Assembly: GCA_021292105.1 (NCBI GenBank)
Contig: CM037871.1
Location: 57,062,866 to 57,126,865 of the forward strand
Reading direction: 5' to 3'
Length of the DNA: 64,000 nt
Source: Anadara kagoshimensis
Taxonomy: Eukaryota; Mollusca; Bivalvia; Arcoida; Arcidae
Shown: in pieces, positions 1 to 64,000 of the stretch
How positions within the stretch are numbered: position 1 is the stretch's first letter
How the letters are laid out: the number at the start of each line of letters is the position of its first letter
Program-made: the position numbers and the translations under genes
Notes under the pieces: model-generated
Seen by the model: the letters and a program-made list of their open reading frames with translations, nothing else
Told to the model about the DNA's origin: nothing
The model's database searches: none

Positions 1-1099
1 ACCATTCATTCCATGCATTGGTCACGAAAAGTAGAACACAGATGTTCCTTATTTTCTGGTTGTATTTGGCAAGCATGTCAACAGTAAGAAGATTAAGATA
101 GTCAGAGAGGGATTTGATCTGGCGACCTCCTATACTCTATAAACCATTGCTCTACTAGTAGTGAGGTAACCACTAGCCACATTTCTCCTATGTTTTTAAT
201 TAATGTTAAGGTCTGGATTTATTATAAATTTTAAAACAAAATATCCATAAATTAATACATAAAAGGAGTTTAGAACCAGTATATGTTTTTAAAATGTATT
301 TATAATGAATCTGGTCCATTTATATTGAATGACCGTGTGAATGAACCATTCCATCCTCATCCACAGACTCTTAAGTCAGCCACTTCCATTGATGTTGCAA
401 TAAAAATTTAAATAAATAAAACACACACGATACAGGTGGAGCTGGGTATACGTACCTCTCACAATAACCATTTCAAAACACACAAACATAACCAGTGGCT
501 GTGACCCAAAACTGTTAGACGTCACGGGCACAAGTAAATATCCAACAAAACGGGTGTATGCGACGTCTTACTAAATTTGCATACCGCGTACAGTGTTAGC
601 TGACAGACTAGCGTAAGTATAACACTCGGCCTGTACTCTGAGCAAGATGACGGAGTTGTGACCTTCGACGGTTGGTGCGTTTTGATGTCACTGATGTCGG
701 CATTACAAGGAAAATCACGGTAGATAAATCCGATGTAGCATAAACGTATGATTAAATAGATTTTAAGTACCATTCCTTGTGATCTTCGGGATTTTTGTTT
801 TGTATTCAACACATTTTAAAAAACAATGTACTGAATCTAAACTCCTTATATATATTAATTTATGGATATTTTGTTTTAAAATTTATAATAAATCTAGACC
901 TTAACATTAATTAAAAAATAGGAGAAATGTGGCTAGTGGTTACCTCACTACTAGTAGAGCAATGGGAGTATAGGTCTCCAGATCAAATCCCTCTCTGACT
1001 CTCTTAATGTTCTTACTGTTGACATGCTTGCCAAATATAACCAGAAAATAAGGAACATCTGTGTTCTACTTCCCGTGACCAATGCATGGAATGAATGGT
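1..1099. repeat. Long foldback element with tRNA-like arms
   Basis: The first ~275 bases reappear inverted at about 831-1099: the window's opening bases 'accattcattccatgcattg' match the complement of the bases ending near 1099. The arms are nearly identical over most of their length and enclose a ~555 bp spacer with no convincing gene. Each arm holds a tRNA-like stretch, read left to right in the right arm at about 930-1000, with an A-box-like 'tggctagtgg' and a B-box-like 'gatcaaatccc'. The left end may continue outside the window, so the true terminus and any target duplication cannot be seen. It could be a foldback DNA element or two SINE-like copies in inverted orientation. Confidence 0.7.
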
Positions 1100-2081
1100 C
1101 CCCCTACCACAGAACAGGATAAACTAGCTCCAGATATAAGAGGGAAGTGATAAAAGTACAAGCCTTGAGTAAAATTAAATTTTTGATTTTGTCTAAATGA
1201 TTTATTTCATATAAGTGAATGTTTTAAAAACTGATTTTTCAATAAACTACAAAAGTCTACAAAGATGATGACTACAAAAAGTGTGATTCCTTGACGAGGG
1301 AATTCAGGTTAAGCAAAGCAAAGTAACCAGATGCTGATTTCTGTGTGAAAAAGAAATAATCTTGACTTCAAAGCCAAATTACAGTGTAATACCTGAACTG
1401 GTAACTTAAAATTAACTATATAATCTAATTGTCACATGACAGCTCAGTTTTCTCTAAGCAATGTTAATATTACAATTCCCCACTCAATAAGCAATGGGGG
1501 TGGGGTCGGGGTAGGTGGGGTCTTGAAATGCTGACTAGGCATGATCAAGAACTGAATGAAGGTAGTGAATTGAACCAAGCAATCGGAAGATGAACACTGA
1601 CTCACAGTGCCATTATATAGAACCCTCGGTCACTGCAACATGTATTTTGCATAGGTTTAAAAATCAACAACTTATTTAGCTGGCAACACCTCAATATAAG
1701 TGACATAACCTAACCCAGATGGCCAATTGGACCAATCTAAGCAATAACTGGTTTAACTTTCTTAATTACTTTGAATAAATGACAGCAAATTTACATATTT
1801 ATTGCAAATCTGATATTTAATCACAACTGCAGTTTTTACATTTTAACAAATGATCTCTAACTATCCACACATGTGTAAAGTATAATGCTTTGAAACAAAT
1901 ATGTGTATCTCTTAGTCTTATTAACATGTATTGTTGTAATTCTAAAATATACACTTGTCATACCTCCTCAAATAAACACACATACATTGTTTATACATTA
2001 ATGAAAGTATGACAATTAAAAATTGTCATCAAACTCCTATAAACCAGATCAACTATCCCTGTATTGTAATATATTCGCATA
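1100..2081. other. AT-rich stretch, no gene seen
   Basis: I see no coding exon or repeat with clear ends here. It holds a short GT-rich run near 1495-1525. If the minus-strand gene ending at 2082 is real, this stretch would include its 3' untranslated region. Confidence 0.4.
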
Positions 2082-4202
2082 TTAAAGTATCATATATATG
2101 TGACAAGTCCATTCATATGATGCCCAGTTATTACAGAAACTAGTTGGTCTGCTGTATCCATGAAATGGCAGATGAGATCCTGCTGTACCTAAAAAATAAA
2201 AGAAAATACTTTATAAGAATTGTGTCAATTTGTGACAAAATATAAGTAAAAAGATCACATACACCCAAATTAAAACATATATTGTACCCTTAATTGAATT
2301 GTAAGTATACTATTATGTGTACTGGTAATTAACATTAGAAATATCAGTATTGTAGTCATTACTAGTGGGTGAGGTCATCCTGGTCCAGCCCTTGAAAAAA
2401 GGGCCCATGTTTTCAATTATTTCAAAATATATAAACAAGAGAGAGTTGAAACTGGATTTATTCAAAACTTAACTTAGGCTAAAATATGGGTCAGTGTTGG
2501 TCAACAGACAGCATTATTATGAGACAAAAATATTATTTTGGGGTCAATCCACAAAACTGAACACTGAATATACTGGTACATATAAAACATATCATAATTG
2601 TCACCAAAATAAACTAGTACTGGGAGAAAAAAATGTACTTTATGCTGTCTTGAATGCACATAGATTGTTTAAAACTTATACAATATTATATAAATTCACA
2701 CATTTAGCAGAGCTCTGTTTACATATTAAGTATTACATATTGAGTATTTACACTTTGTATGATAGTACTTACCCATGCATCTCAAAAAGTCAAAATCTTG
2801 TTCTTGGACCTTACTTATTTTTAGTTACATACCACAGGAGGGAGGACACACCTGAAAACCACTTCCTCACCAAGTGCCTTGACTGAGTATTGAACCCTAC
2901 CCTCCCCGGTGAAAAGCAGGCACTTTTTCACAAGGCTAAAAGGTCTGAACCGCAAAGCCTGGCAGTAAATCACTCGATTATATCTACTATATACAACACA
3001 ACAACAACAAGACTTGCTCAGTCCTGCTACATAATACATGCACATGTAAATTTCCTAAAATAATATACAATGACTAACATTGTTAACTGCTGACATTACC
3101 GTATCTTTCTATACCTATTAACAGTTTATTTAGTATTGTGGCAGACCAGACTCTATGTGTAGCCAGGTAGCTCAATAGGTGGAGCGTTCCGCTAGTACTG
3201 GGAAGATCCTAGGTTCCAGTCTCGGTTTGGCTGCTATATTTTCCCCTTTCCTCTTACATTTGGGGGCTCGTCCGACCCTGGGAAGTGGCAGACAAACAGG
3301 TTGGAACCTGGTGCATGGTTTCGATTCAATGGAGTTGAATCCCAAAAGGGAAGGTAGGAATGTGGCAGACAGGATTTGATCATTTGCCGGGTAACTTAGT
3401 GGGTAGACGCTACCGCTAGCATTTGGAAGGTACCAGGTTCGAGTCCTGGTTTGGCTGTTGCATTTTTTCCATTTCCTTTTACAGTATTTTAACCCAACTA
3501 ACCCCCTCACCCATGGACACATTTTAACATCCCAACTGCCGAGACCTGAAATTCATGGCTCCGAGCGGTTTTTTTATGATATTGATGTTGCCGTTCAACA
3601 TCAATATCATAAAAAGCCGTTCGGAGCCATGAATTTCAGGTCTACCCAACTGCCTGGACAAACATTTATTTTGAACACTCCAGCACTGAACATGTTCTAA
3701 GTTGAAATGTCTAAATAATATACCGTGTATTCACGTGATGTTCAAAACAAAACTATATGCTTTTTAATAAACATATTGAAAATAATATACCTACTGTATT
3801 CGATCTTTTAACATCTTTGTTTCTGTTGTAAAATTTTGTGCATAGTTTCCCGTGTCTTCAATGCAAAAATGTGACACGGAATAAAGTTAAAGGTTATAAA
3901 AATCAAATTGGACACGTAACGGAATCCCGGAAGTTAACGCCGGATCATTCATGGTTTCATCAAGATTTTACTTTTGATAGCATTAGCATTGAATTAAGAA
4001 GAACTAAATTCACAATAATATTTTTAAATGTACAAGTTAAAAAGTAATGAACAAAATTTTATTGATATCTTTTCAAACTTGCAACACAAATGTGATAAAC
4101 CGTTTGAGCAGTTGAGTAACTGTTAGCAACACATACAATATTACAAATATATGTCGCCGGTTTTGCTAAAATATTGATAATTTACCGTAGATTTTCATTC
4201 AT
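2082..4202 (-). CDS. Possible 54-residue protein gene, three exons
   Basis: Putative minus-strand gene joined from 4186-4202 (ATG AAT GAA AAT CTA CG, then GTAAAT donor), 2773-2813 (donor GTAAGTAC, near-consensus) and 2082-2188 (acceptor after 'ttattttttag', stop TAA at 2082-2084). The three pieces are in phase and give 54 residues starting MNENLRKVQE and ending with WASYEWTCHIYMIL. The acceptor at 2814 lacks a good pyrimidine tract, so the middle join is the weakest point. The last exon is also open in a second frame with its own stop at 2090. The first intron contains the miniature LTR element at 3137-3483 and the hairpin at 3541-3644. I do not recognise the product. The splice signals and shared phase are seen; that this is an expressed gene is inference. 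Confidence 0.33.
3161..3232 (+). other. tRNA-like body inside the 5' LTR
   Basis: These 72 bases fold like a tRNA. The ends pair as acceptor arms (AGCCAGG with TTTGGCT), the D arm is GCTC/GAGC, and the 7-base anticodon loop CTAGTAC would read AGT (threonine type). The T arm is 'ctagg'/'ctcgg'. 'tagctcaatagg' fits the Pol III A box and 'ggttccagtct' approximates the B box. It is not called a tRNA gene because the same body occupies the same place in all four LTRs of the two copies. An internal Pol III promoter is likely but not proven. Confidence 0.7.
3385..3456 (+). other. tRNA-like body inside the 3' LTR
   Basis: Partner of the body at 3161-3232, also 72 bases with no length change. The T arm here is perfect (ccagg/cctgg around ttcgagt), and the B box 'ggttcgagtcc' matches the consensus exactly. 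The anticodon loop position reads AGC. Confidence 0.65.
3531..3654. mobile_element. Hairpin MITE with 10-bp target duplication
   Basis: A near-perfect palindrome (arms 3542-3590 and 3596-3643, about 5-base loop) is flanked on both sides by the 10 bp 'cccaactgcc' (3531-3540 and 3645-3654). A 9-11 bp target duplication is the hallmark of the Mutator/MULE superfamily, so this is best called a MULE-type foldback MITE. The arms start GAGACCTG. There is no coding capacity. Confidence 0.75.
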
Positions 4203-5220
4203 CTTGGGCTAAAATGTTAATTTATAATGTAAATAATCGTTTTTATTACCGTTTGCACCAAAAGTATCACTTATTTTAAAATTCAACTAAATAAATCCCC
4301 CAAAATACTAAATAAAAATAGGGGTAGGGTTGTTACCATAGCGACTGTACAGTAAACGAATCCGGTGACCCATATTTTTTAATATCTTATTTTATCAAAT
4401 ATATGTCAAGCTATATTCATGGAGATTTTGAAACTCTTGGTAATTTGCTTCTTAAAAATATTCCATTTTTTGTTCACACTTTTATCTGAAAATAGTGCTA
4501 AATATTATCCTGATAAATCTCTAATGCCCACACAATTGTTACTAACTTTTGTATTTGTTTTAGTTTGTTACTGTTCAAATCTCCTTAAAACAAAAGAGTA
4601 GATTTATGTCTTTCAACTGTCTTGGAAAATAAATAAATTTATCACCATTTAAGAGTTTAAACACTGCAACATATTGTTCACTCTTAAACTTATGAGGACC
4701 ACTAAAAATCCTTTAAAAAGGCATAAAACTGTGTAATTTCCACTACTTTTAAAGCCAGATACAGAAAAAGGGAGTCCGGTGACCTATACTAAATTGTTTA
4801 TTTTTCAAATCTTCACATTTTGCTCTACAAAATATATAAAATTCACAATGATGGTAATTAAACTTTTTTTCACTCGAGCCTCCTTAAAGAAGAAGAACTT
4901 GACCTTCCTGGCATGGCTTGTATTTGGTTTCTAAACTTCATAAAAACCCATAAAAGAAAGGTTCATTTAAATGTACCACTAAATCAATATCAGTAGCTCT
5001 AACACAAATTTTGACAGTCGTAATAGATGGTCTTGAGTCTTTTTCAAATGTTTATTCTACATCTGGTATCAACCAAATGTGGATTCTAAAATATTCTGAA
5101 GAATTACTTTACCTTTTGCTTCTAATTAGTATTGCTTCTAATACTTTAACTCGTGTAAAAAGTATAAAAACGTTTGATATATCTGCACCTTACACCACTA
5201 TTCCTAATTCTAAATTGAAA
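4203..5220. repeat. Diverged direct repeat, no gene seen
   Basis: The motif 'tccggtgacc' followed by an AT-rich tract occurs at about 4360 and again at about 4773, suggesting two decayed tandem copies of a ~410 bp unit. No exon is visible. Confidence 0.35.
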
Positions 5221-5224
5221 TAAC

Positions 5225-6240
5225 TTCTTAAAGAAATTATTTACTTGTCATTCTTGTGTTTTTCAGGGAATCTGCTTGTTTTTTCAAGCATAATACGGTT
5301 TCCAAAGAAGTTATAGTTGCTTATGAAATATGAAAAAACGACAAATCACATGGTCCTGAAGGTTTCAACGCAGGACACATTTTTGGAAATTTTTGTCTAC
5401 TTTCTTTATTCGTTCCTTTAAACAAATTTTTCACTTGTATTTCTTTTACAAAAATGGTGAGCCAAGATACAAATACCTAGTGCTGAACAGGGATTCTGCT
5501 TATTTTGTCCAGTATCATATGGATTCCAAACAAAAATATACTGAGGATGCAAAATATATTAATAGACAACACATTTGTTGTGTTTGGTTATATGACTTTC
5601 CAGCAAACAATAAGTATACCAATAAGAACAAACTGTGGACCATTTCTTTCATTGTTTCTCCTTTTTTAAAAAGTAGAATTTATGCAGATCCTTGTTAGAT
5701 CTGGAAAGAAGACTCGCCAAAACACTCAACGTCACACACAGGTATATAGATAACATTCTGTCTCTTATCAATCCTTTTGTAGACTATGAGAATGCCATCT
5801 ATACTAATGAGACTGAATCAAAAGATACGACTTATTCTTCAAGTTCTCTTTCATATTTATACTTATACCTCCATAATAACTCCCACGAAAGGCTTCATTT
5901 GAAAAGTATGACAAACGTGATTGCTTCATTTTTTCTATTGTCCACTTCTTATCTATGCTGCAATATATCTGCTTCGCCTTTTTATAATGTATTTGTTTCA
6001 CAGTTAATACGCTATGGTAGAGATTGTTCCCACTACGGGAATTTTATACAACGAAGAAAGCTACTTACATATAAACTGCTGACCTAGGGATTTTGCAGGC
6101 CTACGCTTATCAGGGCCCTCAAAAAGCTTTATGGCCGTCATCACAGTATTATAGATAAGTATGATGTCCATAATTTGACCTCCCATAGTTTCATGTTCAT
6201 TTTACTCTAGGTGACGGGTGTAGCTAGCTAAACAGGAAGT
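5225..6240 (+). mobile_element. Reverse-transcriptase element relic (Penelope-like?)
   Basis: Conceptual translation shows decayed reverse-transcriptase motifs in order: a GIPxGTNCAP-type block near 5610-5670, the catalytic-type RYID block near 5740, then KDTT, a RLHLKS block, NISA, SQLIRYGRDC and a KLYGRHH block near 6125-6150. The common 3' non-coding tail follows, with the phrase around 'gtagctagctaaacagg' (~6220). The family matches an abundant bivalve retroelement; I lean to Penelope-like but cannot exclude another non-LTR type. It is an old, broken fossil with several breaks. Related relics lie at 18.4-22.3 kb (minus strand) and 59.0-59.6 kb. Confidence 0.7.
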
Positions 6241-8698
6241 GCTTACCCTTTCGGAGCACACAATTTCACTGCTCTGTTAGACGTTCACGTGTTTAACCTA
6301 ATTTGTCAGTTTCAAAGTTTGTACTTTGCTTTTGGATTGTGATTCGGACATAGATAAGTATGTTTATTTTTCATTGTTCCTCTTTTGTTTTTAGGTAAAC
6401 AATAGTAATAACAATAGTCAGGACAATCACTTCACCACAGTAAATCAAATAAAATTAAAAAGAACAAATATTAAAAGAACCAATCAAGAAAACAGGATTC
6501 TAGAGCACTGATTATAAACTCTCGACTTTGAACGGACACTAAATCTAAATACATGTGTACAAAGTAGTATCCTATTGGTGGTTAAATGCAATACATACAT
6601 GGATGATTTTGTAATTTACATTTAGTTACCTTGGAAACAATTTCTAAAAATTAAAAACGGAGTGTGAACTGTAAGACAAATGTTTACACGTATTAAAGCC
6701 CTGTATTTTGACCGACTTAGTGTGCATTCTAAATAACATTTTCTAGTATAAGACGGAACATAGAGAGAAATTGATAAAACTAACAAATTATAAATTCTCA
6801 AATAACTTTATCTAAATGTTATACTATTGCTCCTATGTATTACAATGTCTTGTATTTTGATTGAATCATTAAGTAGTTTTTTACAACACACACATTCGAC
6901 TTGTTCTGATAAAATAAACTTTGGATCAATATGTTACTTTTATAAATTTTTTTCTTGCTTTTTTTATATTTACATATTATATGTTATGTTATCAAAAATA
7001 CAGGCTGTTACATAACAAAATATATTCACAATGCTATAATGAACTCTGTTTAGAAAACTTTGTTCATTGATCGATAACTTCAAATGACAAAAATTGTGGA
7101 AATATTATACACATTTGTTGTACTTATTGACATTACAGTGTCTATAGTTTTTTATATAAAAATATCAATTTCATCGTTAAACCATCTAACCTCCTTTTTT
7201 AAGAATAGTATTTCTCAAAAAAAAAACAAAGCTATACTTAATTGTTAAAAGTACTGTATGGCACTGTAAAGTAAGACGGATTTAGCAAAATCTTTTGGGG
7301 TCTTATTTTTCTCATTTAAAAAATCTTGAAATTACATGTACTTGGATTTCAACAATTTCCGTTCGTGCACTTATAACACTGATGATGAATTTTGATCCGA
7401 AAACGACCGTCTATAGCTGAACAATTGAAACAGGTGTAATAATCTACTGTATCGGGATCTACACGCCTTATGTGCAGCACTCATTTTCATTTCATTTTGT
7501 CACTGTAAGGAAACTAAAGAACTGGAAAAAAAGGCACAAGACAAACAAGTGGAAAACTCTAGTCCTTGTCCTATGTGCACACCCCCCCTCCCCCCGGCGT
7601 AACAAGGACTAGGTAGGAAGGTAGGTAAGCAAACGAAATACTGAAATACGTGTAACTTGTCTGAAGTTTGTTATATAGATCTATTGGGTTGTACATTTGA
7701 TCGTTATTTCAATACGCGCTAGGCTGCTAGCGTTTCTTTTGAACATGTTGCTTTTTATACGGTTATGTGTTTCTAGGACCCAACGGGCCCCGCCTGCTTT
7801 TCATTTCATTTGAATTGATCCTAAAATGTTAGCGTCACTTATTGCAGCGTATATATGATGCTTACACGTTTGCTTTGAAAAGCTACAAAGACATCAAATA
7901 ATATATGTGCATGCTTTTATTATTTTATAGGAATACAGCTTAAATAAGTAATTTATTTTACTTAATGTTAAAAATCTCATTTTGTGGTTTAGATTTCTCT
8001 GAATATCGGTCTAATCCGAATCCATATTGTATTAATATTGTACTGGTATTACAGCGATTACGTGACCAATTTGTACAAAAATGGTTTGATTCTATAAAAG
8101 GAAAAAATATGTTAAATGTTTATGTTAATATTAAATCTAATAATTAGAACTTTTTTTTCAACACTCTCAAAGTGATATTTAACTGACAAAGAGCAATGGT
8201 AGTATTCAAAATGTATTGTTTAATTATTTTAAGCATTGATCTTGCTCTGGTTATCGCATTACGTATTTTTACACAACATTTTCTACATGATAATGACTAT
8301 GATAATAATGACATTGGAATTCTATAATATCTCGAATCCTATAGATCACTATAACATACATGTGTGTAATAGAATGGTTAAATGACACAACATTAACGAT
8401 TTACAGAACGCAATGCGATGTCACTCGGTGTGCGGAACTAGAAACTGAATAATAAGTAATATCGGTCTGAAGTTAATTACTAATGTCATTTTGTCAATGT
8501 CAATACTTAGGGAATTGAACTCAAATATTACAGTGAAAACTAAATCAATAGTTTTTATCAACATAGTATCAGAAAAATAAACATATAAAGTTTATGCTGT
8601 CAATATCTTTGATCATTAATACATCAATACAATCTGTGACGTCTATTGTTTTGATAAAAATATGATTTTAAGCAAAAAGACTTCAAAATCACTTATTC
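6241..8698. other. AT-rich intergenic DNA, no gene seen
   Basis: No exon or bounded repeat stands out. A short C-rich tract lies at about 7578-7598. Short open frames here have no recognisable motifs. Confidence 0.4.
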
Positions 8699-9040
8699 AA
8701 CAAGAGGCCCAAAAGATCCTGTAATAATCAACTGGCAAAATTTGACCTCATTTGAATAATATGCTAAAATGGTGTCAATGAAAAAATTCGTTAAAAACCC
8801 CGTGAAATACACGCATGTTAAATGACCAGGCAACTTCCTTCTATGTTTCAAACAAAATGGGTAGAAATCTGAATCCACAATGGCTATTTTAGTGATTTTG
8901 TTTTATAGTAACAGTGGCCATATTAAATTTCATACAGGGTCGACGTGTACAAACTTTGATCTACCCCGCCTTCCACACAAAATTGGTTTAAATTGACACA
9001 GTAGTTTCAGAGGAGAGTTTCATAGTTGTTTCATTTCTTT
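8699..9040 (+). repeat. 5' part of the 'caagaggccc' element
   Basis: It starts with the left terminus 'caagaggcccaaaagatcc' and contains the family phrase 'ccttccacacaaaattggttt' near 8970. The right terminus (hairpin plus 'ggtgagcta') is missing, so this copy is truncated. Full-length relatives are at 16431-17541 and 38218-40039. Confidence 0.6.
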
Positions 9041-10040
9041 TAGATGTTTGCCTGTACCCAAAAATTTACACGACTTGAATATGCCGTTATGCTAAGTCTC
9101 ATGACATGTAAATATGGCTTCACAAGATAACAATTATTTTTGTTTAAAACGAAAGAAAAATAGTATTGTTTTATAAACACGCGGCATCCTTTTCAACAAT
9201 AACATGTGTTTTGTCGTGATTATAAAACGTTTGCATATTTTACACTTTTTAAAAAAATACTTAAAACAAATAAAATCAGAAATTGGTAATAAATGCAAAA
9301 TATCTGCCAACTGACACCTGAAATTAATGGATTTTTTAGAATATTTATTGATATGATCATAACTTAGTCGATACTTTATACACTGCTTGTCTGGCAGTCA
9401 GTCAGGATCTTGAAACAAACCATTGCCATTTCATAATTATGTCATTGTCAATTCTACACCAGACAAATCATTTCAAGAATCTAGAATATTCTAGAAGCGA
9501 TTTAAATATATCTAGCAATTCTCTACTTTCATTCTTTTTTTTAAATGCATTTAAAATGATGAAATCTCTTGGAAATGCTCTAGGGACAGACAAATTTTAA
9601 ACCGTAACGATAGAATTTAAATGCTTTATGATTTTAAATATATTTTAGATATTTCATGTTAAGAATAACGGAAACTAATAGCAATGCATACAGTAATAAT
9701 GATCATATAGACGGACAATACCATCTCCTTAAAGCCTTAATGGATAATGTTATAACAATCAGGTGAGGAGTAGAGATGTTGGTACAAAGCAATATATATA
9801 TATATATATATAAAACAAGGTGAAAGATATAATAAAATTAATAACTATTATATGATATAATATAAATGAGTTAAAATGGTTATATTTTTTCGCCGTTGGA
9901 TATATTATCATTTGCTTTTATTTTAAAAACATTAAATCATGATTAAATGGTTTTAAAAACGCAAACACGCGTTACCCATTTTTCTATAGAGAAGCCAAAT
10001 ATCACATTAAATTTTTCTGAAATTTTGTTTTCGTAGAATA
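9041..10040. other. AT-rich DNA with a TA microsatellite
   Basis: No gene seen. A (TA)n tract lies at about 9793-9813. Confidence 0.4.
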
Positions 10041-10046
10041 AATAGT

Positions 10047-10203
10047 TGCACCCCTAGCTTACATTGACCTCGTTTGGGTAGCCACAGACATCAGTGCCAC
10101 GAACAAATCTGAATTGCAACGGTCCATGGATACATCTGACCAAGTTTCATTGAAACTGTCCGGTAGTTTCGAGGTTAACCACATACACATACACACACAC
10201 ACA

Positions 10204-10232
<29 letters not shown>
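10047..10232 (+). repeat. Interspersed repeat ending in a CA microsatellite
   Basis: A low-copy-looking segment ('gaccaagtttcattgaaactg') leads into a (CA)n tract at 10183-10231. The arrangement resembles the 62.1-62.3 kb copy, where a similar phrase also runs into (CA)n. Confidence 0.45.
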
Positions 10233-10235
<3 letters not shown>

Positions 10236-10263
10236 GCGCGTAATTTGTATGTAATAAATATTG

Positions 10264-10610
10264 TCCCGAGTTGACTCGATATTTGCACGAGCTTGCGAGT
10301 TCTATAACCCTTTTATTATATAGCAAAATAAATTTTGTTTACTTTCCACTAGTATTTCATCTCAAAATACCATTTTTTCTTACAATACATAAATATTGCA
10401 CTAGTTCTTGTATACGGTTATAAGAACTAGTGCAATACGACAACAACACAATCATGACGTCGTCAGCCATATAACAAAAATCGTATGACGTCATAAATGA
10501 CAGCGTCATGTGACAAAGCGTGCAGTATGAAAAAACGATTCGGGAAACCTCGAACTGAAACAAAGTTTGCGTGCAAATATCGATATTTATTGCGCGCTAA
10601 CACCTCGGAA
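10264..10610. mobile_element. Foldback MITE with nested hairpin and CRE-like sites
   Basis: The ends carry inverted 'cgatatttgcacg' (10276 onward) and 'cgtgcaaatatcg' (near 10570-10582), suggesting terminal inverted repeats. Inside is a clean 42 bp hairpin (10395-10414 with 10419-10436, 'attgcactagttcttgtata' arm). Next to it is a cluster of TGACGTC-type sites (10454-10507). No target duplication was resolved. Confidence 0.5.
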
Positions 10611-10779
10611 TTCATCCTTTAAATTCTATGTGATGCATATATTGCTATATAATAAAAACAATAGCAGGTGTATTGATATCATGCAATAACAATGTTCATC
10701 TTCATTTGTTGCTTTATATTTTAGTTATGGGTCTTAGTTTTACAAATGAACAGAAGTCTTAAGCCATTTGGAGCCAATA

Positions 10780-11105
10780 TACGATCGACTCTGGCTCAAT
10801 GACCTCTGGCTCATTTGTCAATATACGATGACCTCTGGCTCAGTTGTCAATATACGATGGCCTCTGGCTCAATTGCCAATATACGATGACCTCTGGCTCA
10901 GTTGCCAATATACGATGGCCTCTGGCTCAGTTGCCGGTATACGATGGCCTCTGGCTCAGTTGCCAATATACGATGACCTCTGGCTCAATTGCCAATATAC
11001 GATGGCCTCTGGCTCAGTTGCCAATATACGATGACCTCTGGCTCAGTTGCCAATATAAGATGGCCTCTGGCTCAGTTGCCAATATACGATGGCCTCTGGC
11101 TCAGT
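10780..11105 (+). repeat. 29-bp minisatellite, about 11 copies
   Basis: Tandem copies of a 29 bp unit around 'cagttgccaatatacgatgg'. Because 29 is not a multiple of 3, the array is open in several frames, which produces spurious repetitive proteins. Copies differ at one to a few positions. A SINE follows directly at 11116. Confidence 0.9.
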
Positions 11106-11115
11106 TGGCTCTACA

Positions 11116-11452
11116 AATGCGGTAGCTCAGTTGGTAGTATGTTCGCACCGTAAATGGGAGGTTGCATGTTCGATTCCCGACAGGCTCTGACCCATGACTT
11201 AAAAGTGGGCAGTGTTTTCGCCAATTGCAAGCACTCAGCATTACGAAATGAAAGTCTCGGTTCATTCGGATGGGAACTTAAAATAAACGAAGTCCTGTAT
11301 CACGGTAGGCGTGACACGATAAAGAACCCTACTTTGCATAATGTCATCAGCGCAAAGACAGGCAAAATTTCTGCACCTTCGCCTATAGCTGGCAACGTCT
11401 CGATATAAGTGAAATATTCTTGACTTGGACGTTAAACACCGTTACTCAACTC
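11116..11452 (+). mobile_element. tRNA-derived SINE
   Basis: The head is tRNA-like: A box 'tagctcagttgg', B box 'tgttcgattcccg'. A conserved body with 'cattacgaaatgaaa' and 'cagcgcaaagacaggcaaaa' follows, and the tail reads 'gatataagtgaaatattctt' then 'gacttggacgttaaacacc'. This is the commonest family in the window, with at least nine other copies or fragments. Confidence 0.85.
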
Positions 11453-11964
11453 TTATGAAGAGATGAAATAGAGAATCAAATGGGAATGAAGAAATTGAAA
11501 GTATCCTTTATAGACAGGTGGCCTTTCTCACAGATTCGAATGTAAATATACCTATTGAACTACTCTTCAGTGCAGACATTTAAAAAGAAAGAAAAGAAAA
11601 CACATACACACACACTTCTATATACGTATTCTCTTAAGATCAAAGTTAATATAGAATGTTCTTATCGTTCATCTTCGATCATTACACGTCAGACACAAAA
11701 TCCTTCAATATAGATCTAAGAGTGAACCAGGAAGAAGCACCCATCAAAATTTCAATATCGAGCAAGTATTGAGTGATAGTATCCTTGTGGGTTACCATAA
11801 CATTGGATTATAAAGTTTAATCTGAATGACTTACGCCGAATAACTTTTGACAGTTTTTCGAAAGAGTAGCCACAGTACATTTTCAAATGTGGAATTAATA
11901 ACAGTCGCTATAGGAACTCACTGTTGGTGATCAAAAGCATCAGACTTACTCCATTGTTAATTAT

Positions 11965-12225
11965 ACCCCCGCTTAAAAAGTGGGGGGTATATAGTGATAG
12001 GGGTGTCCGTCCGTCCTTCCGTTACACCTTAGGGTACCTATCTCTTGTCCGCAACTCCTCCTAAATCCTTCAATTGATTTTCATGAAACTTTCACACAAT
12101 CATTGTGATTAATGTAGATGTGCACCTTCTATTTAAAAAATTTGATCCGATGGATTTTTTTATGTGGGGGAGCGGGGGGTATTTTTGTGAGCTTGTGGCT
12201 CACAGTTTTTCTAGTTCAAATTTTC
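11965..12225 (+). repeat. Interspersed 'tatacccccgc' repeat
   Basis: The segment starts at 'ataccccc' followed by a self-complementary 'gctt...aagtggggggtat'. It contains 'gtccgtccgtcc' and ends in 'gtgagcttgtggctcacag', a short hairpin. I recognise this from bivalve sequence; its class is unknown to me. An unrelated (CT)n tract follows at 12279-12302. Confidence 0.55.
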
Positions 12226-12302
12226 CTGGGAGCATTAGGCACGACTTGATACGAGTTAACAATCATCAATCGTGTGTCTGCTCTCTCTCTCTCTCTCTCT
12301 TT

Positions 12303-13520
12303 CTGTCTTGAATATTGGAAAAAACTTCAGAAAAGTGAGTTTTATTGCATAAATCGATGCATGTGCACCCTCTGAAGCACTGGTTGCACCTCGATCAATC
12401 AGTCGTAGATTCACAAGTTACTTGATATTTATTGATGCAGTTGGAGAAGAGATATACCAGACCTGTCATTCCCCCAGTAATTAATTTATAATAACAAATT
12501 ACAACTGACAGAAGAACTGTTATAGTGATAACGAAATGGCAAATTAGTTCGAACAGATTTATCAAATTGCTCAATAACAGTGCAGTCTTTTGTCGAGCTG
12601 ACATCGTGGTGTAATAGTATATTCAAATCAATAAAATATCACTTTTTATTGACTTAATTGAATAAGGACGTTGAATTATTGGTAGAAACTTCCTTTGGGT
12701 TTCATTTAAAAACAAATAAACAGCTGCTTATTAAGATGGCGGATATTTATGAGCTTCATTTAATCAAACGGTTACGGTATAACTATAGATGTAAAGAAGT
12801 TAAAATATAGAAAAAATCCATTTTTAGCATTAACTGAAGTTTAACTAAAGACTGAAAACAGCATAAAATTAAAATAAAATATTCTGTTAGAGGGCACGGG
12901 GTGGTTATATACAAACGAATGGAGACGTTGAAGACATTTGAGAACCGGATCTCCAACATATCCCATGACTGGCTCGCATTTTAAACTTTCTCTTATTTTA
13001 ACATTATCTTTCTATTCTTTCTTTTCTTTTCTATCTTCTTCTTCTTTTCTTACTAACTTTCCTGGACGTGGACGCACACTGGTGATAAGCTTTGTTGACG
13101 AAGGAAACCAGTATGGTTGGCAAATGGCAAATGAATGTCCTTACCGACATCTCTAATGTCAACAGACGGGTGATGAAAAGTTAAGTTGATGGTTAAAATC
13201 ATTAATTTTCAAACCATTGGATACAAAAATTATGCGTTCAGTCTTTTCGACACCCGTATCATTAATTTGGCGAGTGGTCACTGTGCTATATTGTCAGCAT
13301 TTGTGTAATCTCGTAAGCTATAGCATAATGTCAGTGTTGAAGTTAATAAGGAGAGATAACTCGGACGCTCTCAGTAAAAAAAGTAAGACGAATCCAATAT
13401 GAAAATTAAATAGAATACCACTAACAATATTGTTCAATGAATTTAAGATAACCAAATCTTAAAGGGACATAATCGATGAGACCTTAGACTGATAATTTAC
13501 AACGTATCTAGTACTGGTAC
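12303..13520. other. Upstream region of the LigB-like gene
   Basis: No exon seen. It contains pyrimidine-rich runs near 13010-13060 and precedes the gene starting at 13633. No TATA or initiator could be assigned with confidence. Confidence 0.35.
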
Positions 13521-13521
13521 C

Positions 13522-13574
13522 CTCCCTTTGATTGTTCCCGGAAAAAACTCGCACAATACAACAATCAAAGGGAG
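13522..13574. promoter_or_regulatory. Hairpin in the 5' leader of the LigB-like gene
   Basis: A perfect 15-base inverted repeat, 'ctccctttgattgtt' at 13522-13536 and its complement at 13560-13574, sits about 60 bp upstream of the chosen ATG. In an mRNA it would form a stable stem. It may instead be a small MITE remnant. Confidence 0.4.
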
Positions 13575-13632
13575 AGAATCAGTACTTATAATTCTCTTTC
13601 ATTGCCTCTTCAATGTTAGGAGGTTTTGGAAA

Positions 13633-16600
13633 ATGAAAGCGATTTCCTTGTTTCACTTTGTCTTGTGTATGAACTACATCGCCATATCTTATGCGTGGAT
13701 CCAAAATGTGTATATTTTACCACATGGCGGGATTGCTCTAGACCCCAACAACTTTAATACTACAAATCAAACGGTTAAAGAAGAGGCATTGAAGTTAAAC
13801 AAAGCGTGCAAGCTGGTCGGTCACAACATAGCTGATACAGGCCCAGATATTGTGTTACTGAGTACCCCACATGGAGTAGCTGATTTAAACAATTTTGCGT
13901 TTTATTTGAATCCCACCGGAGAAGGTGAAGCCGACACTGACAACTGTAAATGTCCGCCATGTTGTTATATTTACAATCACATTGTTTTTGCTTAAATGCA
14001 GTGTTTGACCTCGATTCTACTTCATGACTCGATGCAGTTGAATGGAGCACGCGAGCAGGGAATTGTACCATTTAATGACGTCACTGATACTAGTACGTCA
14101 TTAGTTGCCGTGACGCTGCTTTGGTACCGTGATGTCAGCCTTTGTCGGAACATTGTGGGCGTGGCCGGCGATACGTCAATGATGCCGACAGTTGGAACAG
14201 TCAATTTTTAACGAGGTAGTTATAGTTGTTTTTCTTTTATGAAAAGTGTTAAAATGTCAGTTTATATTTTTTGTTTATTTGAAAAAGTTACAAATGATTG
14301 TAAATATAAGGAATGACATTTACTTTGACTGTACTGCATGGAGTTATGCAGTAGAATGGACTGTCTCAAATAACCATGAAAGCCTTCGGCTTTCATTTAA
14401 TTTGAGACAGTCCATTCTACTGCATAACTCCATGCAGTACAGTCAAAGTAAATGTCATTCCTTAAATAGAGTAAATGTTACTTTAGACTGTCAGATCGCC
14501 AAAGACATTGTAGAAAAATTAGGAAAGGACAAAAATATCACTGGTTTTAGTGGGTTTGGACCGCCGTGCCAAAGTGATGTGTCTTTTCCATTAAGGTATG
14601 AGATATTTTAGATTATCACACAAACGCACGCGAATCTCTCTTTAAGATTGAATTTCCAAAGGAATAAATACGTCAAAGTCATATCGAGAGGTCACCAACT
14701 ATAGGTGAACTGGCATAATTTTGTTTTACCATGTCATTGCATTCAATGTACAGGGAGGGTTCTACAACTTACTACGCCTGCCGTGACACGAGTCTTCGGT
14801 TTTTAAGGAGTCTTCCGAAGGACCCCGTGACTTTCAATTCTAATTACCGAGCGCTTAGCGAAAGAACATTCATAACCGATTTTTAAGTTTTGCTCAGAAC
14901 CCCTACCTTCCACATACATAGCGATCACTCCATGAGATACCGTGGTGATCTCTTAGAATACTGGTTATAAAAAAGACACTTGGAAGGCCATCAGTAGTCT
15001 GTGCATTGTTTTAAAGGCATAGAAAGTCTGTAAAATTTATAAAATTTATTTACATTATAACATTAGCTAATTGCAATTGTTTCTCAATTTTGTGTTTTCA
15101 GATGGGGAGAGGTCATACCATTGCAGTTTATTCCAAATCTTGAAAATATAAAAGTAATAATTTTGTCCCAGCCGAGTAGAAGATACACTGATGACGTGAA
15201 GATGATTCCTGAACTTTTAGATTTAGGTTAGATAAACACCTAACCATGTACCTTAATATTACGGTGATTTTACGGTTATAGCTTTATTGAATTTTATGTT
15301 TCAGTCAAGAATATTTCACTTATATCGAGACGTCACCAGCTATATGTGAAATGGCGCTTTTTTTCTTCCACACCTCAGTCATTCCAAAGTAATCGTAACG
15401 CTTTCAATTATATGTTGCAGTGGTTATTTTGGAGCAAAGGTGCATTTTCTCACTGTTTTCCATGTGTTTTCGATCTGTCGCAAATTGGATTATAAAAGAG
15501 ATAAACTTAATTAACGTTGGTAATTGATTTTCCTATCCGTGGGAACAGTTTGTGACGTTTGAGCATATGTCGCAATAGCTAAAGCTCGTTCTGGACAGAT
15601 AAATATTCGTCCTCGTATGAAATATCTCTGTCTTGCACTGTTACCGGTGTAAGATTATATTTATCTCCGCTCGGAACAATGTGCAAGAAGTGTACTTTAT
15701 CTTAAGGTTTCTTACTTAGCAGACGGGTTTCTTACTAAGCAGACGGGTTTCTTACTAAGCAGACGGGGTTCTTACTAAGCAGACGGGGTTCTTACTAAGC
15801 AGACGGGGTTCTTACTAAGCAGACGGGGTTCTTACTAAGCAGACAGTAACTTTTATTTTTAAAGCAATTTTGGTTGGTGAAATAACAGTAACTACTTATT
15901 TTCAAGTCTTGGTCACAACCTGCTTCATATGCTACATACTCTTACTTTATTGAAGGTTTTGGGGCTACACACTTGATGAACTTCTCCAATAAACCAAAAG
16001 GTTTACGTTTTTATCCTTAAGACTGTTTTGATTAAAATATCTTATGGATTTTCTAAATGATTTTCAGGGAAAGAATTATTCCATTATTTTGATAATTTGA
16101 GTAAAAAGGTTTCCGTGATTATAAGTGCTGACTTGGCGCACACACACGATCCCAATGGACCATACGGGTTCTCAACAGCAGCGGAACCATTTGATCAGGT
16201 AAAATATTTATTACTTAATTTGGCATAAAGTAACACTTTATTGTCATAAAATACCAAGTGTTCAAAGAGAAATTTCATGCACATGTATAAAATGCCTAGG
16301 TTTCATTTTTGCTGAATTTGAAATAACTATTAGGATACATATGCTATAAGTTTAATATCTCCTCTTATCAGAAGACTGGTTATGCTGATAGAATTTGAAG
16401 TTAACATTAAGAATCTTCATTCAAGTTTTTAGCTCACCTGAGCCAAAGGCTCAGATGAGCTATTGCAATCTATCACCGTCCGTCGTCCGTCGTGTGTAAA
16501 CTTTACATTTTAATCTTCTCCAAAACTACCGGACCAAATTTGATGAAACTTGGTGATTATCATGCCTGGGTAACAGCCTTTCAAAATTGTGTTCGGGGTT

Positions 16601-17905
16601 TGGCCACGCCCAACAAGATGGCCGCCGTTACTAAAAATATCAAAAAGACCAAAAATATCTTCTTCTCTAGAACCAGAAGGTGCAGGCAAATTTTGATTGG
16701 ATATTTGGATTCAGCATACCAGGGAACATTAAAATTGTGTTTTTCATGAAAATTCAACTAAAAATAGGTTACGCGTTTTTTGCATAAAATTATGTAATTT
16801 TGAAAATGAGACATTTATTGTTATAACTCAATAACGGCTGAAGATAATTGTATGGAGTTTTCACTGTTGATCTTGTCTTGCTATTTTCTTCCAAAAGATG
16901 TCAAGGTCAAAGATCAAGGTCATGTCCCTGTTTTTGACCTTTGATAAAAAATGCTATTTTTTAAACATTTCAGGTGATAATAGCATGGGATTTTCAGTTA
17001 ATTGTAGGTATTGGCATGACGATCATTTTGATACATAGATCAAGGTCATGGGTTCAAAGGTCAAGGTCAAAGATGAAAAACTATTTCCGTTATAGTTGAT
17101 TATCTGCAAAACTATTAACTTTTTGTATCTAGGCATACATATTAGAATATTGTAGGTAATGGCACAATGGTCATTTTGATATATTAATAAAGGTCATGGG
17201 TTCAAAGGTCAAGGTCACAGATGCAAGCAAGTACTGAAATGGTTGATTATCTCAAAAACCATAACTTCCTTGTTTAGGCATATATATTGGAATATTGTAG
17301 GTATTGGTCTAATGATAATTTTGATATATGAATAAAGGTCTTGAGTTCAAAGGTCAAGGTCACAGGAGCAAATTAATACTGAATTGGTTGATTATCTTGA
17401 AAACTATAAATATTTTGTATAGGCATGTATGCTAGAATATTGTAGGTATTGGCCTAATGATCATTTTGATTTATGAATGAGGGTTATGGGTTCAAAGGTC
17501 AAGGTCACAGGTGAGCGTTAAGGCCCATGGGCCTCTTGTTTAATTTGTGAAAATTTGAAAGGGGCAAGTCTTTACTTTTTGAAAATGATTATCTGATCTT
17601 ATATATAGCTATTTCCTTGCACTACCAAGGCTAGTAATAATGATTAATTCTGTTGATTACAGGCGTGTGGTAGTTGGGCTGAAACATTAAATCCAGACAG
17701 TTTACTATTGACAGCAAAACAGTATGTTGATAAAGCTTTGTCATGCGGATACACGGGGTTAGTGATGTTACACGGTATGCTAAGTGAAGCAGGTTTGTCG
17801 TCATGGTCATCACAATTATATGCAAATTATCATCCAAGTTATTATGGAATGATGGTAGCATCTGTAAGGAGAAAGCAAAACCTGAAGCTTCATGACGACT
17901 TTTAG
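13633..17905 (+). CDS. LigB-type class III extradiol dioxygenase-like protein
   Basis: Five exons, all in phase: 13633-13963, 14472-14595, 15102-15226, 16068-16198 and 17663-17905, giving 317 residues. Later junctions have good GT..AG sites (AAG|GTATGA, TTTTCAG, CAG|GTAAAA, TTACAG). The chosen ATG begins a likely signal peptide (MKAISLFHFVLCMNYIAISYA); an in-frame ATG lies 35 codons upstream. Motifs of the LigB/MEMO fold are NVYILPHGG, LLSTPHG, CKCPPC, FGPPC, PLRWGEVIPL, ILSQPSRRYT, SADLAHTHDPNGPYG, GLVMLHG and ANYHPSYYGMM. The first, second and DLAH histidines are the expected metal ligands of the fold. It resembles animal proteins named after bacterial TTE1956; the substrate is unknown. The exon 1 donor and exon 2 acceptor are less certain because a MITE abuts the acceptor. 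Introns hold SINE copies, a 20-bp minisatellite and a 1.1 kb repeat. A likely poly(A) signal is at 18296-18301. Confidence 0.8.
14303..14468. mobile_element. Palindromic MITE next to a splice acceptor
   Basis: A near-perfect palindrome (arms 14307-14384 and 14388-14464, 3-base loop) is flanked by AATA on both sides (14303-14306, 14465-14468), consistent with a 4-bp target duplication. The proposed acceptor AG of LigB exon 2 lies at 14470-14471, immediately beyond the element. The element therefore supplies the sequence just upstream of the splice site. Confidence 0.75.
14671..14955 (-). mobile_element. tRNA-derived SINE in LigB intron 2
   Basis: On the minus strand, a degraded tRNA-like head (near 14890-14955) leads to the family body with 'gaaagtcacggggtcc' and a tail ending 'atatgactttgacg'. 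Same family as 11116-11452, more diverged. Confidence 0.65.
15303..15370 (-). mobile_element. SINE 3' fragment in LigB intron 3
   Basis: Only the family tail is present, read on the minus strand ('gacgtctcgatataagtgaa'). The head and body are absent, as expected for a 5'-truncated insertion. Confidence 0.6.
15700..15845 (+). repeat. 20-bp minisatellite, about 7 copies
   Basis: Tandem 'cttactaagcagacgggttt' units; later copies have 'ggggtt' in place of 'gggttt'. It lies within intron 3 of the LigB-like gene. Confidence 0.9.
16431..17541 (-). mobile_element. 'caagaggccc' element with 147-bp internal repeats
   Basis: Read on the minus strand it starts at 'aacaagaggcccatgggcc' (17541) and ends in the hairpin 'agctcatctgagcc' / 'ggctcaggtgagct' followed by A residues (16431). 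The interior holds about four tandem ~145-148 bp units (starting near 17044, 17192, 17337 and 17482), each with 'ggttcaaaggtcaaggtcac'. It lies in intron 4 of the LigB-like gene. Class unknown: a 3' hairpin is Helitron-like, but I could not verify Helitron ends. Confidence 0.65.
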
Positions 17906-18389
17906 GCGCCGGTTTAACATCTTTATAGCGGTACACATCACCGAAAGCAAAATTGATGCACATGAACAAAATGTAACTCCAAGAGTTTGTCACTTTGTTT
18001 TTTGTGAAACAGATTATTGAATAACCAGGTGTTCACTGAAAAGGCACTTGTCTATTGCAGCAACCATACCATCGAGTGTTTAACTATTACTACTATGCAA
18101 AAGACCATACTTTTTATAAAGGCCACATTCTAAGTACGTGTATGCTTATGTAAAAGAAAATAACCATGCATAGTTGGAGCATTGTTACCTTAAACATATT
18201 TTTAACATTACACCAGCACAATTTTCTCATCAAAAATACCAACACTGGTAACCAGGTTAAAGTGCAAAGTTAAAGTGAATATTTAAAGAATTGAAAATAA
18301 AACAGAAACATAAGTCCATGTTCAGATCACGATCCCAAAAGCAAAGTAACAACTTTCTATATGTACTTTCTAAGTTTATCACTTGAATT

Positions 18390-18640
18390 TCCGATAGGAA
18401 GTGAGACTGGGTGCCCCGGAAGGTAAGGCTACATTCGCCATATCACTTGTAAAATCAAAAGTGAAGGGAATAGGAAACCATTGGGCGTGAAATATATTCA
18501 TGAAAATTTTGGATAGAGAGGTCATACTTATCAACAATGTTGTGATAATGGCCTAAAACTGAAGACCTTGATAATCCTAGGCTTGCAATTATCTATTCAA
18601 CAAATTCTTTATAAGCAACCTGTTTCGTTTTACAAAGTTC
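18390..18640 (-). mobile_element. Reverse-transcriptase element relic (3' end)
   Basis: The minus-strand translation shows the same 'LGHYHNIVDKYD' type block that ends the relic at 5225-6240. It is an old, broken fragment, the first of a cluster between 18.4 and 22.3 kb that lies in or beyond the 3' part of the gene at 19735-24763. Confidence 0.5.
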
Positions 18641-18928
18641 ACATCTAACATATTTTGTGTTGTTTTCGGTTGCGTCTACTCGTCATCAGGCTAATTCAGG
18701 GATTGTTCAATATTACCATTGAATTGGTACTTTTGTGTAAATTTTGGCATACATAGTTTTCCACTTATAAGATAAATTCAAAATACATCTAACATATTTT
18801 GTGTTGTTTTCGGTTGCGTCTACTCGTCATCAGGCTAATTCAGGGATTGTTCAATATTACCATTGAATTGGTACTTTTGTGTAAATTTTGGCATACATAG
18901 TTTTCCACTTATAAGATAAATTCAAAAT
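18641..18928 (+). repeat. Recent 144-bp tandem duplication
   Basis: The 144 bases starting at 18641 ('acatctaacatattttgtg') recur at 18785 with no difference that I can see. The duplication is either very recent or an assembly artefact. Confidence 0.85.
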
Positions 18929-19734
18929 AACTATGATTTATAGAGCTGTCTCCTAGATGATTTTACCTTTGTTGTCTCGTGTGCTTGTTTTTAGTGTTGT
19001 TTCCTGTTCTTGACCGAGTGACCATGAGTTTTTCAGCTGCAAAATAATTGCTGTATTTTATTGAAAACAAGAGCAGTCTTCTCAAATGCATATAGTTGCA
19101 ATTCATTGTTGGTATATCAAAATATGAGTTCTTGCATACTGCAGATATATTACCCAAATATGAAAACAGTTCTTATAATGAAAACAATCTATCTATTACT
19201 GCAAACAAACAATTTATTTAACACATTATTCAGATGCACATATCAAATTAATAGCACCTTAATAACCAAACATTTAAAATGGAATTCTACATACATGTAT
19301 TTTGTTTTGTGAAAATTACCCGTAAATGTGTACTAGTATATGCTCAACTTTCTTCAAATTCTACACAACAATAAAATCGCTTTTAGAGCTGCAATTGCCT
19401 CATAAAATAATAAAATAAACTTAAAATTGTATTTAATTAAAGTAGTTTTTTAGTATTAAGTTTGCATAAGCATGTTAAAAGTAATCGCACCTGTTATTGC
19501 AATAGAAGATTAACTGTTACACCAGTCAATTATATACAAGGTGTAAGGCAATTCAATTAAAACCAATCCAATTGTAGCACTATTAACATTTTTCATTAAT
19601 GAAATTAACATTACATCACCGACTAGTTATTCACTCTATCTAACTGTTCAAACATTTGTTCCAAACTCCTTTCAATTTAAGTAATAAGGCTTGATATTTA
19701 TTTTATTGTGCATTTAAATATGGTTTCTTAAATC

Positions 19735-22700
19735 TTAATCGTCCAATATAATAATTGAAAAATCATTGTCTTCAGAAACAGTCACTGGTTTGTCTCCATT
19801 CGTTGCACCATTATCTGGAAGTAAATAAAAGAAAATATCTCAAATAAATCAAAAGCATAATTTTTATTTTTACAATACAAACATCTATAGTCAAAGAACA
19901 TTGACCTGTCCGCTTGACCTTTTATAAGGAATATTCATATAGGAGGATCCAGCAAATATATGGGTAGTGTTAGGATTTGCAGTTAATGCACACATATTGC
20001 AGATAAAAGTACTAGTGTTTCTCATTACACTCGCTAAACATGCATGCACAACTCCATAGTAAATGTGTAAAGATCAAGTGGACTGTTGACAGGTCAATGT
20101 TGTTTGCCTATATACTCGTTTATATTAGCAATGTGCAATAGTTTTATAACAAGTGGAGAGATTGTTAGCCCTGTTCTAATACCACATCGCTCAATGATAA
20201 CTGGCCATGATTTTGTCATAAATCGGGTGCATGTCCACAGAGGTAAGAAACAACAACCTCCTTGGATAGGCAAACAACAACGACATGTTCGTTTGACCCT
20301 TCATTAAGAATTTTCATAAATGAAGGTCCACCCAATACATGGATAATATTACGATTAGCAGGTACATGTAATTGTAAAACTAGTGTATACACAAGACACT
20401 TGATTAGTGTTCTCATTATGTAGACAAACAAACACATGTGTTCCCTATATATAAATGAATTGGCTCGTGGTAAATATTTAAATTAAAGGTCAAGCGGACA
20501 CGTCAATGTTGTTTATCTATATGTATAGATATTTTCAAAATCATTCAGTTTTATTTTAACGTGGAGGTAAAAAAAACTAAAATCAACATTTGTTGATGAC
20601 ATCGTATATGCAAAACACCTCTCTAGCTACCTACATCCGCAACGTATGGAATGGAAGAAACATGAAACATACGTACTCTTATCTATCCAGGATAGTTTAA
20701 GGTAGACACTTATCAACAATATTGTGTCAGTGGTCCTTGATAAGCATAGGTTTGCAATTACCCTAACCCAATTCATTTGCAAGCATCTTGCTTCTTTGCC
20801 GTATAAAGGTCCCGCAGGGCGAACAAACTCTACCATCGCGTATTGACTGTGCAACACATACACCATAATCGGGTGTTTTGTGGCATAGAAAAGGAAAGTA
20901 GGTGATAGAAAAACTTAAAGTCATAATGTTTGTCATACAGTCTTAAATGTAATCTTTCGTGGGTGTCATAAGCGTGGTTCAAGTAGGAACAAAAACATGA
21001 AGAAACAGTCGCATTTTTCTCAAGCTCACCAAGGAAAGGAGGCATTTATATACATGTAATATGTTATCCATAGTTAAGATTATAAAGAGATAGAACATCA
21101 TCTATATATCTGTATGTAGTGTTAATAAAAAACAAACACGTCAATCCATGTCCAAATCGCAATCCTAAAGAATAAACTTTGAAACTGGTAAATAAAGTTA
21201 AACATGTGAATTTCTACCAGGAAAGAGATTCCGGATGCTCAAGGACAAACACCTGCTGTTAACCTAGTTACATCCGCCACACATGTAAGAATCAAAACTG
21301 ACAATGGAAGAAACATGGAAATATGGAACGTCAAATAACATCAATGGTAATTTTGAATACGAAGACATCATTATTATCAACAATACTGTGATAACGGCCA
21401 AAAATAATTTAGCCAGTCCTCTCTCCAGATTTAATAAGGTTCTTTAGAAATTCTGCTTAGTCTGAATCATTAGTTCACCGTTAGTGCCCATTAGTATACT
21501 GCTTGTTTGTTGGAAAGTTATACTGCTAAACACAACACATATAAAAAACTCTGAATGTTTTGTTGATGGTATCTTCAATATATTTGTGTGTTCGAATCAT
21601 ATGGTCCATATAGACACCACTTGACCGTGTAAGTCAATATCAAACACTATGTCCAAATCACAATCCAAAAATCAAACATACGAATTCATGTCCAAATCAC
21701 AATATCGAAATCAAACACAAACATACTAACCCATACACGTCAAAATCACAATCCCAAAGTCAGCCATAAATATACAAAGTTACCAACCCATGTCCAAATC
21801 GCAATCACAATGTCAAATGCACACATACCAATCCATGTGTAAATCACAACCGCAAAGTCAAACACAAACATACCAAATCAACATGTCCAAATCACAATCC
21901 CAAAGTCAAACACAAACATAACAATCCATGTCAAAAGCACAATCCCAAAGTCAAACACATACATACCAACCCATAAATGTCAAAATCACAATCCGAAAGT
22001 CAAACACAATTATACAAACCCCATGTCGAAATCACAATACCGAAGCCAAATACAAACATATAGGGATTTGTCCAAATCACAATTCTGAAGTCAAACACAA
22101 ACATAGCAATCTATGTCCAAATCACAATCCCAATGCATGGTAAAACTTTGAAACTGACAAACAAAACTGTGACCTTCTATAAGGTATATGAGGCCAGTGC
22201 TCCGAAGGGTAAACACCTTCTGTTTAGCTAGCAACAACCGTCAAGAAGGTGAATATTTTTGTAAAATCTAATATCAAACAAACATCAACTTTCAAACTAT
22301 TTTTAAACTATACCTTTAACTTGGTTACTTTTCATGCTTCTTTTACTTGGTGGTAAATCTGGTGGAGAATCAGCTTTCCGTTTATTATTTGGCTTTGTCA
22401 TTAAATGTCTATTGGGGGTAATTTGTTGATTCTGATCACTGTTACTTTTAAAAACGTAGGACAGTTGGGGATAAAACTTATCTAAGTCATCAGCATTCAT
22501 TAATTTATTACACTTCAAGGCAGTCACATGTAAACTATAGTATTGTATAAATGCTTTTTCTTCTTGGTCCGTACAGGAATACACAGTGATCCTAAAAACG
22601 TTTTTCAGTGTAAAAAGAAACTCATTCACAGAACATCCATTGAAGTAAAGTCTACATATAACTTCAACCAAACAAAACTTTCCTTTTGGTTGACCGTTTA

Positions 22701-24763
22701 TTCTGTGCATACAAGAAATACTTCGACCTGCAACAGTTTCAACCCTAATTGAGTTTGTTAAACTGCTTACCGCTGCGGGTTGGCGAACATTATTTTTCGT
22801 TAAAGTTTGTTGTTTAGCCGTTTGTGAATTATCCGACGACGGCTGTGTTTCAACTTGTGCATTGCTGCAGGGGGATGAGATGCTTCTTTTGGCTGTGTTA
22901 CGGCAGATATTGCACTAGACGAAGCGGTAGTGTTCGATTTACTAGATCCTTTTTTTGTTTCGGCACTTTGCATCTCTTGTTTCCTTTTACTTAAAGCATC
23001 TTTCAATGCATGTGCAACTGTTTCTGGAATATTTCCCATTCTGGGGATAGTTTTACTAGGCCTAGAGAGAACTGCATTTGTTTGGTTTTCTCGGCTGTCT
23101 TGTTAGTACTGCTAGTTAAATCTAGCGCACTGTCAGTATTTACTGTCGTATTCGTCCTAAATTGATTTTTATTAGCAGTTGATGTACCTCTAGTTTCATT
23201 GTTTAAACTAGAACTCTTATTATTTATTTGATGCTGAACACTAGAATGTCTTTGAACATTATGATTAGACTGAACTAGTGATGGAACCGACGCATTAGTC
23301 ACTGTTGTAGACAGGGTGGCTGTAGGCGGTCTCGATACAGACGAAGCGTTAAACGAGTATGGAGGTGGCAGTCGAGTTGCAGCAGTGTAAGTTTGGGACT
23401 GAACAGCAGCTGGTCTCAAATACTGCTTTGTAACATCATACGGTACTCCCAAATTTGGATAAATAAGTCCAAGAGGATTTGAAAATGGTATCTGCATTGC
23501 CCCATATTGACTAGATTGACTAACGGCTGACTGACCTAGCTGTTGTTGAATAGTGTTAGATCCAGAATTAGGAGGCAAATAAAGAAAGTTTCCTGCTACT
23601 GAGGGATTAACAGTACTACTAGTCGTCATTACAGGTCGCGGTAGTCCCGTAGGCACATTTTGCTGCAAAACAGGTCCTTGTGTGACAGTTTTTGTTATAC
23701 TGGCTGTTGGCTGTGATTGTTTTTGGGCAAGAGACACGACAGAGGTCATAACATTACCGTTACTTTTTGGCTGTCCCATATTAAAATATTTATCCAATGT
23801 AACATTCCCTGAACCACCTTGTGTCTTGGATTTTTCTGAATTTTGTTCCACATATTTAACATGACTAAGTGGATTGTCTGACGGAAGTTCCTTTACGATG
23901 ACAGAATGAACTATACGTATGGTAGATAAACTAATTATTCTGGTTACACTTGTAAACACAAATCTAAACCCTGCCATGGTACACATTCGGTTAAGAAGAT
24001 CACATTCCTCTTTCGTTGGAAGGAATCCCTCATCCTTTAGGTTTATCTTCGCCGCATATTTCATTATTGAAACTGGGACAAATTTTTCTTTAATCCTCGT
24101 CAGATAAGGTGTAACAGTATTATTTATTTGTAACCAGCCACATGTTTCTTTTATAGCAGAATCTCCACGATGATCTACTCGTGTCACCTGTGGCAATGTG
24201 TTGCCTTGATGCGACTTAACATGATTTCCTTTTTCGGGAAAGGTGTTTTGAACAAAGTTTAAGAACTCTATAAAATCTGCCAAAAGAACTATAAGATCTG
24301 TTTTAGTGAATTCCTTTTTCCCATACTCACAACCACAATGATTATAGTTGATTTCATTCAGAAGTTTAGCTTCGTTCAGGGTGATGAAATGACTCTCCAA
24401 AGGAGGACGCTTCTTTATCTCATCCGGGTAACTATTTGGATATTTACTAAGGATTTTCTGCTCCACAATTCTAACCGACACATATTTTTGTTCTTTTCTG
24501 ACTAAATACGGGATATTGATATTTGTGACTTCAGTCCATCCAAATCTTCCTTTAATACTTTCAATATCAATTTGATCCTCTGAGAATTCCTCTTCATTCT
24601 CTGTCGGTTTGTTCACAGCGTTATTAGCTTGATAACTACTTCTCTGTATGACAGGGGCACCTTGATGTGACGGAACTTGTTGTCGTTGCGGTTGTGCTGT
24701 TGGAGTCTGCCCAAATAATGGTTGATTAAAGAACAAATCTTTCCGTTCACTTTTTATCTGCAT
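19735..24763 (-). CDS. Unrecognised nuclear-type protein with three related domains and SIM-like tail
   Basis: Two coding exons: 22314-24763 (ATG at 24763) and 19735-19814 (acceptor 'tttacttccag', stop 19735-19737). The join keeps phase and gives a C-terminus NGDKPVTVSEDNDFSIIILDD, whose hydrophobic run plus acidic residues looks like a SUMO-interacting motif. Product about 840 residues. Domain 1 at roughly residues 74-165 (FGWTEVTN..YLVRKEQKYVSVRIVE..LLNEIN) and domain 2 at roughly 205-290 (CGWLQINN..LTRIKEKFVPVSIMKYA..DLLNRMC) are clearly related. A third, near 22480-22740 (GRSISCMHR..KFCLVEVICRLYF), seems to be too. A long S/T/Q/N-rich linker lies between. The frame changes twice in the first exon (near 23100 and near 22870), each like a one-base loss; the second is by a C run. 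The total length still fits the splice phase. I cannot name the family. A 5'-leader acceptor lies at 24797 and poly(A) signals near 19697-19707. Confidence 0.72.
19898..20102. mobile_element. MITE copy 1 with ~28-bp inverted ends
   Basis: The ends 'aacattgacctgtccgcttg' and its complement near 20066-20100 pair. The interior is related to that of the element at 20276-20512 ('gaatattcatataggagg' against 'gaattttcataaatgaagg'). It lies in the intron of the 19735-24763 gene. Confidence 0.6.
20276..20512. mobile_element. MITE copy 2 with ~28-bp inverted ends
   Basis: The ends 'acgacatgttcgtttgaccc' and 'ggtcaagcggacacgtcaat' are inverted and match those of the copy at 19898-20102. Confidence 0.6.
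20620..21040 (-). mobile_element. Reverse-transcriptase element relic
   Basis: The minus-strand translation has ERLHLRLYDKHYDF followed by decayed counterparts of the SQLIRY block, matching the C-terminal half of the relic at 5225-6240. Old and broken. Confidence 0.6.
21190..21440 (-). mobile_element. Reverse-transcriptase element relic (3' end)
   Basis: The terminal 'FGRYHSIVDNNDV'-type block and part of the shared 3' tail are recognisable on the minus strand. Old and broken. Confidence 0.45.
21640..22140 (+). repeat. 45-bp degenerate satellite, about 11 copies
   Basis: Tandem ~45 bp units built on 'catgtccaaatcacaatccc' and 'aaagtcaaacacaaacatac'. The same words, read on the minus strand, occur once in the 3' tail of the reverse-transcriptase relic near 6310-6350. 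The array therefore looks like local amplification of that tail. The remnant tail continues to about 22250. Confidence 0.8.
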
Positions 24764-26702
24764 GTCCTCTTACATTGACTTTATAAACTTCACAACCTAC
24801 AAAAACAAATATTAGAGAGATGTAGGAGGGATAAATCGAATACTTTAGTTTACGGTACTTTAACGAGAATAAATAGCGGACAGGTTTGTGTGTCTATACG
24901 AGTACATATACGGTTATTTAATTATATTTTCATTTAAATGTTGTTATTCCAAAACGAGAAACATAGCACTGCCGTGCTGTTGTAAGGCGTAGTTGGAAAA
25001 ATGGTGTTGTGGCAAGACAGAATATAACCGAAAATTCGCGCGGGGGGGGGGGGGGGGGGGGGAGGGGGGGTCGATCTATGCATTTTTGGACGGATGTTTT
25101 TTTTGGAAAAAGAAACAATGTACCAAACCATGTATTGCTAAATTAAATAGTAGAAAATAATAATTTCAGAAATATATCAAAAACACAATCAGTAATTAAA
25201 ATTTAATCAAGTCGTACCCGACCGTTTTGTCATTTCGGATAGAGAGAAAGTAGTTTTGCAGACCCTACCGTGGCTAAGAGGGGGTACATTCTAGCGGTTG
25301 TATGTAACTGGACCATTTGCTGTTAAATCTGGGTTTTAATAAACTGCTGATTATCACTCACAATATTCCCGTTTCATGATTAATGGTGAAGTATTTAAAA
25401 TTCACATGTGGTCATTTGCACACAACACTGTACGAATTATCTCCCTTTCACGAAAGTGAAATCTAATCGATAAACAGTTTTAAAATATGACACAATTGCC
25501 TCAACATCAAAATACGTTATCATACCCTTCAAAATAAATTTAAATTACCGTAGATTTCATGAAGAATTAATTAAATCAACCTGCCATTGCTGTTTATTTC
25601 ATAAAAAGTAATATGATTTTACATCGTAGGATGCAAACTTCTCGGACTACTTTTTATTGTAAACAAGAGATCAGTTCGCCAAATTGCTGAAATTATTGAA
25701 TGCATCCCGTCGCAATATTTTACTAGATTCCGAAATGTATTCCGAAAATTTATTCCAAATGTGAATATGTAACCAAATGCATGACCCGTCTCAGAATACA
25801 TATCTCACGATAAAACAGATATATTTCTTTCACGTTCATTAACTAGGCGCACTATTTCCATGTGGACTCATATCTTATAATTTCATAGCAAAGAAGCCCG
25901 TTATCTTGGAAGAAAGCGATAGCAAAGTACGCGTTCACTATCGTGAAACGCCGTACAAAAAGGTGATTTTCTTTGGATTTCTTCTTCATTTTAAAACTTA
26001 AAAGCTATTACCAGTGGTCTGTGGATCAATCAACAGTCCACCTATTCTACTAAGTTACTAACTGTAATTGTTATTGTAAGCCTTTCAAAGTTTTGAATTG
26101 AGTACTATTGGGGTCATTGTGTCTGCGAGTGAATTATGGTTAATTTTCATGGGAAATGAAACAATTTGAATAATGTTTTTTTTTCAATTACCTAGTAAGC
26201 GACAAGTATTAATATGCGCACTCATGGTTACCATAGATTATATCTTTACACAATCGTTGCCATTAACTATAGCCAAATATGGGAATTACACATGTTGAAA
26301 AAGCAGGCAGTTCCATTTGTGCATACTGTGTCATCTGACATCATTCACATCACTCCCGGTATAATTTACCATCACCATTCTCGACATTGAAAAATCCCCA
26401 CAATGGCAACTTTTACCTTTTTTTTTAAACACATGTTATGAAAGCTTAACTGTAATAACAGTATACTCAAAGTCAATGGCAATCTAATCTTAATTTTCGT
26501 TTTGAAATTTGTTGAAAGATAAATTGCTGAGTAATATAGGCGTTACCGAAGACAGCGATGCATGTGTATATTACAAAACTAATATTTGTAAGCCGTTTTT
26601 ATACTGTTATTAATCTTTAGGTTAGGCTTTTAACTTATGTTATGATCTGAATCCATCAATATTTTTAAAGTTAAGTGGAGTATTTCTTTTGTTTATATCG
26701 AA

Positions 26703-26862
26703 GTGGATGGTGGAAAAAACCACAGAACCTGGAAAAAGCTACAACTTCAGGCAAGAGAACTGGCAAACTTCATCACACTAGTATATAACCGCGGGGGATT
26801 TGAATCTAGACGTTGAAAGCAGTGAATCCGTAAGTGTGCGCTTTGGATCATTCGGCCACATT
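26703..26862 (-). mobile_element. tRNA-headed SINE, leucine/serine-like
   Basis: On the minus strand the head at 26788-26860 ('tggccgaatgatccaaagcg' ... 'gattcaaatcccccgcgg') has the long variable region of a type II tRNA. The following body 'ccaggttctgtggtttttt' matches the copy at 52470-52690. Confidence 0.6.
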
Positions 26863-27936
26863 TTCAGATACCTTTTATGGGTAGGTGTAGCCTTAAATTA
26901 AGTTAATGCCCAATGGTTATCCTGTTTATCTGAATTCCAGGTTCTATTAACAACAGAAAAATGTACCCTTAGTTATATTAACGTCTAATAGTATCAATGC
27001 ATGTATTTAAATACAATACTAGTCTGTCCTAGTTAATTTTTGGTAAGGACTCTTTTTTGGTGACGCAATATGTATGCTTTTCGCTCTTGTGGACTGATAT
27101 TATTCCACAATGGCATTTGTGTTACAATGTTTTACCAAAATCTTGTTAAAGTGTTGCATACATACATGCATTCGTTTTGTATTGATTCTAAGTTCGTCAA
27201 TTATTAATACAATTTCAATTTGTGCTTAAAATGGACATGCTTGTCTCGGATAACTACTTATCACCATATATGAATATGACTATGTCTATCAGTACTCTCA
27301 GTACTTTGATTATTCTCATATTCCCTATTGGTGCAACATTAAATTTTTTGACGTTATGAATGTTCGGCTACATGCTGTGAAAAATTTCTCGTTAGTGTGA
27401 AATCTTTGTTTGGAACAAAAAACTGTTCCTTTGAAATGCAACTGCACGTCAAACAAACGATTGCCACTTGGGGGTTAACGAACATAACATAATGTACCAG
27501 GCGTATAAAATAATTATAAAATATACGTAATTTTGTTCTGTACTTTTTACGCTAAAACACAATTTTGATAACGATTTTAAAGGTTGAAACTTAAAGTTTC
27601 ATTCCGGATTTGACGTCACGATAAGATGCCAATCTGTGCCAGTGTACACACGTGTTCATAAATTATCTCGAAACGGATGTTTGACATACAATAGCCTGTC
27701 GGAAGTTTAACACTATGCTAACGAGTTAGTGCAGGAACAGCAGTTCATCTAGGCCGCCCGTTAGCTGTATCTCAGCAGCTGCTATCTATCTCGGTAGGGC
27801 AGCTATTCGGTCACTAACTGCCGATTTCTCTGTTACTAGGCCGTCGAACGTCGACTCCTATCCGTTGTATCAATAGGTCTGTACTATATCTCATTATCAC
27901 AATGTATACTATGCGCGACTCATTTAAATACTGTGT

Positions 27937-28170
27937 ACTGGTTTCACAGTCATCCCTTAACTAAGATTTTTCTTCACTTAAGTTTAGCAAATTTTGACAA
28001 TAATGTTTTTTTGAAAAATAAAAATTTTGTAAGCTTGAAATGATCTTCAAAATGAGACCTTAATTCATGAATATCTTAAAATTAAAAAAAAATAATATTA
28101 AGGTATGAAATTTGACAGATTATTTAAGTTAAAGGGAAATCTTAGCTAAAGAACGATTGTGAAACCGGGG
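27937..28170. mobile_element. MITE with 'ggtttcacaat' inverted ends
   Basis: The ends 'actggtttcacagtcatccc' (27937) and 'cgattgtgaaaccggggcc' (~28170) are inverted and followed inward by 'ttaactaagattt' / 'aaatcttagctaa'. Relatives are at 62385-62627 and, as a right end only, about 44290-44345. Confidence 0.6.
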
Positions 28171-28799
28171 CCTGATGTACTCCGGTCATTTCCCTGAATG
28201 CTTTTGTCATGCGTGCAAAATAAGCAATGTATTAGAGGCAATGTATGTTTAATACCCTACTGAAAAAACACTGCCATGTATATATGCAAAAATGTAATCT
28301 CTATACTATCGAATTACATGAACATTTCATGTAACTATTTTATGTAATCAGTATAGCATCACAATAAAATCAAAATTACACTTGCTGGGGAATTAAACCA
28401 CTGCAGGTATTCCATGTTTATATCACATCTTTTGAAATATTAACATTGAAAAGGAGATATCATAAAAACAATTTTTGAGTTAAAGCTTTTATAATATGCG
28501 CAAAAATCTTAATTCATCGTCAAAACTACAAAACGAGACGGCATATGAAAGTGCCTGGCCATATAAATGACTATCTTAAATGTTTTAGGGATATATTGCA
28601 ACGGCATCTATTTTGGGGGAGGGTTGGACATATACAAAAATAATTATGTAACCCCTTAACTTGGTAGACGGTCGGAGATGGACAATTTAAAAGTAAAAAA
28701 TACCTCCGTAAAGTACCATGACATTTTTGTAATTCTGATTTTAAAGAAATCTATACTGGTGATAAATCATAAATACTCTGTTATGCCTTCCCTTTATCT

Positions 28800-29135
28800 A
28801 CCACTTCGATACCTCAGTCGGTAGAGTGCTCGCTTCGTAAGTGGTATGTCGTGGGTTCGAACCCCGGTCTGGTCTGATCCAAGACTTGAGAGTGGGTAGT
28901 GACTGTTCTTTCGCCAAGCACTCGGCATTACGAAATGAAAATCACGGTTCTTACGGATGGGAACTTAAAATAAATGAGGTCCCGTGTCACGGTGGGCTTG
29001 GCACGTTAAAGAATCCTGCTGTATAATGCCATCAGCGCAACGCACAGGCAAAATGTCTGCATCTTCGCCTGTAGCGACGTCTCGATATAAGTGAAATATT
29101 CTTGACTGGGACGTTAAACACCATTACTCACTCTC
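28800..29135 (+). mobile_element. tRNA-derived SINE
   Basis: Well-preserved member of the common family: head 'tacctcagtcggtagagtgc' ... 'gtgggttcgaaccccgg', body with 'cattacgaaatgaaaatcac', tail 'tcgatataagtgaaatattc' then 'ttgactgggacgttaaacacc'. Confidence 0.88.
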
Positions 29136-29256
29136 CCTTTATCTGCAGACAGGTGTTTTAACTAAGTACTTTAGTACATCATTAATTCTTCATATATAAT
29201 ATAATCAATTGTTTTTAAATATGAAAATTGCTGTATGGTCCAAATTTCAAACTTTT

Positions 29257-29556
29257 ACAATAAATAAATAAATAAAATGAGTCGGTGTCTATGAACCTGT
29301 ACGTAATTAGGTAACCGGTTATTCACCGATCAGTCCGCTTTGAGTCGTTTTTTTTTTTTTTTTTTTTTTGTTTGAACATTCCTTTTTTCATTCATTTCAT
29401 AATTAAAAGTTAATTTATGGAAGCTGAAAACAAATAAGTAAATAATTAAATAAATAAATAAATAAAGAGTGGTGCCTCAGAACTCGTACCTAACCGATTT
29501 ATGTAACAGTTGCAACCGATGTATTAAGCTGTATCAACCGACCATTCGCTATGTAG

Positions 29557-29587
<31 letters not shown>

Positions 29588-29590
29588 TTT
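29257..29590. repeat. Repeat bounded by AAAT and TTTA microsatellites
   Basis: Two similar segments (from ~29277 and ~29467), each with an 'aaataaata' left side, contain 'accgg'/'aaccg' words. They end in a T run (29349-29370) and a (TTTA)n run (29552-29590). These look like two copies of one element with A-rich and T-rich flanks. Confidence 0.4.
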
Positions 29591-30197
29591 TCATTTCTGT
29601 TATTTAACTATTAAAGATGATCCATCTGCGGTGATGGAATATATATGCGTTTACAAATAAATAATATAGATTATAAATACATAATACTCGATATCCAGTT
29701 GTGCTATGTAATCCCTGTAAACATAGTGGTTTAGATCATAAACAAGTAAATGTATGAACTATAAAACTCGGCATGGCATGTTTTAAACACCTAAGGTAAT
29801 ATAATTTACATCGCACTGGTAACTGTGGGTGTTACTACGCACATGCTTAATCTATATACACATCGACCATATCGATTTATTAAAACTACACACGTTTACT
29901 TAAGATTACTACCATCGCCTGCCATATCAGTAATGTTCAGTTTACCATAGTCTACCGAGATAAAAATCAATACGTATTGTCTCTCATGTTTCAGTTGAGT
30001 GTATCCGACAACTCGTGTTAACGTCGCTGTTATACAACACGAAACAGTGAATCGATATGTGTATACGTTGTGTTTATAACAAGTAAACGATGACCTACTT
30101 TCGCGCCAGTTAACATGCTAAAAATAGACAACAATAAAGAGAGGATCGACAATATGGCGAATTATCTGATAAACACCGCTTATTTTATAAAACTTAC

Positions 30198-30400
30198 CTT
30201 AAATTTAAATACTATGCCATTCCAATTAAAACCGAAATGTTAAAACAATCCACACTTGTGCTTATACAGCAAATAATCGCCCATAAAAAACGCTGTCGAC
30301 GAATAATGGCGGTTCTCGTCGTCTGATTAAACAGGTTACGCTTCGGTTGAGTGAACATCGCAGCCTCGTTTTCAATTACTAAATGGAGCATATCGGAATA
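30198..30400 (-). promoter_or_regulatory. Possible non-coding first exon and promoter
   Basis: A strong donor, AAG|GTAAGTTTT on the minus strand at 30198/30197, ends a locally CpG-richer segment (30290-30360, 'cgctgtcgacgaataatggc'). No coding frame fits. It is a candidate 5' leader exon for the gene whose ATG is at 24763; the link is inference. Confidence 0.3.
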
Positions 30401-31165
30401 TTTTATATAAAACTGTTGTTTAATGATATTTTCATGTGGATGTGTTACAAAAACGTAAATTTAAGCAACATGTGGGTTTATTTAAGTTTATAGTGGCATG
30501 GTATTTATAGTTCATGGATATTACCTCGAGCGTGTAAATAATTTTTGTGACATGAAAGACTATAAGTATAGATATCAGGGGAGGTAACTCGTAGGTAAAA
30601 AACTGGAAATTATACAAAATTATTTAAAATTGGTATTTTACGCATGAAATCGAATGTTATATACGTTTTTATTTTTTCTGATGATTTCATTTATACGTTT
30701 TAAATAATTTTAAGGGATTAAAGATTACATGAAGGGGTAAATAAAAATAACATCACGCAATATTAGTACATTTCATATATTATCTAGATAATATATATAT
30801 ATATATATATATGGCTAATATGTTGTACATATTACTGAATGTTTAGGATATTCTTTTTAATTCAATATTTTACAACGTTTACATAGTAAATTTAAAGAAT
30901 TTATTCATTCACGCATTAAATATCCGTCAAAAATTGAACTTATACATACATAATAAATTATAAATTAATAATAACATAAAAGATAAAAACATTAAATACA
31001 TAGCAATAAATACAAACTTACATGGAAGAATAAATAAATGAATGGATGAATTATATAAATAAATAAATAGAAATAATAATGTTTAGAGGTCTTGATATAA
31101 GGCAGTTTCTGACATATTCGTCAATTAACTTTTTATGGTTTTTTGCATGTGGTTAATTGAATTGA
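30401..31165. other. AT-rich DNA with a TA microsatellite
   Basis: No gene seen. A (TA)n tract lies near 30789-30811. Confidence 0.4.
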
Positions 31166-31170
31166 GTTTT

Positions 31171-31456
31171 CGTCAAAGTCACTTATATCGAGACATCATA
31201 AGTTATAGCGGAATTTGCAGGAATGTTTACTTTTATATTGCGCACAGTGTACAGGGTAGGGTTATTTAGCGTGAACTGACATCAGAGTTATGGTCTATTC
31301 CAAAAGACCCTGTGACTTTCATTTCTAAATGTCAAATGCTCTGCGAAAGAACAATTACTATCTATTTTTAAGTCTTGGCAAGACCAGGTCAGAGTTCAAA
31401 CCCGCGGCTCTCGCGTAAGAAGCGAGTATTGTACCAACTGAGCTACCGAAGTGGTA
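31171..31456 (-). mobile_element. tRNA-derived SINE
   Basis: Minus-strand copy of the common family: head near 31390-31452 ('gtagctcagttgg'-like A box read on the minus strand) and tail beginning 'gatgtctcgatataagtga'. Confidence 0.75.
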
Positions 31457-32740
31457 TAACAGGAAGAGGTAAAATTTGACAGTTTTTTGGGTGATTGTCA
31501 TGGAAACAAAATATTTTCCAAAATTGTTAGAATTTGCATTTGGGTCATAAATTCAGTGTAGAAATAATGTTTTAATTCTTCTGTATTGAAAAAAGTATCA
31601 ATGTTCACGTTGTTTATGAAAAATATTGTAATATAGGTGTGTTATGACAAAAATTGGCTAAATTTAAGTGTCAATTTCACAACTGAGGTGAACCCCCCCC
31701 CCAATGTCTCAAGCAATGTCCATTGCCATTACATATTTTTCTTATGTTCAATTATGTATTCTCCCACAGCGTAGCAGTCTTAAATAAGAATCCAAATATT
31801 GTAAACCAATTCTGATATTTTCATTTCAAAAGTATTTGTGAGATGCCCCATCCATTCATATGCAGGATTGCTTCCAAGGACTTAGTCAGGTCGCGAGTCT
31901 CTTAGGATGTATAACGAGAACATTAAGAGCGTCCACGTGCGTTAATAATATAAATAACTAATTGTGAAAAACGATTTAATCAACGAGACCCACAGGTCAT
32001 CGACCCAGTGCAATGGATACACACTGGCCCGACTTAAGAAAATTAATAAACCGTACCATCATCTGGCACAATCATAGCTACTAAGTTTTGTGTTTAAAAA
32101 TGTATGTTGTATATAAACCTGTTAGAATTTCTTTTACCTGGGCATACTATTCGGATCTAATGAAGTGGTTAAAACTTGCTATTAGAGGCAAAGAGAGGGT
32201 AAAGTTAAGCCACCGTATTTTGCTTCTTCCCCATGTACAATCTGCTATTTGCGAATGCAAGTCCTAACAACTAAATCAACACACTCAAGATCTGCCCAAG
32301 TGATTAATACCTTGTTATGAATAAAAGTCTCGTTGAACCAGATTTCCAGACGATGATAAAAGCAGCACCACCAGAAACTTAGAGAATCAAAAAGAAGATC
32401 TACAGCCTACCTATCAAGAAAGAACATTAAAGTTCCGGAAAACTAAAAGTAACACCCTTACGCTAATTTGTAGACTATTAAAAAAGCTAAGTCGAATACG
32501 ACCCCCGAGTTTCACATATTTTGCACATGATTTGATTTTCGGAAATAAAAAACAGGGGGTCGTCGTCAAGCTACTTTTTTCATAAATTTGCATCAAAATC
32601 CTGAAACAAGGAAACAAGCCTTATTCCTTACGTAAGAAGTTATCATTTATGTACTATTATAAATAATTCAATGTTTTTCGTCTGATATTACAAAAAAAAA
32701 AAAAAAAAAAAACCAACTGATTGTGAGCTATCTGGTTGTG
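31457..32740. other. No gene seen; poly(A) run
   Basis: A C run lies at about 31694-31703 and an A run at 32692-32712, just left of the hAT element. No exon recognised. Confidence 0.4.
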
Positions 32741-33248
32741 CAGCGGCGTAGCCAAGATTTCTGAATTTGTAAGCAGGGGGTTTGGGGGGCTGCCGCCCCC
32801 CCCCCCCCCCAAGAAGCTGAGCAGAATTTGAATGTCAGAGGATGAATTTGGCCCTCTCCCGGCATTTGGTCCCCACATTTAGCTATTGAGCTAGTTATAT
32901 AAAGTATGCATGAAAACAAGGATATCAGATAGCAAAGAATCACAGCCAGCTTTGATTTTTTTCTTTTTATTTTCTTTTTTTTTCCTTTTTAAACAATTTT
33001 TTTATTATTTTTTTTTTTACTTTTTTTTAAGTTTTGTTTTCTGGGAAATGTCTTCAAGACACTTCTTGTTTTTAGTTTTTTTCTGTGTTTTGTCTTCTTT
33101 TTTTTTGTTTTTACTTTTTCTGAGAACTGTCGTTAAGACGTTATGGCACAAAGCTATATACAACAATACAATTTCAAATATAAGACATAGGCCTGAGCAG
33201 CGACAGGTCAATGTGGAAAATACTCCAAAACTTTAACCACCGTCCGGT

Positions 33249-33440
33249 TTAATAAGGGAACAGAAGATGGATTTTGCGGTTACCATTTGATGCAAAAGTA
33301 TTGATGGCTTGGTCAAAATCAAGTTCGATTTCTGGATGCACATGCATCAGTGACAAGCCCTTCAACCTGTCCTCTACCATTGTTGATCGAAGGTAGGTCT
33401 TTACACGTTTCAGGGCACTGAATGACCGCTCCGCTCTTCT
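33249..33440 (-). pseudogene. hAT transposase C-terminal (dimerisation) fragment
   Basis: The minus-strand translation reads SFSALKRVKTYLRSTMVEDR then LKGLSLMHVHPEIELDF, closely matching the hAT-family dimerisation motif of ZMYM/THAP12-like transposases. It ends with an in-frame TAA at 33249-33251. Upstream sequence near 33480-33550 is open (NWFERHFSVQSKTVEI) but not recognisable as transposase, and the DDE region is missing. Confidence 0.75.
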
Positions 33441-33551
33441 TTAAATGGTACGAATAGGTTGCACGAACGTGATTTCAACGGTCTTCGATTGAACGCTAAA
33501 ATGACGCTCAAACCAATTATCTGTGTCACAGCGTGAGCGTCGTTTAGATTT

Positions 33552-33552
<1 letters not shown>

Positions 33553-33590
<38 letters not shown>
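33553..33590. repeat. ATA microsatellite
   Basis: About twelve tandem 'ata' triplets inside the hAT element. Confidence 0.9.
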
Positions 33591-34693
33591 TACTTAGTAT
33601 AATAATATACGAAAATCAAAATCAACAATGAACGCAGAATAAAACTAGCGTTCGTATCCGGTCATGAAATTCAAGATCGTGCAAGATCTTGATTCTATTG
33701 TTTATAAATTATTTATAAACAAGATTTTATACATTTACATAAACATACCGAAGACTTACAGTGAAGAACATTGTTAATAAATGTATAAGATTCAACGACT
33801 TTTATTGCGCGATGAATTTCATTGTTGATCATGTACTGCAGGATAAAAAACGAACGTTTCCTTTTCATTAAAATAAACAAAAGTAAACTTAAATTTTGCT
33901 TTGGGAGGGTTATTTAAAAAATCGAACGTGGAACAATTTTAAGGGTAACACCACTAAAGATACCTAGCCTAAAATAATATAGCTACAAAGCGATAATTAC
34001 CCATAATGGAGCAGCCCTTTTTTTTTTAAATTTCACCGACTTGTTTTATAGTTTTGTGGGAAAGTAGGATTAAAATAATTATTTTAATATTTAGAACAGA
34101 TTACAAAAGATAATCAACAACTAAAAAAAAAAAAAAAAAAAAAAAATTAATTGTCAAAATTATTTGTAAGCACGTGTTTACAGTGATAATAAGCAGCTAC
34201 GCCAGTGTTGTGGAAAACAAAACCAATTTTAAATATCATATGGTCTGTATCTATAGCAACCATTACCCAACACAGATGAATTAAAGTGGAAAGAGGATTC
34301 GCATAGATTATATATAGGCCGCCAAAATGAAACGCAAATACATGAGCATAGTCAAACTGCTAAAATTTGACACCGAGAAAATTATGATACAGTATGTTTC
34401 TTGAAGAATCGTTAGTTTGCATCCTACTTTTTGTATTTAAAATCACCGAAAAAACTCGCATAAAGCAGTATTTAAACATCAGTGTTTCAAATAATGTACT
34501 TAAATCTTTCAATTATTTATACCTTCAGCAGTGTATACATATCTATACCTATTTTCCGTTACAATATATATTTTGTTCTTAAAAAATTGTACACAGAATT
34601 GATATTCTAATCTTTTGTGAATGAAGAAAATTATTCTTAATGCTACGCATAACAGTGTTCCCGCCATAATTCTGTAGGCGCCGAAGACATTCG

Positions 34694-34799
34694 TGACGTC
34701 ATAAATAAAAAAGACGTCAAATCAGGTATTTCCACCGCACGCACAAAACGACGACGTCACCATGGTATGGCTCTACCCTAATGCCTGTAGGGTATATAA
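34694..34799 (+). promoter_or_regulatory. CRE-like cluster followed by a TATA box
   Basis: A palindromic CRE, TGACGTCA (34694-34701), is followed by GACGTCA (34713-34719) and GACGTCAC (34753-34760). The TATA-like 'ggtatataag' (34791-34800) comes 30 bases later. The arrangement looks like a CREB-responsive core promoter reading right, but I see no exon downstream. It might be part of a repeat. Confidence 0.35.
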
Positions 34800-34814
34800 G
34801 CCTTATGTAATGTA

Positions 34815-34925
34815 GATTACTTTTTTATCGCGAGAGATTTATTGACGCGTTATTTCGCGAGGACTCTCAGTCGCGAATTCAAATATCACGCGAATATTCC
34901 CAGAATCGCGAAAAGTATTAAGTCA
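34815..34925. repeat. CpG-rich 'tcgcga' interspersed repeat
   Basis: Dense in 'cgcga' words ('ttatcgcgagag', 'atttcgcgagg', 'agaatcgcgaaaa') and unlike its AT-rich surroundings. I recognise the pattern from bivalve repeats; class unknown. Confidence 0.5.
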
Positions 34926-36050
34926 AATTTAAAACACGATGGCAGTCGACTATGACTGTCGTAAAAGTATGCCATATTAGATGCAATAATCTAAATCGTA
35001 AACTTTGCTGTAACTTACAAGGTTCCATTGAAATTTCCGGTTAAGCAGACTTCATTAACGTTTTCTTTTAACCTTTAACAAAAAAGTCTTGGCGAACCTT
35101 CACCGTAACTTACAAGGTTCTATTGAATTTTCCCGATAAACACTGACTGACGAGGCTGAATTGAAAATTGCTTTCAACCGTTTAAAATGACTATGGAACA
35201 TTATATATAATTAAGAAACGACCAACAAAACAAGAACCCTAAAGAAAGGTAGATATTGAATAGCCGCCACGAAGTGGACGCGAAATTCGTAGTTGTTTTA
35301 GGTACAAGGTCCAACTAATTTAATAAGCTGGGCTCTGAAACAAAGTCAAAAAACAACATTTCGTATGTCATGCCTTAGGATCATTAAAAAATCATGAATA
35401 TGTCATCCATGAAAAGTTCAATTGTTGTTGGCTTATAAAAAGCTATATTTTTTCAAGTCTTTGTAAAATTCGGCTTCATATTTAACTCACAAAGCCGCAT
35501 CCTACATAATCTCAATGTTGTGAATTCGATCCCGGTCAATTGTATTTTGGAGGTTTTTTTTCCAATTGTAGTCTTTTTCAGGTTAACTCAGTAAAAAGTA
35601 CTGAATAGTCTTTGGTATAAAACTGAACCGACAGGGTACTTTCAATAACTTTCGATTTGCAATATAAACTATCACTCAAAAGAAAATTAGAATTACACAC
35701 ATTGGTGTCATTTTAATAAACATTTATATGTTTCAAGCACTGAAAATTATATGTAATAATAAACGGACTCTAAAACAAATTTAATCTTTCGAAAGCTTGA
35801 TGGTTATTTCCCCATCTGTAAAAAGATAATAAAATAAAACTCAGTTTAAAATGGTCAAATATATGATATTCATATGTAGAAGGGCAATATCAATATCTCT
35901 TACCAGACCAAAAAATTATCTAAATCAAATTAATGGAAATACATGTGTATTTCAAGAACCTGTCATCAATCTATGTTTCAAACAAGTGTAAAGTGTCAAT
36001 ATGACACATATGCCCCCGCTTTATTCATTATAGATTGATTGAATGGGGTT
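34926..36050. other. No gene seen
   Basis: A diverged direct repeat occurs at about 35013-35035 and 35105-35125 ('gtaacttacaaggttc'). No exon or bounded element found. Confidence 0.4.
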
Positions 36051-36059
36051 TACTTTTCC

Positions 36060-36540
36060 ACTCATGTTGTAGTAATTATGACATTGACCTTAATTACTAA
36101 AATTTTGTAATCGACACATACTCTTTCGATACCGTATACACGTTGATACCTCTTTTTCTACAAATGTTTAGGAGTGGAGACGGGTGAAAAAGTGCAATTT
36201 TAAAAGATTGTGTGGTCCTTTGACGTTGACCCTTATGCCCCAACTTGGTACGTGACACATCCGTTTGCCATACTACATATATCTTGTTAATATCAGTTTG
36301 ATATCTCTTAAGATACAAAAGTTAAGGACCGGAAACGGATAAAAAAGTGCAATTTTTCAAAATTTTGTATGATCCTGTGATCTTTATCTTGACTGTTTTT
36401 AACCAGGGCCTCTATTTTATACCTTGTTTAATACAAAAGTTACAGCATGGAAATGAATTCTCGCGAGGGACGGGACGTGCATACATTCAAAGGCATTGAC
36501 ATAAGTAACGCTGTAATCTGGCCAAATTCATGGCGGGGAC
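36060..36540 (+). repeat. Interspersed repeat with ~165-bp internal units
   Basis: Similar phrases recur at about 36170-36215 and 36330-36380 ('aaaaagtgcaattttt', 'gatcct', 'gtgatc'), giving two to three diverged units. It ends at an A run (36541-36557) just before the Tc1/mariner element. Confidence 0.5.
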
Positions 36541-36589
36541 AAAAAAAAAAAAAAAAAGAATTAAAATTGGGATTACTTATATACATGTA

Positions 36590-37491
36590 CAGGTCCGTTC
36601 AAAAAGTAAAGTCACCCCTAAATTTCCAAAAAGAAACGTCACCCCCCCTTTTGTAGAATCTAAAATCATTTGTTTCATTATTTTACTGCAGTAGGTGTTA
36701 AATATTAAGATAAACCTTTTAATTAGACACCAAATTATGTATAAACAGCGTTTTATCCACTTGCTGACAAAAATAACATGATGTCAAGTAATTTTGTAAA
36801 TTCGAACTCTTAAAATGACAATCAAAATCCATAAAAATTAAACTATTTCCTTCAAACAGTTACAATTAAAATCAAATATATTTCTCAATTCAATGATAAA
36901 TATATTAGCAATAGTTATTTTCTGATAAAAAAATGTATAAGTATGTTTGGTTGAAGTTTGATTTTCAAATAATACTTTCATCTGCAAGAGCTCGCCTAGG
37001 CAGAATTATAAAATGAATTTGAAGATTACTTGGTAAAATTAGAATAAGGTAGGGTTTTCAGTTTATAAACATGGTTCATGAATCTGCTCAATGTGTATTT
37101 TCTATCGTGTGTTTTGTGGTGCATTTTCCTTTACTAATTCGTCAAAGTGACACCAAATTTTATACAAACTCAAAGTATACCCGTTATAGAAAGGTCTGGT
37201 AATTCTCCGGACATAAATCCCATAGAAAATCTGTGGAATAATTTAAGGAAGGAAGTACCTAAGGATAATCTTTGATCAAATTCTAGATACTCTTTGGAAT
37301 CCCATGCAAAGTCACTGATAAGATAACAAAAGCCAAGTGCACAGAAGTGTTTGAGAGTATGCCAAGACAAATATTATTATAATTAACAAATAATTAGTCA
37401 TGTTAATTCTTTAGTTCTACTTTAATACAGAAACAAGGGGTGTGAAGTTTCGTTTTGGAAAAAGGGTGACGTTACTTTTTGAACGGACCTG
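36590..37491 (+). mobile_element. Tc1/mariner transposon relic
   Basis: Inverted ends of about 28 bp, CAGGTCCGTTCAAAAAGTAA at 36590 and its complement ending at 37491, lie inside TA dinucleotides (36588-36589, 37492-37493), the standard Tc1/mariner target duplication. Total 902 bp against 1.2-1.6 kb for whole elements. Plus-strand sequence at about 37197-37250 encodes SGNSPDINPIENLWNNLRKE, the block carrying the last catalytic acid of Tc1-type transposases; in-frame stops follow. The rest of the transposase is not recognisable. Confidence 0.82.
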
Positions 37492-37493
37492 TA

Positions 37494-38217
37494 TATTATC
37501 CATTCCTTTATGCGTTTGTTTATTTTCCCTTTACTTTACGTTGTAGCTTTTCGCTAACTGTTAAAATGCATCTTATTAGTCTTCTTGAAATCACTGAAAT
37601 TTACCCAGAATGCAACAACTAAAGCCATAACGGATGCTGTAAGTTATTGTCTGATGTCTCATTTTAAATTCATCTGTAGCCACGCTGAAGTGAGCGATGC
37701 AGTTTAAAGACCCATATTACTTGCACGCTTCAAGTGTAATGAACTTCTGGTTTTTGGGAAAGGCATTTTAATTGTTTTTGCACTTTCTGGAAAATTCATT
37801 TGGTGTCTCTAAGTGGACCTGTAAAAAGTTTGAAATACTATTTTGTATATCTGCAATAGTTAATCAGTAATTTAAATTAAATTACAAAACAATTTGTACT
37901 TTTCAGTTTTTATATCATATGATGAAAATGATCATCTTGTGCATCAAATGTTGCATGAACAATCTATAATTTAGGGACCCAGGGGACTTCCACACTCAGT
38001 TTGATCACAAAAAGTCCAATACTTTCAGATAAAGCTAATGGACACACACATGCAGACTTGTCATGCCATTCAAATAAGGTCCCATTGGTTTCTACCAGGT
38101 GAGCTACAGACCCATACATGTACAATGGACAGTGCCTATGTAAACAAATATATAGCAATCTTATGTACATGTCACAACTAAATATTAAAACAAGACCAAC
38201 TGAAGGAAGCATTTACT
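37494..38217. other. No gene seen
   Basis: AT-rich DNA. The longest open frame, on the minus strand at 37964-38212, has no recognisable motif and no splice context. Confidence 0.4.
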
Positions 38218-39843
38218 AAACAAGAGGCCCAGGGGCCACATCGCTCACCTGAGCAACTTGCTAGGTAGAAGCCGAAATGAGTTCAGTATTGAAGTGAGTG
38301 CAGGGGAGGGAGGTTTTGTACAAACTGAAATCTATACTTCCTACCGATGCTTTTCACTAAACAATTTGTAAGTATTTCTATGTACCGTAAAAGGTTGATG
38401 TTTCGACAAGCCTCGGCTTATTCCGTTACCTTTTTCTTACAGCATTTCAACCAATGAAATAATTTTAAAAAAAATTTTCATCATGCAATCTACCAATCTC
38501 AAAAGAGAGAAAATGCATAGGCCGAATACTGTAATCGGGAAATGGCAAATAGAAATTATAGAATACAGCAGGATTTACATTAAAAATTAGCTTTTAAATA
38601 CAAGTACAATTAATATATTTCTCATGAACAATATATTTAACTTTATATCAAAATACTTATATAAAAGAATACAGCATGGAAAATACACTATTATTTAACC
38701 ATGATTTGAACAAACTTGAATCTACACTACCTGAGGATGCTTCCATTTTAATTTGAGCTTTCCTGGCCTAATAGTTTTTGAGGAGAAGATTTTTAAAGAT
38801 TCTCTCTATATATTCCTGTGTAAAACTTGACCCCCCTCTTGTGGCCCCACCCTACCCCCAGGGACTATGATTTGAACAAACTTGAATCTACACTACCTGA
38901 GGATGCTTCCATTTTAATTTGAGCTTTTCTGGCCTAATAGTTTTTGAGAAAAAGATTTTAAAAAATTTTCTTTATATATTCCTATGTAAAACTTGATCCC
39001 CCTCTTGTGACCCCTCCCTACCCCCGGGGACCATGATTTGAACAAACTTGAATCTACACTACCTGAGGATGCTTCCATTTTAATTTGAGCTTTTCAGGCC
39101 TAATAGTTTTTGAGAAGAAGATTTTTAAAGATTTTCTCTATATACCCCTATGTAAAACTTGATCCCCCTCTTGTGGCCCCTCCCTACCCCCGGGGACCAT
39201 GATTTGAACAAACTTGAATCTACACTACCTGAGGATGCTTCCATTTTAATTTGAGCTTTCCTGGCCTAATAGTTTTTGAGGAGAAGATTTTTAAAGATTC
39301 TCTCTATATATTCCTGTGTAAAACTTGACCCCCTCTTGTGGCCCCACCCTACCCCCAGGGACTATGATTTGAACAAACTTGAATCTACACTACCTGAGGA
39401 TGCTTCCATTTTAATTTGAGCTTTTCTGGCCTAATAGTTTTTGAGAAAAAGATTTTTAAAAATTTTCTTTATATATTCCTATGTAAAACTTGATCCCCCT
39501 CTTGTGACCCCTCCCTACCCCCGGGGACCATGATTTGAACAAACTTGAATCTACACTACCTCAGGATGCTTCCATTTTAATTTGAGCTTTTCAGGCCTAA
39601 TAGTTTTTGAGAAGAAGATTTTTAAAGATTTTCTCTATATACTCCTATGTAAAACTTGATCCCCCTCTTGTGGCCCCTCCCTACCCCCGGGGACCATGAT
39701 TTGAACAAACTTGAATCTACACTTCCTAAGGATGCCTCCACAAAAGTTTAAGCTTTACAGGCCGAATAGTTTTTGAGAAGAAGATTTTTGAAAAATACCA
39801 ACAAAGTTTCAATAATTCTCAATTATCTCCCCTTTAAAGAGGG

Positions 39844-39882
<39 letters not shown>

Positions 39883-39930
39883 TAGTGGTGCTTTGTGCCA
39901 AATTTGGTTGAAATCTGCCCAGTGGTTCGT

Positions 39931-39969
<39 letters not shown>

Positions 39970-39986
39970 GACGACAGACAACGGAC

Positions 39987-40018
<32 letters not shown>

Positions 40019-40039
40019 TGGCTCAGGTGAGCTAAAAAA
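38218..40039 (+). mobile_element. 'caagaggccc' element with 166-bp internal repeats
   Basis: Left end 'caagaggcccaggggcc' (38221); right end is the hairpin 'agctcacttgagcc' / 'ggctcaggtgagct' plus A residues (40004-40039). About six to seven 166-bp units (starts near 38701, 38867, 39033, 39199, 39364, 39530 and 39696) contain 'atgatttgaacaaacttgaa'. The three-unit block from 38701 recurs at 39199, a ~498 bp secondary duplication. The ends match those of 16431-17541, but the internal unit is unrelated in sequence and length. Confidence 0.7.
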
Positions 40040-40506
40040 CCCCAAAAAACAAAAAAACAGCCAACAACAGTATTCAATTTTACTCAAAAGTTTTATTTTA
40101 TTAAACTTGTATCCCAAGCAAATTAATCCATATGCTTCCAATACACAGTACCCTCTGTGATTCAAGAAAAATTTCTCTGAATGTATTGTGCTTTACAATT
40201 TATGAGAAATAAAAACTCTTAAAATGTTATGAATGATAAAAAATCCACTAAAGGTGAATTTCCATCAAATATTGTTACGGTATGTGCAGTATTAGCTATA
40301 AGGGATTAAAAAAGCAGACAGTTTTATAGGGATGTTAAATACATCCCATTGTTGATTAGACTTTTAACAAAACCTAAGCATTAATTTAACAAGTACCAGT
40401 TTACTTTACTTCAGAATGTGTTTTAAATCAAGTAATCCAGTGGTTTAATTGTTTTTATATCAGCAATTCACTGTACTACACTACTTTCAAGAACATAATA
40501 ACAACA
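40040..40506. other. No gene seen
   Basis: AT-rich; nothing bounded found. Confidence 0.35.
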
Positions 40507-40633
40507 CATGTGTCATATACCATTTTTTGAATTTAATCATAAAATACATTCAAAAAATGGTATATTGTCTATTGTCATATACCATTTTTTGAATGTATTT
40601 TATGATAAAATTCAAAATATGGTATATGACACA
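40507..40633. mobile_element. Nested palindromic MITE, dimeric form
   Basis: A palindrome TGTGTCATATACC...GGTATATGACACA in which each half is itself an inverted repeat around 'taccattttttgaat'. It is in effect two copies of a ~55-60 bp hairpin placed head to head. A single copy of the hairpin is at 63492-63545. Confidence 0.7.
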
Positions 40634-41640
40634 TGCGACTGTCTATCATCCACTTTTGGAAGTAGGAAATAAATGTTACTATGTCCAGAAACATTTACTT
40701 GGAATTTATTTTCACAGTAATGTATGTACCTGGACTAAAGCAAATAATTATTCCCTGTGAATGTTTTCCTATAAACAATATAGTAACTTTTAAGAATGAC
40801 AACTTTAGCTTCAGAATATCTCTTAACTTCAAAACAAAAATAGTTTTATCATGCATTGGGGAATATAGACATTTGTAGATAAAAACATGAAATAGGAATA
40901 CAGAACACATGATAATAAACACATGGTAAAATCACTGATAATAAAAGATTCTGTTAATTGGGAAATTTTCATGTAAGTTAATTTTTCGCAAGAATCCTCA
41001 TTTCTAGATATTTGTTTACTTTTACTTTCCTATTAAAGGCAAGTTGAATAACAAAATGAAATATTTGTGAAAGTGGGTTTTTTTTTGGTGTTTTTGACTC
41101 TTGCAAATTTACATGAAAGTAAAACACACATGAAAATTTGCAGATTTCAATTGACATTTTTAAGTCCCAAGAGTTGTTTATTTTTCAACTTACTTATTAC
41201 AAATCTACAATGTTAATTTTAAAGTGCTATATGGGCCGTTAATACAATTCCTCATCAATAGTGCTAGGACCAAAAATCAGGAGTCAAATTCAAGAGTCAA
41301 TAACATAATCTAAAGGGTCTGATAGACCAGGTAGCCCTGGTTAATCAAGGGTCATTGAAACAAGGTTTTACTGTACATGTATATGAAATGTTACTTTGAA
41401 ATAATAAATACCTAATATACATAAAAAATATTATGTACACCACATAATTATTTATATATCTTATTTTCTCTGTTCCTCTAAAAATAAGTATTTTCTTGAC
41501 TAACTGTGAAAATAAAACAAAAACAATTAAAATTGGATGACTAGTTGCAAGCTCTTTATATATTTATAAGATACGCATCATGATTATAAAATATAAATGA
41601 AACATCTGTTTATATTATCTATTTTTTTTTTACAAAATAA
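40634..41640. other. No gene seen
   Basis: AT-rich. Open frames at 40681-40922 on both strands lack motifs. Confidence 0.35.
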
Positions 41641-41689
41641 TAAAAAGCATGGTACATACAGAGTATAAGGAAAAGAATAAAAAGGGAAA

Positions 41690-41866
41690 AGGGCAGAGTG
41701 GGTATGCTTTTTTATCTTTGTGCCCTTTTTTACCATGCCTGGATTCCCAGGGCAGAGTGGGTATGCTTTTTTATCTTTGTGCCCCTTTTTACCATGCCTG
41801 GATTCCCAGGGCAGAGTGGGTATGCTTTTTTATCTTTGTGCCCCTTTTTACCATGCCTGGATTCCC
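41690..41866 (+). repeat. 62-bp minisatellite, about 3 copies
   Basis: Near-identical 62 bp units of 'gggcagagtgggtatgcttt' ... 'accatgcctggattccca'. Adjacent frames stay open through it, producing spurious repetitive proteins. Confidence 0.88.
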
Positions 41867-42540
41867 TATCTGAATCTCTATCAGAATGAGACATAACTCT
41901 TGGCTTGCAACCGGTTCGAATAACTTAAAAAATGTGCATGTTACTTACTATATAACCTACCCAGAAATGCATGCAGTAGTACACAACACAGAATCAATCA
42001 TCCGTGAAAATATCCAATCATGAGTGAAAATCTTCATATACGATAAAAAAGAATAAGTTCCGAAATTAAATTTCAATATTCATAGAATGTAAAGAAATAA
42101 ATATATTACACACACAACTAAATGTATATAAAATTCAGACCTTTTTTAACAATAAGTAAATAAAATAAATTAGAAAATAAATAATTAGCACTGTTTGTTA
42201 GAAGGGAGAAAAAAACAAAAAACTATACATATGTGTAAAAGTGCATGATTTAACATGTGCAGTCATGTCTTTAAAATCTACACAAGCTCTATATCAATAT
42301 ATAAAATAAATTTAAGATTAATAAATAACATACAAGTACTATTTATTAGGAAAAACCTACCAATACATATAACATTGTATGACATGTACAGTCATGTATA
42401 TACGTTTTTGTATAAAGAAAAAATACAGTTTTAGTACCAGAAGCTGTGAATATAACAGAAACTGTGACCAACAGATCACTTTAAAAGTAACTATGATAAA
42501 AAATGTTATGTAAAACATGGAAATTTATGAGTTAAGTAGT
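41867..42540. other. No gene seen
   Basis: AT-rich sequence with no exon or bounded element. Confidence 0.35.
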
Positions 42541-42876
42541 GGTGCTTAACATCCCAGACAAGAGTATTTCCCTTTTATCAAGACATGGCCAGCTATAGAC
42601 AAAGATGCAGAAATTTTGCATGTGCATTGCGCTGATGGAATTCTATAGCAGGGTTCTTTATGATGCCAAGCCTAAAGTTCTGTGACACGAGATCTCGTTT
42701 ATTTTAAGTTCTCATCCTAAAGAACTAACACGTTCACTTTGTAATGCCAAGTGCTTGGTGAAAGAACAGTAACTAACCACTTTTGAGTCTTGGGTCAGAT
42801 CCCTGTCAGGGTTTCAACCCACAACCTCCCACTTACCGAGTCAGCACTGATGTACCAACTGAGCTACTGCAGTGGT
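42541..42876 (-). mobile_element. tRNA-derived SINE
   Basis: Minus-strand full-length copy of the common family: head from 42876 with A box 'tagctcagttgg', body 'cattacaaagtgaacg', and CAGCGCAATGCACATGCAAA with a decayed tail near 42550-42600. Confidence 0.8.
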
Positions 42877-44590
42877 CAAAAAATTTATGAAACCACAAAC
42901 ATTGCTATTACCTGAGTATGGAAAAAAACATGGTAACTATTCTGAAAATTATGTTAAATTGTGTTTGTAATCACTGCATGTGAGGAAACTTAATTATGAG
43001 TTTGTAATGCTGAAGACTATTGGTTCATTTTAAATTTGTAATAAACTTCATTTTTTAATAATAGCAGATGCTGCTGATATGAACACAGCAACAAAAATTA
43101 AAATAATAAGTTTTATAGTAAAACAAGGGTTCTTGAAACCATAGCACATATTTAACTGCTCAAGGGTTCATGAAATCATGGCACACACTATATTGTTATG
43201 TGAATACAGTGTACATTAACCTGTGAAAACTGAACAAAATCTTCAGTTATATGGGAGTTTTGGTTTAGACAGATAACGCTGTACATGTACCGGTACTTGT
43301 AAATATACGTAAATTGTGGCACTTTATAATTTTGACAACATAGATTAGAAAAGTAAACTACAGCATGCTGAAGATGATGACATCTACTGTTTGATTAATC
43401 TCTAGATACAGAATGTTGAACCATGCACAACAAATCTTCAGTTTGGTTTGGACAGTATAACATACACTGCACATATACTTATAACTAAAGCTAGGACACT
43501 ATAATAATAATAACAATGCAGTAAAATACTTTCAAAAATTACAAATAAAAAATAACAAAAATTCAGCAATATCCAACAATAAAACAATTGTATAAATAAA
43601 TTATTCACATCATAATTATAATGTGACATTGCTTATAAATTTATAAATAAAATAAATAAATAAAGGTTGATTGTCCACAGTCTGATGGCAAAGTATACAG
43701 CGAGTCTATCTTAATGTTATGGTACTTTTGGCTAATAAAGTGTGTGCACTGCTTGATTATACACATGCAGAGATATGCTTCTTACACCTATTCATGGATT
43801 TTTTAAAACCCGTCCAAGTTTATAAACACTCTGCCATCAGATCTTGGACAGACTATACAGCAAAGCACAAACAACATTTGTTATTAGTTCAAAACTTTTA
43901 AATAGACTGATTATTAATGTGAGATTCTCAATAATATGTACAAAATATAAAAACAGCTACAAATCTTAGTAATCTAAGGAAGACAACTCAAAGTAACATA
44001 ATATTTTTTGCAGGCATACTGGAGTTATTTCCCTTATACCTGCATCAATGTTTTAAATGATGTTAATTTACATTACATCAGCAATTTTTCAACTTTTCGT
44101 GACCAGACAATTTTTTGTAATAAATTTGAATTCTAAATTCAAAATTTAAATCTTATTAATTTTGTTAATTTCTAAGAAGGTGTCATTTTGACGATATTTC
44201 AAACTCGAAATATTTGTCATCTAGTTTTGTCAATAATGTTTATTCTTAGTTAAAAAAATATTGTCAAAATTTGCTAAATTTAAGTGATGAAAATGATAAG
44301 TTAAAGAATGATTGTGAATCAAGGGACAGATGTACTGTTTAAAATGTTTTTGTAAACATGATCCATTTCAAAATCATAGTTTATAGAAATAATTCTTTAC
44401 AGAGGAATGATTTTAACTTCATTTTTCATCTTATTCATTTATTCCTTACTTACAAGAGCAGTTATATTGTCCTGACATTTTTCCATAGAATCTAAATCTT
44501 TTTCTTCACCATTCATTACCATTTCACTTGTATGCAAACCTTCACTCAGTGATTGTATTCCATTTGATCTGTATTTTCATTCAATATTTT
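42877..44590 (-). other. Downstream of the BTB-zinc finger gene
   Basis: Probably includes the 3' untranslated region of the gene ending at 44591. A weak inverted pair (43672-43697 with 43826-43852) and the right end of the 'ggtttcacaat' MITE family (about 44290-44345) are present. No other exon seen. Confidence 0.35.
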
Positions 44591-46073
44591 CTAGTGTAGT
44601 AGTTCTTTCTTTATAATAACTTCAAATTTCAGCTCTGAAAAGTTTTTCTGACCATCTTCAAATTCTAAATCTTGTTTTTTCTTTGTTTCCATGTTTGACT
44701 TGACCATCATGTGTTCTATTTCTATTTGTTCAATAATTTGTTTTTTTATATGGTTTATGTGGTTTTGATGTATTTGTATGTACCGGTACACATTTTTCAT
44801 TTTTGTCAGACTGTTTGTGGAACTGTGCCTTGTGCGACTTGAGTTCAGAATTTCTTGTAAATTCTACCAAACAAATATCACATTTATAAGTTATTCCACA
44901 TCTTAATTTGTGTCTTTTTAATTCAAACCTGCAGAAGAATGAATTGGGACAAAGATTACATTTAAAAGGCCTTTCATCTATGTGTAGCATTGTGTGTTTT
45001 AGCAATAACTTTTCATCAGGGAAGAAGAAGTCACATTTATAACACCAAAATGAACCCCGGCCAATAACACATTCTTTTTCTCTATTATTTATTGAAGCAT
45101 TTTTTGCCGAGTTACCAAACATTCGTGTTTCACCAATCATATTTTCTTCTTTGTTTGATTTACTCTTGAAGCTTTCCAAACCTTCATTCAGAATTTCTTC
45201 ATCCATGTATTCTTCACAGTTGTATCTATAGACGGTGAACTTTGACCTTCAACTGATTCACAATCATCAAAATGTTTGTCTTCATCCGCCATTGTATCAA
45301 AATGTGATGCACTTTCTAGATTCAGATTATATAATGTTGATTGTATTTTTTTCAGATTGTTTCTCTGCAATATGTGTTTCTATGCTGTCCATTTTTTTTA
45401 TTTCTCTCTGATGGTTTCTGAGTTGAAGTTTCTTTGTTTTTCATTTTTTCACCTCTAATCTTTTCATTTTTATGCTCTTCCACATGTTGAGTGAAGTCTA
45501 TCTTCTGGGTAAATTTCCAGTCACATATGTCACATCTAAAATGGTCTTCTGTCCTTGCTTCATGATGTATTTTGTGTAAGTTCAAATAATGGACACTACT
45601 AAACTTCTTGCAACAAATATCACATTCATATTGCTTGCTGTGGTTTTTCATGTACATATGTAAGACTAGAGTAATGTACGAAATTGCTGTTTACAAATTG
45701 GACAGGAAATTGAGGATTGGTCTCCATAAGTAACTAGGTGTGCTAATAGATTTTCTTTTAAAGAAAATTCTTTTCCGCACTTATCACAATGGTAAGTTTC
45801 TTTTCCACATCCGACTTTGAAATGCATTTTTAAACTCCCCAATTTGCGATACTCCTTATTACAAATTCCACAAAAATAGGAGCCTTTCTTTGATTGAGTG
45901 ATATAATGGTCCAGAAATTGTTGTCAAACAGTCTGCTACACACTTGACACTTGTAGATGTTTTTACTGGTGTGGATAATTTCATGCGAGTTCAGATCTTC
46001 CCTTGATATGAACACTTTGTTACATAATCTGCATGCCAGTTCTGAAGACCTCTGTTTCTTCTCTGTATATGAA
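44591..46073 (-). CDS. Terminal exon with about ten C2H2 zinc fingers
   Basis: Fingers in order include CRLCNKVFISREDLNSHEIIH, CQVCSRLF, CGICNKEYRKLGSLKMHF, CDKCGKEFSLKENLLAHL, CPICKQQF, CDICCKKFSSVHYLNLHKIH, CDICDWKFTQKIDFTQHVEEH, an acidic linker, CYKCDFFFPDEKLLLKHTMLH, CNLCPNSFFCRFELKRHKLRC and CDICLVEFTRNSELKSHKAQFH. Some have Cys in place of the last His. Frame changes fall near 45900, 45660, 45370, 45220 and 44745, the last at a run of seven T. The C-terminus is charged and ends FEVIIKKELLH. Confidence 0.75.
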
Positions 46074-49000
46074 CTGCAAAACATGAGAATAAATATTAAA
46101 ATTGTGTAACTACAGGAAAGAAGTAGGTCTGGTGAGATGCCTCTGAAACCAATAACCATGGGTCCTAATGCTAACCTGAGGGTGTGTACATATCTCATGA
46201 AGAATTCAATAGTTAAAGACAATGTTCAAATTTTTAGTAGTTAGGGCCAATAAGCAAGGATTTTTTACCTATCTTATATGACCTTTGATCAAGATCATGA
46301 CATACCTTTGGACCATGAAGATTATTCATGTGAAGTTTTATGACAGGGGTTCAAACCAATTATGAGATATGGTCTGTACACGATTTTACAAAGACAGACA
46401 GACGGATGGACATGGTGATTCCTAGATACCCCTCAAACTATTTTGCAGAGGTATAGGCAGCAGATATAACTACAAATGTAGCTGGGAAAGTCACCTACCT
46501 CACACGTACACTGCAGTTAAAAAGTTTTAAAAACACAGATTCAAGACCTCAGTTTTGAGAGAGACAGCTTAACTACTATTAGGACTCAATTATAGAATAG
46601 TAGACACATATTCAAATTTTATTCTTAACTTACTTTAGTTCTTGCTCTCTAGCACTTTTTGTATTATCCCCCACAGAAGCTGATTGGTTCTGAAAATAGT
46701 AAAAACACCATGTGATTTGTTTTTCTACATACATGTAATAACTTCAGTTACAATTACCAGTAGTCACTTTGTTTTAATCTATTTATATTCAATTACTGCA
46801 ATAGCTAAAGTCAATTAAATACAAATTAAATGTTGCCCTTCTAAAATTACTATTGTAGACACTAGCTTTTACTTCAAGGAGATTCAAACCTACTGGATGC
46901 TTCAAATATTCAAATCTTTAAACAGTTCAGAACTTTATTACTCTATCTAAGCGATTCTCAAACTAGAAGAGTATTTTGTCAACTTATTATTTATGTCTAT
47001 ATGAGTACCAGTGTGTATATATTTCCTTATAAAAGGTATATCTAAGCAAATTATGGCATGTATGGGCTGTTATAGATATACTATAAGGGTGTATAGATGA
47101 TAACCGGTTGTTTCTGCATGAATGATTTCAGGGGTTTTGCACGAGTGTGAAGTTGATGATATGACAGGTGTCATTCGAGCCATAAGTTCTCAAGGTGCAG
47201 GTTGTTTTTTATTTTTAATAAAAATTTAATTATTATTGCTTTTATGTTTTGAAGGTTAAGGAACAGAATGGCATCATCATGGACACTGATACTCATGGGC
47301 ACTCAAGAGTTGTGTGTGAATGAAATTTTTTGTAATGCAATGTATTTATATAAAGCTGTACACAGTTGCGCTGTTTAGTTAGTGGCACCAACCATAATGA
47401 GTGTTGTTGTTTATTTTATAAATGTTTTATGTTTATTTGAGTGAAACGAATTAGAAACTTACACATAACTAACGCTTAGTTATTTATTCATGTACATATA
47501 CTATTATTTATATTCAACATTTTGTATGTAACAATTATAACACCATAATTTTTCCACTATGTCTTGGCCATTCAGTTTTGAACTTTATAGTTGCTATGAA
47601 AATGGGATCATATAAGCCTTTTTTTGCTTGTTCCTGGATCTATTTTTTATGTTTGTTTGTTGAATTATATATTCCATTTTTTTTAGAATAATATATTGCT
47701 TAAACTAAAACTATATATACATGTGTAACAGACTTATAGGATTATATTCCTGGTTTTGATAGCAAATACACATGTCAAATGATCTCTGTGATAATTTTAA
47801 TGAGGCAAGGTATTGAATTACATGTAATAAAAAATTATATGGAATTGCACAATTGTGCAACTATATAGGTGATCATCCTACTCTTCTGGGAACTCCAAAG
47901 AAATGTCTTTAAAAGTTATGAAGTTAAGGAGTAGTGTGGAGTAATTACATTTTATGCCCCAGCCAAGATTCTTCCGTTTATATCAAGGCTGTCATATCTG
48001 GGATGAAGGAGGAAACCTGAGTACCAAGTAAGTGGTAGGCTGGGGATTCAAATGCAGCCCAGATTTGACCAAGACTTAGGTAATCCTTGTTCTTTTGCCT
48101 ACAAGCACTGGCCATTAGAAATGAAACTCATGGGGTCCTTCAGAAGAGCCCAAAAAAACTGATGCGTTGCAACACGGTGGGCATAGCATGCTAACAAGAC
48201 CTTCCTGCAAATTGTGTTAAGCGCACTACAAGGCCAAAGTTTGTCACTTCACTTATAGCTGATGATGTACAGATATAAGTGAAATGTTCTTGACTGTAGA
48301 GTAATACTTCATCCAATCAATCTTACCTTAATACTCTGGTTTTCTTGTTCAAATGGAGTTGTTGATAATCTGAAGTTGAACCTTTGTCTTTTTTTTCTTC
48401 TGTAAAATCTGTAATCATAAATCATTCCGATAGCATCTTCAAATGACTGGCGAGGTTTACATTCAGTTTTTTGTTTCTTAGTAGGTGCCTTGTCAACGAT
48501 GTCGCCACATTTTTCTTGTGATTTTTTATGTGAGCATTTCTCATTTTTCCTCACATCTGCTTTCTGTTGTTTGGTAGAAATTTCACTTTTGGTATTTTCT
48601 TCGTTTTCATCTTGTTGATTAGGTTACTCTCTCCTTTCTTCAACAAATGATTTTCTTTTCTTGCTCATTTTAAGTTCTGATTTGTTTAAAGGTGTAGGTG
48701 ATTTATCAAATCCATTCCCTTTTTAAATTTCATGGTTTCTCCCTTGCATTTTGAATTCAATTTTTCAGCGACTTCAGTGTTTCTGTTGAAACTTTCTTTT
48801 CTTTCCTTTCACACTCTTTCTCTTGATCCATTTTTGATACATTTGTTTTTCTGTTATACCTTGAATCGTCTATAATGTTTCTTTGTTTTTTTCAGATTTT
48901 TCATTTAAATTCACTGATGATTTTTCTTTATGTTTTGCAGAGACTGGTTCATTTTTAGTCTCTAACATGCTTTTTGGTTTATTAGTGTGCATGTGTTTTG

Positions 49001-52000
49001 TAACTTGATTCCTAATTTCTGTATTCTCAATGTCAAACCTTATATTGTCCTCATGTTGTGCGTCATCATAAGCTCTTTTTGTTTGCATGGTGTCTTGAAT
49101 ATTTAAAGCTGTTGTTTTTGTGTCAACTGATGTTTCACCTGCAGCTTCACTTTTTTGAATTATTCTATCTACCGGTACATTGTCTGTAAAAAGGCATTTA
49201 ATCCTAGAATCATTAGTATCAAGTAGTATTCTTGCTGTATCCATTGTGTGTTGGACTGTTTTGTCCATGTTCTCGGAAAGGTTACACCTTTTTTTAGTAT
49301 CTTGAGTACCAGACAATACTGCATCCACATTACCTTGAGTACCCAACCATTCTGCATCCATAGTATCTTGAGTACCAGACAATACTGCATCCACATTACC
49401 TTGAGTACCCAACCATTCTGCATCCATAGTGTCTTGAGTGCCAGACAATATACTGCATCCACATTACTTTGAGTACCGAACCATTCTGCATCCATAGTAT
49501 CTTGAGTGCCAGACCATATTGCATTCACATTACTTTGAGTACCGAACCATTCTGCAATCATAGTATCTTGAGTGCCAGACAATACTGCATTCATAGTATC
49601 TTGAGTGCCAGACAATACTGCATCCACATTACCTTGAGTACTGAACCATTCTGCATCCATAGTATCTTGAGTGCCAGACAATACTGCATCCACATTACCT
49701 TGAGTACCCAACCATTCTGCATCCACAGTATCTTGAGTTCCAGACAATACTGCATCACAGTATCTTGAGTACCAGAAGATATAGCATCCACAGCACATAT
49801 ATTATGGACATTTCTAGCTATACACTTTGTATCACTTTTTGATTTACCAGAATCTTCTGTGGCCTCAGTATGTCTACCTGTACTACTTGTACCATTAAAA
49901 TCTACATGTTGTGTGTTGATTTTTTATCCTTGTTTATTGTACCATCAAATGTTCTATCAATTTCTCCTGTGATATGATTTGTTTCCTCTGCAGCATCACA
50001 TGTTCTATGTGTATCCTCAGTATTGTTAATTGTTGTATTTGTATCACATCTGGCATTGTTTGTTATGTCCTTGGTATTTTTGATTTGACCCTTATCTGAA
50101 TTCATTTTACTTTGCTTCTCACCAGCTGTCAGAACGGTCTCAGTGGTTCCAAAATCACTTTGCCTCTCACTAGCAGTGGGATTAGTCTCAGTGGTTCCAA
50201 AATCACTTTGCTTCTCACTAGCAGTGGGATTAGTCTCAGTGGTTCCAAAATCACTTTGCCTCTCACTAGCAGTGGGATTAGTCTCAGTGGTTCCAAAATC
50301 ACTTTGCCTCTCACTAGCAGTGGGATTAGTCTCAGTGGTTCCAAAATCACTTTGCATCTCACTAGCAGTGGGATTAGTCTCAGTGGTTCCAAAATCACTT
50401 TGCCTCTCACTAGCAGTGGGAATAGTCTCAGTGGTTCCAAAATCACTTTGCCTCTCACTAGCAGTGGGATTAGTCTCAGTGGTTCCAAAATCACTTTGCT
50501 TCTCACCAGCAGTGGGATTAGTCTCAGTGGTTCCAAAATCACTTTGCTTCTCACCAGCAGTGGGATTAGTCTCAGTGGTTTCAAAATCACTTTGCTTCTC
50601 ACCAGCAGTGGGATTAATCTCAGTGGTTCCAAAATTACTTTCCTTCTCACCAGCAGTGGGATTAGTCTCAGTGGTTCCAAAATCACTTTGCTTCTCACCA
50701 GCAGTGGGATTAGTCTCAGTGGTTCCAAAATCACTTTGCCTCTCACTAGCAGTGGGATTAGTCTCAGTGGTTCCAAAATCACTTTGCTTCTCACCAGCAG
50801 TGGGATTAGTCTCAGTGGTTCCAAAATCACTTTGCTTCTCACCAGCAGTGGGATTAATCTCAGTGGTTCCAAAATTACTTTCCTTCTCACCAGCAGTGGG
50901 ATTAGTCTCTGTGGGGTTTTGTTTTCCAACACTATTCGTCTTGCCTCCTTCATTATTTTCTAGATTCATGTTATTATCCTTAACTGTATCCTGTTTATAT
51001 TTGCCGTTTATTGAATAAATAGCTTCTTTGCATTCATTTTCAATTTCAGATACACTGGATGTTTTGATATTTTCTTCTCTAATCCCTTCTGTGCATGCTT
51101 CAGGAGTAAGCTGTTTTGCCATCTTTTGTTCAATAGTCTTTTCATCTCTATTTCTTTTAAACTTTTTACTATTTTGATATTTTTTTTGTCCGTGTTTTAA
51201 TTTTCCTATAATTTTTGCTAAATTTCTTATCTGCTGACTTCTTTTATGCTCATGGTTTTTATTTTATGTTTTACAAGTTCTTTTCGTGAAAAGAATTTCT
51301 TACTACAAAACTTGCATTGAAGTTTGGTTTCAGAAGCATCACTGTCAGAAAAATATTGGAACTATCTATAAGTTTATCCGAGCCTGATGAACTGTAATAG
51401 TTTCTTAACCCTTCTTTATAAAAGGGAGACAACTCTAGTTCTGAACCTACAGATAAATCCACATCTACTTATAAGCATGTTAATGGTTTAGAACTACACA
51501 TTTTATCTACTAAGTATTAAAGTGACCTCCATGACAGGAATACTACCATAACTTTCCAATGTAGAATTGTCTTTTGAAACATCAGTATAACTTTTACAAA
51601 AGTCTGTATTATTTTCACATATCATAATACTGTTTCATAATACTGTTTTTAGACTGAAGAACATCTGGTTTTGATGAGAAAACTTCCTATAAAATTTGAC
51701 CGTTCCCAGACTTTGTGTGAGACACTGCAGTATTTCAATCTGAACAGTCTGATTCTGTCAACTGATTTGAACATGAATACTTTCTGTGAAGATAGTCCAT
51801 GTAATGTTGACAGAGAGTTTTCTGATTGGTAAATTGTTGTTTGTACAGTGTTTTGATGATTGGGCGAGCCTTTCAAGTGGCTAGGAACACTGCTTATATC
51901 ACTGACATTGTCATAGAAACCCACTTTATCTGTCTTGAATTTTCTTTTAGCACATGAAGCATGGTCTATTGCCTTCCTAAAACTAGTAGTCAAAATTTCT

Positions 52001-52385
52001 TGACAGATCTTAAACATTTCGCTGAGATGAAGTTCCTGGCACAATTCTGTGAAGCTACCAATCTGCTCACGATCAAACATCAGACGTCCAGTATAAAACA
52101 TCCGGATGACATTTTCAATGTCAGTTACAGAGTAAGCATGCAGGTAAAACATGCTTTCACAGAAATAATTTCACAATTTTCTCTCGGAAAAATTCACTGG
52201 AAGACATCAGAATGATTTTGTGAGCTGGAACACTCCTGTCTCGTCCAAATATGATGGCATCACACATATAATCCTCATTCTGAAACCGATATAACATTCA
52301 AAAACTTTCTCTTGGAAGCTATCCACAGGTAAATCTTTTATCTCTTCCTAACTGGTCACTTCTGAGGATTATATGGTGGTCAAAT
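44591..52385 (-). CDS. BTB/POZ and C2H2 zinc finger protein
   Basis: Minus-strand gene of three visible exons: 48327-52385 (acceptor 'atattttcag'; donor AAG|GTAAGA), 46634-46689 (acceptor 'tattttcag'; donor GTAAGT) and 44591-46073 (acceptor 'tgttttgcag'; stop at 44591). The last two junctions keep phase (..QSIK|NQSASVGDN..EQELN|SYTEKKQ). The order is a BTB domain, one finger near 51300, a long low-complexity repeat region, then about ten C2H2 fingers. BTB-zinc finger proteins are nuclear, dimerise through BTB and bind DNA through the fingers, usually as repressors. The frame changes at least eight times without splice sites, mostly like one-base losses and often at homopolymers. Nonsense substitutions are scarce, and domains resume at once after each shift. 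That suggests base-calling error more than decay, but a pseudogene cannot be excluded. The true start is not identified. Confidence 0.72.
46230..46470 (+). repeat. Interspersed repeat with 'agacagacagacgg'
   Basis: Contains 'gacctttgatcaagatcatg', 'acaggggttcaaacc' and 'acaaagacagacagacggatggac', a pattern I recognise from bivalve repeats. It lies in the intron between the last two zinc finger exons. Class unknown. Confidence 0.5.
47960..48300 (+). mobile_element. tRNA-derived SINE, degraded
   Basis: Body and tail of the common family ('cattagaaatgaaactcatgg', 'cacttatagctgatgatg', 'gatataagtgaaatgttctt' then 'gactgtagag'). The head is degraded. It lies in an intron of the zinc finger gene, about 20 bp from the donor at 48326. 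Confidence 0.65.
48309..48554 (-). CDS. 3' end of the large BTB-zinc finger exon
   Basis: A basic segment (KKQKTECKPRQSFEDAIGM, FYRRKKRQRFNFRLSTTPF) that ends QENQSIK at the donor AAG|GTAAGA (exon end 48327). The basic cluster could serve as a nuclear localisation signal. The few codons after 48327 are intron read-through. Confidence 0.6.
   Translation of the reverse strand: MRKNEKCSHKKSQEKCGDIVDKAPTKKQKTECKPRQSFEDAIGMIYDYRFYRRKKRQRFNFRLSTTPFEQENQSIKVRLIG
48870..49798 (-). CDS. Low-complexity segment with 11-residue repeats
   Basis: Continues the large exon. About fifteen 33-bp units (49290-49790) encode 11-residue repeats that alternate between MDAEWLGTQGN and VDAVLSGTQDT types, giving a 66-bp higher-order unit. 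Two extra bases near 49446-49450 change the frame inside the array. After the array the frame encodes a polar, lysine-rich stretch that continues to about 48870. Confidence 0.65.
49902..51122 (-). CDS. Low-complexity segment with 16-residue repeats
   Basis: Part of the large exon. A 406-codon frame carries about 17 tandem copies (50097-50912) of a 48-bp unit encoding TETNPTAGEKQSDFGT, with ASERQ and GEKESN variants in a higher-order pattern. The unit is exactly 16 codons, so copy-number change keeps the frame. It is acidic and polar and probably disordered. A C2H2-type finger, LQCKFCSKKFFSRKELVKH, lies just upstream at about 51265-51330 in another frame. A frame change near 49925 at an A run leads into the next repeat segment. 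Confidence 0.72.
   Translation of the reverse strand: MAKQLTPEACTEGIREENIKTSSVSEIENECKEAIYSINGKYKQDTVKDNNMNLENNEGGKTNSVGKQNPTETNPTAGEKESNFGTTEINPTAGEKQSDFGTTETNPTAGEKQSDFGTTETNPTASERQSDFGTTETNPTAGEKQSDFGTTETNPTAGEKESNFGTTEINPTAGEKQSDFETTETNPTAGEKQSDFGTTETNPTAGEKQSDFGTTETNPTASERQSDFGTTETIPTASERQSDFGTTETNPTASEMQSDFGTTETNPTASERQSDFGTTETNPTASERQSDFGTTETNPTASEKQSDFGTTETNPTASERQSDFGTTETVLTAGEKQSKMNSDKGQIKNTKDITNNARCDTNTTINNTEDTHRTCDAAEETNHITGEIDRTFDGTINKDKKSTHNM
51649..52279 (-). CDS. BTB/POZ domain segment
   Basis: Part of the gene above. From 52279 the translation reads CDAIIFGRDRSVPAHKIILM then SSSEFFREK, the typical BTB 'D..........HK.IL...S..FF' core. After one frame change near 52158 it continues FYLHAYSVTDIENVIRMFYTG and ELCQELHLSEMFKICQE, the C-terminal helices of the fold. 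Sequence up to 52385 (VDSFQEKVFECYIGF) looks like the N-terminal part. The stop at 51649 is followed by coding-like sequence in another frame, so it is not taken as the protein end. Confidence 0.75.
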
Positions 52386-52469
52386 CTGAAAATATTTCAA
52401 CCTTTTATCATCCATTAAGCTGTTTAACATAAGTAGAATAATAGTGGTTTATACCCAAAGTAAATATTC

Positions 52470-52674
52470 TATCACTTATATTGAGACGACAAGTTCTGGG
52501 CTGGTAGAAGAAACTTGAGTACCCAGAAAAAACCACTGATCTTAAGCAAGTAAAACGACAAATTTTTCTTATACATGTATACTAGGAATTGCCCGAGTGG
52601 GATTCAAACCTAGGCAGTGAGAGGCACTGTGATCCATATGCGTGTGCTTTAGACCGCTTGGCTACCAAGGCCCC
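52470..52674 (-). mobile_element. tRNA-headed SINE, leucine/serine-like
   Basis: The minus-strand head at 52584-52674 ('ggggccttggtagccaagcg', 'taggtttgaatcccactcgg') with a long variable region resembles a type II tRNA. The body 'cagtggttttttctgggtac' and tail 'tctcaatataagtgata' follow. It shares its body with the copies at 26703-26862 and 55140-55265. Confidence 0.7.
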
Positions 52675-52889
52675 TGTTTAACATAAGTTAAAGATTGGGT
52701 ATGATTAGGTAACAGGGACTAGACAAGAGTTCAAAAATATGTTTGTAATGGAAGGACCAGGACCATTTGCTTTGGTTTTTGGCAGTCCAACATAAATGGA
52801 TCTGTTATGTTTTCTTTATATATGATATCACTACATGTATTTTCATTTGTATTTCAATATTTACCTTCATAAAATAAGGCTCATTTAAA

Positions 52890-53090
52890 AGCACATACAG
52901 CTGAACCTTACTGAAAGGCCACCTCTAGATAAGGATAATCTGCTTTTAAAGGCCAATAATATTTGATCTCAAATGCTCTTTATTCATGTTATCTGAACAT
53001 GTATACAATGGCCAACTGCACATAAAGGCCACTTTTACCAATTCCCTCAGGTGATCTTTACAGACAGCTTTGAATTTCATTTTAGGCTTT
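52890..53090 (+). repeat. Tc1-type MITE-like repeat
   Basis: Shares 'aaggccacttttaccaattcc' and 'ttattcatgttatctgaacatgtata' with 59690-59880. The ends are roughly inverted ('gctgaaccttactgaaagg' and 'ctttacagacagctttga'). Confidence 0.5.
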
Positions 53091-53237
53091 ATAAAATAAA
53101 GCTCATTTAAAAGCAGATCCTATCTTTTTTTAGCCAATGTTCACTTGGTTATAGATGTATTCACATAATATCAAGAATACGAAAAATAAATGTTAGAAGG
53201 GGAAAATAATATTGTTAACTGTATGTCTTATTATTAC

Positions 53238-53359
53238 CTTGTTGCCTAAAAACTGTGAAAACGGCACCATTTTTCAAGAAACTTTTTTGGCAGCCATCAA
53301 CAAGCAATCTTTTAATTCTAACTGAAAAATCATTTTTGATAGTGATGTGGTTGTCACAT
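53238..53359 (-). CDS. Exon resembling the BTB gene's first visible exon
   Basis: A 122-base exon with acceptor 'tgtattttcag' and donor AAG|GTAATAA. It encodes CDNHITIKNDFSVRIKRLL then VDGCQKSFLKNGAVFTVFRQQ. The sequence after the acceptor at 52385 (FDHHIILRSDQLG...DSFQEKVF) is similar and enters in the same phase, so one is probably a duplicate of the other. As read, its exit phase does not fit the next acceptors, so it may be an alternative or dead exon. Confidence 0.45.
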
Positions 53360-53487
53360 CTGAAAATACACAAAAATCTAAATTACAGTCAATAGCAACT
53401 ACATGTATATCTAGTTCTTGAGTAAGAAGGTTATAATTCAACATTACTTAGTGTTGACTTTCAATTTTTTTCTGGCTTATCACTCTG

Positions 53488-53520
53488 GAGAGAGAGAGAG
53501 AGAGACATACAGAGAGACTT
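53488..53520 (+). repeat. GA microsatellite
   Basis: A 'gagagagagagagagagac' tract. Confidence 0.8.
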
Positions 53521-53642
53521 CATATTCCTTTGGATCAAGTCATATTCAATGAACTTATATATGCATGTACACTACCGGTATATAGACATGATATTGATAT
53601 ACTATGGCTTGCCTGAATCTATCATATTTAGCACATAACATT

Positions 53643-53993
53643 TTTAACATTTAAAAAAATGAAGCATTAAAACCAGGATTCAAAATCCCACATGACACCT
53701 TCCCAATACTACTGCAACACTCTTACTGACTGAGCTACCAGCCCACATATGGAGACTGGTTTGTAATATTCCTCCCTCCCTTTTTTCATTCAACTACTTT
53801 GAACCTAAAACACCTTGTTCCACCCTGGGACCAACATTTTAGTTTGCCATTTCCCACATTTGGATGAGCCTCCAAATGTAACAGGAAATGGGGAAACTAG
53901 ACCAAACTGGGACTCAGAGCTAGAAACTTCAGAATAGCAGGATGCTCTGCTGACTAAGCTGCCCAGCCACCCATTGAGCTGGTTTATCATACA
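53643..53993 (-). mobile_element. Second TRIM-like element with tRNA-like LTRs
   Basis: Minus-strand copy with the same layout as 3137-3483. The 5' LTR is about 53993-53877 and contains a tRNA-like body ('ggctgggcagcttagtcagc'). The primer site follows the LTR end TTACA at 53874-53861 and resembles the tRNA-Pro type. The interior is ~108 bp and the purine tract is 53786-53771 (aaaaaagggagggagg). The 3' LTR is about 53768-53643, with a clearer tRNA-like body ('ggctggtagctcagtcagta', B-box-like 'gattttgaatcctgg'). Total ~351 bp against 347 for the first copy. Target duplications are no longer clear. Old and diverged. Confidence 0.7.
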
Positions 53994-54169
53994 ACTTAAT
54001 ATAATGGCATTATGGCAATGTTACCTTAGAATTAGATCATAATAAACACATCAGTTTTCCAAGAGCATGTATAATGAAATACTAGTTGAGCAATTTATAG
54101 CCCAAAATACTTATCAATTGATTGAATTATGTTTTACTTTACTTCCCAGTGCAAAACTAGACTGTACAT

Positions 54170-54325
54170 CACTTATATCAGGCTGTCGCCAGGTTTAAGT
54201 TAGTACCTTGTCAGTAAACACGGATAATGTACCGGAAGAGTTCTTTAGTGTTACATGGCCCATCAGTTTTAATGGTCTCTTCCATGGAACCATGCTTCTC
54301 ATTTTTAAATGAAAGGTGCTTGGCA

Positions 54326-54364
<39 letters not shown>

Positions 54365-54455
54365 AAACAAAAAACCACTACCACCTTTTTGATTTGACCA
54401 ATAACTGAACCTCAACTTCTCATACTCTACGCACTAATCTACCATAGTGGTAGCT
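54170..54455 (-). mobile_element. tRNA-derived SINE interrupted by a poly(A) run
   Basis: Minus-strand copy of the common family. Tail-side words are near 54172-54190 ('cacttatatcaggctgtcgcc' on the plus strand) and the head near 54425-54455 ('accatagtggtagc'). A run of about 33 A (54328-54361) has expanded inside the body. Confidence 0.65.
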
Positions 54456-55139
54456 AGGAGTGAGGGAATTGTGAATTTCAAAATTTTGTCCCCTATATGA
54501 CACTACCGGTAATTAACTAATTTCATGCATGGCTTAAATGGCATAAGAACTATTCACAAAGGTAGGCAACCAGAACAGAAACAGCTAATTCAGTGTCAAT
54601 TTATTGAAAAAGATATACGGGCCCTACATGGCTCACCTGTATAAATTGTAATAAAAATCATTTAACAAAGCTGATTTATTATCATTTGAATGTAAAAGGC
54701 CATCATTTTCTAAATACCTCAGTGGTTTCAATAAAGCCAGCAAGGCGACAAAAGATGTCTGTTACTTTTTTGGATTTAGATTAAGTTTGTCACTGTATTT
54801 AGAGGTTGTGAATTTTTTTTTAAACAAAGGGATGTACTCTAAAAATTTGAGGTACTGATGCTATAAAGAAATTAACAATGTAATTTCAATAAATCTTGGG
54901 TGTGTGAGCTTTAGATAGAACAGTATTTATCAAACTTAGTTGTAATTTTAATATAAGTCAACTTTAATGTGATTAGAGATAAAATTTATGATGAAAGAAA
55001 GATAACTCTATCAGACTTAATGAAATTGTCTAAAAGAATGCCATTGACACTGGGCTGTTACTATGGGAATCTACTAATTACAAGGAGGCACAATTTTTTT
55101 ATTTTGACCTTAAGGTCATGGTTAACCTGCAACTTTGCA
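54456..55139. other. No gene seen
   Basis: AT-rich; no exon or bounded repeat found. Confidence 0.35.
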
Positions 55140-55265
55140 AATGTGGCTTGCTACAGTTGGGTCGGTTTCTCTGGGCACTCGAGTTTTGCTCCACCATCTC
55201 AGAACCGACAACCTCAATATAAGCGAAAGAATCTTGCCCTGGCAGTGATTTTGTTACATCTTTTA
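55140..55265 (+). mobile_element. SINE 3' part
   Basis: 'tcggtttctctgggcactcgag', 'ctccaccatctcagaaccg' and 'acctcaatataagcgaaaga' match the body and tail of the copy at 52470-52674, here on the plus strand and without a head. Confidence 0.55.
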
Positions 55266-55601
55266 AAAACTACCTTCTACCTTCAAAATTAGGAAAAATT
55301 TGAAGGTCTTAAAATATAGCAAGCAAACTTCATTATGACATGCTGACAATAGCTATGTTCCACATTGCACAGATGTTATTTTGTAACAATTTTATGGTTA
55401 AGGACAACTAGATGTAATTTGCTAGTGTATTACCGTTGTTTTGGGAATTTTAACGGTCAAATTGGGAAATTTTAGTCATTTTTCCCCAAGGGGAAACTAC
55501 CTTTATTCGGTAGTAATTTTAGGCAAGCAAAATCACTGCCTGGGCATACAACTATTTAAACATAATCACTCCACTCCAATTTATATTGAATTTATGAGTC
55601 T

Positions 55602-55603
<2 letters not shown>

Positions 55604-55662
<59 letters not shown>
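55604..55662. repeat. TA microsatellite
   Basis: About 29 tandem TA dinucleotides with one interruption. Confidence 0.95.
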
Positions 55663-55665
<3 letters not shown>

Positions 55666-56224
55666 TATGACATTTTAAAAACATATATATCTTCCATTGC
55701 CCTAAGTTCATGCAGCTAAGGTAAATATTGAAAAAAATGTATAAAAGATAACATCAATATTAAGATCATTGTTCATTGTTCTTACCTTTAGATCTACATA
55801 GCAGAGGTACTGTGGCAGGTGATACATGAAGTTTTGATTAAATGAATTTTAAAATTTTAAAAGCAATTAAAGGAGTTAGAAAAAAGACATAGTGAAATGA
55901 CATCTTTTTGCGAATGTTTCACCTTTATGTGCATCATGTGCTAACTTTAGTCTTTCTTTTTTATTTATTTATTTATTTTTTTTTGTTTACAAAAGTAGCA
56001 TCTGTTGTATAGTTTTAGTAGTTTTCAGTTATTACTTTTACATCAACATTGTAAAATTTTGCCATAATTCCTTAAAAACTTTAGACCATTGGGTTAACAT
56101 CAATTTCTTTTGTGCTACAATAAAACTATGATAGTTTGCATAATGGACTGAAGATAGAATGACAATGATTAGTGTTCCTAAATTGGAGGGATTTCCATTT
56201 GTGTACAAAATTATAGCACATGCT

Positions 56225-56545
56225 TAGCAGACTATCTGCATCCCAAAATAGTGCTTGCTCTGTATGTTGGAGGTTGTGGGTTCAAACCCAAACTGGGTCT
56301 GACCAAGACTTAAAAAATAAGTAATGGCTGTTCTTTTGTCAAGCACTCTTCATTTAGACATGAAAGCCAGTGGGGTATCCAGTCTTTTGGAGGAGACTTT
56401 AAAGATGTCCAGTGTGTGTGTGGGCAGGTGTAGCACATAAAAGAATCCTGCATGTACATTGCCCCATGTGCAACTATGGTTGGTGGTGTCACGATACAAG
56501 TTAAATAGTCTTGACTAGAACTTCAAACCCCATTCAATCAATCAC
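56225..56545 (+). mobile_element. tRNA-derived SINE
   Basis: Plus-strand copy of the common family. The B box 'gtgggttcaaacccaaactg' is intact, with body 'gacatgaaagccagtggggt' and tail 'gtcacgatacaagttaaata' then 'gtcttgactagaacttc'. Confidence 0.75.
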
Positions 56546-56708
56546 AACAACTCATACTGGTTTTTAGATACATTTTATTGTATTCATTTTTACAAAACAC
56601 AAATAGATAAATTACTTTGAATGTAAAAACAATGGTTATGATATTCCTGTTATTTTATAAATTTGGTTAAATTTTCTCTCAGCCAGTTAGCTGAATGAGT
56701 TTACCTGA

Positions 56709-56834
56709 CAATGGACCACAGGCACTTGTTTCTGATATTTGAAAAAATAAAACTATATATGCTTAAACATGTTTTAAAAGCATAAATTGAGTATTATTTT
56801 TTAAATATCAGAAACAAGTGCCTGTGCAATGGAC
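56709..56834. mobile_element. hAT-type palindromic MITE with 8-bp duplication
   Basis: A palindrome CACAGGCACTTGTTTCTGAT...AAGTGCCTGTG (56717-56826) is flanked by identical CAATGGAC (56709-56716, 56827-56834). An 8-bp target duplication is typical of the hAT superfamily. The arms are ~30 bp with a further partial palindrome inside. Confidence 0.8.
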
Positions 56835-57337
56835 AGACGGGGGATAGATGTTCCTGTGATCCACCTGAGACCTACCCAAACACCTGTCAGACTTAATTAA
56901 TTCAGGGTAAAAGTTTGGGGGAGAACATAGACAGTTCCTGACTTACCCGGCATGATTCTTTACAGACTACCTTTCAATAGTCCGATCACTTATTCAGTGA
57001 TGAAAACTTATGCGGCCTTTCATTAATGCTATTTGTAGATCTGTTATTTTTATAACGTGTGTTCAAAAATTTGATTAAATTTCTTATATTAACTCTAAAA
57101 ATCAAATAAAACTGGTTTTTATCAGACGCGCATCTGAATTCAGACAATGCGGTGTATCACGTAGTAAAATGCATTATCGCCAGTAACTACATCTTTTGAG
57201 ACAAAAATCGCGGCTTTGTTAGATGAGCTTTAAGGTTTTGTAGTTTTAAAACATAGAATTAAAAAATTGTGTCGTTCTAGGCTAAACATGTGTAACAAAT
57301 GATATTATTAATTATTTTGATATTTGTGCTGCTTTAC
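56835..57337. other. No gene seen
   Basis: Nothing bounded found. Local CpG content rises toward 57120-57190. Confidence 0.3.
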
Positions 57338-57450
57338 CTGTTGTCCATTCATAAACAAGTGCAATGGGTTAGTCTGTGGCGTATACTGGTTAGGAATAGG
57401 AACACCTGTATAAACCCGTATCGCGTGAATACGTATTAGCCAATCAGAAC
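57338..57450 (-). promoter_or_regulatory. Possible first exon and CCAAT-box promoter
   Basis: A minus-strand donor CAG|GTAAAG (exon end 57338) closes a segment containing ATG AAT GGA CAA CAG. About 100 bp upstream in that direction is a CCAAT box ('agccaatcagaac', 57437-57449). It might be the 5' end of the BTB-zinc finger gene, but the phase does not match the exons I can see, so the link is speculative. Confidence 0.22.
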
Positions 57451-57804
57451 CCAATTATGAATGACATATATGAATGAAACTTTACCCGTTTTTGCATCCC
57501 CTCGTCCCGTTTGTGGAAGCGTATCTGTGCGTATTGAAGCTTGACTGTTTGAATATTTGGTATCAATGAATGCAGAATTGAATATACTTTATCATGATAT
57601 GGTTGAATTTTGAATATCTTCAAAATAAATACCCAGCTACTCGTCTGGAATGTTATTTACATTTAAAAAAATCGGGACTCCATTCGTGGTACAAGAAATT
57701 GTTCGTAGTTTTGCGGAAGTTTTGATCCATAAAATCTAATTCGTTAGTAGGTACCTACGTGTAGTAAATAGATGATATTTTTTTCAAAGTAATCAACTGC
57801 TTTT

Positions 57805-57897
57805 TAACAAGTAATTGGCTACTAGTAGCTAACTTTTCTTCCACAAGTAACTGGCTACTAGTAGCTAACTTTTCTTCTACTAGTAGCTAACTTTACC
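57805..57897 (+). repeat. ~40-bp tandem repeat, 2.5 copies
   Basis: 'caagtaattggctactagt' ... 'agctaacttttcttc' units repeated at 57808, 57848 and, partly, 57877. Confidence 0.8.
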
Positions 57898-57914
57898 TAT
57901 CTTTATATATGAAG

Positions 57915-58925
57915 GTCAGGAACGAAACTACTGGCCTCTAAATCAAAGCCAGTAAGTTCAATCTACCGTTTTACAACGTAGGTTATAGTATTATTACCAG
58001 AATACCACGTGTATTAAAGTCAGGATTGAAACTACTGGCCTCTAAATCAAAGCCAGTAGGTTCAATCTAGCATTTTACAACGTAGGTTATAGTATTATTA
58101 CCAGAATACCACGTGTATTAAAGTCAGGAACCAAACTACTGACATCAAAATCGAAGCCAGTAGGTTCAATCTAGCGTTTTGCAACATGACTTAATAGTAT
58201 AATTACCTAAATACCAAGTACATATGAAAGTCAGGAAGGAAACCACTGGCCTCAAAATCAAAGCCAGTAAGTTCAATCTAGCGTTTTACAACGTAGGTTT
58301 TAGTATTATTACCAGAATACCACGTGTATTAAAGTCAGGATTGAAACTACTGGCCTCTAAATCAAAGCCAGTAGGTTCAATCTAGCGATTTACAACGTAG
58401 GTTATAGTATTATTACCAGAATACCTGGTATATGAGAGTCAGGAACGAAACTACTGGCCTCTAAATCGAAGCCAATAGGTTCAATCTAGCGTTTTACAAC
58501 ATGACTTAATAGTATTATTACCCGAATACCAAGTATATGAAAGTCAGGAAGGAAACTACTGGCCTCTAAATCAAAGCCAGTTAGATCAATCTAGCGTTTT
58601 ACAACGTAGGTTATAGTATTATTACCAGAATACCAAGGAAACGAAACTACTGGCCTCTAAATCAAAGGTTTCATTCCCGACTCTCATATACAAGGTATTC
58701 GGGTAATATTACTATAAGTCATGTTTTAAAATGCTAGATTGAACCTACTGGCTTTGATTTAGAGGCCAGTAGTTTCGTTCCTGACTTTATATACCAAATA
58801 TTCGCGTAATATTACTATAAGTCATGCTGTAAAACGATAGATTGAACCTACTGGCTTTGATTAAGAGGCCAGTGGTTTCGTTCCTGACTCTCATATACAA
58901 GGTATTCGGGTAATATTACTATGTT
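57915..58925. repeat. 104-bp satellite arranged as an inverted array
   Basis: About seven plus-oriented 104 bp units (starts 57915, 58019, 58123 and so on) run to about 58660. Nearly three units in the opposite orientation follow, to about 58925. Each unit holds a hairpin 'actggc'...'gccagt' around 'ctctaaatcaaa' and a following 'aggttcaatcta', which resemble the anticodon arm and B box of a tRNA read on one strand. The turn-around lies near 58655. Confidence 0.85.
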
Positions 58926-58974
58926 ATATATAACATCTTATGATTTTTTAACACTTTGCACCACTATAAATTTG

Positions 58975-59640
58975 TTAACAACACAAGTTATTCCTTAAAT
59001 AACTACTGAAACAAATTATTAACTTGTCATTCCAAGATATAGATCTATTGCTGAACATTGTCAAACATTATACGGACTCCAAACAAAAATTTACTAAAGA
59101 TACCATCAATATGGACAACATGTTAATTGTATGTGAAAAACAAAAAACAGACAATCGGTATACCAATAGGCACAAACTATGCACCATCGCTTACTGGTTT
59201 GTTTCTCTATTCGTATTCATGACAACGTCAATTTAAGATCTAGAGAGAAGACTGTCGCCAAATCGACGGAATTTTATCACTTGATGATCCTAGGTTTGGA
59301 GAATTATTGATTGTCATTTCATTTAGGAAGCCATGAAATAAAGGATACATCTGATTCGTCAAGTTCCGCTTTATATATTGGGATTTGTACTTCAAATATA
59401 AATCACAAGAAAAGGCTACATCTGAAGCTGTATGATAATCTCGATGACTTTTTCTATTGACAACTTTACATTTCTATGCAGCAATATATATACTAGACTT
59501 GCATAAGCAGGTTCTGATTGTACTCTGTTAGAACATATGTAAGTGCGCTTGTAGAAGTCGTTACCTCTATCGACCATGACAATATAAATACAATAATTTT
59601 GACTTAGGACACCATCACTCATCTCCCAGGTGGGCACAGG
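58975..59640 (+). mobile_element. Reverse-transcriptase element relic
   Basis: The GIPIGTNYAP block near 59158-59185, a LFLYSY block after it, KDTS-type residues near 59345 and a RLHLKLYDNLDDF block near 59415 match the 5225-6240 relic. Old and broken. Confidence 0.62.
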
Positions 59641-59689
59641 TAGTCGTATTATCTCTAAGGTTACGGCGATACCAATAGTATCACCAGTA

Positions 59690-59880
59690 TTTAAAATCTT
59701 GATTTAAAGGTCACATCTATATAAGGGCCACCTGCTTACAAAGGTATGAGAATTGTATCCCTATTTTTCTTTATTCATATTATTTGAACATGTATATAAA
59801 GGTCATCTGCCCATAAAGGCCACTTTTACTGGTTCCCCGAAGTTGTGATGCCTTTATAGACAGGTTTGACTGTATTGTTA
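59690..59880 (+). repeat. Tc1-type MITE-like repeat
   Basis: Relative of 52890-53090, ending 'ctttatagacaggtttgact'. The left side is 'aaaggtcacatctatataag'. Confidence 0.5.
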
Positions 59881-60119
59881 AAATTCTAAAGTAAAAAAAA
59901 AGTGTTATGAGTTCAAAGGTCAAATTAATTCTTATTATACACATGGTTTATTTGTAGAACAACCACACCAAGCAAGAGATGAACGAACAACATACAAAAC
60001 AAATACATGTACATGTAATTACATAATATTAATGTTGACAGCATTAGACAAAAATCCAACTAACCCTTAAATTAAAATGGAACATTCGATTCGTTTGACG
60101 TTTAGATTGTGCAATTAAC

Positions 60120-61127
60120 TTAAGGGTCATCTAAGTGGGAAAATTCAAGTGAAAACCATTTGGTTGAAAAGCGTAAAAGAGGGGTATAATTATGAAATTA
60201 CCTACACAAGTGTGAAGATTTATAAATAGAAATAAAATAGGAATTGATAATTTAAGAGTTTATGAAATATTTGTTGCATTTTTTAAAGAAAATTGTGCCA
60301 AAAAACACGTGTTGGGGGAAAAAGCTTACACCTTGTATAACGAATTAATTTTAAAAAATAAAAAGATATTAAGATGGTCAACGTCTTAGAGCAGTGCAAA
60401 GGGGCCAGAGTTTGTTAAAGATATATACGAGGTTTTTGAAAACTCGACAATTTACGGTTGACGTTATCTACGATTTATTTTCCTTTTAAAAATGCGTGTA
60501 CCAGGCGTGATATTTATATTCTAAGGTCACTAATAATCCAAAATAAAACAAGTCACTAAAGGTGCACGGTCACACTATACTGTTCTATTTGAATTTAGGT
60601 GAATATTGTTTGGTTTCAACAATAGTGAACTATATATATAAAGCCGAATATACCTCAACAATAATCAAGTAATATACAAGCTTAGCTTTTATAATCTTCC
60701 CTTGGATCGTTGGTAGCCTTAGAATATAAACTATCACGCCTGGTACACGCATTTTTGAAAGGAAAGGAAAACAAATCATAGAAAACCTCCACCGTAAATT
60801 GTCGAGTTTTCAAAAACTATGTATTTCTTTAACAAACTCTGCCCCCTTTGCACTGCTCTATGACGTTGACTATCTTAATATCTTTTCATTTTTAGAAATT
60901 AATTCGTTATACAAGGTGTAAGCTTTTTCCCCCAACACGTGTAATTTTGCACAATTTTCTTTAAAAAATGCAACAAATATTTTATAAACTCTTAAATTAT
61001 CAATTCCTATTTTATTTTTATTTATAAATCTTCACACTTATGTAGGTAATTTCATAATTATACCCCTCTTTCACGCTTTTCAACCAAATGGTTTTCACTT
61101 GAATTTTCCTACTTAAATGACCCTTAA
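60120..61127. mobile_element. ~1-kb foldback element bounded by TTAA
   Basis: Inverted arms of about 420 bp (60120-60539 and 60704-61127) enclose a 164 bp spacer. The arms align nearly end to end with scattered differences. The outer edges read TTAAGGGTCAT...ATGACCCTTAA, so TTAA may be the target duplication, as in piggyBac-like elements, although those usually begin CC rather than GG. There is no transposase. Open frames inside have no motif. Confidence 0.8.
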
Positions 61128-61774
61128 AGAAGTAAAATGATTGAATGAAACCGACTACGGATCGTGAAAGAGAGCCAATGGAGAAGAGCGAGGAAGTCAC
61201 GCCATCTGGCGGCGAGTCATATACCGGAGACGTGCAGACTATACCATTATCAGCAATGGCGGGAAGTGTTCAAACTGGTATAAATAAGCATGTCACGCTA
61301 CAAAATGGTTTGTATTAATTTCCTCTAATACACATCCTTCATTTGTTCTATAGATTGCTTCTTCAATCCTCAATCAAACTTTTAGATCATGGGGTTCGAA
61401 ACCAAGGCCGAGCATAAACAATAATTGTAATGTTAGGATTTTTTAACAAAATATTGGTGATACACCAAAGAGACAATATACACTGTATGTAGACATTCAG
61501 ATAGATTATCTGCATGTGTGTTTAAATGCTTGTTGGTTAAAATATTGCCGCTTCAACAGTGTTCATTCTAGATGAGACCATTGGTCCCTTATTCTGCTAA
61601 ATCACCCCGTCGTTAAGGCCTTAGAGAGCCATATTTAACATTACTGGAATGCAAAAATATAGAAGTCTTGTGCGGTTAAGATGGAACATTTTGAAATGAC
61701 CCCTTCTGAAAAAATCAAAATAGGTTTCGAATTTAATATAAGTATAGGTACATAGAAACAAAAGTCACGTGGTC
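61128..61774. other. No gene seen
   Basis: Nothing bounded. A locally GC-richer patch lies at 61160-61265. Confidence 0.3.
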
Positions 61775-61930
61775 TACCAGAAGAGATCTGAAAACCCGAT
61801 GTTCTGTTATACGGCAGGCGAGGCACGTAAAAGAAACTCTCTGCATCTAAATTTCTACCACTTCACCGATAGCTGGTGACGCCTCAATATAAGTGAAATA
61901 TTCTTGACTGGGACGTAAAACCCAATTCAA
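61775..61930 (+). mobile_element. SINE 3' part
   Basis: 'aggcgaggcacgtaaaagaa', 'gatagctggtgacgcctcaa' and 'tataagtgaaatattcttga' then 'ctgggacg': the second half of the common family. Confidence 0.75.
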
Positions 61931-62094
61931 TTAATTGACCTTGTCTTATTTGCGCGTTTCTTTCATTTTCTGTTATTCTAAGGGTTAAACAGGGCATTCC
62001 TTACATACTTTTTGATTTACAAATCCGATTTGAGTTGTCAATTCATATTATACGATTCGGAAATAGAGAACATTTAATGTTACCTAACAACGGA

Positions 62095-62221
62095 TGGATT
62101 GGTCCAAATGACAAGGCTATCTAGATTTGAACAAACTATAGTTAGACCTTGACAAGGACCTTCCACACAAATTTGGTTCCAATTGGCCCAGTAGTTTTGG
62201 AGGAAAAGATTAAAGTTTACT

Positions 62222-62264
<43 letters not shown>

Positions 62265-62312
62265 CGTCGTGCTATTAACTGACACGGCCTTTGGCTAGGT
62301 GAGCTAAAATGC
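62095..62312 (+). repeat. Right part of the 'caagaggccc' element
   Basis: 'ccttccacacaaatttggttcc' and 'ggcccagtagttttggagg' are family words. A (CA)n tract (62224-62261) and the right end 'ggcctttggctaggtgagcta' follow. The left terminus is not recognisable. Confidence 0.6.
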
Positions 62313-62384
62313 TGCTTCTTGTTTCTATTTTAACTTACTCTATTGCTTATGTTTAACTAGGCGTGACTATCCATATGTAGCCAG

Positions 62385-62627
62385 TCCCCCGGTTCTACTA
62401 TCATTGTTTATCTAAGACTTTCTTTAACTTAAATCAGGCAAATTTCAAACTGAAATAATTTTGTTAATTTTTAACATATTCAGGAATTTAAGGTATCTTT
62501 TTGAAGATCAGTCACAGCTTAATACAGCCATAATTTCATTTTGTCAAAACGTTTAATTCATAGAACTATAAAATGTTGCCAAATTTTAACAGATTTGAGT
62601 TAAGGAAAATCATTGTGAAACTGGGGC
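62385..62627. mobile_element. MITE with 'ggttctac/ggtttcac' inverted ends
   Basis: The ends 'ccccggttctactatcattg' and 'aatcattgtgaaactggggcc' are inverted, with 'ctttaacttaaat' / 'atttgagttaagg' next inward. Same family as 27937-28170. A 75-codon frame running out of its right end is not a gene. Confidence 0.6.
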
Positions 62628-63014
62628 CAGTTGTTTATCTTAAACAACTGCGTTCATTGAAGAATTACATAAATGGTTATGCAGATGGTGATTTAGAAAT
62701 GACAGACATTATTTGGAACATCTTTTTTTTTCGATTTAACGACATATTCATAACACAGTTACAATCTATACACTGCAAGTCGCTTTATAAATTGTTTTAA
62801 CTACAGAAAGCAGATTTATGTAAATACAACAACAAGCTTTTATGGACGACATGAAATAGCTTGTCTTAAGTACATGTATTTGATGAATCTAAAATTTTAA
62901 AATATAAAACTTTTTACAATCAGTGAAAAAAGTTTACAGCATAATTTGGTGAAATTTGCTGCTATTCACGAATTACGGACATTAGTCTCTTCTTCCAAAT
63001 GATGATACATAATG
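62628..63014. other. No gene seen
   Basis: Likely 3' untranslated region of the thioredoxin-fold gene whose stop is at 63015 on the minus strand. Confidence 0.3.
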
Positions 63015-63152
63015 TTACGTCCATGGTAATACATTGCTTCCTTTATTTGAGCAAACAGTTGTCCTTCCTTGGGAGTCGATTACCTCCCCTTTATCGTTTA
63101 GCATTATTAACCTTGGGATTCCTTGGACGTCATATTTTTCTTCCAGTTGTTC
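63015..63152 (-). CDS. Terminal exon of a nucleoredoxin/tryparedoxin-like protein
   Basis: After an acceptor 'gtatttttttctag', 45 codons and a TAA (63015-63017) encode EQLEEKYDVQGIPRLIMLND then KGEVIDSQGRTTV and a short tail ending LPWT. The KYxVxGIPxLI..L motif holds the cis-proline of the thioredoxin fold. With the 'GEVID..GR..V' strand and the PW ending, this is characteristic of the nucleoredoxin/tryparedoxin group, which reduces disulphides through a WCPPC-type site. That active site must lie in an upstream exon, beyond the right edge; I find none between 63153 and 64000. Confidence 0.7.
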   Translation of the reverse strand, partial: EQLEEKYDVQGIPRLIMLNDKGEVIDSQGRTTVCSNKGSNVLPWT

Positions 63153-63297
63153 CTAGAAAAAAATACTTAAACTGAGAAAATAAAAATATGTTCATATTTA
63201 AAACAAATAGCTTTCACAACCTTCAACCTTTTGTTTTAGCAAGGTATTTTTTTGTACTTAACGACAACGGCGTGATAAGCTCTCGGTTGCGTCCTAA

Positions 63298-63415
63298 GAG
63301 TGGGCGATAGAGCGCTTGTGTAATAAGAAGGCGCCTGCGTCATTAGAGGGGGCGATATAGTGCTTGTATAATAAGAAGGGTGTTGGGTGCTTGCGTCATT
63401 AGAGGGGGCGTTAGA
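63298..63415 (+). repeat. ~60-70-bp duplicated segment
   Basis: 'gcgtcattagagggggcg' and 'cttgtataataagaagg'-like words occur twice (63306-63358 and 63360-63412). Confidence 0.65.
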
Positions 63416-63491
63416 TTCCCGTATGGTTCGAATTTAAATCTCTTGGGTGTTCAAGTAATGATTAATGAATAAGTGATGTATCTTTTGGAAA

Positions 63492-63545
63492 TATTGTCAT
63501 ATACGTTAATCATAAAATACATTCAATAATGGTATATATGACAAT
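63492..63545. mobile_element. Palindromic MITE, monomeric form
   Basis: 'attgtcatatac' and 'gtatatatgacaat' frame 'aatcataaaatacattcaat', the half-unit of the dimer at 40507-40633. Confidence 0.65.
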
Positions 63546-64000
63546 ACCTTACAAGACTTCCCATGTCACCGTGAAAAAGAAACGGCTTTGTGTTTCTGTA
63601 AAACGAATTGCAAAGTAAACATGTTCGAAAACTTCGCCTATACAGCTGAAAACGGTTCCGATATAGACACGAACACCTATGTCATTCACTCATCCTACAT
63701 TTTAGTCTTTATATAACTATATTAATTATCGCATAAAATGATTATAAATATGGCGGAACAGTTGGCAACCGTAGTGCTCAGTGATAATTACGAAAATGCA
63801 TTTTGCAATACAACAATGATTGTCAGAGTCTGCATGTAACTTCCAATATGCAGGCAGCGTTTATGCAATCCAAAACTACAATACACACATTAAAAGAAAG
63901 ACATCTAGGTGTGGTTCATTGACAAGAACCTTAAGTAGATCTTTAAATTTTCATTAAAAACACACCCAAAATTTATTGTGATACACTCGATCTGTTATAC
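63546..64000. other. No gene seen
   Basis: Probable intron or flank of the nucleoredoxin-like gene; no exon recognised. Confidence 0.3.

Follow-up and report, generated by a model that had tools for sequence, protein, structure and literature searches.

The closest described relatives of the element analysed here are the Helenus elements, TRIMs with tRNA-derived LTRs that were named by Kojima 2024 (PMC10886601). Helenus elements are 311-1263 bp long, are represented by 51 families in five bivalve orders, and are flanked by 4-bp duplications in animals. Conserved A and B boxes and mobilisation by a Gypsy element that uses the same primer also belong to the picture of Helenus. In bivalves, tRNA-Pro is one of several Helenus primers and the tRNA-like body of seven families could encode tRNA-Thr, while a zebrafish family forms tandem arrays (PMC10886601). 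The term TRIMp3, with Pol III transcription as its criterion, was proposed in the same paper, where Pol III transcription of Helenus is itself deduced (PMC10886601). Among the literature matches listed, in a search whose scope lay outside Repbase and most subscription journals, PMC10886601 was the only one on bivalve Helenus. Another group, biv-TRIM, likewise consists of short non-coding bivalve TRIMs that occur in tandem arrays; its repeats measure 202-218 bp and its internal part 77-80 bp, and its authors report no unambiguous primer site (PMC6934838). With LTRs of 122-123 bp in the copy studied here and a median of 103 bp in its independent relatives, our elements are set apart from biv-TRIM as judged by that published description.

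In plants, Cassandra offers the parallel of a TRIM whose LTR holds a Pol III promoter derived from a small RNA; there the source is 5S rRNA, whereas here it is a tRNA. A putative Pol III promoter of tRNA origin is also what our elements have in common with tRNA-derived SINEs. These SINEs spread by the target-primed reverse transcription of LINEs; LTRs, primer sites and 4-bp duplications of constant length are not known from them.

The window, as the whole 64-kb stretch of Anadara kagoshimensis DNA is called here, contains a 347-bp insertion that had been described in a first-pass annotation as a non-coding LTR skeleton with TG..CA ends, a tRNA-Pro-type primer site, a purine tract and GTAT duplications, and direct reading of the sequence confirmed each of these parts (Table 1). 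The insertion is non-coding and too short to leave room for retrotransposon enzymes. Its two LTRs are 72% identical when gaps are counted and 75.6% when they are not, and match each other by BLAST inside the window with E values of 3e-12 to 1e-11. The primer site begins 2 bases past the end of the 5’ LTR, and the purine tract, interrupted by a single T, runs up to the first base of the 3’ LTR. We take the primer site TGGGGGCTCGTCCG to be the complement of the 3’ end of tRNA-Pro plus CCA; the host genome holds 13 matching tRNA 3’ ends (11 of them exact and two with one mismatch; control 0), a count of 3’ ends and not of whole tRNA genes.

Table 1. Features of the insertion, of the large element around it and of a second copy (window positions)
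Feature	Position	Strand	Basis or remark
Large inverted-repeat element, part in window	1..4887	.	starts 3861 bp upstream (C15:57059005), ends at 4887 with CACTCGAGCCTCCTTAA
Target-site duplication GTAT, left copy	3133..3136	.	reading; identical flank in 30/30 inspected loci, including the window's own
5’ LTR, 122 bp, TGTGG...TTACA	3137..3258	+	alignment to 3’ LTR and to independent LTRs
tRNA-Thr(AGT)-like body, 5’ LTR	3161..3234	+	ARAGORN; Rfam RF00005, 37.8 bits, E 2.1e-6 at 3161-3233
A box, 5’ LTR	3168..3179	+	reading against known motifs
Changed B box, 5’ LTR	3212..3221	+	reading against known motifs
TTTT run past 5’ LTR tRNA-like body, possible Pol III terminator	3239..3242	+	reading; function inferred
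Primer-binding site TGGGGGCTCGTCCG, complement of tRNA-Pro 3’ end plus CCA	3261..3274	+	reading; matched by host tRNA 3’ ends
Purine tract AAAAGGGAAGGTAGGAA, one T	3344..3360	+	reading; aligns with purine tract of independent copy L062
3’ LTR, 123 bp; changed A box 3392-3403, good B box 3436-3445	3361..3483	+	
TTTTTT run past 3’ LTR tRNA-like body, possible Pol III terminator	3463..3468	+	reading; function inferred
Target-site duplication GTAT, right copy	3484..3487	.	reading
Second Helenus-like copy, more decayed	53650..53993	-	BLAST 53983-53768 and 53763-53699, and reading; 53650-side end approximate

Two further features of the window may be recorded. A hairpin at 3531-3659 (33-nt arms 3542-3574 and 3611-3643, plus 20-nt inner arms), with CCCAACTGCC on both sides, may be a small insertion made of inverted repeats and flanked by a 10-bp duplication. 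On the minus strand, a 453-codon open frame at 49902-51263 consists of a motif resembling SDFGTTETNPTAGEKQ that is repeated many times.

The same annotation had placed a tRNA-like body with A and B boxes in each LTR. In the 5’ LTR the body was recovered, being the only tRNA called by ARAGORN in the whole window and the only Rfam match at E<=1 between 3000 and 3600, an interval in which 5S rRNA was likewise absent at that threshold. The body of the 3’ LTR is homologous to it as judged by alignment but is no longer recognised as a tRNA, with no Rfam match at E<=1 and no ARAGORN call. The boxes, read against known motifs, are divided between the two repeats: the 5’ LTR has a near-consensus A box and a changed B box, the 3’ LTR a good B box and a changed A box, and the intact pair is present in neither. 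With LTRs so far apart and no LTR holding both boxes, the window copy is a decayed fossil.

The window copy resembles Helenus in its two LTRs holding tRNA-derived sequence (called as tRNA in the 5’ LTR and recognised by alignment in the 3’ LTR), in the primer site that closely follows the 5’ LTR, in the purine tract before the 3’ LTR, and in being short and non-coding (347 bp, against 318 bp for the independent copy L062). The 4-bp duplications of Helenus are found in independent copies, as described below. This likeness is one of structural features, taken from the published description. The class is not new, having already been published as Helenus, bivalves included (PMC10886601), which answers the question left open in the first-pass annotation. 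What differs from the published elements is that the window copy is decayed and has multiplied as the passenger of another element, and that the independent copies in this genome look like tRNA-Tyr(ATA) to ARAGORN.

The evidence for the passenger status comes from a search of the 1.115-Gb assembly (36 contigs) with the 355 bp of the insertion and its duplications. The 40 scored matches (of 2057 first-look candidates; window included) are 92-100% identical to the query, and in all 30 of these that were inspected, the window among them, the flanks on both sides of the insertion are the same; in two loci that form the two arms of one element (L014 and L015) the right end of the insertion is altered. 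With five loci as queries, alignments between loci are up to about 3.4 kb long, extend for kilobases beyond the insertion and often cover nearly the full locus. Ordinary LTR retrotransposition makes the two LTRs of an element identical in each round. Because of this equalisation, copies far more alike than the two LTRs of the window copy are not expected under retrotransposition, and the common flanks and kilobase-long alignments point to one old insertion and not to separate ones. The near-identical copies thus stem from the multiplication of a larger element and not from retrotransposition of the window copy.

The larger element was seen in 20-kb stretches around five loci, two of which (the window locus and a locus on C13) are whole inverted-repeat elements. 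At the window locus the element measures about 8.75 kb and the pieces of its arms are 88.5-94.6% alike, while the C13 element measures 9.47 kb and has arms that are 99.1% alike; the insertion is present in both arms of both. Overall, the large element is 8.7-9.5 kb long; each arm spans about 4 kb, and TTAA stands at the ends (TTAAGGAGGCTCGAGTG). The ends of the two whole elements read TTAAGGAGG(C/T)TCGAGTG, a pattern with 81 genome matches at up to 2 mismatches (control 0), and TTAA could either belong to the large element itself or be its target duplication. Open frames of at least 90 codons are few in the two elements, reach 137 codons at most and are non-coding in appearance. What is new here is a decayed Helenus-type member that is carried by, and has been multiplied with, a TTAA-ended inverted-repeat element.

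Copies of other origin were obtained with a pattern that combines an intact B box with the tRNA-Pro primer site, which gave 96 matches at 93 places (three pairs overlap; control 0), at least one of which, on C10, has no LTR end and probably does not belong to the group. A wider pattern, the primer site with the adjoining internal sequence at up to 3 mismatches, gave 363 matches (control 0), passenger copies included, so that miniature elements with tRNA-derived LTRs are present in hundreds of copies in this genome, in agreement with the 2024 paper. Thirty loci from the 96 matches, all on contigs C1-C5, were inspected, and 15 of them could be used as single copies with both ends assignable. The others were set aside as tandem arrays or because the 5’ LTR directly follows another purine tract (L041-L044, L047, L050-L052, L066, L067), because an end was not assignable (L048, L053, L055, L068), or as a duplicate (L064, of L063).

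These single copies carry duplications of their own. Exact 4-bp duplications flank 8 of the 15, compared with 2 of 210 mismatched pairs, and at least three of the four bases agree in 13 of the 15, compared with 29 of 210; the remaining two, L057 and L058, have no duplication even at three of four bases. The independent LTR is about 103 bp long (median of 38 LTRs) and consists mostly of the tRNA-like body, behind which come a run of T and a short end rich in pyrimidines; the internal part is about 109 bp and the primer site is as in the window copy. The most recent copy seen is L062 (318 bp), with LTRs 99% alike and flanking TTAG. LTR-LTR identity ranges from 0.63 to 0.99 across 25 alignable loci, arrays included, which indicates that most copies are old. 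Tandem LTR-internal-LTR-internal arrays are found at L041-L044, L050-L052 and L066-L067, with a period of about 205-213 bp.

As to the tRNA-like body, ARAGORN called tRNA-Tyr(ATA) in nine of ten independent loci and made no call in the tenth, and Rfam recognised a tRNA in both LTRs of all three loci scanned (L062, L065 and L059); of two passenger loci, one was called Thr(AGT) (L002) and the other gave no call (L017). The Thr(AGT) body of the window copy, as opposed to Tyr(ATA) in the independent copies, points to a diverged subfamily. As to the expectation that other copies in the genome would have the same ends, primer site and short duplications, the independent copies do have ends, primer site and duplications of the same kind, whereas the copies that are 92-99% identical to the window copy share its flanks in 30 of 30 loci. 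Similarly, the view of the insertion as an animal TRIM comparable to Cassandra, with a Pol III-type promoter derived from a tRNA, is supported by the independent copies in their similar ends, primer site and 4-bp duplications, but the window copy itself is decayed.

Taken together, the window element is very probably a decayed, non-coding miniature LTR retrotransposon of the Helenus group, whose close copies are accounted for by passenger multiplication. The anatomy suggests how an intact relative would replicate. Its RNA would probably be made by Pol III, beginning at the tRNA-derived promoter with which the 5’ LTR opens and finishing at the T run of the 3’ LTR. Host tRNA-Pro, bound to the primer site, would then start reverse transcription, second-strand synthesis would start from the purine tract, and enzymes presumably supplied by an autonomous LTR retrotransposon would copy the DNA and integrate it with a duplication of 4 bp. 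The T run that follows the tRNA body in each LTR should stop Pol III, so a full-length transcript could arise only if the polymerase passed the first of these runs.

A more specific proposal is put forward tentatively, as less likely than not. The independent LTR would be nearly all R region, that is, a tRNA gene lying 6-7 bases from the LTR end with its own Pol III terminator, and one promoter would give two products: a short tRNA-like RNA when the first T run ends transcription, and, rarely, a genomic RNA by read-through. Leakage of the terminator would set the rate of retrotransposition. The lineage has also spread by a second route, carried in the two arms of a TTAA-ended DNA element. Should transcription by Pol III and read-through of the terminator prove to be true, they would account for the replication of elements that have almost no U3.

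The best-placed alternative, which we consider unlikely, is that of a TRIM of the usual, Pol II-transcribed kind, into whose LTR a tRNA-derived sequence was inserted with no promoter role. In its favour, 36 of 38 independent LTRs contain TTTT past LTR position 55, directly after the tRNA body in the copies read, and this should shorten Pol III transcripts. The pattern of conservation, read from 19 independent 3’ LTRs only since the search pattern itself demanded an intact 5’ B box, also fits it in part: B-box columns are kept at 70-90%, no better than their surroundings, while A-box columns are well kept, with the majority base in at least 80% of rows. Moreover, in minimum-energy folding neither body of the window copy does better than its shuffles (z 0.13 and -0.02), so that the case for the body rests on tRNA homology and not on stability. 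Against it, a Pol II promoter would have little room, since most of the 103 bp of an independent LTR is taken up by the tRNA-like body, and this body is still called a tRNA at nine of ten loci by ARAGORN and at all three scanned with Rfam.

The likeness to an LTR element could also come from a dimeric SINE of tRNA origin, which would be short and non-coding, with two tRNA-like bodies per unit, but the TG..CA ends, the 14-base tRNA-Pro primer site, the purine tract, the constant 4-bp duplications, the tandem arrays of LTR and internal part, and the absence of a LINE-like tail by eye make it highly improbable. The notion that the two tRNA-like segments are native to the TTAA-ended inverted-repeat element and form no mobile element of their own agrees with the identical flanks of all 30 best-matching inspected loci, window included, yet it is barely credible. 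It was rejected because the independent copies lie in unrelated surroundings and have 4-bp duplications of their own, and because the window holds another decayed copy outside the large element (Table 1).

The reading preferred here, a decayed Helenus-group element multiplied as a passenger, carries two warnings for genome analysis. Near-identical genome copies of such elements can be passengers of another transposon. Additionally, LTRs of this type can inflate tRNA gene counts in such genomes, as has been reported for fungi (PMC10886601).

In the genome survey, an i-type lysozyme exon had 2dqa as its best PDB match, a globin was closest to neuroglobins, and a muscle myosin agreed at 74 of 88 aligned residues with its best matches, striated-muscle myosin chains of scallop, which points to a probable mollusc other than a scallop. 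A separate observation was made on contig C4, which is chromosome-sized: between 4.49 and 4.54 Mb (L078), three COX1 copies lie within 50 kb, all with in-frame TGA, and the one that was translated is open under table 5. These copies are mitochondrial DNA, either in the nucleus or in the assembly.
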